A stretch of DNA of 64,000 bases from Dactylellina haptotyla (lineage: Eukaryota; Ascomycota; Orbiliomycetes; Orbiliales; Orbiliaceae): positions 3,596,001 to 3,660,000 of the forward strand of contig CM062379.1 in assembly GCA_031310005.1 (NCBI GenBank), in the 5' to 3' direction. Under the pieces are notes generated by a model, which saw nothing but the letters and a program-made list of their open reading frames with translations, made no database searches and had not been told where the DNA came from. A program made the position numbers and the translations under genes. Shown piece after piece: positions 1 to 64,000 of the stretch (the stretch's first letter is position 1; each line of letters opens with the position of its first letter).

Positions 1-549
1 TATAGTTACACTTTCAGACCTGGACATTCGAAGTTGAGAATCCGAAAGTTAAAATGATGGGTACAGGTACGTATGCGAAAGGTTATATAGGGGACAAGTT
101 ACTACAGCTAGACCGAGACGTCGCCAGGTGTCTCTCTATCCGAGTAAAATTTTCGAACCAGATTTATAATTTTGCCTTCGCTATTGAATTCTCGTTCCTA
201 TTGCGGCTGAGAGTGTATCAGTTGGTAATTAGTGAAAGTCTGCTTGTAGCACAAGCCATCAAAACTTCGTTCCCTTCAGGTAAAGAACCCTCCGCAAGCT
301 ACTGTGGATTGATCCTTTAAACGGCACCAGGTCGAAAATAGATTTTAAAGTAGGTGGTGTAAATATATGCACCATGTGCGTGGTCGCGCACGACTTGCAC
401 AGACTGGAACGGTTCCTGGCCCGGTCCCGTCAGGCTCGCTTCGCTTCCGCAGGGTTCGCAACTCTGCTGTTAGTTATATTTTTTGTTCACGCAAGATCGC
501 GCTGTAATTCGTCCCAACTTCAAGTCTCGTAACGACAACCGTAGCAACA
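1..549. other. Gene-poor left edge
   Basis: I see no supported gene. The short open frames here have no recognisable protein features. The last ~100 bases probably hold the leader of the open frame that starts at 550. Confidence 0.4.
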
Positions 550-1305
550 ATGCCGCTGTTAGAGGCCAGCGAAGTCGTGGCGTTGGGGCTCTCCCCGGAC
601 GAATTTCCTGTCTTCAATTCTCCGTCGGCGTCGTCTCCTTCCAAGCCAGCCCCCGCTGCCAGAGACAGACGTATTCCACAGGCTGGTGGACAAGGTGGCA
701 GGACAGCCGTCCCGACGAGAAGAACCAGCAGAACTCTCACTCTCGCTACTACAACGGCCTCTTTGTCCTCCCGTTCGGTCTCTTCGACCTCCTCGGTTTC
801 TGCGTCTCCAACTCTCTCCGCATCCAAGTTTCATTTTGGGGGAGACGATAGTAGCAATTTCGAAGTGTGCATACAAGTACCCTCAAAGCGAAAACTCGCT
901 GTACTGCAGCAGTATGAGCGATTCCCTGAAGCCGATGTCGCGACAAAGAGCGTGGAGACTGTGACGGAAGCGGGTGACGCCATTGCAGATAGCAATAATG
1001 ATGATGAAGCCGGGACCGCTGAGAAGAGGCGGCGAACAGAAACCTCTGCTGCAGACGAGCCAGGGAGCGATAGACTGGAACTAATAGATTGTCATGGAGG
1101 CGACGACAGCAGCAAGCTGCCCTTAGCTGCTGCTGGAAACCCTGAATCCCGTAAACAGCCTGAAACTACAATAGTTGATGCATATATTATTATTGTCTTT
1201 ATTCTGATCTATGCCAACTATGCCGTAGCGAATACCGAGCGACTGGTTCTTGCAATGGCCGATAGCAAGCCCTCACTCGAATCGTCCAATGCACCAACCG
1301 TATAG
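550..1305 (+). CDS. Hypothetical low-complexity protein, 251 aa
   Basis: A single open frame begins at an ATG with A at -3. I do not recognise the product. The first ~90 residues are rich in Ser, Ala, Pro and Thr. A basic patch (KRRRTE) near residue 155 could be a nuclear signal. An Ile-rich hydrophobic stretch (AYIIIVFILIYANYAV) lies near residues 210-225, so a membrane anchor near the C-terminus is possible. An alternative is that an intron removes this hydrophobic stretch and the true C-terminus differs. The opposite strand also carries open frames here, which lowers confidence that this is a real gene. Confidence 0.35.
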   Translation: MPLLEASEVVALGLSPDEFPVFNSPSASSPSKPAPAARDRRIPQAGGQGGRTAVPTRRTSRTLTLATTTASLSSRSVSSTSSVSASPTLSASKFHFGGDDSSNFEVCIQVPSKRKLAVLQQYERFPEADVATKSVETVTEAGDAIADSNNDDEAGTAEKRRRTETSAADEPGSDRLELIDCHGGDDSSKLPLAAAGNPESRKQPETTIVDAYIIIVFILIYANYAVANTERLVLAMADSKPSLESSNAPTV

Positions 1306-1966
1306 AAGTGGCCGAAGCGAAGCCTTCATCCTGCGCCCAAAGTGCCCAGCTCCGCAGCTCTGTCGATTACGTGGCTGACCGACGAGGTGTTCGAGATTCG
1401 CTGTTTCTAAAAGGGCTGCAAAAATACCCGCAGCGGCCATCCAAAATGCCATCATCAGCAAACCATCTTCGACTACCCGAAATTATTTTGTTTATCGGTT
1501 GACAGACTTGAGGTTGTATTTTCCCTTTGCTGTGGGTGAATTTTCCTCGCCATTTAAGCAACTGTTGGAAAATTGGCTTCCTCTTTTATCTCTAACACCG
1601 TATTCACCTTATCTTCTTCTCTTTCTCCGTCTTCATAACCATCACCACCACCACCATCATCATCATTTCTCTTCTATCATCATTCCAATCCTTCATCAAA
1701 CCATTGCGTACTTCCAGTTCACCATTTGGGTTCGCTTCTGTCGCACTGACACTGCCGCCCTATTGTTGCAACTACCCTTCTCGCCTTGTTCTATCTCAAT
1801 CTGCTCTACTCTCCTTCCATCCATTCGATATCACATCCGCCGGCATTGCAAAAGAGAACTCATTTCGATTGCAGTTCATCATCCTCATCTCCTCAACATC
1901 TAATATTACGTTCCTTGATCAAATTATTCATATTCATCTGCTTACTTTGTGCAATCATAATCAACG
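1306..1966. other. Intergenic, His/Thr-codon pyrimidine tract
   Basis: There is no clear gene. A run of CAC/CAT triplets lies at about 1638-1672 (accatcaccacc-type repeats) inside a CT-rich stretch, which reads like the leader of the downstream gene at 1967. Confidence 0.4.
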
Positions 1967-4759
1967 ATGGGTGGAAAGGAAAACCGGGGTCATGCAGAAG
2001 ATCGTTGCGACGAATCAAAACGAGGGCGTTCTCGCACAAAGGAATGGGATCCAGCCTACACACACAGGGAATCTGAGAACCTCTCGCCATCCAGACAGCC
2101 TGACACCGAAGTCCAAAACAGTTCTAGATTTAATACGGACCGTCCTACTTTGGGCTCTAGTGATGTTACCCACTATTCTCATCGAAATAAGAGTGGCTAC
2201 CGACGTGACCGCTCTGATACTCGACATGATTCGACCAATCGCCGCTTTTCCCAGTCTACTGGCAGTCAGAAATTATCTCACAGCCCCGCCAGATTCAATC
2301 GTTCCTTTTCGAATAAATTCCGGCCCCGTGCTCGAAGCTCCGAGGACGGCTCAACTCGACCTCTAGACTTGACCCGGCGTCTGTCTCAACACCATCAGCC
2401 CTTGCAAAGACAGGGATCCCGGCGTGTGAATACTCCAACCTCTGGTCACACCCGACGCCAGCAATCGCCGACTTCTAGGGGCCAGTTCGTCAACGACGAC
2501 CGTAGCCGCTACGATCAAAATCGGAACAATGATAGATATGCTCAGAGATATGATGCTAGGCCGGATCGAGATTCGGATCGTTCCGACCACATTGGTAGTT
2601 CGTATTCGCACCCTGAGGAATCAAAGAAAAAGTCTCGAGTGGTTTCGATGTCCGGTATCCCCACTTCAACAGCTATTGATTCTCCTCCCACTCCTACGCC
2701 CCTTCGAAGAACAGCTGAAACTTCCGATAACCCAAACGCCACGCACTCAGATGCACCCTCTTCTCCGGATAGTTGCTCGTCTCTGCAATTTGAGAGTCCG
2801 CTAAGGTGTCTATCTAAATTTCAAGACAAAAGACCACCGTCCACATCTGGGTCCGTCATAGGAGCTCCTCCACGCAAGAAGAAGGAGAGCGTCTATATTG
2901 CAGAGACTATAGACGTACATTCCACCTCCCGAATTCTAGACTTCAGTGAGGCCATACATTCTCCAAGAGAACCGCCCCCTCAAATAAACGCTTCCGGAAA
3001 CAATAGCGAGATATCCCCAACTGCTAAAATCCACGGACCAAAATTGAGCCAAGAAAACGAGCCGACTGCTACACAGGTAAACGAACCCACAGGTGTGGTA
3101 GATGCACCACGCCCGCGCTTCGCTCGTGGACAGATATTCAGGAATGATCCCTACAGCGCCGCATCGATAGCCCCACCTTCAACTGGAGCAAAGAAAGGAA
3201 AGGCACCCCAACGGTCTAGTTGTTTGAGGACTACCGAGAATGTTACTGCGAATGATGCACAGGACAAAGGGGAAGACACGGGGGTCTCAGCCTCACCTGA
3301 ATTGCATAACTTCTCTGATACCCCGGATGATCGCTATCAAACTCCTCTGACTGCGAGCGTTATGAGCAAATCCAATAGCGTCGAACCCATGGTTAGTAGG
3401 GGACCCCAAGAAGTAAAAACTGAAGGGTTAGAGGTAAATTCGGTCACTCTGCGGAAGAGGAATATTTTGAAAGGTCCTAAACCGGATCCCGTACCATTGA
3501 AAGACCCCGAGCTTGATCCGAGAAGATCAATAAATGATGCGTATAAAGTATTCTTGTTCGAAATGATACGCATAATCCTATTCCCAAAGAACCCTCATGT
3601 TATTGCTGGAGACACTATGAGGAACGAAGAGAGAAACATAATGGAGAGGCTCGTGCGGATGAGCGATATACCCACTGGAAGAAACATTATCATACGATTA
3701 GTCATGCAAGGTATCCACGCATTGTACGGAGATAACTTCCGCGCCGTCACAGATGAATGGCGCAGCGAATTCAAAGAGGAAATGCGACGGACACACCTTG
3801 TAATCAAACCACCGTATCGCCGTGATAAAGACAAAAATGGGGCGAAGAAAGTTTTGGTGGCCTTAAACGAGAACAGAACTCCAGTCCGCTGCAGCTGCTG
3901 CAAGCGACGCCATCTGGTTTCCTCTGCTGTCGAGTTCTCAGGGATCCCTTATAGCTCCACCAAAGATTATGCGCTCTACAATATGCTTAAAGAACGAGAT
4001 CAAGACGCTGAGACAGATTACAAATCTGATCAACCGGGAGGTGTTACTAAACGGTTCAACTTAGGACAGTACGTACTACGCCGAGCTCTGAACTAACCTA
4101 TTATTGTTGCTTCCCCCCTCCTGCTAACAAATATATCTAGGAATTGTGAGAAAATCATCGTACTACACCACAAGCTCAGACATTGGGAGCGTCTTCTCAC
4201 CCGCTGGGTTCGAGAGCAACTCGAAAACAGAAAACTTATCGAAAACGGCGTGTCAATATATCAAGCGAGGCATGAATTGAAGGGAGTGCATGAAAATACG
4301 ACCAGCATTTGCGAAGGGTTCTTTCTTGACAACGAAGCAGAGCTCAATTCTCGCCTCAAGGAGTTACAAAGTTCTGTCATGGCTGCGAGGAGGATCAGGG
4401 CTAACCGCCGCGGTTGGTCGTTTCAGTTCAAGAAGAAGCGCAGGGGAGGGAAGGAGAGAAAGGAGAGAAAAGACAAAACGAAGGAGGAAGAAGAGGAACA
4501 GAATATTCTTCGTTCCATATTGCCCCCTTGGGTAGGCATGATCGAAGTGAAACCCGCCCCTGACCAACCTGTTGGTAACCCCGAGCCTGAGCGTCCATGG
4601 GAAGACCCAGAAGATGGGACGGCCAATGCAGATCACGCATCTGATTCGGATGACTATGTCTTCTTGGACTTTGATGACCGCCTGAGGATTGGTGAGACTA
4701 ACGAAATGGAGCGACCCAAAAAACCCGAGAAGAAGCGTCGGGATCCTCGCCAGCGGTAG
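1967..4759 (+). CDS. Hypothetical disordered protein with basic C-terminus, 906 aa
   Basis: Two exons, 1967-4068 and 4141-4759, are joined across a 72-base intron (GTACGT donor, CTAAC branch site, TAG acceptor) that restores the frame in a Gln codon. I do not recognise the family. The first ~500 residues are Ser/Arg/Asp/Pro-rich and probably disordered. A predicted folded part follows (about 520-760), with helical segments and a Cys cluster (RCSCCKRRH) near residue 645. The second exon encodes a helical stretch (HHKLRHWERLLTRW) and then a Lys/Glu-rich region (KKKRRGGKERKERKDK) and an acidic tail (DSDDYVFLDFDD). The basic stretch suggests nuclear or nucleic-acid association; that is inference. 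Confidence 0.7.
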
Positions 4760-5489
4760 GTATTGTGCAATGAGTACCTTGCCGCTTTAGGTTCTTAGGA
4801 CTATTACAAGGTTGAGAAACTAAAGAAAACAAGAAAAAAGGCGACACGGCATTTCATTTTTTTGGTTTCATTCTTCCCTCAAGTGGGACAACAGAGTTGT
4901 CGTATGGACTCGTCGTCATATAAATGTGTGCTTCGGCATTGGACTCGTTGGTATCAACGGCGGCGATTATTTTTCCGCCTGCATATTCACACAACATATC
5001 ACTTTCTTTGTATTCATTGCTTGGGCGTGTATTATTGGCATTCTCCGGCGTTCTTGTAAAGATTATTACTCCCCTTTCTTCTTTTTTCTTAGCATAGCAT
5101 AGCATAGCATAGCGCGTCAAATGAAACAAACAGCCGTTCGCCCTAAATAACAGTCCTCTACTAGATCCCGTCGCAACCGCCAGATAGATATAACCTGACA
5201 ATGTTGGAGAAAGTGGCTGTCAGATGTGTGAAATGGAAAGAAAAAATTGCTTGATATATGTACAGATTAAAGGCCGGGCGATCGGAAGCCAAAAGGATTT
5301 GAATAAACGGGAGGGTGTGTTTATAGTACAAGGCAAAAGGTTTGACGTGGATATCGTAATCGTTTATTTCTTTTTTTTTCAATTTCCTTGGGAAACCCAA
5401 CCAAGGAAATATACCAATTGGAAGAGAGGAGAAAGCTAGAGCTTGAGTTCGTGGGGTGAAGAAGACGGAAAAGCGTTAGGTTATGGCGT
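4760..5489. other. Convergent intergenic region
   Basis: This is the space between the converging 3' ends of the gene at 1967-4759 and TOM22. It is AT-rich with T-runs and holds one short tandem repeat. I see no gene. Confidence 0.5.
5091..5113. repeat. (AGCAT)n microsatellite
   Basis: The pentanucleotide AGCAT is repeated four times and followed by AGC, in the convergent 3' region. Confidence 0.9.
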
Positions 5490-6072
5490 TTACCGCTTTG
5501 GTAGTTCTGGTGGGGCCATTGAGGATTTCGAGCCGGGTGTGATGAGCTGCAAAAGTTTTTGTTAGCATATATTTTTATTAGGTCAAATTTAACCCCGGAG
5601 CTAGATTTTTGTCTAGCTCGCAAGAGTAATGGGGTTTGGTTTTGAGAGAGGGAAGTAAAGGGCTAACCTCGTTCAAGTTCTGTTGCATCTGCATCTCCTT
5701 CTCCATCTCGATAACCTGCTGCTCCTCCTGCCACGCGAGGACATACGGCACACCGAGCATTAAAGCCGAGGTGCTCAAAACCCACATTGTCTTTCCGCCG
5801 AACGACAGACCGGAAGAAACTAAGCCGTACGTGCTGTTGAAGGATCTGGAGAGCTGTGCGCGCCTGCCGGGTGGGATGATATCCTTCAGAGCGACGATGC
5901 GGTCGTAGAGGGTTTCGGAATCGAGGTCGGCGACGGAGGAGGTTTCTGAGGCTTCGGAGGCATCGTCATCGGTTATCGAGGAGTCGGTATCGGTATAGTA
6001 TGCGTCGTCTTCCTGGGGACCCTGTTGCTTCTCGTCGTAGTGCTCGTCTTGGACTTCGGTTAGTTGGACCAT
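5490..6072 (-). CDS. tom22: Mitochondrial import receptor subunit TOM22, 153 aa
   Basis: This is the central receptor and organiser of the TOM complex in the mitochondrial outer membrane. Exons are 5668-6072 and 5490-5546, with a 121-base intron. The terminal exon adds LITPGSKSSMAPPELPKR, which resembles the usual short intermembrane-space tail; reading through the intron would give an atypical end. The N-terminal half is acidic (runs of Asp, Glu and Ser), as expected of the presequence-binding cytosolic domain. A conserved segment (LYDRIVALKDIIPPGRR) leads to a single membrane helix around residues 100-118 (MWVLSTSALMLGVPYVLAW). Length fits fungal TOM22. It is transcribed divergently from the PDI gene. 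Confidence 0.93.
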
Positions 6073-6640
6073 TGTGACGGCTTTTTTGTTGGTAGGTTGG
6101 GGATTATTTTAGGTAACGGTCTACGTTATTTTGAATTAGGTAGTATATTATGATTAGGAGGTATTAGGGCGAGAAAGCCGTGGTATTGGGGATGCTTTTG
6201 CAAGGTCGTGGGTGATTGATGAGGTTGAAGAGTGGAAGTTGAGGATTTCCAAGGTGGGCTGTCGCTTAATGAAATTTTTTGGTGACGCAGGTTGGACGTT
6301 GGCGCTCGCCCGGGAACGTGTCCCGGTGTCCTTATCGATTGCTCCCGGAGCACTGAGGTGTGCACCGGAGCCACACGCCCGGGGGATGTTTACAGGCTGG
6401 CCTGTCTGACGGCATTGCAGCGAATTACCAAGCATAAACTGGCACCACACGCACGTCCTTCCCACGTCTTGCGGACACCTTTATACTATTCACGGGGTAT
6501 TTAAGATCTCCACTCGGTCGAGCTTTCGTGAGGATTGCTTCTTCCCTTTTATCCGGCACTCGCGATCTCGCTTTCTATTCAGTTTCGTTGTTGTTCTCGT
6601 TTGGCTAAAAGCAATTGATATTTTTGGCGGTTTATCAAAG
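6073..6640. promoter_or_regulatory. Shared upstream region of TOM22 and PDI
   Basis: The region separates divergent start codons. It holds a perfect 6-base inverted repeat CCGGGA-5-TCCCGG at 6310-6326 and GCTCC-C-GGAGC at 6341-6351. A CCACGTC motif lies near 6459, reminiscent of ACGT-core stress elements. No factor can be assigned from sequence alone. Confidence 0.5.
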
Positions 6641-8061
6641 ATGAAGTTCCTACTCTCAGCAGCCTCGGTGCTGTTCTATGCCTCCCTTGCGCTTGCAGGT
6701 GCCGACGTCGTCGAGCTCACAGACAAGAACTTTGATAGTATCATCAACCAGGGAAAGCCTGCTTTGGTCAAGTTTTATGCTGTAAGTCCGCGTTCTTTTT
6801 GATATCTAGTTGAAAGCACTACTGACGTCGCGTGGATGGACTATAGGACTGGTGTGGACGTATGTTTAAAGCTCCCTCCCTGACACACGCACTCGATTAG
6901 CTCCTAGTTGGAATAGTTTGATTGACGAACGGAATTACATAGACTGCAAGAAGCTTGCTCCAGCCTATGATGAGCTAGGAACGGCATTTTCGTCCGTTAA
7001 AGACAAAGTTATTATTGCCAAAATCGATGGCTCTAGTACGTATCTATCGCCCTTTCCTACTATCGATATATTCTTCAATTTAGACGGTGCATCTAACCTG
7101 GCCGCCCGCTTAACAGAAAATAAGAAAATCAACAGTCAATACGGCGTCAAGGGATTCCCAACTCTTAAGTGGTTTAGTGGTGACAAAGCCAAAGAACCCG
7201 AAGACTACAAGGGCGGACGAACACTAGAGGCATTGAGCGAATTTGTCACCAAGAAATCCGGTGCCAAGGCAAAGGGTGCTGCTGCTGCGAAGAAGGAGCC
7301 TGTTAGCCATGTCAAGATTCTCACCGACAGCAACTTCGAGGAAATTGTGAGCGACCCTAAGAAGAACGTATTCGTCAAGTTCTACGCTCCATGGTGCGGA
7401 CGTAAGTTAAAGAATTTTGAATTAAGGTGCAATATCAGGAATAGCTGATACTAATCCTTGAAAACTCGGCACAGACTGCAAGAGCCTCGCCCCGATCTAC
7501 GAAATGCTGGCCGTTGACTTTTCCCGGGAGCCCAGCATCGTGATTGCCGAAGTTGACTGCAACAATCAGAATACAAAGGCTTCTTGCGACAAGCACGAAA
7601 TCCAGAGCTTCCCAACCCTCAAATACTTCCCAGCGGGTGCTTCCGCCAAGGTCATCGAGTTCATGGGCGAGCGCGAGGAAAGTTCAATGCTGGCCTTCGT
7701 AAACGCGCATGCGGGCACCGATCGTCTAGCAGGTGGCCGACTAGGCCCCAATTCAGGAACAATCAGGCTTCTCGATGAGATGATCAAGGAGAAGCTTCCA
7801 AAGGGTCTCGCTGGAATCGCTGACGAATTTGAAGACGCGGCTAAGCTCATCGAAGACAAGTACGCCAAGTACTATATCAACGTCGCTAAGAAGCTCCAAG
7901 CTAAGGCCACCTACGTTACCGACGAGTTGACCAGATTGGGCAAGTTGATTACTGGTGGCAATCTGCACGCCGACAAGGTTGATGATTTCACTATCAAGCA
8001 GAACATCTTGAAGAGGTTCCAGGGCACTACGCAAGAGGAGACTGGCAAGGACGAGTTGTAA
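6641..8061 (+). CDS. tigA: ER protein disulfide isomerase, ERp38/TigA type, 372 aa
   Basis: Forms and rearranges disulfides in the ER lumen. Five exons: 6641-6781, 6847-6859, 6943-7035, 7117-7401, 7475-8061. A signal peptide (about residues 1-19) precedes two thioredoxin domains with CGHC active sites at residues 50-53 and 176-179. An ERp29-like all-helical domain follows (about 265-360), and the protein ends in KDEL for ER retrieval. Exon 2 is only 13 bases. Introns 2 and 4 both split the His codon of CGHC after its first base. The first active site reads DWCGHC rather than the common PWCGHC. Intron 3 (81 bases) is in frame and stop-free, so retention would add 27 residues. The domain order and length fit the fungal TigA/ERp38 family. 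Confidence 0.93.
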
Positions 8062-8610
8062 AAGTCGAGTCCTTTTTTTATTTCACGAAGTAAAGAGAAA
8101 AGAGTAAATATAATAAGGTTCGAGTTTTCAGTTAGGGAGTATTCAGACTGTACATCCAGTGTATCCGCTTGTAGCACGGAATAGCTCTTGCAATCCACTT
8201 TCCAATAGGGAAGGGCCAAAAAAAATAATATAATCTTTTAAGTTTCACAAATAAAAACCAATCGTTCTACAGCTAGATAAATGTTAGAATATATCCCTTT
8301 ATGTCACTCTCAAGAGGTGTTTGGTATCGTTTGATATTGAAAACGCAAGAGTACTCGAAAAGAAGGTATCGTAACACTGCTCCCCTGAGAAAATGGTTTA
8401 TACACAAGATATCGACTCTTCCAACAATTGAACGCCAAAATGCTATGCCGTAAAGCTCCCCGGTACTGGTAATCCGACAGGTAAAAGGAAAAATGCTGCT
8501 GTCCCGCTGATTCCGTATCTCCCGCAAGCTGCATCCACACGAGACTTATCCATCCCGGGTTTCCTCAGCTCAAATGAATTACGATGACCCGCGTACACCG
8601 ATCCGGACCA
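8062..8610. other. Convergent 3' region
   Basis: AT-rich DNA between the converging PDI and HSBP1-like genes. I see no gene. Confidence 0.45.
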
Positions 8611-8951
8611 CTAGTCCTTCGGTTCCCCTGCAGTATCGCTGCCGTCTTCCTTTTTATCGGCGGTATCGTCCCCGAGTTCGCTTGTCGTATGTGATGCTAG
8701 GATGGACTGTTCGAGGACATCGAGACGGGTGGAGATTTCGTCTACTGCGCGGAGGCAAGAGCCTGTATTAGCTTCTAACTGGTGAGAGATGGGAGTGTAG
8801 TGGACGTACGCCTGCCGAAGAATTCTTGTGACGCGGTGTTGAACTTATCCGTCAACTTGTCGATTGCGGTGTTGATATCCGCGATGACCTCGTCGACAGA
8901 CTGCGGGTGCGAGGACGCCGGCCGGCTTGTGGAAGGTGTTGAGCCGTTCAT
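8611..8951 (-). CDS. Heat shock factor-binding protein 1-like coiled coil, 91 aa
   Basis: Assembled from exons 8810-8951 and 8611-8744 with a 65-base intron. The joined protein has a Ser/Pro-rich start, then heptads (AIDKLTDKFNTASQEFFGR and LDEISTRLDVLEQSI) that match the spacing of HSBP1, a small trimeric coiled coil that in animals binds the HSF1 oligomerisation region. The tail is acidic. An alternative acceptor 18 bases upstream (TACAG) is also in frame and would insert six residues into the coiled coil; I prefer the GCGCAG acceptor because it keeps the heptad register. The start ATG has no strong upstream competitor, but a further 5' exon is possible. Confidence 0.6.
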
Positions 8952-9460
8952 GAGGGACGTCGGTAAGGGCTTCGTACTGGAATAGATTCTGTCTTATCGG
9001 GCCGGTAGACGGACGGCTATGGGGACCCCGAGAGTGAGATGGTGAAGGTAATATATGGCGGGGATTTGTGGGTGGTTGGTTTTGGGGTTTGTTGTGGAGG
9101 TATGGCCAAGCATTCTGGTGGTCCGATTTCAAGGTGCAGACCGGCTGCGGCCAACTATTCGATACGCCGAATTTTTCAAAGATTGAAGTAACAAGAATCC
9201 TTACATTTTGTATCCAACTTTGATATTTTGGTGTGCAAGTAGTCTTTCTACATGCCAGTAATTACAAATGTCTTTATACCTTTTAAATCGGTTCGTCGAG
9301 ATAACGTTAGAAGGTTGCTGGTGGTTGCGCAAGCCAGAGCTCCACAGTCGTGCAGCCACGCCAAAAATGCATGAATCCGTAGGTACTTAAACAAGACGTA
9401 TCTCAGGCACAACATTGTTGAACCTCCGGGAAGATACAGGAGTGGATTAAACACGAAAAG
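8952..9460. other. Divergent upstream region
   Basis: Sits between the HSBP1-like start and the F-box-like start. I recognise no gene or strong motif. Confidence 0.4.
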
Positions 9461-10918
9461 ATGACTGCTACTATCGAATCCCTCCCTTACGAACTTCTCG
9501 TCCAAATTATCTCTCAGATAGACGACAAAGGCGACCTGGACAGCCTCTGCCTTGCCCTCCCAGAAAGCGCTGGAAACATCATCACGAAATACCCCAAACT
9601 ACTGGAAAAGGTGTATCAGTCGGAAATCAGAGGAAAATATCTGCTGTTAAATGCCTTGATAACCTTCCAATTTCACTGCAGCAACGATATTGCCGCACTC
9701 CTCAAAGCAATCGATCCACGAACGCAAGCGAATACGTCGTTGCGCCGAACCCAGGAGCAAGCTCTCGATGAACAACGCGCTAGATATTTCGCCCATGAGG
9801 AACAGTCGCAATATTCGCCCCAGAAAGATGAGGCTTCCGTCCGCATTGAAAAGACCCTCAGCTGTCTCAAGCCGGAAATCATATCTCAAATGATAAATAC
9901 ACATGTTCAGGTTGAGAAATTATCAAAAATATTTATCCGGTACCAGTTTGATACGCACCAACAAACAGCAAAGCAAGCACCAGCATCGTGCGGTGAGAGG
10001 AGCAGAGTTATAACAGCAATCTACAGGACATTACTGATCGTTTTCATGCGGCTCATGTATCGTGGTAATTTTTTGGGATCGATAGTCGACTCGGGCACGC
10101 ACGAGGATGAGTCTTGCGTAGCTTACGTGAATTCGCAATACATGGGTGGCTTGTCCAACGCTTGGAGTATCTGGGAAGTCAAGGAGATTGCAGCAGTTGT
10201 GGATGTCCTGTGGAAGGAAATCCCTAGTAAAATTATCATCTCGGCGTCTGATGGCAAGATCTACCGTCAGGGCGGATGGGTTATCGAACAAGGAGAAGGT
10301 ATGAAAATGGGACGTCCCCCAACATTATCGTCGTGTAAATATTTTGGGAAACTGACAAAAGCTACTGTGTCCGCGGGTTTAGAAAAACTCTATGTGAATT
10401 ATCCTGTGGAAGCGATCAATATCTTATTCACTGGGCGCGAATGGAATTTGAACACGCAGGTGCAATTCCTCGAGTGCCTCGGAGATAGACAAAAGGCAGA
10501 AGAGTTCGTGGTTGGTCGCATCACCAGAGATCCTCAAGCCGCAACGATCCTCTCGGATCAGCGAGGCTCCATCGGCTATAACACAGAAATAACATTTCGT
10601 TCAAATCTGATCGGAAGATGTGAGGAGAGAATACGGAGCATTACGCAGATTAAAGCGCTGGCGCATGCGAAGTCCAACACCGATCATCCACTGTTATCAC
10701 CCCGGAGACTGGTTAGGGGCGACACTGGGGTCCTGTATATGCAAACGTCAACCCATCAAGGCCTTCATAAAACAGTTGACTGGACTGCGTTCGGGCCGGT
10801 GGAGCTGAGAGATTGCGTTTGGGACGACTTGCGGCTGGAAAAATTGGGCTATCATTTCCCGGACCTTGTGCAGTACAGGATGCAGCATGTAGCACCAACT
10901 CCGTGGGTTAATTCGTAG
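9461..10918 (+). CDS. F-box-like protein, 485 aa
   Basis: Single-exon gene. The first ~35 residues (ESLPYELLVQIISQIDDKGD) fit the F-box pattern LPxELLxxI, which in the family binds Skp1 and recruits substrates to SCF ubiquitin ligases. The remaining ~440 residues show no repeats or domain I can name. Many fungal genomes carry families of such F-box-headed proteins of unknown target. The F-box call rests on the N-terminal motif only. Confidence 0.75.
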   Translation: MTATIESLPYELLVQIISQIDDKGDLDSLCLALPESAGNIITKYPKLLEKVYQSEIRGKYLLLNALITFQFHCSNDIAALLKAIDPRTQANTSLRRTQEQALDEQRARYFAHEEQSQYSPQKDEASVRIEKTLSCLKPEIISQMINTHVQVEKLSKIFIRYQFDTHQQTAKQAPASCGERSRVITAIYRTLLIVFMRLMYRGNFLGSIVDSGTHEDESCVAYVNSQYMGGLSNAWSIWEVKEIAAVVDVLWKEIPSKIIISASDGKIYRQGGWVIEQGEGMKMGRPPTLSSCKYFGKLTKATVSAGLEKLYVNYPVEAINILFTGREWNLNTQVQFLECLGDRQKAEEFVVGRITRDPQAATILSDQRGSIGYNTEITFRSNLIGRCEERIRSITQIKALAHAKSNTDHPLLSPRRLVRGDTGVLYMQTSTHQGLHKTVDWTAFGPVELRDCVWDDLRLEKLGYHFPDLVQYRMQHVAPTPWVNS

Positions 10919-11155
10919 CAAAGCATTCCTTTTTTTTGGCGTAAATATTGTCTCGAAACCAGACCTTCGCTGCGAAGTGGTAGATATAAGTAACCAATAA
11001 AAATCAAAAATTATACTTCAAAGTAAGGTTTTTAGTATATTTACCCTGCAGAATGCTTCTATAGAAAACCCGTTCCAAAGGGCAGAAATATTTTGATGAA
11101 CGATTGCAATCCTTTATAAACTTATTTGCGCTCCTGTGTCTCCAACAAAGCAGCG

Positions 11156-11243
11156 GCGACTGTGGTTTAGTGGTATAATTCTCGCTTAGGGATACCTAAG
11201 TTCAAATTGCGAGAGGTCCCAGGTTCGATCCCTGGCAGTCGCC
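11156..11243 (+). tRNA. tRNA-Pro (AGG) with a 16-base intron
   Basis: The acceptor stem GCGACTG pairs with CAGTCGC, followed by a C discriminator. The T arm contains GGTTCGATCC. The anticodon stem CTCGC/GCGAG encloses a loop TT-AGG-G, interrupted one base after the anticodon by a 16-base intron (about 11192-11207). The intron contains CCTAA, which can pair with the anticodon loop as is typical of nuclear tRNA introns. The spliced length is 72 bases. The D-arm GGTTTAGTGG carries the A-box. Confidence 0.92.
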
Positions 11244-11247
11244 TAAC

Positions 11248-11252
11248 TTTTT
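11248..11252 (+). terminator. RNA polymerase III terminator
   Basis: A run of five T residues lies four bases after the tRNA 3' end, the usual polymerase III stop signal. Confidence 0.8.
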
Positions 11253-12737
11253 GTCTTTTGTCCTTCTAGTTTCTTTTTAACTTTTGTTCCGTCGAGGTTT
11301 TAGAAAAAACAATTTCTCTTTTCGGATTCCTTTAACTTTGTGATTTGGAGTCGTATGTGTTGGGCTGTAGGTGAGCAGGTGTAGTAGAGGCAGCATTGCT
11401 AGCAAAAGCAAAAGAGTTGTCTTATTGATCCACTGGGCTGGTAATATTCTTAGTTTTAGTGTCAGACCTCCTGCTAAGTTGAAGGCCGTTCATAATGTGA
11501 TACTAAGGTGAGAGAGAGTGCTTGCTGTCTTGGATCTGGCTGGATCTATCCACGATGATCATTTCATCGGCTGTCGTTCGTTCAGGCTTTAGCTATTGGA
11601 ACTTGCATCCAAATAAAATTCTTAAAACTCTAGCCTTCTCCGAGAGAATACCTACAATGGAATATGCGTATCAAGGGCCTCTGTTGCGTTGGGTGTTGTA
11701 TTTCCAGGTACGGCAATGGATGTATTGGACAAGCAACACGGCGGATGTCACTATGACGTTGTGCGACCAGTGAACCCCCTTGTCTCCTCTCCACGCTAGC
11801 CACTTGCAATATGACGACAATATTCACTCCTGCGACAATCGAGTTATTCGGGAGGGTCTTCTGACGCGTCGCCCATTTGCTGTTCTGCCCGTCGAGATCG
11901 CGGATCGAGAATGGTTGCCACACCAGTTGCGGAATAGTTTCCGAATCTTCAGTCTAACTACTACTTCGTAATGCCGATAATTGGGCCAGTTTCTGCAAAA
12001 GAAGCCGCTAAATTGTCCAAATGTTAGCTGTTTGGAGAAGCCAATGAAGTAAAACGTTTTCGCGCTCGGGATAGAAAACGAAGCGCACAGGCCATGATAT
12101 GACATAATCGCGACGTTGTACGTTTGTCGCACCGGCTGCGAGCTGCGACCGGAAAGAACCGAGGGTTTGGGGCGCCCGCGCTCCAAGGAAATGCAAATTT
12201 TTTGTTTATCGGTGTGCGCAAAGAAGATCAGTGGAATGGTTTAATTTGAACCCGTCCGATCTATCGAATCAGTAAATCGGGTGGCGGCTAGAGATGGCAG
12301 TGTATCGTTAGCTGGTTTAACAGGTGTTTCGTCACCAATATATCATCCCCAGCACAGGAGAAGTTGACAAGAATGTTGCAAATCAGGGAACCAGAATCCC
12401 ACCTGGAACTGGCCGTTCTATCCGTATCCCCCTTTTGTATATATAAAGAGTGCCCTTGCCCGTATCCAATGCGCCGTCTGTTGATCTGATATTCCCTTGT
12501 AAACCCGTCTCTATTCATACGTCCAACGTCCCATCGATTGGCGACGAGATACATCAATCGCACCGTCCATCACACGTGCGCCCCCAAAGCACTCAAATAA
12601 GCCGTTAAAGACACTCACAGCCCATCTTCCATCCTTCTCCTTTCACCTCAATTTCCACAATTCTAAACAGTAACCCAGAAAAAAGTATCCATCGATCTCC
12701 CTAAACATAAAATCAAACCACCAACAATCGTTCCGCC
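11253..12737. other. Intergenic region upstream of the HAM1-like gene
   Basis: About 1.5 kb with no open frame that looks coding. The final ~170 bases are rich in C and A, as expected for a 5' leader. Confidence 0.45.
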
Positions 12738-15571
12738 ATGTCGGTCAATCGCCCCGTGGACGCGAAGGCCAGAGATGCCGACATTGAAAATAAATTGAGA
12801 TTATTTGGGATATACAACGCTTTCGCCAATGGTAAAGTCCCTTCAAACCAACAGATCGATATCGCCCTCAACAGCGTCCTGGAGTCGAAGACCTTGAACT
12901 CTCCCAGCGACAAGCTCTCCGATGAAGGAAAGCTCTTGGCAGACGATTTGAGAAACGTCATTAACGAAGCCAAAATACTTTTACTCTCGAAAAACCACGA
13001 CCAGGTCATCCAAGAGTTCATCTGGCATGCCCAACAGGCTGCTAAGACCACCACCAGCGGCCCGAGTCCAAATGCTCCCGTGACTAAAGATCAGGCGAAG
13101 CAGGATGGTCAGAATGCCCTGTCGGGACTCAGAGCTCTAGGAACTTTGATCATCACCAATGGCCAATTCAGAAAACTCCGTAAGTTGACAAAAATCGTGC
13201 ATTGTTAGTCCTCAATATCTGACAGATTCGTGTAGTTAGCGATGCTACGATAATGCTACGAGATATCGCCTCCGATGCCGCCCAGAAGGCAGGAGGAAAA
13301 CTTCAACCATCGCAGGAACAACTATCTAGGATTGACCATCCCGCTGAAGAAAACACATGGCACGAAGCTCCTGACTTTTCCCGCAATACGATGCGGGACC
13401 GTGCCAAAGGTGCCTTTAATAAGAACGCACCCGTCAACACCGAAGATATCAAACAAGCTGTTGGCGACGCGACCTCAGCCGCTCACCCTCAAGGATCTCG
13501 GGATCCTCAAGCTCTCGCTCAGATTGCCGCCGAGGAGCGTGAGCAGGGAAAGCCAGTCGGAATTGATGCGCAGGGTGGCCTCAACGCTGCGATCAATACC
13601 TTAGACGCCAACAAGGATGAGCAGAAGATCGAAGAAAACAAGAAAAAAACCAATGAGAAGACCGAAGAATACAAGAGGCGGGCCCAGGATTATCTTAAGG
13701 GCAAGATGCCACAGGAGCGTCGCGACCAGACGATTTATCGTTTGAAGAAGATGGTCGTCGAAATCCAAGGACATGCGGACTACCAACAGGCCATCGACAC
13801 TCTCTTGTATCTCGCTGAGACCTACGCAGGACATACAAGGAATGTTGGAAAACAGACCAACGAATCTGTCGGAGCTGTCAGAGAGGACAACCACCTCAAG
13901 ACCTCGGAACACTTGCTCCGTTCCATCCTTGAGCGATTCGCAAACAATACTTCATCTGAGGACCTCTTTGAGGCTATCAATGATGTTTACAAGGATGCAG
14001 ACCAAGATCCTCAATTGAAGGACTGGTTCAAAGAAGTTGATACCTACATCCGAAAATGTCTCAAAGAACAAGGCTACATCTTGAGCGATATCGCGAATGA
14101 GGAATATAATAACCTCTACGACCGTGGCCGCTTTCTTCTCCGCGAGCGATACCGTGGGCATACCGACAGAATTGTCGATGAGTTCAAGTTCTTGGGCGAT
14201 CAATTCACTCAAGACCCGCAAAACGCCAAGTTTGGTAACTCCATCACCAAGTTGCTGAACGACCTCGGCAAGGATGATAATGGCAAGGCAGTCTTTAAGA
14301 AGCATCTTTTGACCGACGTTACCGCTGTCATCATTCCTGGCTTTTTCGAAACCGTTCGCTATGTTCCCGTACCTCGCATCGAGTACACAGACAAGCAAGT
14401 CGATGTCATCATCGAAAATCTTGTTATTGAAGGTGACAACCTGATGCCGAATGTCTTGGAATTAGGTAACGACTCATATTTCCGCTGGGGACGTAAAGAT
14501 CACACTAGCAAGAACAAGCAGAAGCTCATGCTTTCTGTTTCTGGGATCCAGTGCGATCTTAAGGACGTCAGCTTTTATATTAAGAAGAAGCAAGGCTTCC
14601 CATCTCTCACTGATACTGGTTTGATGGATATCTTCCTCGGTGGCGAAGGATTTAGCTTTACCATCAAGATGTCGACTGCGGAGAAGAAAGATCGTGCCAA
14701 TTTCTTCCAAGTCGATAAGGTTGATGTTAACGTCAAGAACATGAACATCAAACTCAGGCAGAGCAAACATAAGCTCCTATTCGCCTTGTTCAAGCCGTTG
14801 CTCTTGAAGATTGTCCGTCCCGCTCTGCAAAAGACTCTTGAGAAGCAGATCAAGACATCGTTCACTGAACTCGATCGTAAACTCTTCGCCATCAAAACCG
14901 AAGCCGAAAAGGTTGCCCAAGATCTCAAGGAGAACCCAGACCCAGAAAAGGCCACCAATGTGTTCCAGCGCTATTGGTCTGCTGCTCAGCACGAATTCAC
15001 TCAGAAGAAAGAGAAGGCGGAAGAATTCGCGGCCGACAAGAAGGCAAATATTGCGATGACCGAAGAAGACTCCATTTTCAAGGAGATTCAACTCCCTAGC
15101 GGCACTTCCACGACTGCCACCAAATACAAGAAAATGGCTCGTGAAGGTGAACGTTGGGAATCACCAGTTTTCAGTATCGGAACAGCAAAGGAGTCTAGCA
15201 ATATCCCTAAAACACCAGATATTACTCGTAAATCGCACGGCAGTGGTAGAGCTGTACTACGAGCTCAAAGAGACTCAGGTATGGAATTCGAGACTGCTGG
15301 TATCAACTACGATAGTACTCCATACGCTCCCACCGGCCATGTCAGCAGGTTTGCCCCAGCAGTTCCTACTGGTTACGCTCCTGGTGAGGCACCAGTATCT
15401 CAACCCGGGGCTTTCCCTCCACCGACTCAGAATGTCGGATTTGCCCCCCCTGTCCAGAATTCTGGTGCCACCCACGCGGGCCCATACTCCCAACTTCCAC
15501 CAGATACCAAGCCGGGATATGTCGATAACCAGATGCTCGGTAATAATGTCCGTTCTGCTCTGGGACACTAA
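12738..15571 (+). CDS. HAM1-like protein (N- and C-terminal HAM1 domains), 925 aa
   Basis: Exons 12738-13179 and 13236-15571 join across a 56-base intron in a Leu codon (FRKL-LSDATIML). The architecture matches the fungal HAM1-like family, previously listed as domains of unknown function: a long helical N-terminal part (about 1-640) and a C-terminal part, here followed by a Pro/Gly/Tyr/Ala-rich tail (about residues 830-925). Lys/Glu-rich helices (KIEENKKKTNEKTEEYKRR) appear near residue 285. The middle, with many beta-type segments and amphipathic helices, resembles lipid-transfer type folds, but that is inference. No enzymatic motif is evident. Confidence 0.75.
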
Positions 15572-16114
15572 GTTATCCACTCAAATAGTCTTGGAACAAT
15601 CTTCTTGTGTTTTTATGCCAGAAACGAACTTTCCTTTGTTTTCATCAACATAGCGACTTTTATTCTGATTTTTCCATTTTCCTTGTTCACGCGCATTGAT
15701 CCCCGGGGGCGATGTTTTTCGAAACTTAAATCCCAGGCGATAATGGCCTGGCAATTCTAACTAATACATATCCCCATCTGGCCTGGGGTGTTAAAAAAGC
15801 TATTTCTTTGGTTCCCTGTTGTTGTATCCACGCATAGTAATTACTAGTAATCACTTGCCTTAAATTGGCATCACAAGCTATGACTATTTCTTTTTGGTTG
15901 CTTTATTATGGGGGAAGTTTCAATGTTTAGTAGCTGGTATAACGAATGATAATGCATTAATACATCGTACCACCACCAAGTTAGCAAAGTCTAGATCGAG
16001 TGTGACATTTTGCTGATAAATCATGGAAAACCGCGTTGTGCTGTCCGATGACTTCTCGCTAACAATTTGGCTCGAGTTCGTCACTGTGAGTGCTAAAACA
16101 AAGGACTGTTCAAC
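15572..16114. other. Intergenic region
   Basis: AT-rich spacer between the HAM1-like gene and IBA57. An in-frame upstream ATG at 16023 reads in a different frame from IBA57. I see no gene. Confidence 0.4.
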
Positions 16115-17385
16115 ATGCCGCAGCGAAGCATCGCCAGCCGCATTGGCTATATCTGCCGGTCATGTATTCAGAAACGATCCATATCGACTTCGCGAACACT
16201 TAGCGACGCCCTACCGGCAAACCCGGAGACGCAGCGGCTTGTCTTACCTCCAGCGCCGCCGGCCGAGAATCGTATCTTCAAACTTTCGGACTCTCGAAAG
16301 TTGGTGGCGATACAAGGTGTCGATGCTGCAGCTTTTCTCAACGGGATAACGACGAATATAATACCGGCTTCAAAGAGCGTCGAGGGACTGTACTCCGCTT
16401 TTCTAACAGCCCAGGTAACTCTTTTTCCCTGTTCGCCAAAGTACTTTCATTCGAAATATTGATTCACATGCGCAATTTTTTGAAGGGACGAATCCTATAT
16501 GATGTCTTTATATACCCGACCAACCACTCACGAAACCCATCTTTAACGAATGGTTCTGACGATCCGGCGTTCCTTATCGACATCGGTGCCCCTCTCGCAC
16601 CCGAATTGCTCAAGCACATTCGCCGGTACAAGCTGCGTTCCAAATTCACAGCACGGCCAATTGACGGCTTCGACGTCTGGTCGGTACCCAACTCTTTCCG
16701 CTTGAACGACGAACCCGGAGGCGACATCTGGAATTCGCGGGTCGGCTGCGTAGACCCTCGAGCGCCGGGTATGGGTCGCCGTTTAGTACTCCCATCCGAC
16801 ACGCCTCCTTCCGAAGAATTACCCGTGGCCGCGGACGACGAAATCACCTATAAACTTAAACGGTACCTACTAGGTGTTCCCGAGGCGCCGACGGAGATCT
16901 TCTCGGGGACGGGATTGCCCCAGGAATCGAACGTGGATTACATGTCCGGGGTTAATTTCCACAAGGGGTGTTATGTCGGACAGGAATTGACTATAAGAAC
17001 ACGGCATACGGGGGTAGTCAGGAAGCGGATATTATCAGTGCAGCTGTATACTGGTCCTGAGCCGCTGGTTGGCACGACACCCGTTTACGATCCGGCGTTT
17101 GGGGCTACGTTGCCGGCGGTACCCTCTGGAGCGAACATTTCGCGGGTGAACAAGAAGGCGAGGTCTGCGGGGAAGATATTGGGGAATATAGGGAATATAG
17201 GGTTGGGTTTGTGCAGATTGGAGATTATGACTGGAGTTAGCCTCGGAGGGGAAGCGCCGAGTTTCGATCCTGAAGTTGATGAGTTTAAAGTTGACACGGG
17301 GGAAGGGAATGGGGACATCGTGAAAATTAGGGCTTTTGTGCCGGAGTGGCATACTACGGGGACAATTACGAATGAGGCATTGTAG
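16115..17385 (+). CDS. iba57: Mitochondrial Fe-S assembly factor IBA57/CAF17, 399 aa
   Basis: Acts with ISA1 and ISA2 in maturation of mitochondrial [4Fe-4S] proteins. Exons are 16115-16414 and 16486-17385, joined in phase 0 across a 71-base intron. The N-terminus ([19 protein letters not shown]) is basic and Ser-rich, as expected of a matrix-targeting presequence. The fold is that of folate-binding GcvT-like proteins, and the family signature KGCYVGQE is present at about residue 257. The start at 16115 gives the presequence directly. The C-terminus ([16 protein letters not shown]) is in frame with no sign of truncation. Confidence 0.92.
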
Positions 17386-17461
17386 TTATAGGTTTTGGTG
17401 TATGATATAAATGTATATATTTGGGATAGGAGGGTGTATATAACATGATCCCGGGTGCTGA

Positions 17462-18822
17462 CTACTCGCCCTTTTCGGCTTTCTCTTCCTCTGCCTCCCG
17501 CTGAAGAAGCTCTTGGGCGAGTCTTTCTTGTTCTGCTTTTCGTTTCTCCGCAGCTCTAGCTTTCATCCTCATTAGCGTTATCGACTCGTAGTCGCTGTCT
17601 GCTGACGCAGTCGGTGTTTCTGACGACGTTGGTTTCTTGAAGGATGAGGCTTTGAAGGAAAATGACGGCGCTGGCTTCGAAGCCGGTTTGTAACTTCCAG
17701 CAGATATTGGGAATTTGTCTTCTTCGTCTGCTTTTCGCCTCTCGTTTGGTATGGATGACGGTAGAGTATCAGGCTCCTTCGATGGTAGCGTTCCCTCTCG
17801 TCGTTTCGACTTTGGTGGCTTCGTGAATTCTAAATCTGGTTCCTTGCCCGATGCCCATACAACATCTCGAAATAAACCCCACTCATCGTCCTCCAGCTCC
17901 AATGCCTTCTTATCTCGATGAACAGCAGCATATGCGTGGGCGATGTTGCGAAATATTACCAAGGCGCTGGCATATTTCTTTTCCTTCTCTCCGCTCCCGC
18001 CCACGACTACACATTCATCGATCGCCCCGAACCGGCTGAACAAATCTATCAGTCCAGCTCTATCCATAAGCTCGCCAGCTCCCTTCCGCCTCCATTTTAT
18101 CTTAACTGTCCTGTCGAGTTCTGTGAATTTTGACTCCCCGATAACCTGCGGTTCATCATCTTGCTCGATTTCCATCGCCGCAGATTCCTCGGCCACAACA
18201 GCCGCGGCCTCCTTCTTCTTCCTCTCGTCCATCTCCATTCTCCGCTTGGCCCCTTCCTGTTTTAGCATCTCAAACTCCCGTTTCTTCTCGTCAACCTCCG
18301 TCTTCTGCCGTTTAAAGCTATTCTCCCGAGCTTCCAGCTCTTCCTTCATATCCCGTCGCTTCTTGTCATACTGTTCCGTGCGTGCCTTCTTGGCAGCTTT
18401 GGCAGCGAGGGTATTATCGTATGCGGCGCGTAATGCGACATCACAGAGGATCTCGAGGGCAGCGGTGAGGAGGTGGAATTTCTCGACAGCGGAGGGGTTA
18501 TCCTATATGGCAGAAATCCATGGTGAAAAAAGACCGGTTGGTATATAATCCCTTTTTGTTTTATAAGATAGTTTCACTGCGGAAAATTGCGAAAGACGGA
18601 AAATAGCGTTCAGCATTGTGTGAGGAATGAATAAGGAAAGTAACTAGGTGGAATCATAGTATGGTTACTCACGGGATTCTTGTCCGGGTGGTACTGCAGT
18701 GCGGTTTTACGGTACGCGCGCCGGACATCTTTGGCAGGGGCGGTGACTTCGATATTGAGGAGCTCATAGAAGGTGGTACCGGGCGAGTTTGCGAACTCGA
18801 CCGTTTCTGATTCCGTCGGCAT
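17462..18822 (-). CDS. cwc23: Spliceosome-associated J-protein CWC23/DNAJC17-like, 396 aa
   Basis: Exons 18673-18822 and 17462-18502, with a 170-base intron directly after HPDKNP. The J domain (about 17-85) contains the HPD motif that stimulates Hsp70. A Lys/Glu-rich coiled coil (about 90-170) leads to an RRM-like domain (about 190-280, KIKWRRKG through SALVIF). J domain, coiled coil and RRM in this order are the hallmark of DNAJC17/Cwf23, linked to spliceosome disassembly and splicing. The tail is Ser/Pro/Lys-rich, ending in a Glu-rich helix. It is tail-to-tail with IBA57, only 76 bases apart. Confidence 0.88.
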
Positions 18823-19137
18823 GGTGGGCGGTAGCCGCGATTCGAACGGGGGGCGGTGAAGGATATGATGGGTAAATCAAAGATGAGTTTCGAAGGTCCA
18901 AGTTCGGTTGGGTGTTAAGCGACTTGATATAAATAATTTCCGAACAGCAACACGACACAACGAAAATTAGGGAAAGAGGACTTGTCCACGCTCGAGTCGC
19001 CTAGTTCTCCAAGACAAATATAAGCGTTGTTAAATTGAAATAAAATAGATATGTACATAAATCGCCGGTAGGTCTCCCTGTTATATCAGGGCAACAGTAT
19101 ATTATACATTTGTACAGGAGTTATATATAGAGAATAG
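18823..19137. other. Intergenic region
   Basis: Short promoter region of the J-protein gene and 3' end of the uL15m gene. I see no other feature. Confidence 0.4.
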
Positions 19138-20062
19138 CTAGAAGATACGATTTGCGGCTTGTTGTTTGCGCAGCTCCTTGTTCTTCTTCTGCTGCAGGGC
19201 CTCCGCCTCGGTCTTCTTCTTCACGACGTCGTGCTTCTTGTACCAATACAAACTTGGCGACTCGCCCGGCTTGACAGTATCTACCAGATACCCTCTATGC
19301 GCAGGATCTCGGTAGTATTCGATGTCCTGTCTTGAGGTAGGACCTGCCAGTCGATGTCCGTTGGGAAATAGATGTGGTCTGGTGATAAATTTGATGCCCT
19401 CTTTTGTGTAGAACTTTGTGACTATCTTGCCTCCCAGCGCTTCTACTCTGGCAATTGCTCCTCGAGAGGCTTTGTTGACAGTGATATCGATTGGAACCTT
19501 CAATTGGTCACCATCCTATATTAAAATTCACCATTAGCCACCAGACTCTCTTAAAGTGATTTGATATCAGTCGTCATACTCGATCCAACAACTTCACGCC
19601 GTCTTTGATGCCGTGCACTATTCTCGTATCGTACAATTCCTTTAATGTTATGGGTTTTGTTGGGTCGATCCTCCCCTGGTCGATCCATAACTGGATAGTA
19701 TTTAGATTCAAGGGTGAGAAATGCTTCATCAGAGGGTTCTTGAATCCCTTCTCTGGATTCACAATTGCTTGCACTGTCTGGCCACCTTCAAAGTTCGTCG
19801 CCGGTCTATGTCCACCTCGCTGGCCCTGACCTTTGTGACCACGACCGGAAGTCTTGCCCTTGCCGGACGAGGGACCACGACCGACACGCTTCTTGTTCGT
19901 ATGCTGGGTTCGAATATCTCGAAGGTCGCTGAGGATCATGGAGTAATGTCGAACTGGGAAGACGAATGACGCAGCCGTGGCGGGGTGGGCAGATAGCGGC
20001 GAGACATTGAGCTGGCGGAGAGTCTGCCGCAGGGCTCTGAGAGCCGTCGTGGAGGGTATCAT
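19138..20062 (-). CDS. mrpl10: Mitochondrial large-subunit ribosomal protein uL15m, 286 aa
   Basis: Exons 19580-20062 and 19138-19515, with a 64-base intron after KLLDR. The L15 signature is clear: a Gly-rich basic N-terminal extension (RVGRGPSSGKGKTSGRGHKG) and GGHRPATNFEGGQ, followed by the globular domain (ITVNKASRGAIARVEALGG). The first ~40 residues from the chosen Met (MIPSTTALRALRQTLRQ) look like a mitochondrial presequence. An in-frame ATG 26 codons upstream (20140) exists; I chose 20062 because it exposes the presequence. It is divergent from LSM3 and probably shares a promoter. Confidence 0.92.
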
Positions 20063-20307
20063 TGTCGCGATCGATGGGAGTCTCTCCGTCCCTCCGGCCT
20101 CCCAAAGATTGTGTCGTGCTTTCGCGGTTGGAGATGTCACAGTCGGACGTCGTTTTTCGGTGTTGCGAAGGAAAGGTTTTGCGGCCTGCCAAAATCGTCA
20201 AACGTTGTTGGTAGCTCTCTCCACACGCCCGACACAAGCTTCAATCAATCGATCTATCAACCCAACCAACCAACCAACCAACCCTTCCTCGACACCACCC
20301 GCCCGCC
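20063..20307. promoter_or_regulatory. Bidirectional promoter of uL15m and LSM3
   Basis: The start codons lie 245 bases apart, so one region must serve both genes. A (CCAA)n tract at about 20262-20283 lies just upstream of the LSM3 start and is probably in its 5' leader. Confidence 0.6.
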
Positions 20308-20794
20308 ATGGCCGACGCTGAAAACGGTACGAACACCGTTGCGGAACCGCTGGATCTTGTCCGCCTGTCGCTTGATGAAGTCGTCTTTGTGAAGCTGCGT
20401 GGAGACCGCGAGCTCAGAGGCAGATTACACGTGCGTCCACCCCGCCATTAGTCACACGTTATCGCGAAGGGAGGATCATATTCTAACGCCAATTGAGCTT
20501 TATCTGATATACAGGCTTACGATTCGCATTGCAATCTCGTTCTTGGAGAGGTCGAGGAAACGATATACATTGTTGACGAGGACGATGACGAGACAATACG
20601 GGTACGCTGCCTCGATTCCACGATGGTGATCTTGAAACGCTAACACGCTCGAAACCATACTAGACGGTCAAGAAGAACTCGGAAATGCTCTTTGTCAGAG
20701 GTAAGGTAGATCCAAGCCCCATTTTCTGTCGGCTGTAGGCTAATCGTCTTGTTCTATAGGCGACAGTGTCGTGATCATTGCCACGACCACCTAG
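20308..20794 (+). CDS. lsm3: U6 snRNA-associated Sm-like protein LSM3, 93 aa
   Basis: Subunit of the LSM1-7 (cytoplasmic mRNA decay) and LSM2-8 (U6 snRNA) rings. Four exons: 20308-20430, 20515-20601, 20664-20700, 20760-20794. The Sm1 motif ([21 protein letters not shown]) spans the first splice junction. Sm2 (MLFVRGDSVVII) is split by the last intron. An acidic insert (EDDDETIR) sits between them, as in other LSM3 proteins. The assembled protein has the expected length. Confidence 0.94.
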
Positions 20795-21609
20795 CCAGTG
20801 CCCGTTGCTTCAGCATGAACCAAATGCATTTTTCTTATCACATGATTTTGGCATATACCTCAGCAGTTATTATACCCTACATAATAGGAGAGCATTTATA
20901 GCTCAGGCGGAAAAGAACATAGCTTTGATTAAAGGTATCCATCCTGGAACTTGCGATCCCATGGGTTTGGCGAGAAGAGGCTGAAAGGGCACAATAGAGT
21001 CTCATGCACCCCTCCCTCCAGGTCCGCCAGACAGCAATACAATAATATAGACACAATGTCGATAAGATAATATCTATCATCCGAAAGAAATAAAATAAAA
21101 GCTTGATTTTTTTCATTTTTGATTATGCGACAGCGAGCATGCTTCCCTGACTTTGTGCTAAAATATCTCTCCGCTTGGCCACCCTATATTTAACCAGAGC
21201 CGCCCTCCACCTTGGCCGCCTATTCTTGGCAACGAATGGGGCTTTGTTTGACATTTATTGTTCTCCACGGCTCTTATTCGGCCACCCGGGATGTGATACG
21301 CAGGCAGTCGCACGAATGAGGAAGTCACGGCTTGTAAACAGGTAAGACGAGGATCGTGGGGCGAACAGGAATCAGTGACTGGATACTTTTGATTCTCCCA
21401 CCTCCTTCGAACTTCCTTATTTCTTTGCGTACACATTCCCTTTAAGACTGATAAGAATATCATTCGTGTATTTTCCAACTTTTTTTTTCCCTTTGAAGAG
21501 TTTCCGCTGGGCGCGAAAGGAAATAGTCCTGGTGAAGATTTTCGAAGAGAGCAGGTGGACCAAGCCACAAAGGAGGAAACCGAGAAAAAAACAACTCCTA
21601 GCCAGTACC
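20795..21609. other. Intergenic region
   Basis: Holds the LSM3 3' region and the leader of the membrane protein. An in-frame ATG at 21466 would add 48 residues (hydrophobic, then basic) to the protein starting at 21610. I see no separate gene. Confidence 0.45.
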
Positions 21610-23568
21610 ATGGCTTCGTATCCTTACCAACAAGCCCCAGAGGTCTACCAAGCACCAGAGATATACTCGGCTCCGGAATCATACCAAACACCGGAAATAA
21701 CACCATACACGCAAGAAGATCCGTATCCACGACCAGGCTGGATCAACCATACATCTACTACTTCTAGCATTCCTCGGAAACCAGTACTCTATCAACAAGT
21801 TGACAATCTCACCGATAGTTCCAAGGAATCACCCCTAGAACCGCAACAGCCACCGCAAAAGAGCAGATGGGGAATAACATGGCAAACGCCAGCGCTTGCC
21901 TTGATATCATATGTCACAGGCATCGCTCTTGCAGTGGGCAATCATGTCTACTTTTCGAAACTAAATGGTCAACCATACGTTAATTCCGTCTGGGTCGGAA
22001 GATATGCCCTCGTCTTCGCTTTGATAATCAAGACATGCTTCGCAACATGCGTTATAATATGTTACGAGCAAGTGGTCTGGATGGGCTTCAGACGCCGAAC
22101 ATCGGGTACCAGCGTTAGAGCGATAGATGCGCTGTACGGGTCGACGTATCAGATAGTATCGCTCTTTTATCCATCAATGTGGATGCAGCATCCAATTGCC
22201 GCTCTTACGATCACCATCAGGTGGCTGCTGCCCTTAGTATCCATTGTCACTCCTACCACTCTGACAGTCCAGATCCGCGAATCAGTAGCATTTTCTGCTT
22301 GCCAAGTTCCATGGTTGAACATGACCGCCGCGGACGTCAAGCCGGCTAATAACCTGAGAGCTGGCCCCTTTATTGCAGATTTGGCACAATCCGAATATAC
22401 AGGCAACAGCTGGTATCCAACACCCACAGCTTCAAAGATAGCATCGCTCACGGGATTCTTGGGGCAGCCAGTCACGTTTGACTCTCCTTGTGGAAACAAC
22501 TGCTCGTACAGCATATCGTTTCAAGCGCCGCTGTGGAGATGCGAGGATGTGGACCGTCATGATCCTAGAGCGCCTTGGGAAATTGACAATTCAACGATCG
22601 CCCCATGGGCGTCATCCAACGTCGGTCAGGAGGTTCCCTATACTTCGATCGTTAAGTATGTCGCCGCTCAGGACAAATATAGTAGATTATGGGCCGGTCA
22701 TATCATCTCGAAGGATGTCCCAGAAGGCACCACTGGGTTCTGGAATCGCTATGACTTGGAAACCTTTTACTGTGACACATATAATACGACTGTATCACTA
22801 CGACAGGACTTCATGAATGGACAACAACAGGTGCCAGTCATTGATAAGCTTGACTACTTAGAGTTCATCAATGGCACCTACGATAGATACTGGGCCTACG
22901 ATAGAGATAAGGGATGGTACGACATATACCGAGTTCAAATGATACACCAGGTTATCAGCGATTTATTTTCAGGGGCAGTTACCTACGAAGGACGAGCTGG
23001 AAAGGATACTTCGACCAACACCACAATTTTAAATATGCCTTCCTTTGTGAAACCGTATCTGACATCATACGGAGATGGTAATCCCGAGCTGGAGGACAAA
23101 ATACGGCCTCTCGCCGAACAACTTAGTTTGAATTACACGTTGTCCATGTTATCTTTCCCTGACCTCAGCGTCAGACAGACGACGGAATCCAATTGCACAG
23201 CCACAACATACAATAACGTGTGGCGCTACGAACAAAGGAACTTGATCCTCGCCTACTGCTTAGGCACTGTCATTTCTCTCGCCTCGCTCGTCCTGGGTGC
23301 TGTTGCATTAGCGCATAACGGAATCGTAACGGATATGTCCTTCTCGCAAGTCCTCGCTACATCTAGAAACCCAGAACTCGACAAGCTCCTCGAAGGAAAC
23401 TGCCTTGGACGAAGCGATCTACACCCGAGATCATTGTACAATAAGCGGTTGAGGCACGGAGAACTAAAACAGCAAGACGGCAAGCTGAGCGCGAGTGGAG
23501 CTGCCCACGTTGCTTTCGGAACACCGGAGAATGTGCTACCAATCCGACGACAAGGCTACTATATATAG
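21610..23568 (+). CDS. Uncharacterised multi-pass membrane protein, 652 aa
   Basis: Single exon. I chose the ATG at 21610 (CCATGG context) over an in-frame ATG at 21466. The N-terminus carries a short Tyr/Pro/Glu repeat (YQAPEVYQAPEIYSAPESYQ). Three hydrophobic helices follow (LALISYVTGIALAVGNHVYF, YALVFALIIKTCFATCVIIC, IAALTITIRWLLPLVSIVTP). A long Cys-containing region with many Asn-X-Ser/Thr sites comes next, and a last helix lies near the C-terminus (LAYCLGTVISLASLVLGAVA). The layout suggests a surface or secretory-pathway protein with a glycosylated loop. It resembles a fungal family of membrane proteins without a known function; I cannot name an activity. Confidence 0.8.
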   Translation: MASYPYQQAPEVYQAPEIYSAPESYQTPEITPYTQEDPYPRPGWINHTSTTSSIPRKPVLYQQVDNLTDSSKESPLEPQQPPQKSRWGITWQTPALALISYVTGIALAVGNHVYFSKLNGQPYVNSVWVGRYALVFALIIKTCFATCVIICYEQVVWMGFRRRTSGTSVRAIDALYGSTYQIVSLFYPSMWMQHPIAALTITIRWLLPLVSIVTPTTLTVQIRESVAFSACQVPWLNMTAADVKPANNLRAGPFIADLAQSEYTGNSWYPTPTASKIASLTGFLGQPVTFDSPCGNNCSYSISFQAPLWRCEDVDRHDPRAPWEIDNSTIAPWASSNVGQEVPYTSIVKYVAAQDKYSRLWAGHIISKDVPEGTTGFWNRYDLETFYCDTYNTTVSLRQDFMNGQQQVPVIDKLDYLEFINGTYDRYWAYDRDKGWYDIYRVQMIHQVISDLFSGAVTYEGRAGKDTSTNTTILNMPSFVKPYLTSYGDGNPELEDKIRPLAEQLSLNYTLSMLSFPDLSVRQTTESNCTATTYNNVWRYEQRNLILAYCLGTVISLASLVLGAVALAHNGIVTDMSFSQVLATSRNPELDKLLEGNCLGRSDLHPRSLYNKRLRHGELKQQDGKLSASGAAHVAFGTPENVLPIRRQGYYI

Positions 23569-24065
23569 ACTTGCCTTTAGAATATACATATATAACAGCA
23601 TTTAAGTAGTGGATATGAGTTCAGGGAAACTGGTTTCGCGTTCATCAGAGGTTTCTGATTCTGCGAAACAAGGGAAAACTGCAGGATTAAGTTTTCTCGG
23701 CGGTGTTTATGATGTATACTATTCCTATTACTATTTTAATAATGACGAGCAGCTAGAGTTTTTTGTTTTCGGACATAATTATAAAGCAAGACAATAGATT
23801 GCAAAACTTATAAACCAAATACGTTGGAACCCGCCCTCATGAAAACAACATTTCCAAAATTAATACGTGATTCCCGTAGTGCTATTTCGTGGATATTCTC
23901 GCAAGAATCCATAGTTACCTATACTGTAATTAGAGATTACATGTAGAGATACTCGGAGGCTTCAAAGGCTTTCCCTAGCACTTGCTTGAAAACAACGTGG
24001 CCATCGATTTCAAATATAGGTCTTTGGTTTGGTAGCTAGAATACACACTCAGTTTAATACTAAAT
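23569..24065. other. Convergent 3' region
   Basis: AT-rich space between the converging membrane protein and hydrolase genes. I see no gene. Confidence 0.4.
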
Positions 24066-25106
24066 TTATTTCTTACTCTCTACAGTCCCTTTATCCAACC
24101 CAGCAAAAGATTCACATGCCTCCTCCCAGCTCTTATCCCCTTCATAAAGCTGACTATTCAAGTATGCCCATGTCATCCTCTGTACGATCCCTAGTAACTC
24201 GGGACTCTCATCCATTGTCTCGCCTGCGTCCCATCCGCTAATACCACCGAGTCCGTGCTTCGCACCCTTAAGTGTAAGCAAATCCTTCGGTCCAGGAGCT
24301 TGGGTATACGGATCGGCATGCCAGTCCGCACCTCTGCTCGATAGATGCGGACTGGCATCATTGTCACCGCATACCACCAACGCTGGTCCCTCCATCTTGC
24401 TGAACTCTCCTCCGTAGAATGGAACCATCTTCTTGCCATTCTCAGACATGCTGGACCCACCGGATCCGAGACCGGCAAGGTACACACCAGCTTTAACTCT
24501 CTTATCTGGTTGGTAGTACACAGATCCATCACGTGGGTCTGTATTACTGAAACCCAAGAGACCGCCTACGGTGAATGTACCGGCTGAATGGCCGATCACG
24601 CTGACTTTAGAGTGATCAAGGCGACCTTTGAGGCCTGGAACAGTGGATTCTATAGTATCCAGGTTATCCAGGATGGAAACCATATCATCCGCCCCGCCTT
24701 TCCACCACATCTCGTTACCTGGCGGGCCTGGGATTTGTAAAAATCCGGAGCGAAGATGAGTTGGCTGGAACACTGCGAATCCGTGGGCGGCGTAGAACTC
24801 AGCTAATGGGGCGTATCCTTCCAACGAAGAGAGGTAATTACTTCGTCCTTGGCCGTGAGATAGGAGAATTATGGGTAGGGCGTCACCCGTCGCCGGGACG
24901 GTGACGCGGATTTCTAGGTTGATAGGGCGGTCTGGTACTGGAAGGACGACGGGACAAAATCCCATGATGGGTTGAGAGGGGTTTATTGGGAGCTTTGCGG
25001 CTGCTCCAATGTTTGCATGGTAGCCTGTGTGCACCATTCTGACGTTTGGTCTGAGTGTGAAGCGGAAGACGGAAAGTATGGTTGAGTCCTTTGAAGAAAT
25101 CGCCAA
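24066..25106 (-). CDS. Alpha/beta hydrolase, PAF-acetylhydrolase/chlorophyllase-like, 346 aa
   Basis: Single-exon serine hydrolase. The nucleophile elbow GHSAG (about residue 172) follows a typical strand (KVSVIGHSAG). An oxyanion region LLSHGQGRSNYL lies near residue 82. The likely acid and base residues are in VVCGDNDASPH and KGAKHGLGG. No signal peptide is evident, so a cytosolic location is likely. The substrate cannot be read from sequence; platelet-activating-factor-acetylhydrolase-like esterases have this layout, and dienelactone-hydrolase-like proteins are an alternative. Confidence 0.85.
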   Translation of the reverse strand: MAISSKDSTILSVFRFTLRPNVRMVHTGYHANIGAAAKLPINPSQPIMGFCPVVLPVPDRPINLEIRVTVPATGDALPIILLSHGQGRSNYLSSLEGYAPLAEFYAAHGFAVFQPTHLRSGFLQIPGPPGNEMWWKGGADDMVSILDNLDTIESTVPGLKGRLDHSKVSVIGHSAGTFTVGGLLGFSNTDPRDGSVYYQPDKRVKAGVYLAGLGSGGSSMSENGKKMVPFYGGEFSKMEGPALVVCGDNDASPHLSSRGADWHADPYTQAPGPKDLLTLKGAKHGLGGISGWDAGETMDESPELLGIVQRMTWAYLNSQLYEGDKSWEEACESFAGLDKGTVESKK

Positions 25107-26090
25107 TGGCTCGGCAGTCCCTCAATGAAGTAGTACGAGTATGAGAAATATAGATTGAAATGAGAGGCGATAGTGGGGGATATTGTTGCTCGGGACAATT
25201 TGCTTAAGGTTTTCTTTTACTATAACGTTGATAGAATATTATTGATTTAACAGGTTCAGAGCACCTTTATATATTCTTGTCTAAGAATCTCAATCACCGC
25301 CAACTGTTGAAAGACGGCTTAGGATCGACGGATTTAAAGTGGAAGTAGAAGTACTCCGGACTTTAAGATTATAAATTCAGTCTGAAGCTGCTCAGTAGTT
25401 TTGTGTGACGTCTTGAGGTTCCTGAATGCAGTGGCCTCGAGATGTTGCACCCCTTGCACGTTCTACCCTTTTGATTGGCCAAAGACTGTTTTCCCAATCT
25501 GGAATGGAGGTGACGGATTAGTAACTGCCGATTAAGTTAGACTAGTCTTCAGGAACATATTGATACCTGACCTGGAGGATTTCCATTTGATATTGGGAGC
25601 CCCCCAGAGTGCCATCCTAATATATCTCCAACATTTGGTCTCTGCCCTGCTATTACACTCTAAATTATTACTCTAACCATGCCCATAAATTCCACTTGAA
25701 GGATAGTGAGATGAAGAAAGAGCAAATTCATATACTATATCTGTAAAGAAACCAAACTTGCAAACAAATTACTCTTCAACATGTTAAACATGCATATGTA
25801 CGCACCCAAACCATACCCAGGCTTGTAAAACATGTACAGACCTGTCCTAACCCCGACGCTAATCACCTCAAAGCCGTTGGGAATGTGTTGGAGAGGTTGT
25901 TCGGTGCTGGTGTGACGATTTCCCCATTTGGCTGTCGGCCGAAACGGGAAGCCAGGCGAAAAAGCTAAGCTCCACATGCTAACGACCCTTCGGCGTCTTC
26001 GAACATTCTTTTTTCGGCCCCGGCCACCCTTCCTCGAATTCAATTCCTCGAAAACTTCAACATCAATCTCGAATACCACAACCTACCAAA
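25107..26090. other. Divergent intergenic region
   Basis: About 1 kb between the hydrolase and HEM3 starts. The last ~100 bases before HEM3 are CT-rich leader. I see no gene. Confidence 0.45.
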
Positions 26091-27432
26091 ATGTCTGTCG
26101 ACGTCGCTGCCGCGCCGGCTACTACCGGCCGAGTCTACCGCATAGGAACCCGCTCCTCGAAACTGGCAATGGTCCAGACAAATATCGTCCGCGATGCCCT
26201 GCTCGCCTTGAACCCGGACGCTACCTTCGAGATCACCTCAATGAAGACCATGGGTGACAAGGACAAGGTTACAGCACTACACTCGTTTGGCGCAAAGAGT
26301 TTATGGACGCTGGAACTCGAGGTTCTCCTGCTGGAGAAGGAGGTCGACTTGATCGTTCACTCTCTAAAAGGTACCCCGCCCCCACCTTTGCAATGAATGG
26401 CGATTTTTACTGATCTTGAACATCAGATATGCCAACCCAACTCCCAGCCGGGTGCATCCTCGGAGGTGTTCTCGAGCGCGAAGGTACGTTATCACCGCTA
26501 CATATTATAAAATGAAACACGACCTTTTTGAATTCCAAAAAGTCTTACAAACTCTAGCATAGACCCCCGCGATGCCCTAGTAATGAAAGCCGGCTCGCCA
26601 TACAAATCCCTCGACGACCTCCCCGCCGGCAGCGTAATCGGAACCTCCTCCGTCCGTCGCGGCGCACAAATCCTCAAACGATACCCTCACCTTAAACTCG
26701 AGAACGCTCGAGGAAACATGTAAGACTAACCCGCGTTAAAATAGTTCTGAAAAAGCAATGGCGAGCTAATAGTTCTTTTTCTATGAAAACGGTAGTGATA
26801 CCCGCCTCCGTAAACTCGACGACCCAGAATCCCCATACAGCTGTATAATCCTCGCCGCGGCCGGCTTGATCCGAATCAACATGCAGGAACGAATAACTGC
26901 CCTCCTCTCCTCCCCAACCCTGCTGCATGCCGTCGGCCAGGGCGCCATCGGCATCGAAATCCGCTCCGAAGATCCGGAAGTCGAGAACCTCGTCAAACCG
27001 ATAAGCCATACCCCGACATTACTGTGCTGTCTGGCGGAGAGACAGTTAATGCGCACGCTGGAGGGCGGTTGTAGTGTACCGATTGGCGTTGAGACTAAAT
27101 TCCTAGCCGAGGGCGGTGACGATGCGAGGAATAGGGTACACATGCGCGCGTCCGTGTCCTCCGTGGACGGGACGCAACATGTAGAGGTTGTGGATGTGTT
27201 GAGTTTGGACGATGAAGAAAATGGACTGAAACTCAGCGAGGCCAGAGCGGAGGAAGTGGGTAGGATGATGGCAGGTCGAATGTTAGATCAAGGTGCGGGT
27301 GTCATCCTGGAAGCCATCCAGAAGACTAAGGATGCGGAGTCGTCTCAAGCTGAAAAGGATCCCAAGGCAGAGACGGAAGTGGAAAAAAAGATGAGAAAAG
27401 TAGTTGAGGAGCAAGGCGCTTCTGAGCAGTAA
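26091..27432 (+). CDS. hem3: Porphobilinogen deaminase (hydroxymethylbilane synthase), 376 aa
   Basis: Third enzyme of heme synthesis; it joins four porphobilinogens into hydroxymethylbilane in the cytosol. Four exons: 26091-26370, 26427-26483, 26563-26719, 26796-27432. Diagnostic motifs are [13 protein letters not shown] at the start, VHSLKDMPTQLP (split by intron 1), [10 protein letters not shown] and [14 protein letters not shown]. The dipyrromethane cofactor Cys is in [10 protein letters not shown] (about residue 257). The C-terminus carries an extra Lys/Glu-rich helix ([16 protein letters not shown]) beyond the usual fold. Introns are 56, 79 and 76 bases. Confidence 0.96.
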
Positions 27433-27683
27433 ACATTTGCCAACGTAATGGCACATTATTTATCGTTTAGCGGTATCGTAGGCCTACACAAACTGCATGC
27501 ACATAGCGTACTAAAAGCGATGATGACTAGAGTAGAATACCATTTATTATTCCATCTATATCGGTATCGATCCACACCCTGCCGTATTTACTACAAATGA
27601 AAAACAAGAATAGAACAAGCTAAGAAAAGCCGCATGTAAACGCAACGCCGAAACAACCTCCAATGCCCGAAATAGAAGAAAGA

Positions 27684-27700
27684 AGAGAGAGAGAGAGAGA
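27684..27700. repeat. (GA)n microsatellite
   Basis: A run of GA dinucleotides in the short region between HEM3 and SNF4. Confidence 0.85.
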
Positions 27701-27789
27701 TGAGGTAGCGGCAATAGTTATGTATACTACCCCAGGAAAAAAGAGATGCTTTTAACTATCCGGTCGAGATAATTAAAGGATTTATCTAT

Positions 27790-29368
27790 TTAATCTTCAT
27801 TGTTTCCTTCCAACAAAATATACCTCAAGATATCACTCAGCGTCAAGATTCCTACCAGCCGCTTTTTCTCATCGACGACCACCAGTCGATGAACTCGAGC
27901 GTTTCTGATTGTGTCGAAGACTGTGTCAAGTCTGTCTTGCAAGGAGCAAGTGTGGATTCCAGCGAAATCCTGAAATACAGTCAGCATTCTGAATGAGCGA
28001 TGGCCAAGAGAACCAATTACTTACATCTGGTCTCTTAAGCAGAGCTTCCCCTACGGTGAGCTGTAGTTCATCGTAGATACCACCTTTGATGAGAGTCAAG
28101 ATGTCCACAGCCTCATAGCAGTTAAGAACAACCCCTGCCGAAACGTAGTTAGCCCACTCGTTGAATCAATTTTCAGAAACTAGACAAATACATACCATCG
28201 GCAGTCACAATGGGCACGCTGGCAATATCCCTCTTGACGAGTAGATGGATAACATCCAAAACAGGGGTTTCCATCGTCGCTGTCGCCAGGTTCTCATAAC
28301 ACCCAATCTTCAAATCTCTCAACGGCTTCCTCAGCTGCTGCACGCCCTTGACGTTTATGGCTACAAACCGCAAGATACGGTACTGTGTGACCACATTGAC
28401 GACCATTTCCTGACCCGTCTCATCGTCCACGTCGATGAGGGGTATACGGCGCGCGCGAGAACGGAGCATCTGGCGGCAGGCATCGTAGAGGGGTTTCATA
28501 GGGTGGATATGAGAGGTTTCAGGCGGCGCGACACCGATGCGGCGTTCAACCTCTTTTCCATTTCCACAGTAGATTGTTAGATTACAAGCTCCCCAAAAGC
28601 CTTTTTTTTGAATGGATGAGAAGGGTGTGAAACTGCATACCTCGTAGACTGTTCAGCCTGAATTTATCGATTTCCTTGAGGTCATCTGGAAACTGAAAGT
28701 AATACTGAATAACATTGATAAAATCGGTAGAGGTGAGAAGACCAGCGAACTTTGATTGTTTCGAATCCCATAGTGGCGCCGATACAATGCCTATATTCCG
28801 AGCAGAAACAATCCCAGTCAGTGAAGATATCGCTCCGATATCGAGTGCCAATACAAAGCTACCCGTAGTCCAACCGCAAAACGTAGGAAGAGAAAAAAGT
28901 CGTACCATTTTGGATGAGGATAGCTAGACTCTGCTTCACGAGGAGCGTAGTATCAAGAACTCTGTATATACCACCCCCAATGGGTGCCAAAGTTAGCCAC
29001 CTGCTCAAAGCGTTCGAACGACTACCCTAGTATCCAATCTTGTGTCCCCACCATACACGTAGCGTCCACCCAACCTATCATCCGTTTCGGTCCCAAATAC
29101 CCCCCAATTTAAACCGAATTTTCGTGCACAAAAGCGTAAAAGAAAAGCATTGGGAATCAACCTACATCAGCCTGAACGACACGGGCAAAACATCGTAGCT
29201 AGTCCTGAGCCTCAAAAAGTCCCGGATGGCCTTCAACCCGGCCATCTGATCCTGATGGACCGCATCCATGATCGATTGACTCGGCGGCGTGGGGTCCGGC
29301 GTGGGAGCACCAGCTTGGTTCAGAGGGCGAAGGAAAGATGAGGGAGTTGCGGGAGTTATCGTCGGCAT
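27790..29368 (-). CDS. snf4: AMP-activated/Snf1 kinase gamma subunit (SNF4), 351 aa
   Basis: Nucleotide-sensing subunit of the Snf1/AMPK complex. Six exons on the minus strand: 29166-29368, 28906-28961, 28641-28790, 28196-28552, 28025-28134, 27790-27969. The assembled protein holds four CBS repeats. Recognisable parts are [59 protein letters not shown] and [20 protein letters not shown]. Every junction restores the expected motif, for example [14 protein letters not shown]. The N-terminal extension is Pro/Thr-rich. Exon 2 is 56 bases. Introns are 55-204 bases. Confidence 0.95.
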
Positions 29369-30549
29369 CCTGTGGGGGGGGATTTAAAGAAAAACATGCG
29401 AGTTAGCCTTAGCCTTTAGCTCTATTTCTTCTCTCTCTCTGCGGCGGCGGCCAGCCAGCGGTATCCCCCAGCGGTTCCCGGGATCGCGCGGGGCTTAACT
29501 TTGCAAGCCAGCAGAGCCTTTTTCCTCTCTTTCTCGCTCCTTGCAAGGCCACCTACCTGCTTGACATGACAACCGCGGTATGCACGCTACTAGCACCGGC
29601 AGGCCAGCAGCAGGAGCAGCGGGTATGGTTCGAGTAGCTATGGGAAAATCCGGGGCGAGTGATTCTTGCGAAAAAGCTCCGAAAGCAGCTCTCGGCACGA
29701 CGTTCTCACTCACTCACACACACACACACTTTGACGGTGTGCTCAGACTTCTGCTGCACTTTGGCGGGGTACCGCTAAGGCTGGGGTGATGGACGTTCTA
29801 GACGCTGGGTCTCGCAATTTCAGACTTCTTCGGCGGTCAGACAGACCGGAAGCTCGTTCAATCGCACGTGTGAGCCGAGGGACGGGTCTTCGAGCGGGTG
29901 GGTGCTGCTGGCTGGGGAGATTTGGAGCGAGCACGAACAGCTTTGGTCTACGCAGGCCGGCTCGATTCATTCCAAACGGCGTTTCTTTGCTCAGTCGAAC
30001 GCGAATGGGCGGTTGGGGTTCAATTTAATTTTAGCTAACAGAAAACCGTGCGAATTGGCGGGGCTGCGGGCACCAATCACAGCCGCTGAAACAGTCGTTC
30101 CAACGCACATTCTTCCCGACATGGCTACGGAGCTCGACGGCGGATCTGATCTGATCTCGCTCGCTCGCTTTCGTGCATAATTGATATATTAATATTACGA
30201 TATTAGGATACGGCATATGTCATGTACGATCGGGCACATCTGTCACACCTCGTCATATATATCATCACATTTCCGAGATTTGCTCTGTTCAATGGACTTC
30301 ACTCGAGTCCCCGGGATTTTCCCTTTTCTTATTGATTCGTACCCTTAGTGAGCTAGCGTTATAACACACACCGTGCGATAATTTTTTGTGCTTTTTAAAG
30401 CTACCCTATGTAGCATACTTGGAAACCCCAGTTCATATACTTCGTGAAAAGAAAATTCCGAGCCAAAGAAAGTAAACAGAAAAGGGAGAGAAAAAGCAGG
30501 TGAAATCATAACCGACCAGCAAACAACCATAAGCTCCAGCAGCGTGTTA
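29369..30549. other. Intergenic region upstream of SNF4
   Basis: Contains a CT-rich tract near 29430 and an AC microsatellite near 29716-29729, both in the probable SNF4 leader or promoter, and the 3' end of the vWA gene. I see no gene. Confidence 0.45.
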
Positions 30550-33316
30550 CTAATGGTACTTGGGAGGTCCCTGCTGACCTCCGTATCCACCACCGTACTG
30601 GCCGCCTGGTGGAGCACCATATTGACCCGGTGGGGGAGCGCCGCCATATTGACCTGGTGGCGGTGCACCATACTGGCCTGGGGGTGGCGCGCCGTATTGG
30701 CCTTGTGGTGGAGCACCGTATTGGCCTTGTGGTGGTGCGCCGTATCCCTGCTGTCCTTGTGGAGCGCCATACTGTCCTGGTGGACCTTGTTGACCGCCAT
30801 ACTGTCCGGGTGCACCGTACTGTCCACCTGGAGGGGCTCCGTACGGGGCCTGAATCTGCTGTGGATGTGTACCGGACTCGTCTTTTCGATCGTACTGTGC
30901 AGGTTGTTAGACAAGACTCTAGAAAATTAAAGGAAACAACTGTTATGGAAACATACCGAAGGATCGATGGCTCCGAGCAGGAGTTTGGTCAACCAAAGTT
31001 CGACGGTAAGATTGACAGGCGGGGAAGCCTTTGCCATCTCGTCGGCCTCAACCTCGTAGTCTGTCATCATGATGTTAATATCTAATAATAATATTTATTC
31101 CGAATGCATGATTCAAACTTACTGGAGGTACAATCAATCAAGTGTCCAACTCGTGGGTCCTTATCCAGCTTGGACAAGAATTCTCTCGCCCTAAGGTCGT
31201 TTCCGACCTGTGCGAATTGGAATGAAACCGCTACAAGAATAAATTTAGTCTTACAATCGCAATTGACATACAGGTTAAACAGGTTTACTTACCACCAGCG
31301 CCGTATTGGGTTCTGGCCAGCTCGCTGGAAGCATAGATGACAGCATCCTGAACTGCGCTCTCGGCTTCACCAGCAGGTTGTCTAGGAAAGGATTCTCAAT
31401 TAGAATATCGTTCGGGAACTAAAACATCATTGAGTTGGATTATCATTTCATACCCATCGGTGACTAGAAAGTAAAAAATTAGCAGAAGTTTCAACGAAAT
31501 CCGGAGAGAAGAAGTCACATACTGGTAATAACCAAAATTGGCTTTGCGAGTTGATTCGAGCGAGCCGGTGTGAGAACCAAAGGATCGAGAACCTTCTGCC
31601 TCAGGGAGGTTCCCATTGGTGTAAGACCGCGGAATTGGATTTGGCTAATAACCTGTTCGATCTGTTGACTTGTTTTGATGTGGTTTTGGGCAAATTCGTT
31701 GTTCATGAAACGTAAACTGATACCGTCATCGTCGAATAGTGTGGCAGCGAAGGCAACTTTTTCCAAAATGAGTTTAAGATCCTTAATGCGCTCTCCACCC
31801 TCCTCGAAGGCCATAGAACCACTGTCATCTGCAATGCAACGTTAGCATACAAAGCCTCTACTACATTTTTGGAATTAACTCACCAATGTAGATGATAATA
31901 TCGAAGAGAGCGAGCTTGACAAAGTCCATGGCAACTTCTCCAGGGATCTGCCATCCTCGCATCAATTGATCGATTTGAGTTCTAATGTTTCCTGCAATTT
32001 GTTGTAACTTTTGTGGTGGATAGAAATGATGGATCTTGTTATCTTGGACCGTCTGGTTCAAGACACTCATGAATGCTCCTGGGTTTGGGGGAGGGGCACC
32101 ACCCATCGCGGATGGTCCGCCCATCGGACCTCCCATTGGTTGCTGACCTTGCGGTCCCTAAAGTTCGCGTGGTACAGTATTAGTGTGCTGTCCATGTGTG
32201 AATCTTGCAACATAAAAAGTCTCGTTAAGTGATATAAAGAAACAAATGAAAATATAGAAATAAATGAAAACATGAAAACCAAAAAAAACTAACGTAATAA
32301 TTCGTCTGCGGCGTAGGAGGTTGGCCGTAAAGTTGAGGCTGCGGGCTTCCGAAAGTGTTATTGTACGGCTGTTGCTGCTGCCCGTACTGCGACTGTGGGG
32401 GAGCATATGGGTTCGACTGGCCGTAAGGCGCGGGGTTGTAACCAGCATTCTGTTGGGGTGCACCGTAACCGCCACCATAGGGGGGTTGAGGGCTCTGATA
32501 TCCTCCACCATATTGGGACGCACCGGGCATCGAAGCGCCCATGCCACCAGCCATACCGGGCCTGGGCGGTATCGCCGGCGCACCTGGATATGGCGACTGC
32601 ATCTGAGGTTGGTTGAAGTTGTAGGGCGAAGACGGAGTTTGCTAGTTGTGAAAAGAGATATCGTCTATCAACCGCCGGCCTCGAGAGAGAGATATGTTGA
32701 ATCGCCCTTAAAGGTTGCTTATCCGGCTTCCGGTGAGGACGACGGAGGGTGCGTGTATCACACAAAGTAAAAACATGCACAAAGCATGCAGGCAGACGGA
32801 CACAACAAAATAATAAGACGATATGTGTGACAAAGAAAAAAAAAAAACCAAGATGTGCGAGGCTCAGTATATTTATAGAAATAGAGGGGTACTTACGCCA
32901 TAGGGAGCTGGGCCACCGGGGGCTTTGTTGCCAGCAGGACCGCCGGGAGCGTATGCTTGGTATTGTTGTGGTTGATAAGGAGCACCAGGCTTCTGACCCG
33001 TTGGGGGGCCTTGTGGAGGGTATTGGCCGGGAGGACCCTGCGGGGGGTAGCCACCGGGGGCGCCTTGAGGAGGGTATCCGCCTCCTGGAGGGCCGTAGGC
33101 GTTCGGATTTGCCTGCGCAGCAGCTGGTTCCGAGATCCGGTTAGCACAAAAGGTACTCGACGCAGCATGAAAAGTGCGGCTATGTTGCAGGTTCTGCGTT
33201 GTGGGTGGCATCACAGCCGGAATTACCTAATTTGGAAGCAAGCTTCGGGAGGGAAAACGGTCAGCTGTACGGCTCGATGACGGACGGGCTCGAGGTGGGA
33301 TGGTACGTACACCCAT
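30550..33316 (-). CDS. vWA-domain protein with Gly/Tyr/Gln/Pro repeats, 601 aa, ten exons
   Basis: Exons 33311-33316, 32897-33112, 32294-32641, 31884-32157, 31523-31828, 31454-31463, 31293-31381, 31123-31230, 30957-31060, 30550-30894. The coding start exon is 6 bases (Met-Gly) and exon 6 is 10 bases. Residues ~3-215 are low-complexity ([13 protein letters not shown]-type). A von Willebrand A domain follows, with MIDAS residues in DDSGS (282-286) and TDG (385-387); the 10-base exon supplies the TDG Asp. The last ~115 residues are PGQYGAPP-type repeats. Metal-dependent adhesion or protein binding is the usual vWA role; the copine-like layout is suggestive, but there are no C2 domains. All ten junctions keep the frame. 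Confidence 0.85.
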
Positions 33317-36300
33317 AACTTGATGGACTGAAGAACTCGGCGGTTCGATTGATTCAGAGAATTCGGAGCTAGAAGGGAGGACGGTCGTGTTAGTTTGAAT
33401 GGGAACCGCTGCGGCATTTATATTCCGCCCGCCGCGGTGGGGCACTCATTGCATGCACAGCAGCAGCAGAAGCATAGCGGGGTCATTCATGGGTGATAAT
33501 GAGAGCAGAGCGTACCTTTTGCGAACAAACAACGAACGAGGTGGTCTGTGGATGACGATAGAGTAGAGGAGGGAAATGGGTTTCTAAATTCAGAGCAGGA
33601 ACGAGGAACGAGGGGCAGCAGGGCTTTTATTTGCACCGCTCAGGATTTCCTGGTGATGAGGGGGCTGACACGCCTGGGCTAGGGCAGATGTAGCAAGAGC
33701 CTACCTACCTACGCTCGCTCTGATGCCAACATGATTCGGTTTAGCTACCGACAGGCTGGCGGGTTAGCGAAGGAGAACTGAGCTTTTCCGGGCCCTTTCT
33801 TTGTTCTCTTCCCCCCCACCGTGGATCCGGACGGCCATGTCCTGACGTGGTATACGTATGCAGCTCCCCAGCAGATTGGCATTGGAGGGGCAACTATTCT
33901 CGTCCATGGTGGGGTCCGCTATACCGTCTTTCTGCCTTTCTGAATGCATTTCATTCGACTCGCCGTCGCAGGTCGCATGTTTGAGTTTGGTGATCCTCGA
34001 ACCGCCCGCTTAAAGCTGCTTCGCCGCGGACGTTACCAGCTACCTGGCACATCGAACCTGCGAGCTGAAGGATCCGAGCCATGACGATGCGCATGGTAAC
34101 TGTGTGCCGTCGAAAAACATCGTGTTGCCGCCACCTGTGCCACGGATGTTGTTCCGAACTCCTCGCTCGCAGACAAACCCCGGTCGTACCACCCAACGCA
34201 AGTCAGGCATGACGCAAGGCTCTGTCTTCTGGAAAACGCAGGCGCAGTGCGAAATGCACGGCGGGCGGGTGGGTGCCCAGCGCTATTCTCTCTCGGTTGC
34301 CCTTCTAATATGAGCCAGAGGTGGGATTGGCTGCCCTTGCCTTTTCCTTCTAATTTCTTATATATACTAGCGCGATATCAGAAAAAAGCGGTTTGCTCGC
34401 AGCGTCGATGGGTCATTTCTTATCGTTGTCCACATGGCTATTCCTCTGGAGTCGCACAGCCAGCAGCGCCGGATCCCTCTCGAGCTCTGGCGAAACCGTG
34501 CAGGTCTTATCACAGCGAGCGCCCGAATATCAGTTTGGAAATGCGACTTTTGAGATTCTTGATGTTTCGCAAGGTGTTCTGGATTGGCCTGCAGATGCTG
34601 CAGACAGCCTCCAAGGCAGCCCAAGTTGATTATATAATTCTCGCAAACTAGATAGTCGACGAGATGCAAGAAGAAGCAGGATCTATAAAAAGCCTTCGCG
34701 TTTGTCTCCCATCCGGGAACACAAAGGCACGGCAAACTGTATTTCTCTCCAGAAATATGGTGTTTCAAGTCGCACAACCCAAGCTCCCCTTCACCCCAAA
34801 GTTTGCTCTGGATCCCCCTCCATTTTCGAAGCTCTCTTGAGTTTGAATTGACCAATTAATTTATGAACGCTGACTGCTCTAACTCTAAGGTTTCTATAGC
34901 GGGTTCTAGGGCTCACCTGGATATTCTCGGTCCCGACGAGAACGCACGCTTTGCTAACAGAATCGCCGCCTTCGGTGTGCTTGGCTTTCAAATCTGAATC
35001 GCGCACCTCGAAAAACTCGATCCTCATAGGTCCTTGTTGCAGGTCAGGTCTGTTTAAATATGGAGAAGTGGATCGAAGAAGGCTAGGCGGAGGCGGTACC
35101 AGTTCTCGTGATCTCGTTGTCAAACAGTTTGTCGACTAGCGTTCTGAAATTCATGGGAGCAACGGCGCTATAAAAGTTACGAAGGGACATCGATTTCTGG
35201 TTGTAGCAAATTAATAATATATCAACCATGAAGGGTCCCATGCTAGCTCGCCTCTTCTCGGGATCGAAGAGGGGAAAAGAAGCAAATGGGTCACGCCTCC
35301 AGCTGTCAGAAATGTATATGCCACACTATGCGCATTACATACCAGACCTTTTTGGCTCACAACGTTAAGATGTTTGCAATGTCTTGGCTTCCGTCTGGTT
35401 TAAATGGCCCGACCAGGGATGTCGCCGGTATCAGTCGATATCAGGATTTTCCTTAAATTTGTATTTCCTCATCCGAGGGAAAGGAAGTGCGAGAGACCGG
35501 GAGAAAAAATACTCAGATGCTTGCCGGATAGGCTGTTGATGGGCATTCTGGACAGAGCCAGCTTCCTAATGGGAGAACGATGCCGCAAAGCCTATCCAGA
35601 GGGCCGGCTCGCTACAAGCAGCAGATTAATTAATTAATTAATCGTCGGCTTGCGGTTGGCTGGTCACCGAACTTCCCGACGACGCCGTGAGCAGAGGAGG
35701 GAGTGTAGCGATAGTGTAATATTTTATAATAGGAATTAATATCGTAGTGACAACTTGGCCCGGCTGGCCTGGTGCAAGAATAATAATATCATCTTCCTTC
35801 CTCTCCTCTGTGACACACACACACCTCTCCTCTCTCCACTACCACCATCACCACCGCCGCCGCTCTTGTTGTATTGAGAATAATAGTATCTTGGACAAGA
35901 AATCGTCGTCGTCACGCATCATCGCCCCGTCGACGCTGTTATTCGGACGTCGACGCATATATTCTGTCTCGAAGGCAAAAATATCTTTTTTATTCGCTGG
36001 CAGCCAGTTGGCCTGCAGCAGAGACAGAAAAAACAGTTGGCTGGCGCTGCCAATTTGGGTGGCCCGCCTCGGTGCGTTCCTTTTCTCCTCCAACGCGGAC
36101 GAAAACAAACCAACCCAACCCAACCGAATACAACAACCCCCTTGGCCCCGACGGACACCACCACCGCCTTCATCTCATCGTCGACTCTCAAACCCTCCCC
36201 GACGACAGCATCCGCCCCTCGTCTTCCTCCGAGGCTCTCTTCCTCGAGAATCCCTCCCCTCGCTGCCGCTGGCGTAACTCCTTGATTGTCGTCAAACTGC

Positions 36301-36317
36301 CTCGGTGCGGCTTCGAG
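33317..36317. other. 3-kb gene-free region upstream of VAC8
   Basis: I find no assembled gene on either strand. Open frames here are short and lack motifs. An (AATT)n run (ATTAATTAATTAATTA, about 35625-35641) and an AC run (about 35813-35824) are present, and the last ~500 bases are pyrimidine-rich with Pro/Ser-type codons, fitting a long VAC8 leader. Confidence 0.45.
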
Positions 36318-38400
36318 ATGGGGAACTGCAGCTCGTGCTGCGGAAGTACGCCTTTCCTTCCTTTGTCGTCATCTCCTCGATACCAGAAACAGTCCGCTAA
36401 CCTTGTCTCCTGTCTTAGACCGGTCGGACGGTTACAATGAAGTCCCCCAACTAGCCGAGAGCGAAAGAGAAGCCGTCTCCGACCTTCTTCAATATCTCGA
36501 AAATGTAAGGAAATTCGAAAAAATATAACCTCGTCATCACCGGGATTTTCTTCCTAGTCCCCCCCAAACAGACGAGAGGAAATGAAGGAGACGAGAAAAT
36601 GAAAGCAGAAAAGACTGACCCGAGGTGTGTGAATGCAGCGAGCCGAGACGGACTTTTTCTCAGGCGAACCCCTTCGGGCACTGAGCACCCTCGTATACTC
36701 GGACAATGTCGATCTTCAGCGAAGTGCCAGTCTGACATTTGCTGAAATTACCGAAAGAGGTTCGTTCGGAGGCGCCCTTTGAACACCCCTTGCCCGTGAA
36801 CGTTCAGGTATCTAACCTTCTCTCACAGATGTCCGAGAGGTCGACCGGGACACTCTCGAGCCGATACTCTTCCTCCTACAAAGCTCCGATGTCGAGGTCC
36901 AAAGGGCCGCCAGCGCGGCTCTCGGAAACCTCGCCGTCAACAGTACGTCTCCCTACGCCGACTGACACCCATGTCCAAAGTATTGACTCCAATTTCGTAT
37001 AGCACAAAACAAAGTCTCTATCGTACAGCTGGGCGGCCTCCCACCCCTGATACGACAGATGATGTCACCAAACGTTGAAGTGCAATGCAACGCCGTCGGA
37101 TGCATCACAAATCTTGCGACCCACGAGGATAACAAAGCCAAAATCGCGAGATCCGGGGCACTTGGTCCGCTCACTAGACTCGCGAAATCTAAGGACATGC
37201 GTGTTCAGAGGAATGCGACTGGTGCCCTTCTCAACATGACCCATTCCGACGACAACAGACAGCAACTCGTTAGCGCCGGTGCAATCCCCGTTCTCGTCTC
37301 CCTCCTATCCTCACACGACCCAGACGTTCAATACTACTGTACGACAGCCCTCAGCAATATCGCTGTGGACGCTGCCAACAGAAAGAAACTCGCGCAGACC
37401 GAACCTCGCCTCGTTCACTCGCTCGTGCATCTGATGGACTCTTCCAGCGCCAAGGTTCAATGTCAGGCCGCACTGGCACTCCGAAATTTGGCTTCGGATG
37501 AGAAATACCAACTGGAAATTGTCCGATCCAAGGGTCTACCTCCCCTCCTGAAACTCCTCCAGGCTTCGCTACTTCCTCTCGTCCTCTCGGCCGTTGCTTG
37601 TATCCGCAATATCTCAATCCACCCGCTCAACGAATCCCCTATAATCGACGCAGGATTCCTAAAGCCGTTGGTTGATTTGTTGGGAACGACGGAAAACGAA
37701 GAAATCCAATGCCATGCAATTAGTACTCTGCGTAACTTGGCCGCCAGCTCTGACCGCAACAAACAATTGGTATTGGAGGCTGGAGCCGTCCAGAAATGCA
37801 AAGATTTGGTTCTCCACGTGCCTCTCAGCGTTCAATCCGAGATGACAGCGGCCGTTGCTGTCCTCGCTCTGAGCGACGAGTTGAAACCACATCTGCTCAG
37901 CCTGGGCGTTTTTGACGTCCTGATCCCACTTACCGATTCCGAAAGTATTGAAGTCCAGGGAAATAGTGCCGCTGCGTTGGGTAATCTATCTTCTAAAGGT
38001 ATATTCGTCCCCTTAATACATGGTTCAACGATGCCATACTAACAGATCTTCAGTTGGCGACTACAACATGTTCGTACAGGACTGGACCCAACCGTCCGGC
38101 GGAATCCATGGATATCTCAAGCGCTTCCTCGCCAGCGGCGATGCTACCTTCCAACATATCGCCATCTGGACCCTTGTGCAGCTCCTCGAGTCTGAAGACC
38201 AGCAACTGAAGAAACTCATCCTCCAATCCAAGGAGATTGTCTCGACCATCCGAGCCATCGCCGAGAAGAACATTGAGTCGGATGACGAAAGCGAAGATGG
38301 AGAAGCCGAAGTTGTCCAGTTAGCGAGGAGGGCTTCCGACTTGTTGAGCCAATCAGGCACCGAGCAAAACCAAAAGGAGGCCGTAGCAAAGCATCCGTAG
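36318..38400 (+). CDS. vac8: Vacuolar armadillo-repeat protein VAC8, 563 aa
   Basis: Armadillo-repeat scaffold on the vacuole membrane, used in vacuole inheritance, nucleus-vacuole contact and autophagy. Six exons: 36318-36345, 36419-36504, 36639-36759, 36829-36942, 37003-37998, 38054-38400. The start MGNCSSCCG offers Gly2 for myristoylation and Cys4, 7 and 8 for palmitoylation, all in the 28-base first exon. Armadillo repeats with the pattern AALGNLAVN or NLATHEDNK fill residues ~80-500. The acidic C-terminus ([12 protein letters not shown]) ends the protein. Length and repeats match fungal VAC8. Losing the first exon would remove membrane anchoring. Confidence 0.96.
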
Positions 38401-40129
38401 TACGGTGTTCCTCCGATTACCAACTGGCGCACATACAAACCCCGACTTGTTGAACCCACCATAGAAAAGACCACCATATTTTATACCCCAGCTGAGTGCT
38501 CGGAGCGATTCATACGACATATGGAGAAGGAATCGAAAAAAGTAATCCGAGTCCCACCGATTTCAGATCTCCAACTTGATGAAATGGTCCAACATATCCT
38601 CCGTTATCCCAGCAAAGTCACCTAAAATGTCTCTACCATAGATTTCGATTTGAGATATTCGATGTATCCTGCCCCCCGAAGAAGAACAATGTCTTATTTC
38701 TGATATATCTGTGGAAACCCCGAATCTTGTTTACTCTTATATCCTAGGTGCTTACCGTTCCCGAATGAAGCGATTTGTTCACGTCGACCTAGTGCCCTTC
38801 TTTTCTCTCGCGCTTTCGCGTGCTGTGCTCTCTATCTTTCTCTCCTCGTTGGTTTTGTTATTATCAGAAGTTGTAATTGAGCAAAAAGGACGTTTGGAAA
38901 GGACTGGGTTGCTTTTGGATCTTCTTTTTGTTGTATTATCTTATTTTACTTGTCGTCGTCTACTTTAGTCTAGTCTCGTCGTTTCGTTTGCTTTTGGTCT
39001 CACTTGAGGTTTCGAAATGCGAATCTCGAAGCCCGCATCTCCTCAACGCTAATAACGATCCGAAACGCCCTCTTCATCAGACGATTCTCTTATCTTTTGG
39101 TGTTCCTTATCTCTTATCTGTTTTGTTATACCGTTGAGAGCGTTAGAGGAAAGACGACTGAGCAGGAGGTGCCTGCCTGGTAGAAGCTTTGGGGACCCTT
39201 TATCTCCTTTTGAAAGTGAAACTAGGGAATGATAATTCAGAATGAATAATCTTTTCTTTTACTTTTAATAAACTCTCCCGCCATGCCCCCCAGATTTTGT
39301 CTCGATTTCTTCATCCCCTCTCTCTGTTTCCGCTTTGTAAATATACCCTACCCGCTTTTTTTTTTTTCTTTTCACGAAATTTATTTTTATAAAAAGAAAA
39401 CTGCGTTCCCATTAGAAAGTTCTTGAAGTTTTTGAGATTCATTCATCTGGATGACTAAGTAGTTAACTTATGTCATCAATCTAAGCCCATGTTTTTGGCT
39501 ATTAGCCGGCCGAAGAGCCTGCAATTCGGAACCGGCGCTGGCATTTAAATTTGGAGTTAGCAAGACCCACTCGGGATGATGAGGTGCGGCAACTCAATGG
39601 ACACCATTACCAGATTTATCTGATCATGCCCGAATAAGAAAGTTTCCCCAGATGTCAATGTTACACTCTTTTTCTTTGCTCCGCCATTGTTTGTAGCGTG
39701 TTTAATCTTACGATCGACTCATAACTCTGATACCCCCTTGGAAGTGGGGTTTTCCTCCCTCCTGGGATTCTGAATAGAAAGGCTATGCATTCAGGTTTGC
39801 GTGCGGTATCTGACTGTATATTCGAAGTGAACAGCGTGTTTGAAAGGCTTCGGGGCGCCAACGCGAGGGAAACTCATAATATTCGAATTTGGGCCCGTCG
39901 AGGAGCTCGAGGAGAAACTATAAGAACCCCACCAACGAATATTACCGGACTGTAATATCGGAACACCCTCGGCCTTGCAGCATACCCAATCGATCCTAGT
40001 CACCTGCATTGCATTGGCTAGGCCTAGGTTTCTAGTCTACTAAGAACAGGATTTCCACGTTTTATATTTTGCAACACTTTTATCACTCTAGTGTCATATT
40101 CAATTTATTCTCCCCGTCAGTCGTTCCAC
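38401..40129. other. Intergenic region downstream of VAC8
   Basis: About 1.7 kb. The first part is a pyrimidine-rich probable 3' UTR with T-runs (near 39360). I find no assembled gene; minus-strand open frames at 39661-40009 lack motifs. Confidence 0.45.
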
Positions 40130-41960
40130 ATGCCAGTGCCAACGGGAGGAATTGTGGTGGTATCTGGTGGGAGTGCAGCAAATAGTCTCGTCTGTTACAC
40201 ACCTATTTCCTGAACTTAAATATATTTCGTAATATCCGGCTAACTATTCGGGTCGTATAGGTCGATGTTTTCAATAATGTCAGCGCAGGAAGCCCAATCT
40301 CGTATATTATTGGTATATCGGATAATGGAGGTATATTTTATAAAATCGAATTGGTTTCTTATAAAGCAGCAGGCTGACATATATTTTTGGGATGGGTGTC
40401 TAGGCTCCACATCTGAGCTTATTCGTATGTTATAAACCTCGTCGAAACTAGAATCACGACATGATTTCTTTAACAATACTGATAAATGGATGTGTAGGTG
40501 TCTTCGGTGGCCCGGGAATCGGTGACATAAGAAGTCGACTTGTCAGACTTGTACCCGAAGAACCTGAGGATGAGGAAAGGTTGCGCATCAAGCAGCTTCT
40601 GAACTATCGTCTGCCGCCGTCTGCCGAGACTGCTAGGCACGAATGGAATCTTATCATTGAAGGGACACATGATAAGTGGATCGGAATATCATCTGAGAAG
40701 AAAGAGCTTTTAAGAAGTTTCTTCATTCTAGTACGATTCTACGGGAAGCTTTACCATTTTGATATAAACATATTTCTTATCGTATGACGTGAACAGGTTG
40801 GATCTGAAATCACCAAACGCACACGGCCCACGAGCACGTTCAACTTCCAGCTCGCCTCACTGGGTAACCTGTTCATCACCGGATGCCGTCTCTTTTTCGG
40901 GTCCCTCGAATCCGCTATCTTCCTCTTCCGCTCCATCTGCGGCATTCCAGAGCACACGCACGTCATCCCCGTACTAAACAGTAACTTCAGTCACCACATC
41001 GCCGCAGGATTATCCGACGGCACCGTCATAGCCGGACAGAACCAGATTTCCCATCCGTCCGAGGAACCCTTAACGAACAACCAGCTCGTAGCAGGGAATA
41101 AAGCGCTATCGGAACTCACCAATAAACTAAAATCCCAGAATCTCTCTGCTCTAAATGTATCCTTAGCGAACTCCGGGTTTCCAGGAGCGGGCTCGACCAC
41201 GCCGTTGAACCCAGGATACTCCACGCCAGTGGTATACATGCACGACCACGATGAAGTCGAAGACGCGAATCTTCCAGGCTCACTACCCTCCCTCCGTCGG
41301 GGTAACATAATTTTCACAAAAGAAGAAGAGGCGGAATTATCCGCTCGGATCCAGCGGATCTGGTACATCAACCCGTACGGACAGGAGATACGCCCACAGG
41401 CGAACCCGAAGAGTTTGGCCGCGGTGAGAGCCGCCGAGACGGTGGTGTATAGCATCGGCAGTCTGTACACGAGTATCATACCCTGTCTTATCCTACGCGG
41501 GATGGGCGAGGCGATCGCTACATCATCGTCGTGTAAGCACAAGGTGTTGATTTTGAACGGCTCGTTCGACCGCGAAATCGGTCCGGGGAGGACGTTTACG
41601 GCGCTAGATTTTGTGAAGGCGATTACTAATGCGTGCGTGGAGTCTAGAGGGGTTATTGCGGGCGAGGAAGGGTTCGAGCGGTTGACTGCGGAGGCGGAGT
41701 ATAAGAAGTACGTTACGCATGTGTTGTATTTGGAAGGCGAGGGGGTGCCGAAGGTCGATACGGCGAAGTTTAAAGAGTTGGAGATTCATTGTTGGAAGGT
41801 GGTCGGGAGGAAGAACGATGGTGGGAAGGGCATGTTCTTTGAGGCGGCGGCGTTGACACAGGCGTTGGAGATGATTAGAGGGAAGAGGCGGTCGCCGAAG
41901 CAGAGGAGGTCGACGGTGGATTCTGGGAGGAGAGGGTTTCTGCCTGTGCTTGAGATATAG
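40130..41960 (+). CDS. CofD/YvcK-like (UPF0052) family protein, 515 aa
   Basis: Five exons: 40130-40189, 40261-40330, 40404-40424, 40498-40730, 40797-41960. Exon 3 is 21 bases. The spliced N-terminus gives the nucleotide-binding signature of the family: VVVSGGSAANSL, then GISDNGGSTSEL, then RVFGGPGIGDIRSRL, with introns falling inside each block. A conserved middle block is SDGTVIAGQNQISHPS. Bacterial and archaeal relatives are LPPG:FO 2-phospho-L-lactate transferase (CofD, coenzyme F420) and YvcK/GlmR (carbon metabolism). Fungi are not known to make F420, so the substrate here is unknown. A C-terminal basic tail (RGKRRSPKQRRS) is extra. Confidence 0.88.
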
Positions 41961-42230
41961 TTGTGATAACGCGGTTTCTGGTTTGGGAGTTCTCAGGATG
42001 TTTTAGGAGTTGGATATATGTTACATCGGTTTTAATAATAGTCTGATGCTTGGATGTCAAATTCTTGATTTCTTATACTATTCTTAACCCTGGTTCCGAA
42101 GAAAGAGTTCTCTCAAAGTTCACAATAGACTAACGCTTGAACACCATGCATTTACCCAAAGGCTATGAAGCGGAATTCTAATCCATGTAATAGCTAGAGT
42201 AATGGTTTTAATACCTTAAATATTGACAGT

Positions 42231-42923
42231 TCACCTGGGCAAACGAGAACGTGTCTGGGGCATATCACCCTCCGTAGGAGCACGATGCAGAAGATCTGTT
42301 AAATTTAAGTCCTTCCACATGGGCTCCTTTTCTTTCTGTTGAGCTCGGGCGATACCAAAGGCGGCTGTGTAGTAGGAGGTATTTCAGTAGGTTTAACCTC
42401 TAAATCCTTGTATCTAGATGCTCGAAGCCTGCATCTGGCTTACCATGTTGGTCCGGGATGACTAGACGTTAAACTATTAGCAAGGCATCAATTTACTGTG
42501 ACAGTATACCAGATCACATACCATCATCTTCGTCTTCTGGGTTTATCGGTTGATGTTCGGGTGGAACGTAAACCTCTAATTGGCGTTAGATAATGAAAAT
42601 GCTCATTGGGACAGGAGCTGGGCATACCGTCATTGGGAAGCTTGTCACGACAGTAGTCCTAATAAGCAACATGGTAAGCGTATAATAATCCAAGGGTTCA
42701 AATTTCAGGAGACTTCATATACCTCGTACTGCTCGACGATGCGAGGCAGGCGAAAGTGGACGTAGCTAGCACAACGCGAGTCAAGTCAGAGTCTGTTGCA
42801 TTTTGAGGCTGATACGAGTTCGCCGTAGCCGCCTCACTTACGTGCGGTTAGAGTCGCGGGACTATATATGCAATCGTTAGCCTCGCCGTTCGGACAGCCT
42901 CCATTGTTCGGCAAACTCACCAT
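42231..42923 (-). CDS. apc13: Anaphase-promoting complex subunit APC13/SWM1-like, 100 aa, seven exons
   Basis: No long open frame marks this gene; I assembled it from splice signals. Exons 42921-42923 (only the ATG), 42842-42861, 42723-42765, 42628-42658, 42522-42575, 42444-42461, 42231-42364; introns are 52-79 bases. The product keeps frame at all six junctions. It has the APC13 pattern: a short N-terminus, then DYCRDKLPNDEVYVPPE (compare animal APC13, WREDKLPYEDVAIP), an acidic linker, and MWKDLNLTDLL (compare MKWTDLALQYL). APC13 is a small scaffold subunit stabilising the TPR arm of the cyclosome. RNA evidence would settle the start exon, since an ATG-only exon is unusual. Confidence 0.78.
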
Positions 42924-43390
42924 CTTGATCCGAGGGTGCGCAGGTGTATTACATGTAGATACCAACCAGCTCAGAGGCTCGGACGATGGTGTTGGCCTGA
43001 GGTTTAGGTGTTGCCGGAAACAAACAAACAAAGCGCGATCAGGTGATGGTCTCTTATCTATCTCATCTCAATCAGCGCTGGTTTCTGTTAGGGCTCCGAC
43101 GATTTCTTGGCGCCCACAAACCAGAAAATTAATTTTGGCTGGTCCTCCCAAATTCGACACAATTCCCATCTCCCAGCAAGCATCGACGACCAGGACAGCC
43201 AAACCCGCCAACCTCCTATCTCCCACCAACCCTCACGAAAAGTCAACCTGTACGTAGCCGAAACACCCATATCTCTCGAAACCTCTTCCCTCTGTCGACT
43301 GGGAAATACATTTATCATTTTGTCTCGCGAACAGCACGCTGATTGTTGACCGATAGAACTTCGACTTACCTCGACCTTTTACTCGCAAAC
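42924..43390. other. Divergent promoter region of APC13 and RPS29
   Basis: About 470 bases between divergent starts. The bases just before the RPS29 ATG are pyrimidine-rich, as in ribosomal protein gene leaders. No named element is certain. Confidence 0.5.
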
Positions 43391-43801
43391 ATGGCCCACG
43401 ATCAAGTTTGGTACTCCCGCCCAAGGACCTTCGGCAAGGGCGCTCGTTCTTGGTATGTCGAACTTCTCCCTGTGAACTTTTTAGCAGGAAGGATATAGGA
43501 ATACTCGGAAAACGGATGCCAGAGTTAGATATAGCTGGATATATGGAGGACCTGCAACTATATACGAGCAACGATGCTAATACATCTCTGCGATCACTAT
43601 AGCCGCGTCTGCGCCCATCAAGCCGGTCTCATCCGCAAGTACGGCCTTAACATCTGCCGTCAGTGCTTCAGAGAAAGATCCAAGGATATCGGTTTCTCCA
43701 AGGTTAGCACCCAGCTCCTAGAGCACGCAGTCAACGACCCGCAGCTCGCACAATGCCGATATGAGGACCAGAACACTAATTATACGCTGTAGAACCGATA
43801 A
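43391..43801 (+). CDS. rps29: 40S ribosomal protein uS14 (RPS29), 56 aa
   Basis: Zn-binding protein of the small subunit head. Exons 43391-43452, 43603-43702 and 43793-43801. The spliced protein begins [17 protein letters not shown] and contains the four-Cys zinc site: CRVC and CRQC with spacing typical of uS14 ([14 protein letters not shown]). The last exon is 9 bases, adding only Asn-Arg-stop, so the end is DIGFSKNR, like other fungal RPS29 proteins. Reading through intron 2 would give an unrelated 30-residue tail. Introns are 150 and 90 bases; the large first intron is common in ribosomal protein genes. Confidence 0.95.
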
Positions 43802-44598
43802 ATTTGCCTTTTTTCTCGAACCCAAGGGGAAGAGCGGAAGGGGACATTGCATTTTTTTCGTTTTATGAGCAATATCCCAATATATACGATACGACCGGAC
43901 AGACAGAGATATACCTCCTTTTTTCTACATTCCCTCCGCTAGAATGATGTGAACCACTTTCTTCTCCCCTGTGCTCCTCCATTTCTCAGCACACAATTCA
44001 CAACTCTCTCGATACGACGTCCTACCTTGGAATTCCGGCGACGATCCTTTCCCCGACGCCGAATTTTTTTGCTTGGTGGACTCCCTTTTAGATACTACCT
44101 TTTTCTTATGTGTCATATTCTTTGATTCATTCGGGTGTTCATGCGGATTAGTCGCCTTTATTTATGGATAAGCTTATTATAATGCGAATTCAGTTTCGTT
44201 GACGAATTTTTAGTCTCCCTATTTTGGCAGCTTGAGAGTCGTATAATTGCAATCGTGATAGACGACGTGATATAGATCGTGATGCGAAGTAGGATGGCAA
44301 CTTGAAATATCCTCTGAGAGACTCATTTTAAATTTACTGGTAGATCGGATGGATTCTTGCTTGTGTGTAAAGATAAGAGGTCTAGGTAGGATAATACGTA
44401 GCAAGAAGACCGGTTACATAGTACATAGAGCATCGACGGATGAATTTTAGAAGTGTTTTTGATTTGGCATCAGGCAGTGCTTTAAATACGTTCTTAACAC
44501 TGCCAGACTCAATTCGGGCTATATATATATATATCAAATATTTACAAAGATGCTTTAACAGAGAATCTCAGGTGATATATCCACACAGCGATGATTGA
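43802..44598. other. Convergent 3' region
   Basis: AT-rich space between RPS29 and the eIF5A-like gene, with a (TA)n run near 44521-44532. I see no gene. Confidence 0.45.
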
Positions 44599-45069
44599 CT
44601 ATTTCGCTTTACAGAATTTAGCATAGACTTCCTGCCCCTGGCTACTGAAAGTAATGATATCCAACTTTTCACCCGCTTGAACGGCAGCTTTTATACGATC
44701 AACCTCGAATTCTGGAGGTAGCTCTATGAGCGTCTCGTTATCGACTCCTTCTACTGGAACAGGGTCGGTAGTATTTTCTCTCGTATTCTTCGGCTTTAAA
44801 TATAAATAGTTCTCGTCAATCTCAACGAGAGAGAACCTTTTTATCGAACCTGCGGCTATCTGGATGGTATGTGTCGGCTTGCTTAGAATTTCGAGCTTTC
44901 TCTGCGTGAGAATGTTACGAGCGATCACATGTACTTTCGGGCGACCCGTCTTGCCGGGCTTTGAACGAGATATCTCCAGGACCTTGTAAGGAGCGTTATC
45001 AGACCAGATGTAGTCGCCTAATTTTATTTCAGCGAGGACTTTGGTAACTATTTCGGTATTTTCGGTCAT
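44599..45069 (-). CDS. Divergent eIF5A-like protein, 156 aa
   Basis: Single exon. Length and order match eIF5A: an SH3-like N-terminal domain (IKLGDYIWSDNAPYKVLEI), the exposed loop, then an OB-fold C-terminal domain (FSLVEIDENYLYL). The Lys that becomes hypusine aligns with K40 (SKPGKTGRPKVHV), but the flanking loop differs from the nearly invariant STSKTGKHGHAK: Thr to Pro before the Gly, His to Thr after the Lys, and Pro for Ala two before the last Lys. The N-terminus is shorter and lacks the usual acidic stretch. It is likely a paralogue beside a canonical eIF5A located elsewhere; whether it is hypusinated is not predictable here. Confidence 0.72.
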   Translation of the reverse strand: MTENTEIVTKVLAEIKLGDYIWSDNAPYKVLEISRSKPGKTGRPKVHVIARNILTQRKLEILSKPTHTIQIAAGSIKRFSLVEIDENYLYLKPKNTRENTTDPVPVEGVDNETLIELPPEFEVDRIKAAVQAGEKLDIITFSSQGQEVYAKFCKAK

Positions 45070-45296
45070 TTTTAAACACTTGAAGGGAAAAGCGGCGATG
45101 CAATGTAGTTGATGTTGCGGGGTATGTGAGAATAAGATGAACTGGGAGTATCACGGTTGGGTCTGGTTCAACGAGACCAGGGAGTATCGTTATGCGCCAA
45201 AAATGCAACAGATAGCTCCAACAGTATCACATTTCAGTTTGCTACAAACTCAAATTGCAAATGGAATTATAAATATATATATACAAGTCATCCGCA

Positions 45297-46148
45297 TCAA
45301 CCATCGTAGTCTGTACTTTTAATAACCGTTTTCCAGTCACCGAGAACGCTCAAGGTCTGTTCACACTTCCCTCGTACCTCCTCATAACAATCCGTGCCAA
45401 TAGGCACCCGAAACGGCACCTCCTTCCCCTCCGCCACCCCTTCACCGCGCACCAAATCCACTATGATATTCACAAGCTTGATGGGATCACCAGGTTGCGC
45501 TCTATCCTCCTTCGCCAGATACTCCAGCTGTTTCTCATAAATCCCCTGATAATCTTCCACACTCGACGTTGCAGCCTTCATCTTCTCACCGGACAGCAAC
45601 ATCGTCCGAAACCGGCCGGGCTCGATCAACAACGTTTTGATACCAAACCGCCTCGTCTCCCCGCGTAAACTCTCCACGGCCCCTTCGAGCGCGAACTTGG
45701 AGCTCGCGTAGGCCCCGCAGCCCGGATGCCCGATCCATCCGGACAGTGAGCTGATAAACACCAAGGTCCCTGATTTCTGCTGTCTGAAGTACGGGAGCAC
45801 TCCGCGGGTAACGTTAATCGGCCCGAAGAAATTCGTGGCGAACTGGGACTGCCATGTCTCCGGGGCGAGGTCCTCCCAGTTGCCGATTTGGACGTACCCG
45901 GCGTTGTTGACGAGCACGTCGATGCGGCCGTGGATTGAGACCGCCTGGGCGATTACGGCGGCGATAGTGGGTTCGTCGGATGTGACGTCGAATTGGAGGG
46001 TGGATGCGCCGAGGGATTCGAGGGACAGGATGGATTCCGGGTTGCGGGCTGTGGCGATTACTTTGTCCCCTCTGGCGAGGATATTGTGGACGAGTTGCTC
46101 GCCGATGCCGGATGAGCAGCCGGTTATGAACCAGACGAGTTCAGCCAT
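45297..46148 (-). CDS. Short-chain dehydrogenase/reductase, 283 aa
   Basis: Single-exon NAD(P)-dependent oxidoreductase of the classical SDR family. The cofactor motif TGCSSGIG lies near residues 9-16, VNNAG near 83, the catalytic Ser in FISSLSG near 138, and YASSK (active Tyr and Lys) near 150. The start ATG directly precedes the cofactor motif. The substrate cannot be deduced. It belongs to the NADP-leaning group with an ARNPES segment after the second strand. It sits 227 bases upstream of the eIF5A-like gene on the same strand, with no evidence of cooperation. Confidence 0.93.
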   Translation of the reverse strand: MAELVWFITGCSSGIGEQLVHNILARGDKVIATARNPESILSLESLGASTLQFDVTSDEPTIAAVIAQAVSIHGRIDVLVNNAGYVQIGNWEDLAPETWQSQFATNFFGPINVTRGVLPYFRQQKSGTLVFISSLSGWIGHPGCGAYASSKFALEGAVESLRGETRRFGIKTLLIEPGRFRTMLLSGEKMKAATSSVEDYQGIYEKQLEYLAKEDRAQPGDPIKLVNIIVDLVRGEGVAEGKEVPFRVPIGTDCYEEVRGKCEQTLSVLGDWKTVIKSTDYDG

Positions 46149-46779
46149 TATTTAAATTTCGAGATAGAGTCCGTGAAGTAGACAAGTAGGTTATTCTACT
46201 GATTTTACACAAGACCAATGGTTTGGTCATTTGGTAATCTTAGGAAATCCATTTGGGGTTTATATATTGAGTGAAGTCGATGCTTTGACCTCACATTACT
46301 GTAGATATTCATGATACTTAGATAATCATTGAGGCGTCATTCTTAATCATCGATTGTGGAGATAGTTCACGGACCAGTCTTGGGAGTCTTTTAGTAGCCG
46401 AGGGGTCAGGTATGTTAATTTAGAGGTTGACTAGGTAGGAGGAATTCTTTGTAATAGGTTAGTAATGCTGGCGGTTTAAACATGGAGCTTGCGGATATAA
46501 GATCTCAGCTCGCTCAAAGTCCGCTACAGCCATCAAACCGAACCAATTCACGTTAAGCAATTATGTAAGTCTTTTTCGGGTCGGCCTGAGAATGTGTTGC
46601 GGTGTGGTAAGTCGAAGCCCGGCCCGCCGAATCGGGTCGACCAGGCCGGACAGGGCAGCAGGGGTCTCTTAGCTGCTGGTTGTGGCGCGCCGAGAACCAA
46701 ACTCATCTGCTTCGTCCAGCAACTTTTTGAACTTCACTCGAACTTTGAACAATACAATCCACAGGGAGCGGCCGCAACC
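46149..46779. other. Divergent upstream region of SDR and CYP8
   Basis: I see no gene. The 46594-46779 stretch is probably CYP8 leader, with an upstream ATG at 46594 out of frame with CYP8. Confidence 0.4.
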
Positions 46780-48740
46780 ATGGGAAAAGGTAAGAACCCC
46801 CCACATCATAGCTTAGTCCCCACACTTACTAACTTGCGTCTCCAGGCACCGATAAACTCTACGTAAGCCCCAATTCGATAAAACGACCTTCCTCCCGTCC
46901 ATATCAGCTAGCTAACGAAAATCCCGTTCGCCGCTCTGGCATACCAGGGAATATAGATCACACAATCCGAATGGTCAAGCACAGACTCCCACGGCGCCTC
47001 CCGCGGCGCCCAATCCGGCGGTAGCAAAGCAGACGCGTCCTTCCGCCGGCTGCCCTTCAACTACTGCGCCCTCTCCCTGCAGCCCTACGAACACCCCGTC
47101 TGCACGCCCGCCGGCACGACCTTCGACCTGCTCAACATCCTGCCATGGCTGAAAAAGCACGGCACGAACCCGGTCGACGGGTCCCCGCTCGACGCCAAGG
47201 ATCTGATCAAGATGAACATGGCGAAAAACACCGACGAAGAATACTGGGACCCCATCTCTTCCAAGATATTCACGAACAACACGCACATAGTGGTCATCAA
47301 ACCTAGCGGGAACGTGTACGCGTTCGAAACGGTGGACAAGTTCAACATCAAAGCCAAGTTCTGGCGGGACCTGCAGACCGACGAGCAGTTTACCAGGAAG
47401 GATGTGATTACGATTCAGGACCCGCAAAATCTCGCCAGCAGGGATATGAGTCTGTTCAAGTATCTGAAAGACGGCACCTCGACGCTGACGGACGAGCAGG
47501 AGGCCGAGCGGGCGAACCCGCTGAATAATATCAATCTGGGGAATATGGGGTCCAACGCGAAGGTTCTAGCCGCGAAAGAGGCTGTCGCGAAGGCGAGGGA
47601 AGCGAGAGCCATTGCTGCTGCTGGTGGGGCGGGCGGTAGCTCGAAAGCTACTACAAAGTCCGCCGGCGGGTCGTCGGCGTCAGCGGGGAAGGCGGCTGCG
47701 TCGGCTTCGAAAGCAGCGGTACCGTATAATGCGGCAAAACATACAACGGGGAAGGCTGCGGCGTCGTTCACATCGACGGGGATGAGCGTGCACACCGGTG
47801 CGGAACGCGCGCTGCTGACGGAGGAGGAGTACATGCTCAAGCCCAAGGTGGTGAAGATTAAAGGCTACGCGAGGATTTCTACAAATTTAGGGAACCTGAA
47901 CGTGGAGCTGCACACGGAATGGGCGCCCAAGGCGGTGTATAATTTCGTGAAATTAGCGGAGAAGGGGTACTATAACGGGACGGTGTTCCACCGGAATATC
48001 AAGAGTTTTATGATTCAGGGTGGGGATCCGACGGGGACGGGGAGAGGCGGGGCGAGTTATTGGGGGAAGAATTTTGACGACGAGCTGCAGGGCCCGCATA
48101 CGCATGATGCGCGCGGGGTGCTGTCGATGGCTAATAAAGGCAAGAATACGAATTCGTCTCAATTGTGAGTTTTTCACCTCTTTTTCACGTTTGCATATAT
48201 ATAAAATCACGAGGCTGATGGGATGTCTACAGTTTTATCATATATCGCCCGCAGGCTCACTTGGACCGGAAGCATACGGTGTTCGGGCAGGTTGTGGGGG
48301 GCACGGATGTGCTGGATCGGATGGAGACGGCGCCGACGGACTCGAGCGACCGGCCGACGCGGGAGATCAAGATTGAGGAGGTGGTGGTGTTTGTGAACCC
48401 GTTCGAGGAGTTCCAGAAGGAGAGGGTGCAGAAGGAGGAGGACGAGAAGACGGCGGAGGAGGTGAAGAAGGCGGGGGGGACGGAGGATGACAAGACGACG
48501 TGGACGGGGAAGAGGTTGCGGACGGCGGGGGAGGGGAAGGGGAAGGGCAGCGGGAGTGGGAGTGGAGGTGGTGGCGTTGGGGTGGGGAAGTATCTGGCGG
48601 CGGCGAGGGCGGCAGCGGTGGAAGAGGAGGACGAGATTGTGGAGGTGGTTGAGGAGGAGGATGAGATGAGCTACTACCAGGAGCCGGTGAAGAAGAAGGC
48701 GAAGAGCAAGGGCGGGTTCGGCAACTTTGACAACTGGTAA
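46780..48740 (+). CDS. cyp8: U-box peptidyl-prolyl isomerase CYP8/PPIL2-like, 580 aa
   Basis: Spliceosome-associated cyclophilin with a U-box. Four exons: 46780-46789 (10 bases), 46846-46862 (17 bases), 46957-48164, 48233-48740. The two micro-exons produce MGKGTDKLY, the conserved N-terminus of the family. The U-box spans residues ~35-110 (FNYCALSLQPYEHPVCTPAG onward). The cyclophilin domain (about 295-455) has FHRNIKSFMIQGGDPTGTG and NSSQFFIIY, the latter rebuilt across the last intron. A Gly/Ser-rich stretch and an acidic tail with KKKAKSKGGFGNFDNW close the protein. An Ala/Ser-rich linker joins the two domains. Confidence 0.95.
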
Positions 48741-49100
48741 CTAACTATAACAACAATAATAATATACTCGATCTGTGCTACATAACATACCTGGTAGACA
48801 CAGCTAGACATACATGTATAAACTAGCGTCGTTGAGTACTTACTGATCGAGCGAGGTTGCAGTTGGATGGGAGGACCTGCTAAGAATAGGTCGGGGGGCA
48901 GGGGTGCTTGCCATGGTGACGCCCTCCTCTGCTGCTGTTCCTGCGCTGGTGCTGGCGAGTGTTTTGCTTGGCGACTCCTTTTCGCTGCCAATTTCCTGTT
49001 TTGTTGCCCTTTTGCCTGCCAACCAGCAAAAGGCGGTGAAAACTCGGATGTGTTGCAGCTGGCTGGCACCTTTCCGCTGCGTTGACGGCATTCCATTCCA

Positions 49101-49123
49101 CTCTGCTCTGCTCTGCTCTGCTC
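49101..49123. repeat. (CTCTG)n microsatellite
   Basis: Four full CTCTG units followed by CTC, in the region between CYP8 and CHS7. Confidence 0.9.
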
Positions 49124-49552
49124 GCCCTCACCTCGTCCCTCTCTCTCAACCTCACCTCATCTGCATGATCTCGTAGATATTCCGTCCTGCAGAGCAGATA
49201 TCACCGTCTTCCGGCCCGCCAGCCTGTCTTCACCGCTCTCTTGACACTTTACTGTCCGACCGCGCCCGCTGTCTGCCGTCCAATTCCCGAGTCTCGGAGG
49301 GGAACACACTCTCCGAACAAAAAGCACCCAACCGGCTGAGAGGGAAATCCCAGCAACTCGCCTCGCCAGGGACATTGAAAGGGGCCCAACTTCCCTCGTC
49401 TCGTTTCCTGTCTTCTCCCTTCCCATCTACACTTCCTTCCTCTCCTTCTCCCTCCAACTTTCTTCTCCTCCCAGGACCGCAGCCTACCTCTCCGACCTAT
49501 TTCCCGACACATTGTAATAGTAGATCTGTGCGAGTACTTCGCCTGGGCCACG

Positions 49553-49568
49553 ACACACACACACACAC
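49553..49568. repeat. (AC)n microsatellite in the CHS7 leader
   Basis: An uninterrupted AC run ends about 13 bases before the CHS7 start codon. Confidence 0.85.
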
Positions 49569-49581
49569 CACTTCATTCGCG

Positions 49582-50615
49582 ATGGGGTTCGGGGACTTTG
49601 ACCAAATATGCACCCAGGTCAGCCTGCCGTTGTGCTCGCTCATCGGCCCCTACGGCCAGAAGAGCACCATCGCCACCATCGGCCTCGAGGCCGAGTGCTA
49701 CTCTAGGTCCATCGAGCTCGCCAACACCATCATCTTCCAGGGCGCCTCCGACTTTATCCACATCGTCTCCCTCATCATGACCGCCATCATGCTGATCCAC
49801 GTCCGCTCCAAGTTCACCGCCGTCGGTAGGAAGGAAATCACAACTTTCTTCTACCTCTTCATGCTCCTCACCGTCATCTCCCTCTGTCTCGACGCCGGTG
49901 TCATCCCCGTCGGTGCCCAGGTCTACCTCTACTTCGTAGCCGCCCAATGCGGTATCATCTCGGCACTCTGCTGGTGCCTGATGATCAACGGCTTCGTCGG
50001 CTTCCAACTCTACGAGGACGGCACCCGCCTGTCCGTCTGGCTGCTCCGACTCTCCTCCCTGCTCATGTTTCTCATCACCGGTGCCGTCGCTCTCGCTACC
50101 TTCAAGTCCTGGGCCGGCCTGAACCCAACAAAGACGATCGGTCTCTTCGTCGTCTTGTACGTTCTCAACGCCTTCTTCATGGTCGTCTACGTCGCCTCGC
50201 AAATCCTGCTCGTCCTCAACACCCTCCAGGACAGATGGCCTCTCGGTGATATCCTCTTCGGCGTCCTCTTCTTCGTCGTCGGCCAGGTCTTGCTCTACGC
50301 CCTCAGCGACAAGATTTGCAACTCTGTCAACCACTACCTCGACGGCCTCTTCTTCGCCACAATCTGCAACCTGTTGGGAGTTATGATGGTTTACAAGGTA
50401 ACTACCTCTTGAAAATTTAACATATTGAGAATATTTTTTTGCTAAACTCTACCTTCTAGTACTGGGACTCTATCACAAAGGAAGACTTGGAATTCTCCGT
50501 TGCCAGCCAGCAATTCGACGTCAAGGAACCGCTCATGGACGAAGCCAAATTCCACAGCACATACGAACCCGACCTCCACCCACCAGGCACACGGTCCAGC
50601 TATCAATACTACTAA
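49582..50615 (+). CDS. chs7: Chitin synthase export chaperone CHS7, 323 aa
   Basis: ER membrane protein required for export of class IV chitin synthase (CHS3 type) from the ER. Exons 49582-50397 and 50460-50615; the intron is 62 bases and phase 0 (VYK then YWDSITKEDLEF). The N-terminal MGFGDFDQICTQVSLPLCSL and the Cys pair are typical. About seven membrane helices are visible between residues ~45 and 275. The cytosolic tail (PPGTRSSYQYY) follows the intron. I chose 49582 rather than the in-frame ATG at 49375 because it gives the conserved MGFGDF start. Confidence 0.95.
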
Positions 50616-51690
50616 ATATGACACCTCCCCGACGTCTGTTTGGTACTTTCCCGCTTTTTCTCTCCTTTGCAGCTTGTAACGATTATAATGATACGATGAG
50701 TCCTTTGTTTGGTAAAAGAGATGGGTCTGAATAGAGATGGAGTAAAAATTTGTACATCTATTTCTTCTTTTTATTATTGGTCTCTTTTCCATATTCGAGA
50801 AGAGGGGGCTTTGTCTAGTTGGGGGGAATGAAGGAGGCATACACATATTGGCACATTTCAAGAATCATCATGCGCCTGATACCCGGAGAGTATTCACGCA
50901 TGAACAAAGCGTTCGCCCGCTGCCCGCCTTCTTTATTTTTTGGATCTTCTTCTTCTCCTTCTTGGGATTCCTGTAGGGTTAATTGTTTCTTTGTCTATTT
51001 TTTTTTCCTTCTGGGCTGGCCGGCATTGGAGTTCTTGCTTTTTCACAAATACGCATCATCGTCCTTCTCATACCAACATCATCATGTCCTTTTTTTCACT
51101 CCTATTTTATTCTCTGCATCTGCATGGCTACAGTCCTCAAAGTTAATGTCTGTGACTCTTTTTTTTTAATACCTTGGATACACTTTTTATTTTATCACAT
51201 TTTTATATTCTGAAAATTTTTCACTTTCCGAGGACATGCATGTAGATAGAATATATTCCAATCAAATTCTGGTAGAAACATGATATTCGAAACCATCTCG
51301 CTCTGAAACCCGCCCAGGTGCCCGTTTAGTGCCAAACTGCCAAACCAACTGAAGAACGGACCTCCAGCCTCGATTATCCCACCGGGGCGGCGGAGTAGCT
51401 CGCTGGCAGGTGGCTTCTGGAAGCCGTGCACAATTGACACAGTTGACGTTGGTGCGGCTGTGATAACACTTAACCGTTTCTCGGGCTGCAATCAGCGGAG
51501 GCATTTTCGCACGTTGGATCAATGCCATTAAATTGGCCGTCAAATTAAATGCTTCCAGACCAGCGCGCCCGCGTGGCGCGGGAATAAGTTTGCTGGGCTG
51601 TTTGAATGACACAAGCGAGAACGCCAAATCAAACCTCCCCAACGACACATCTTCAACTTTTTTATATTCGTTCGTTCCACCTCCACGACA
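50616..51690. other. Intergenic region between CHS7 and MFAP1
   Basis: About 1.1 kb. T-rich near 51000-51180. A minus-strand open frame (51262-51648) shows no motif and I do not call it. Confidence 0.45.
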
Positions 51691-53256
51691 ATGCCACCCA
51701 AGCGCATGACCGCGAATCCGGTCCGGCCGGCGCGTTACCGTGCTGGCAAGCCCCTTCCTGGAGATCGAGCGGACTCCTCAGGTGACGATGATGATGAGGA
51801 AGAAGACGATGAGCAGGAGGAAGTCGAAGAAACGCCAGTGCAGCGGACCGTAGCTCAGGGAGCTGGTCGAATCATCTCCACAGGTCTCCAGAAGGTCGAT
51901 TTAAACCAACGGTTCCAAAAGACCAGCGATGACGAACGTACCTCCGACGAGGAAGAAGACGAGGAGGAGGAGTCAGAAGCAGAGCAAGCCGAACAAGCAC
52001 CCTCCCGTCCCGCTCCCTCGGGCGACTACGAATCCGAAGACTCGGACGACTCCTCGGACGACGACTCCGACTCGGAAGCAGAAGCCGCCCCGCGAAGAAA
52101 ACTGATCCGCCCAACCTTCATCCCCAAATCCAAACGAAACGTCCCCACATCCACAACCGCAGACCCGACCTCCGCCTCCGCCATCGCCGCCCGCAAAGCG
52201 GAAGCACACAATCTCGTCGAATCCGCCATCCGGCGCGAAGCCGTCGAGAAGAACGCCCGGTCCCAAAAACTCGACAAAGACACAACGTACACCGAACCCC
52301 CCGACGACACCGACGACACCGACCCAGCCGCCGAACGGGCGGCCTGGAAGCTCCGTGAACTGCTACGCATCAAGCGCGCGCGCGACGCGATCGAACAGAT
52401 GGAACGGGAGCGCGAGGAAATCGAAGCCCGGCGGGCGATGGACGCCGACGACCGTTTAAAGCAAGACATGGAGTACGTTGCCAAACAGCGGGCGGAAGCC
52501 CAGGAACAAAAGGGGAAAATGGGGTACATGCAGAAATTCTACCACAAGGGAGCGTTCTACCAGGACGAGGAGAGCGAGGTTATGAAGAGGAATTATGCGA
52601 CGGCTAAAGTCGAGGATGACGTGAGCAATCGCGAGTTATTGCCCAAGGCGCTGCAGATTCGGAGTATGGACCAGCTCGGGAAGCGGGGTAGGTCGAAATG
52701 GACGCATTTGGCCGCGGAGGATACCACGAATTTGGGCAGGGATGAAGGGTACGGCTTCGGTGCGGCGGCTATGAAGAAGAAGGGGAAGTTCGAGGACCTG
52801 AAGGGGGTGAGGGATGAGAGGTACATGTCGGATCGGATGAGGGAGCGAAAGGGGATGGAGAGGGGAGATGGAGGTGGGGGTGGTAGGGATGAGAGGGATG
52901 AGAGAGAAGGGGGTGATAGGAGGCGGAGGGATGATAGGAGGGATGATAGGAGAGACGATAGAAGAGACGATAGGAGGGGTGATGGGGATAGTTATCGTCC
53001 TAGTGGAGATAGAAGGGATAGAGATGGTGATGATGGCTACAGGAAGCGGAGGAGTAGATCGAGGAGTCCGAGAAGGGAGAGGGATTATGATTCCAGACGG
53101 GACGGGAGGAGATCGGATCACGATAGGGAAGACCGGCGGCGGGATGATGATAGAGGCGGGTCGTCTGGGTATAAATCCCGTTGGGACCAGGGAGACCGTA
53201 AACGGGGCGGTGACAAAACCCATCCGGACGAGAAGCGGCGCAAGATTGATGCTTGA
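51691..53256 (+). CDS. Spliceosome-associated protein MFAP1-like, 521 aa
   Basis: Single exon. MFAP1 is a component of the pre-catalytic spliceosome. The N-terminal third is acidic, with long Asp/Glu/Ser runs. The central MFAP1 domain (about 190-370) includes LRIKRARDAIEQMEREREEI and MGYMQKFYHKGAFYQDEE, the latter strongly conserved in the family. The C-terminus (about 380-521) is Arg/Asp-rich, with RRDDRRDDRRDD-type tandem repeats and RSRSRSPRR, a feature of splicing proteins but longer here than in a typical MFAP1 core. The start is supported by the CCACGACAATG context. Confidence 0.88.
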   Translation: MPPKRMTANPVRPARYRAGKPLPGDRADSSGDDDDEEEDDEQEEVEETPVQRTVAQGAGRIISTGLQKVDLNQRFQKTSDDERTSDEEEDEEEESEAEQAEQAPSRPAPSGDYESEDSDDSSDDDSDSEAEAAPRRKLIRPTFIPKSKRNVPTSTTADPTSASAIAARKAEAHNLVESAIRREAVEKNARSQKLDKDTTYTEPPDDTDDTDPAAERAAWKLRELLRIKRARDAIEQMEREREEIEARRAMDADDRLKQDMEYVAKQRAEAQEQKGKMGYMQKFYHKGAFYQDEESEVMKRNYATAKVEDDVSNRELLPKALQIRSMDQLGKRGRSKWTHLAAEDTTNLGRDEGYGFGAAAMKKKGKFEDLKGVRDERYMSDRMRERKGMERGDGGGGGRDERDEREGGDRRRRDDRRDDRRDDRRDDRRGDGDSYRPSGDRRDRDGDDGYRKRRSRSRSPRRERDYDSRRDGRRSDHDREDRRRDDDRGGSSGYKSRWDQGDRKRGGDKTHPDEKRRKIDA

Positions 53257-53547
53257 CGAATCCACTCAATCATCGTTATTGTCTTTTTTTTTTTCATCTT
53301 TTGCATTTATTATGATACCACGAATTGTATACTAAACTAACCAACCACCAAGACATGAGGTCCGTCTCCGATATAATATTAGATATACCATCATCATATA
53401 AATTTGGTATTCTCCGCCACCAATAGAATAATAAAAACTCCAATAACGCCCCGCAAATGCACAAAGAAGAAAGATATCGCTAAGCCCGATTTACTCGTGA
53501 CAATCATTGGAGTCTCGTATTTGAAATACGAAAAAGGCCTCTTTTCT

Positions 53548-54335
53548 TTACGACCCACCGATCCTCAATGCCTCACGCTCCAACACCTCTGGCTCGAATT
53601 TTATCAAAAACACCGTCCGGCCAGGCCACATGTCGTTCGGCGCCGTGTGAGCCGTCACTTTCGCGGGGAAACAATGCCCGTCCAGCACGGCCTCGATGAT
53701 GCCCGCGATGAACGCGCCGCAGTTCAGCTGGCTCATCTCCTTTGGCACGCTGATGTAGGTGTTCACGGCCGGGTCGTTGTCGGAGATCATATACTCGTCT
53801 TCGTTTTCGCGGACTTTTTCTAGGGTGTCTGCTTGTTTTTGGAAGATGGCACGGTAGAGCTGGTGGGAGATGAATTGCAGGATGCCGAGGATGCGAGTTT
53901 CGCGTTTGGCGGTGCGGCCGTCCCGCCAGAGGATTAATTCGAGGAAACGCTGGCCAACAGCATAGCCGTGTAGGTTTAGTCTGGGGGGTGATAAGTAAGC
54001 ATGTTGTTACTACGAGAGGGGCGGGGTGGGGGGGGGCTGATGGTAATAATAATGCTAGGATCTGTTTGGGAAGAGGGGGCGTACTTCTTCTCGAGATCCT
54101 GGACACCGTAGACTTTCTTCTGGGCGTACTGGACCATCTCGCCAAAGAGGAATGCGAACGCAGACTTGGAGATCTCGGATGTCTTTGTGCGGTTCAAGTG
54201 CCGGTCGTAGATTGATTTCCGGGTCAGCGAGTACCGGATGTTAGTGGAGGCGGTGAGGTTGGCATATTTCGGGGTTGGCGAAGTGGCTGTAGAAGCGTTC
54301 GACGCCGGCCGGAAGGGCGATGAATCTCTATTCAT
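53548..54335 (-). CDS. trs31: TRAPP complex subunit TRS31/TRAPPC5, 227 aa
   Basis: Core subunit of the TRAPP tethering complex (Rab exchange on the Golgi). Exons 54085-54335 and 53548-53980; the 104-base intron interrupts the second Lys of LEKKLNLHGYAVGQR. The Bet3-like fold is marked by SEISKSAFAFLFGEMVQYAQ, GYAVGQRFLELILWRD, and the C-terminal CGAFIAGIIEAVLDG, where Cys lies near the acyl-binding position. The Ser/Asn/Thr-rich N-terminus is unstructured. It is preceded by no obvious signal. Length is normal for a fungal TRS31. Confidence 0.94.
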
Positions 54336-54843
54336 TGCAGCGACTGAGGGGGCAAAGTTGCAGATGGAGGCGCGATGTAGATGTGAATGTAAATGCGGTG
54401 GTGGTGAGGTTGTCTCGATATCTGAAAATGGGAGCTTGGAAGGAAGCTTGGTTGGAGCTTGTGGGCAAAGGTGTCACAAATGAGGTTGTGGCTCGCTAAC
54501 CGAAGCGCACTTCCAACCCAACCGCAGGCCTCGCTCTTAACCTGCGTATGATATTGATACTCGGGAAAGTATATTGAAATGCTGTTTGGACTTGCTGGAA
54601 ACAAAATGTAGTAATCACAATTGTATATACAACAAAAAAACGCTGCCATAGACCTTCTACACCATCGACTTCCAAGTGACGGTTATTGGCCCGTCCCCTT
54701 GAGGCCCTTCGACGTTTTATAAACCTAATCAATCAATGTACATGGCCTAATATAGCCGGACATGTTCCGTATCCATCAATGGTCCTTCTACTTATTAAAA
54801 ACATATCAAAATTCCGCTCTATCAACAATCATCCCTCTCTCTC

Positions 54844-55192
54844 TCACGAATTCCCTGACAACGCCCTCTCCGTCTCGTCTCTTCGCGCCCTCTTCTCCAG
54901 TAGCGACTGCTTCTTCTGTTCCAAGATACCCATGTATCTCTCCTCCATTCCATCAAGGTATAGTCCCGCACCGATGGCAACGGACATGTACAGCGGGTAG
55001 GCGACGGCCTCCGAGGGGAAGTAGTGCGGGCGCTTCTGGATGCCCAGCTGGACGAAGCGGGTGGCGGCTCCTGGAGGACAGGTGTACAGTTAGCATAAAT
55101 GCCACTCGATAACCGAATAAAGCATCTCAATGGGTGGCTCTCGGCTCGGGTCATGCCATACCGAAGAAGCCGTAGAAGAGGAGTGAGCTCAT
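54844..55192 (-). CDS. Small two-helix membrane protein, NDUFC2-like, 85 aa
   Basis: Assembled from exons 55162-55192 and 54844-55070; the 91-base intron rebuilds Gly in GFFGAATRF. The N-terminal 10 residues and LGIQKRPHYF match the pattern of NDUFC2/B14.5b, a complex I accessory subunit with two membrane helices, compared with animal LLYIGFLG...RRRP. The second helix is YPLYMSVAIGAGLYL, followed by a charged tail with a coiled-coil look (LEQKKQSLLEKRARRDE). The identity is inference from order and spacing; the small size and lack of a catalytic motif allow other mitochondrial membrane proteins. A full-length search is needed. Confidence 0.55.
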
Positions 55193-56372
55193 TGTTATGA
55201 GGTACGGAGACTCGCGAGCGGTGAGTATGGAGGAGTATTGCCGACCAGTGGGCCCTAAATTCGCTAGGAGAATTGCAGCGCCGGGTGTCGATGCCGATGC
55301 CGTGAACGGGTCGAAGGGGTCTGGAATGACGGGAACAGGTGAGGCGGGTGTGTATGTCCACAAAGTTGGTTGGTTTAATGCTCGGAGGTTGCAACTGAGT
55401 TTCCAGCCAAGCCTTTCGGACCGGATGTGTTGCGCGACGACGAAATCGGCTGCTGGCAACACATTTGCTCCTCAAAAAACCACGCTGCGGCATACTTTGG
55501 TTTCATTGCACACCAGAAATGCTCATGTGATATATTGGCTGGCTGGTATGTGCGCGCATACATGTGTACATAATAGAGAGATTTCTGCAACAAGAGAGAT
55601 ATACTAAGGCGGCTTCAATGTCTCCGAGATCTACTGAAGAGAAGAGGGTGGGATAGCTGCCGTTGCCGCGGTATCTTCTAGGGCTGTGATATTTCTCTAT
55701 TTCTGATCCACATTTATGAGTTTAGTGCGAGCCTCCAGACCGGCAGTCTGTCTTTCTGTAAGACCAACACTGCAGCAAGCCCCTACTCCGGCGAAGACTC
55801 TATAGATATGCCACACTCGTACAATACAGCGTATTATATCCCGATCTATATATACACATGTTTGATAAGTTACACCAAGATGAATAGTTCAAAGTAGCTA
55901 CCCGGTTATGTGGTAGCACTGTAGCTGATATCGATATGTATGTCAGTTAAAATTTGAGATTACAACGGCTCAAAAGTACCATCTATATTGCAAAATCTTT
56001 CTAGTCGTAATCGAAGTCTAGGAAGTATTGGAACGGGAATACTCGATACTGATTTCTATCATTTTGTGTAACTGTTATACCTGTGTGTTCCTTCCTCATA
56101 AGTTGGACCATGAGGAGCGACCTACGCCCACCCGCTATCGTGCGATAGGAAGGCCTGAGCAGCGAAATGCAACACATTCATTGCTGGATCGTTTGGGTCC
56201 AAGACAATTGTCGACGGGTGGTGCTACCATGATTTTTATACTTGACCGAATAAGCCAAGGTATCGCGTAAATAAAATAACATAATATATTGGAAAGATAA
56301 TCCCCATGAGAGAATCTTAGGCCCTCTTTCACACAGCATCGACGGTTACGAACGATAGCAATCGATTCCATC
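55193..56372. other. Intergenic region
   Basis: About 1.2 kb, divergent between the small membrane protein and the GT90 gene. Open frames here are short and unsupported. I see no gene. Confidence 0.45.
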
Positions 56373-58432
56373 ATGGCCGCCACCTTCTCAGCCAGACCGC
56401 AACCTCTGTTCATCTTGTTAGCAGCCATTGGCTCTTTCGCTTTTCTTCTCAGTATCCTTCATATAAGCAAGTTCGATGTCACGTCCAATGAATTCAGGTT
56501 TGGCAGAAAGGTAAGAAATCATCACCGCTTTTATTGTAAGCTATAAGAGCTATGAGCATTAACAATCGTTAAAGCCTACCTTGGTCGACAATCACCCAGT
56601 TGCCGGCCTCATGAAGATGCAGTTCCACAAGTACGAACGATACAGGAGCTCGCAATCGACCACGTTCCAGCAAGTTGTGCAAAAATATCGAGCAAAATAC
56701 GGAAGACAGCCGCCTCCCAAATTCGATGAATGGTTCAAGTTTGCGAAACGACGCGATTGCGCCAACTTCGACGACTTCGACCGTATTATGGACGATTTGC
56801 GCCCATTCTGGGGTGTTGAGCCCGCCGTTATCAGAGCTCAGATCAAGGCATTGGATAGCGATGAGAGTAAGGTTGCTATTTTGAAGGTAGGTTCTCACAC
56901 ACCCTGGTATGTTGGAATCGACCTTCCAACTTATTTGCCGCATTCCATAATAAAATAGATACGAGATCGTAAAATCCTACCTCCTCCAAGTCCTAGACCG
57001 GAAATTTGGACGTGGCGAGCAGACGTATTCACAAATATACTGGAAGTGATCGCAGATTACTTACCAGATCTTGACATCGCTATGAACTCACTCGATGAGC
57101 CGCGCGTAGTCGTTCCTTGGGAGGATATCCAAGCAAACCTTGCAATCGAAGCGAAGAATCGGTCTTTAATTCCTGGGACTGTGAACGGTTTCTCTAGAAT
57201 AGATTGGGATGGAGGTATATTGTTCTCCTTTGGTACACAGGAATAGCGGTATCTAACTTCATATAGAGGCAAAGCCAAACATCGATCTCGGTTTTTTCGG
57301 ATACGCAGGGAAATCTTTCATGGACCTCGCTTCGAAATCTTGCCCTCCAGACTCATACGCTCGTCATCCGGAATTCGATATTAAACAGGTTGAAAGAAGA
57401 TTCAAAGAACCAACTGGTGGATTCATTCGCAACTACAACCTCACAACCGATCTTTGCACCATGGGCCCGATAATTTCACACCTCCACGGATTCCTATTTA
57501 GCTCCTCAGCCTTGGTGGTGACGCAAAATTTAGTCCCGATATTCGGAGAGTGCAAAGTCAACGTTAACAATGACATTCTGTTCCCGGCAAACAAATACTA
57601 CGACATAGGAGATGCTGCGTTTGCGTATGATGACGTTAATGACGTCCCCTGGAGTCAGAAAGAAGACATAGCGTTTTGGCGTGGTGTGACCTCTGATGGA
57701 GCACAAAACAACGAGACGTGGCATAATCTCGGCCGACATCGATTCGTTGCTATCACTAATGCGACTCTGCTTGAAGACGCACCAGCTACTATCATGAAGG
57801 CTTTGGATCCAGTAAACAAGACGAGAAATTACGAATCGGCTACCTTTCACCCGGCATCTTTTGCACAAAATAAGACGGATACGGCTTTCAATAAGATTGT
57901 TTGGTGTGTCCCTGATTGCAGCTACATTCTTGACATGATCAATGTAAAGCCAGGTATCAATTTCAAGGATATTTTCAAATACAAATACCTCCCGGATCTC
58001 GATGGTCATTCTTTCAGTGGCCGCTGGCCTGCTTTCCTGAAAAGTAGGTCCTTAGGGCTTAAAGCTACTATATTCAAGGAGTGGCACGACCAGAGGTTAT
58101 TTGAGTGGGTGCACTTTGTGCCAATGGATTACAGATTCAATGATTTGTACGCAATTTTGACCTATTTCATGGGGTTCAAAGGGAGTGGGGAAGGAGGTAG
58201 GGATATTTATGTGCCACAGCATGATCTAGAGGCGGAGGAAATTGCAAAGAGAGGTAGAGAGTGGGCGGAGAAGGTGTTGAGAAAGGAAGACATCGAGATT
58301 TATATGTTGCGGTTGATGCTTGAATATGCTAGGGTTTTGGATGATAAGAGGGAGAATATTGGATATAGTGGCGACGGAAGCGAGGTTGACGCTGAAGTGA
58401 GTGCTTGGGCTAAGAGAGGGGGGCCATACTGA
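56373..58432 (+). CDS. GT90/CAP10-like glycosyltransferase, 623 aa
   Basis: Four exons: 56373-56510, 56575-56886, 56959-57214, 57267-58432. A type II anchor helix (PLFILLAAIGSFAFLLSILH, about 11-30) precedes a stem. Segments KYGRQPPPKFDEWFKFAKRR and FWGVEPAVIRAQI are typical of the CAP10/GT90 N-terminus. The catalytic region carries WRGVTSDGAQ and NLGRHRF, and a C-terminal SGRWPAFLKSRSLGLKATIF plus HFVPMDYRFNDLY, all consistent with the family. Relatives transfer xylose (capsule CAP10) or O-glucose; the donor cannot be read here. Introns are 52-72 bases. Confidence 0.9.
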
Positions 58433-58713
58433 TATTTCCTGTTATTGGGGTTTTAGGAGCTTTGCATTCAATTTCTTGCATTCATTGGCGTTCTACAGAA
58501 AAGTCACTTAACGATGCATAGCCCTCGTATTACTTTTGTTACTGTAGCTTTTGGTTGACAAAATTGATATATCTCTTTAATGGTACTTTTGTATAATACG
58601 AGGATATGGAATATATATTTACAGTAAGAGGTCGTAGACGTAAATAAGTAGGTAACTCCGAAACTCCTTCCCAAAACCGGAACGCCATTCAAACTTGTGA
58701 GGTCGCCTTTCAG

Positions 58714-59258
58714 CTAGGTGGCTACAGCATTCCCAGTCAGAGCCGCGAAGGGATTGGTGCTAACAGTCTCCTCCATCTCGCCTTCACCGTCTACAATCTT
58801 CGAGTTCACAGCATCCCATTCTCCTCTCCTGTCTTTGATGACTTTAACTTTCTTCCTACCGTCCTCCTCTTTCCTCTCCAAGACCTCTGCGAATGCCGCG
58901 GCCTTCTCCTTGCCTATTTCCCTCCGCTTCTTTTGAACCTTTGATTTTTGACCGCGTTTTTGCATTTTATTCGGATTCGAGGACTTTTGGACGCCCGATG
59001 CCAATGTTCGATGGATGACATCAAGGACTTTGCGGGTTATCTTTTCGGCGGCGGGGGTCGTCAGAGAGGTTCTGGTGGGAGATGATGGTCTTGGGGCGTT
59101 TCTGACGGATTTATCGAGGTTGAGAGACGGGGACACGGCGCGACGAGCGGCACGGGAATGGACTGATGTTGCTGTTGGAGGGTCGAGACATTAGCTTTGC
59201 GGTATTGGAGGAATGTGTAATGGAGAAGCTGGAGCTTACCTTTCTTTACTTTTGCCAT
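58714..59258 (-). CDS. alb1: Ribosome biogenesis protein ALB1-like, 158 aa
   Basis: Exons 59240-59258 (19 bases) and 58714-59171, with a 68-base intron. The spliced start MAKVKKATSVHSRAARRAVS carries the ALB1 signature (HSRAARR followed by SPSLNLDKS). The middle is a basic helix (KRGQKSKVQKKRREIGKEK) typical of a nucleolar protein; KVIKDRRGEWDAVNSKI is a second conserved stretch. Yeast Alb1 works with Arx1 on pre-60S subunits. The C-terminal STNPFAALTGNAVAT is a short tail. Confidence 0.83.
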
Positions 59259-59646
59259 TATGCTAGCTATATATAAAGGACCCAACTAATTGGTATGTAT
59301 ACTGTTGCTACTGACACTGTTTGGGCTATGTCCTGCGGCGATGGCGTGGGTTGAAAGAAACACGCTGGAGCGGATGTTGAAGTTGAATCGTCCTTCAAGT
59401 CGCACAACTTGTAACTTTTTTTTTTCTGCCAAAAGGCGATTTTGCGACCGGGGTAGCTGGAGAGACTAAGCCCAATCGGGTCGATGAAACAAATTATAAC
59501 ATCTCCCAACGCGAAATTCAACACAATACACTCCCCTCGATCCGGAGGCACGACTTTCGTAACCTGGAATCAGCTTCAAGAGTAGCTTAGAATAGCCATA
59601 GAAACTGATTATTGTCTCGCAGCTAGGACTATCTTAGTACCCGAAG
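59259..59646. other. Divergent upstream region
   Basis: About 390 bases between ALB1 and the first USP-like gene, with a T-run near 59418. I see no gene. Confidence 0.45.
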
Positions 59647-61723
59647 ATGGATTTACTCGCCTCAGTACGGAAAAGAGCTAAGCTGTTCCTATCCAAGATA
59701 GACTACCCAATCGAAAGTAGTGTATCATCCATCTCAAGGCCAGGCTCAAGGTCGAAATCGAGATCAAGGAGCAAACTAGAACCTCTCAAATCACAAGGCA
59801 GAAGCGCCATCGTGAAAAGAAAACAGAAGAAGAGAGTCAGAATACTATCAAAACCTACAGAGATTTTTCTGCGATCACCCTCTCGTTCGCGATCCAATTC
59901 CAAATATTCCAGCTCCGACCCCAGACCGTATATGCGACGGCATTCTCCGCTTCGCTATTCTCCGCGTTCCTCAGGCTCATATTCATCTGACGATAGCCGT
60001 GTTAAAGTTATCAGAAACCATGGTCCGGGATTGAGAATGACATCATACGGACTCGGACCCGATTTTGACGACGATGATGGTTGGGACAATTTCGAGGTAA
60101 TGATGCTAAGCACCGGCGGCGATCCAGATTCGTTAAAGAAAGAAGCGGCCTGGCAAGCGAGGCTAGATAATACCAAATTCTCCCGGCGAATGCCTAAGAT
60201 AGGATCCCTCGCCAGACCTGGGGTTACGAATCTTTGCTACATAAACGCAACATTACAAGCGCTCGCCGCAACTCGATTCCCCCATTTCATCTCCCGTGAT
60301 CGACAGTGCGATGATGACTTGTACCTCGGTGCCCACGATGCACTGAATGGGGTATTCGAGGGTGTTAACCGGTGGTATTATGATGGATTTGGCGGTGCAC
60401 TATATGATCGCGTGAAGAAAAGGCGACTGACCTTGACGCCAAAGCCGCCTGACCTCGATTTAGACAAATATCCGTTTACGGATGACGGTGAAACTCCGCA
60501 ATGCGATGTAAAGGAGTTCCTCGAGTCGCTTCACGAGGTCCTCGAAACCGAAAAGGAGATCGAAAAACAAAGTTTCTTATCACAGGGTCACGACAAGGAT
60601 AGTTGGACAAACCATGAGAGCCCGCTTGTTGGCGAACAGACTACCAAGGTGGCTTGTCTACGATGCGGGTATACCTATATGGAAACCGAAGAACGGACGT
60701 GGATAGGAGGTATCATGAAGCCGTTCACCGATGGACAAGATGGACCGAGAATTGTAAGCCATGAGACAATTCCTTTCAGCAATGAATTCCTATACTAATT
60801 CTGACGCATAGACGGACTTGGAGGATACACTTGATCACTTCACACGGATACGGCTCACTGAAGATAAGTCCTGCGTGGCTTGCGATTTGATGGACCTACA
60901 CAAAGTCTACACCCGAGCCAGCACAACAGCTCAAGCCGCTTGTACCAAGGAGACGGGAGACGGGAGCACCACCGCACCAGTAACTCTCGCAGCAATTAAT
61001 AAACGAATCGCAATAATCAACCAAGCACTACGCCATAAAGCAAGAAATGAAACGATCCCAGTAGATAACCGAGGAGCAGTGAGTGGGCTCGAAATGCGCG
61101 GAGCAGATGCGAGGCCAAAGACATATCATTCCGAGACGAAAGCGATATCAAAACTCCCAAATACACTCGTGCTGGGGTACGACATTATCGACCAGGTCGA
61201 CTATTACACACGAAAGAAGAATAAGATGCATTTGAACATCCCGCCAGTCCTCACTATCGCTCCGTGGACCGTGGATACAAACGGTCTAAATTTTCAGAGA
61301 GATCCGCTTCTACCGCTGCGACCGAGCGATAGTACCTTCATGGATGGTGTAGAGTACGTGTGTCGAGCCATAATATACCATCAAGGCGACGGTACGAACT
61401 CGGGACATTACTTCACGGACAGACTACCTTGGATGTCTAAAGACCCGGCGAAAGACCCTCACCCGCCATACGAGTGGTGGACGTGCAACGAAGTTGTTAC
61501 GGATATGTTTGCTGACGACCAGCCGTTTCCGGCTCCATCTGCTGGGAAGGAGCAAGAAGCTATGGTAGTTTACGAAAGGATATTAGATCCAATGGATAAA
61601 CCGGGGCTTACACCTAGAGCTAGTGATACTTTGGATTACTATAGAAAGTATAGGTTCTCAGAAGTGGGACTTTCTGCTGATCCAGTAATATTTTCCAAAA
61701 CCCCTCCAAAGTCCTCAAAATAA
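59647..61723 (+). CDS. Ubiquitin-specific protease-like protein A, 672 aa
   Basis: Exons 59647-60753 and 60812-61723 (58-base intron). A basic Ser/Arg-rich N-terminus (SRPGSRSKSRSRSKLEPLK) precedes a USP-type catalytic fold. The Cys box is NLCYINATLQAL with Cys197; the His box is GDGTNSGHYFTDRL with His568. A CxxC pair (CLRCGY) and CVAC further on form a zinc-ribbon-like finger as in many USPs. The domain is small for a USP and the Cys box diverges from the common GNTCYMNS, so the enzyme could be active on an unusual substrate or degenerate. It is followed in tandem by a related gene. Confidence 0.82.
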
Positions 61724-62152
61724 TAGCTACGACAAATATAAGAAATAGGATCTGGAATATCTAAGCTAATCTGCCTGAAAATTGTAATATTTCGTGAGAA
61801 ATTCGACATGGTCCTATAAAGTCAATTATGTATAGGATTTCTTAGCTATTCCGGGTAAAATTAACAAACTACATTTTCAAGTCCATATATTTTATTTATG
61901 CAAGGATACGGCTTAGCTTTCCTCCTAGTCAAGTCTTTAGGAGAGAAATCATCAAAGCGAATTCTGGGCATTCTGAAACAAACAACCGTATTTCCAAGAG
62001 CTAAATGTGTACCCAGTATCTGAAACAAATATTGACATAATAAAGCTATGAGATGGAAAGTGCATACCTCTCTCCCACTTATTCATCGTCTCTCAGCCTC
62101 CACCTTCTTCCTACTACTGTTCGCAATATCGAACAAGAATACGTCCAAAAAT
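61724..62152. other. Spacer between tandem USP-like genes
   Basis: AT-rich spacer. An in-frame ATG at 62048 would add 35 residues with a hydrophobic stretch (SASTFFLLLFAI) to the next gene; I did not use it because the paralogue has no such segment. Confidence 0.45.
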
Positions 62153-63890
62153 ATGTACCGTATAAAAGAAAGCGCACTCAGGCGACCGGTAAATTTCAAA
62201 ACGGGGAAGATCCTAGATAGAGTAAAAAGCCGGGTCTCAAAACGCAGCAGTGGCGACTCGAACAAGCGACATGCTAAACGCAGCATGTTTTCGACAGGGT
62301 TGCGTATGGCGACTGGAGATGAAGAAAACTTAAGCTTTAACCTCGGCCCCACAGCCGATCCTTGGATTATTGGAAGTAAAAGACAGACTATTGGCGGGCT
62401 GCGGCATACTATCGGGAATCAATGTTACTTCGCCACAGGCATTCAGGTAGATTCTCACTACATGGTTGTATTTCTTTATGTTAACAGGGGAAAACTTCTC
62501 ATAGGGATTAGCATCGACATCATACCCTCAGTGGGTTGAGAAAAATGCAAAAACTCCCCATACCGATCCCGAGAAAACCAAGGATAGAACAATCCGTATG
62601 CACAACGTTTTCAAAAATTTGAACAAATTTCGCAGAGGCGATGGTCTTGCTCCTACTATAACTCCGAGACCTGATCATGTCGGCCTAGGCGATCTTAAAG
62701 CGGAGCAACATAGCGCTGTGGAGCTCATGACACGACTAAACGCCCGGCTCATGGAAGAAACCGAGAACGCCGAAAATCCATTAGAGACCACAATTCTGCG
62801 GAAGCAAGTCTGTTTGCACTGCGGTTTTGTCATATTAAGGGAGGAGACCCTAGCTTCGGTATTGCTATGCAAACCTGAGCATAAAGTAAGTTGAACCTCA
62901 GCGTTTTCACCATCACCTAGAGTGTATTTCCGTGATATCCGAGCCAGTTTCTAACACCTTGGATAATTTACATAGAAGCCTGTTGCCGCTACCGTTGATG
63001 ATTGTTTAGAATACCATCGGAGAATCAAGACGCGGTCAGGAGATGAAATCAACTGTGACAAATGCATGGGGATCGGTATGATACAAATATTGCGTCGCGT
63101 CTTAGAGAACCCGTCGGAACCGTTGTCAGAAGGCGACAAGAAGGAATTGAACGATCGCCTGCAGACCGCCGAGAAAGGACTGGAGGGTGAGAATTATACA
63201 TTAGACGACACCAGCAGAGCAGAACTAGGCTTGACAAGACGCAAAAAGATACCCCCTTACCCGAACCCGAAGGATGAGATGTCAGATTCAGAGCGGAAGA
63301 GACGAGTGAAAGCTTACTATGACGGCGTCCGTGCAGCCCAGATTCGATATTACTCTAGATGGTCTGAAACTGTAGAGCTCATTCAGTTACCAAGCATATT
63401 GATTCTGGAGTTCTTCAACGTCGCTCAGTATACCGCTGCGGGATCGTGGAAGCTGAGGACGAGAATTACTTACGACCCGAGCATAGATTTCTCGCCATAT
63501 TTTGCCGGTACTAATCGCGCCGTACAGCCAGGCAGCTTCCGAGAACATATCAGAATCGATGGGGACGATTCAAACCCGCAACTGCCAGTATACGAGCTCC
63601 GCGCCATCCTTGTCCATGGTGGACCTTCCATCAGCGTAGGGCATTGGATATGCTACCGCCGCGAATGGAAAGACAAAGAAAATCCCGTCGGAGAACAATG
63701 GTGGTACTGTAATGACGACACCACGATCAGAGTCACAAAGAGGGATATATTCAACGGTATCAAAGAAGACCCTGCCTATAATTGGGAAATGTACGCACTC
63801 GTATACGAGCAAGTTTCTGAGGGAGAGTCGCCTGCCGTGGTAGGCGAGCTTGAGGGCGAGATTGGGAAGACGACGGCATGGCAGAGGTGA
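62153..63890 (+). CDS. Ubiquitin-specific protease-like protein B, 529 aa
   Basis: Three exons: 62153-62446, 62505-62885, 62976-63890. The Cys box is GNQCYFATGIQGL, with Cys91 at the same relative place as in the neighbouring gene. The His box is SISVGHWICYRREW, with His448, followed by WWYCNDDTTIRV, close to the usual USP end of GHY...YNDD. A zinc-ribbon-like pair of Cys motifs (CLHCGF, CDKC) is present. The intron between the halves of the ribbon sits at the position seen in gene A, both phase 0. The start is uncertain; 62048 is an alternative. Both catalytic boxes look intact, but the domain is short and divergent. Confidence 0.78.
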
Positions 63891-64000
63891 ATACCGCAAG
63901 GTGAATACTGGCTGGCATGACCACAACATATCGAGAGGTAGATTATTCATGTTATTTACAGAGAGGCGAGGTGTCAGGAGGTGATAACATTGGAGGGTCT

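Follow-up and report, generated by a model that had tools for sequence, protein, structure and literature searches.

Do seven short coding segments on the minus strand of a Dactylellina haptotyla contig add up to a working gene for APC13, a conserved subunit of APC/C? We addressed this in a window of 64,000 nt (positions 3,596,001 to 3,660,000 of the forward strand of contig CM062379.1, assembly GCA_031310005.1), and all coordinates below are counted within it. The preliminary description had read 42923-42231 of the minus strand as a gene with six GT-AG introns and seven coding segments in intact frames, and this structure was reproduced base for base. When joined, the segments form a coding sequence of 303 nt that encodes 100 residues. 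The features are given here in transcript order:

42921..42923, minus strand: start codon, 3 nt, the coding end of the first exon, with the presumed 5' UTR part upstream
42862..42920, minus strand: intron 1, 59 nt, GTGAGT...TAG, branch-like GCTAAC
42842..42861, minus strand: coding exon 2, 20 nt, SRDSNR plus 2 nt; the profile match runs from position 1
42766..42841, minus strand: intron 2, 76 nt, GTAAGT...TAG, branch-like TCTGAC
42723..42765, minus strand: coding exon 3, 43 nt, completing the T codon, then YVHFRLPRIVEQYE
42659..42722, minus strand: intron 3, 64 nt, GTATAT...TAG, branch-like GCTTAC
42628..42658, minus strand: coding exon 4, 31 nt, DYCRDKLPND plus 1 nt
42576..42627, minus strand: intron 4, 52 nt, GTATGC...TAG, branch-like TCTAAC
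42522..42575, minus strand: coding exon 5, 54 nt, EVYVPPEHQPINPEDEDD plus 1 nt
42462..42521, minus strand: intron 5, 60 nt, GTATGT...TAG, branch-like GCTAAT
42444..42461, minus strand: coding exon 6, 18 nt, VIPDQH plus 1 nt
42365..42443, minus strand: intron 6, 79 nt, GTAAGC...CAG, branch-like ACTGAA
42231..42364, minus strand: coding exon 7, 134 nt including the TGA stop, AAFGIARAQQKEKEPMWKDLNL... to the end; matches Apc13p alone, unspliced

Our analysis suggests that APC13 (Swm1 in budding yeast) is very probably encoded here by a functional nuclear gene present in a single copy, in which the removal of six introns of ordinary form would yield the 303-nt coding sequence. Within the limits of sequence evidence, the preliminary description was correct on both the structure and the identity of the gene. 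We infer that it is transcribed and spliced, that translation starts at the listed ATG, and that the product is functional.

Identity of the predicted product

The product had been called APC13-like, and the APC13/SWM1 profile agrees with that name. Apc13p (PF05839) matches it over profile positions 1-87 of 89 with 101.5 bits (E 2.9e-29), against a curated cut-off of 22, and no other Pfam family matched the 100 residues up to E 1. Both stretches singled out as APC13-like, DKLPNDEVYVPP and MWKDLNL, lie within this match, together with an N-terminal block. The match starts at residue 3, which aligns with profile position 1, and its first positions are modestly supported, by 6 to 7 bits. NCBIfam gave no match up to E 1, as expected of a library aimed at prokaryotes, and a single-sequence search of solved structures returned, up to E 10, human APC13 (4ui9_M) as its sole match, at an insignificant E of 1.4. 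A scan of viral contigs for relatives gave five pattern matches, none of which was confirmed.

A six-frame search of the genome (39.8 Mb, 11 contigs) found one Apc13p match only, and no second APC13 copy was found in it. The exon recovered by this search was exon 7, at 28.4 bits and thus above the family cut-off (30.6 bits when scored separately); it was the sole exon matched, and it sits in a frame that stays open for 50 residues. Because only this exon was matched, and in so short a frame, APC13 may be listed as absent by a gene caller that makes no use of spliced homology. The locus therefore holds a lesson for annotation, that of a conserved cell-cycle subunit encoded in seven coding pieces, and it offers a compact test gene for the recognition of short fungal exons. 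A survey of plants lists rice APC13, and CDC26 of Arabidopsis, rice and poplar, under TC identifiers and the other subunits under gene identifiers (PMC3095333); we take the TC identifiers to be transcript contigs.

The gene resembles other members of the APC13/Swm1 family (PF05839) in its near full-length profile match, its product of about 100 residues and the single copy found. Its unusual features are the intron density, with six introns over a coding length of 303 bases, and an ATG cut off from all other codons by the first coding intron. Among the titles and abstract starts listed, none described this gene structure.

Splice signals and chance controls

Donors, acceptors and branch motifs were defined by their consensus forms. 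All six donors are of the fungal consensus type and all acceptors are YAG, with TAG in five introns and CAG in one. A branch-like NCTRAN motif lies 11-21 nt from the acceptor in five of the six introns; in intron 3 the sole NCTRAN is 47 nt from the acceptor, and a GCTTAC is found at 17 nt.

The number of models that the region admits depends strongly on these signals. From 43050 to 42150 on the minus strand, 1,379,472 models of at least 90 residues can be built if every GT-AG pair is accepted and introns may span 45-120 nt, a count so large that open frames alone carry little weight. Consensus donors cut this to 213, and when consensus donors are combined with YAG acceptors and the branch motif, a single model with at least six introns and at least 90 residues is left, which is the claimed one. 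None of 500 dinucleotide shuffles of this region was positive under the same strict grammar, a control that leans towards the claimed model since the donor patterns were written after the six donors were known. On the wider stretch 43400-42150 the grammar admits 26 models, of which 25 begin at an ATG at 43169 and the remaining one at 42923; among 500 shuffles, 1 was positive. When the window was cut into tiles of 901 nt, 1 of 282 was positive, with 13 models; this tile overlaps the APC13 gene, and all its models begin at 43169. As the complete gene falls inside no tile, the tiling is a check of specificity, not a test of recovery. Multiplied by the 1.4 million models, the Pfam E-value is still ~4e-23. 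In view of the Pfam score and the outcome of the shuffles, we reject chance assembly of the model.

Alternative splice forms and the start codon

A better start or set of acceptors, which would have given another protein, was sought among 13 complete alternatives, and all of these fell below the 101.5 bits of the claimed form, at 53.8 to 99.5 bits. In 43050-42150, all nine consensus-donor models of at least 60 residues that contain both APC13 blocks were scored, the claimed form and eight others, with at least 90 residues in eight of the nine; the scored models are a minority of the consensus-donor models as a whole, which number 1008 of at least 60 residues, with 50 of at least five introns in the wider stretch. 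Retention of intron 1 gave 95.5 bits with a donor at 42837 and 87.6 bits with a 2-nt exon. Shifted boundaries gave 80.6 bits (exon 4 from 42640), 77.5 bits (exon 7 from 42343), 70.5 bits (intron 3 donor at 42729 with exon 5 from 42573), 68.4 bits (exon 7 from 42331) and 67.6 bits (exon 5 from 42536), and four combinations of a retained intron 1 with other exon 7 starts gave 53.8 to 71.3 bits. A start at 43169 with an extra intron reached 99.5 bits. Since every complete alternative that was scored fell below the claimed form, support for the internal junctions of the gene is good.

The model is weakest at its start, which rests on 6 bits, on the quality of the donor and on the fact that no better start with a short intron was found. 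Inclusion of exon 2 adds 6.0 bits relative to the form that retains intron 1, in which the match runs from profile position 6, and 7.2 bits relative to a product stripped of its first eight residues, in which it runs from position 7. An in-frame TAG stands directly 5' of exon 2, so that reading this exon in the Apc13p frame needs splicing into it. Nine ATG-GT candidates would join exon 2 in phase 0 through a single intron of 45-400 nt, and ATG|GTGAGT is the only one of these with an intron below 239 nt. We also observed an ATG-TAA start-stop pair at 42949-42954 on the minus strand, separated by 25 nt from the APC13 ATG on its upstream side; if transcribed, the 5' leader would carry it as a minimal upstream ORF.

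Two of the alternatives keep the gene and change its N-terminus. If intron 1 were unused, ATG 42923 would be read through to 42838 and the next intron would leave from the GTGAGG donor at 42837, giving a protein of 121 residues that starts MVSLPNNGG and a gene with five introns. This frame is open, it joins exon 3 in phase, and the protein still matches Apc13p at the 95.5 bits given above. However, that match reaches back only to profile position 6 and falls 6 bits short of that of the claimed form, the 29 extra residues match no Pfam family, and the reading both skips the GTGAGT/GCTAAC/TAG set of intron 1 and prefers GTGAGG over the GTAAGT at 42841; we consider it unlikely. A longer N-terminus from ATG 43169, with an extra intron at 43117-43058, would make a protein of 162 residues from a gene with seven introns, and 42923 would then be an internal methionine. 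The splice grammar leaves this frame open and it runs in frame through ATG 42923, and 25 models of at least six introns are permitted from ATG 43169 in the wider stretch. The Apc13p match is kept at residues 65-150, and the gap of 2 bits on the same core is not decisive, as the two forms differ only outside the profile and the score cannot separate them. On the other side, the extra intron has a weaker GTGGGC donor, the 62-residue extension matches no Pfam family, and retention of intron 1 in addition (183 residues) drops the score to 94 bits. A short leader would also better suit the entry into a TPR groove described for known APC13 N-termini (PMC11473103), and we regard the longer form as very improbable.

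The odd structure of the locus might also be that of a decayed or silent copy of APC13, in other words a pseudogene. Yet the seven exons run without a stop or a frame break and the splice signals are intact; moreover, no other copy of this conserved subunit was found, and exons matching its partners are present in the same genome. This reading can be given hardly any credence, and we return to the claimed form, a gene with six introns and a product of 100 residues, in what follows.

Size of the exons and density of introns

The preliminary description drew attention to a coding exon consisting of ATG only. Three coding bases do precede intron 1, but they do not make an exon of 3 nt, as the 5' UTR belongs to the same exon. 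From how translation starts, the first exon must also hold 5' UTR, and so no 3-nt exon would face the spliceosome unless another intron in the 5' UTR were to end nearby. Among the complete internal exons, the smallest have 18, 20 and 31 nt, all within the usual size of a microexon, 36 bp or less (PMC11121469). Of these, exon 6 (18 nt) is frame-neutral in length, unlike exon 2 (20 nt) and exon 4 (31 nt).

There are precedents for exons of this kind. Arabidopsis APC11, with an exon of a single nucleotide (cited in PMC12940212), is likewise a small APC/C subunit gene with extreme exon fragmentation, whereas here no complete internal exon is shorter than 18 nt, and the piece of 3 nt is just the coding portion of a first exon. 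The one-nucleotide exon of Fusarium CYP621A (PMC12940212) and the microexon of Trichoderma Xlr2 (PMC11121469) are likewise very small exons of filamentous fungi that were missed by gene callers. Both are described as supported by transcripts in their papers, and the Xlr2 microexon as alternatively spliced; in contrast, the APC13 exons are predicted from the DNA. In Dactylellina haptotyla itself, two exons of 3 nt have been reported in both copies of lipS (PMC5639578). The gene is a new member of a known family; its very small exons have precedents and its intron density is notable. At six introns per 0.303 kb of coding length, the density is about 20 per kb. A survey of 122 species of Pezizomycotina, the group into which the host presumably falls, gives 0.98, 0.47 and 0.47 introns per kb (PMC8476143), and Fusarium core genes are reported to have a mean of 2.53 introns per gene (PMC5677156). 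Most likely, the density seen in APC13 was retained or accumulated neutrally.

The same genome was also searched with the LSM profile. Only 1 of the 12 matches covers at least 60 of the 66 positions in one place, and it has stops inside. Introns within small conserved genes therefore look common here, and the split is probably not confined to APC13, with the limit that short LSM matches could also stem from divergence. From 420 nt upstream to 60 nt past the match, an ATG followed immediately by a consensus-like donor was present at 1 of the 12 LSM loci (L021). At this Sm-like locus, which we take to be an SmB-like gene, GGCAAGATG runs straight into a GTAAGT donor, some 398 nt upstream of the match, and the ATG is probably an internal methionine codon, not a start. 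The same check on two APC/C loci (L004 and L011) was positive for L011, 287 nt upstream, where the ATG lies in an acidic open frame and is therefore probably no start. No second clear ATG-only start was seen in this small set of 12 LSM and two APC/C loci.

Predicted role in the APC/C

In the yeast and human structures, the N-terminus of APC13 is described as lying in the TPR groove of APC8A, and its extended chain as touching APC8, APC6 and APC3; Swm1 is required for APC3, APC6 and APC9 to be assembled in stoichiometric amounts, and can be replaced in yeast by human APC13 (PMC11473103). By analogy with these structures, the product predicted here would form an extended, largely disordered strap. 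Its N-terminus would enter the TPR groove of one copy of APC8 and the remainder would run over APC8, APC6 and APC3, holding together the TPR lobe of this ubiquitin ligase. Judging from the profile and the conserved blocks, its role is most likely the same as in the yeast and human APC/C.

Exons matching partner subunits were found in the genome by profile searches, with ANAPC8 in two places, ANAPC10 in three and zf-ANAPC11 in five. The best-scoring zf-ANAPC11 places are two neighbours on a single contig, and the remaining three are probably other RING proteins. ANAPC_CDC26 gave no match in this exon-blind search of the genome, in which the controls were equally silent, so that its absence is not implied.

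The dense introns may also have been kept because through them APC13, and hence the assembly of the APC/C, senses splicing capacity. If just intron 1 (59 nt) is retained, the Apc13p frame is broken, and six removals would be required, so that weak splicing would be expected to lower APC13 quickly and to delay anaphase. Skipping of exon 6, which is in frame at 18 nt, could give a shorter isoform. A distant hint comes from mouse T cells, in which an SF3B1 mutation is reported to lower Anapc13 through aberrant splicing of the 5' UTR (PMC11414738). We hold this idea to be very doubtful.

Genomic setting

Upstream of the APC13 gene, on the same minus strand, lies the ORF at 44599-45069, which encodes 156 residues and matches IF5A-like_N (45.4 bits, cut-off 27.1) and EFP_N (26.9 bits, cut-off 23); it possibly encodes a divergent eIF5A/EF-P-like protein. 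On the other side, a CofD-family ORF at 41205-41960 on the plus strand is convergent with APC13, and 270 nt separate the two stop codons. Two ORFs within 40461-41960 (plus strand) match the CofD profile in separate regions, the first of them reaching 18.5 bits against a cut-off of 30, and together they are probably a CofD-family gene split by an intron. Seven neighbouring ORFs were scanned, and no sign of a mobile element was seen in them. Further along, at 37059-38400 on the plus strand, an ORF with Armadillo repeats has an apparent intron near 38040, as judged from the ORF ends, and resembles VAC8.
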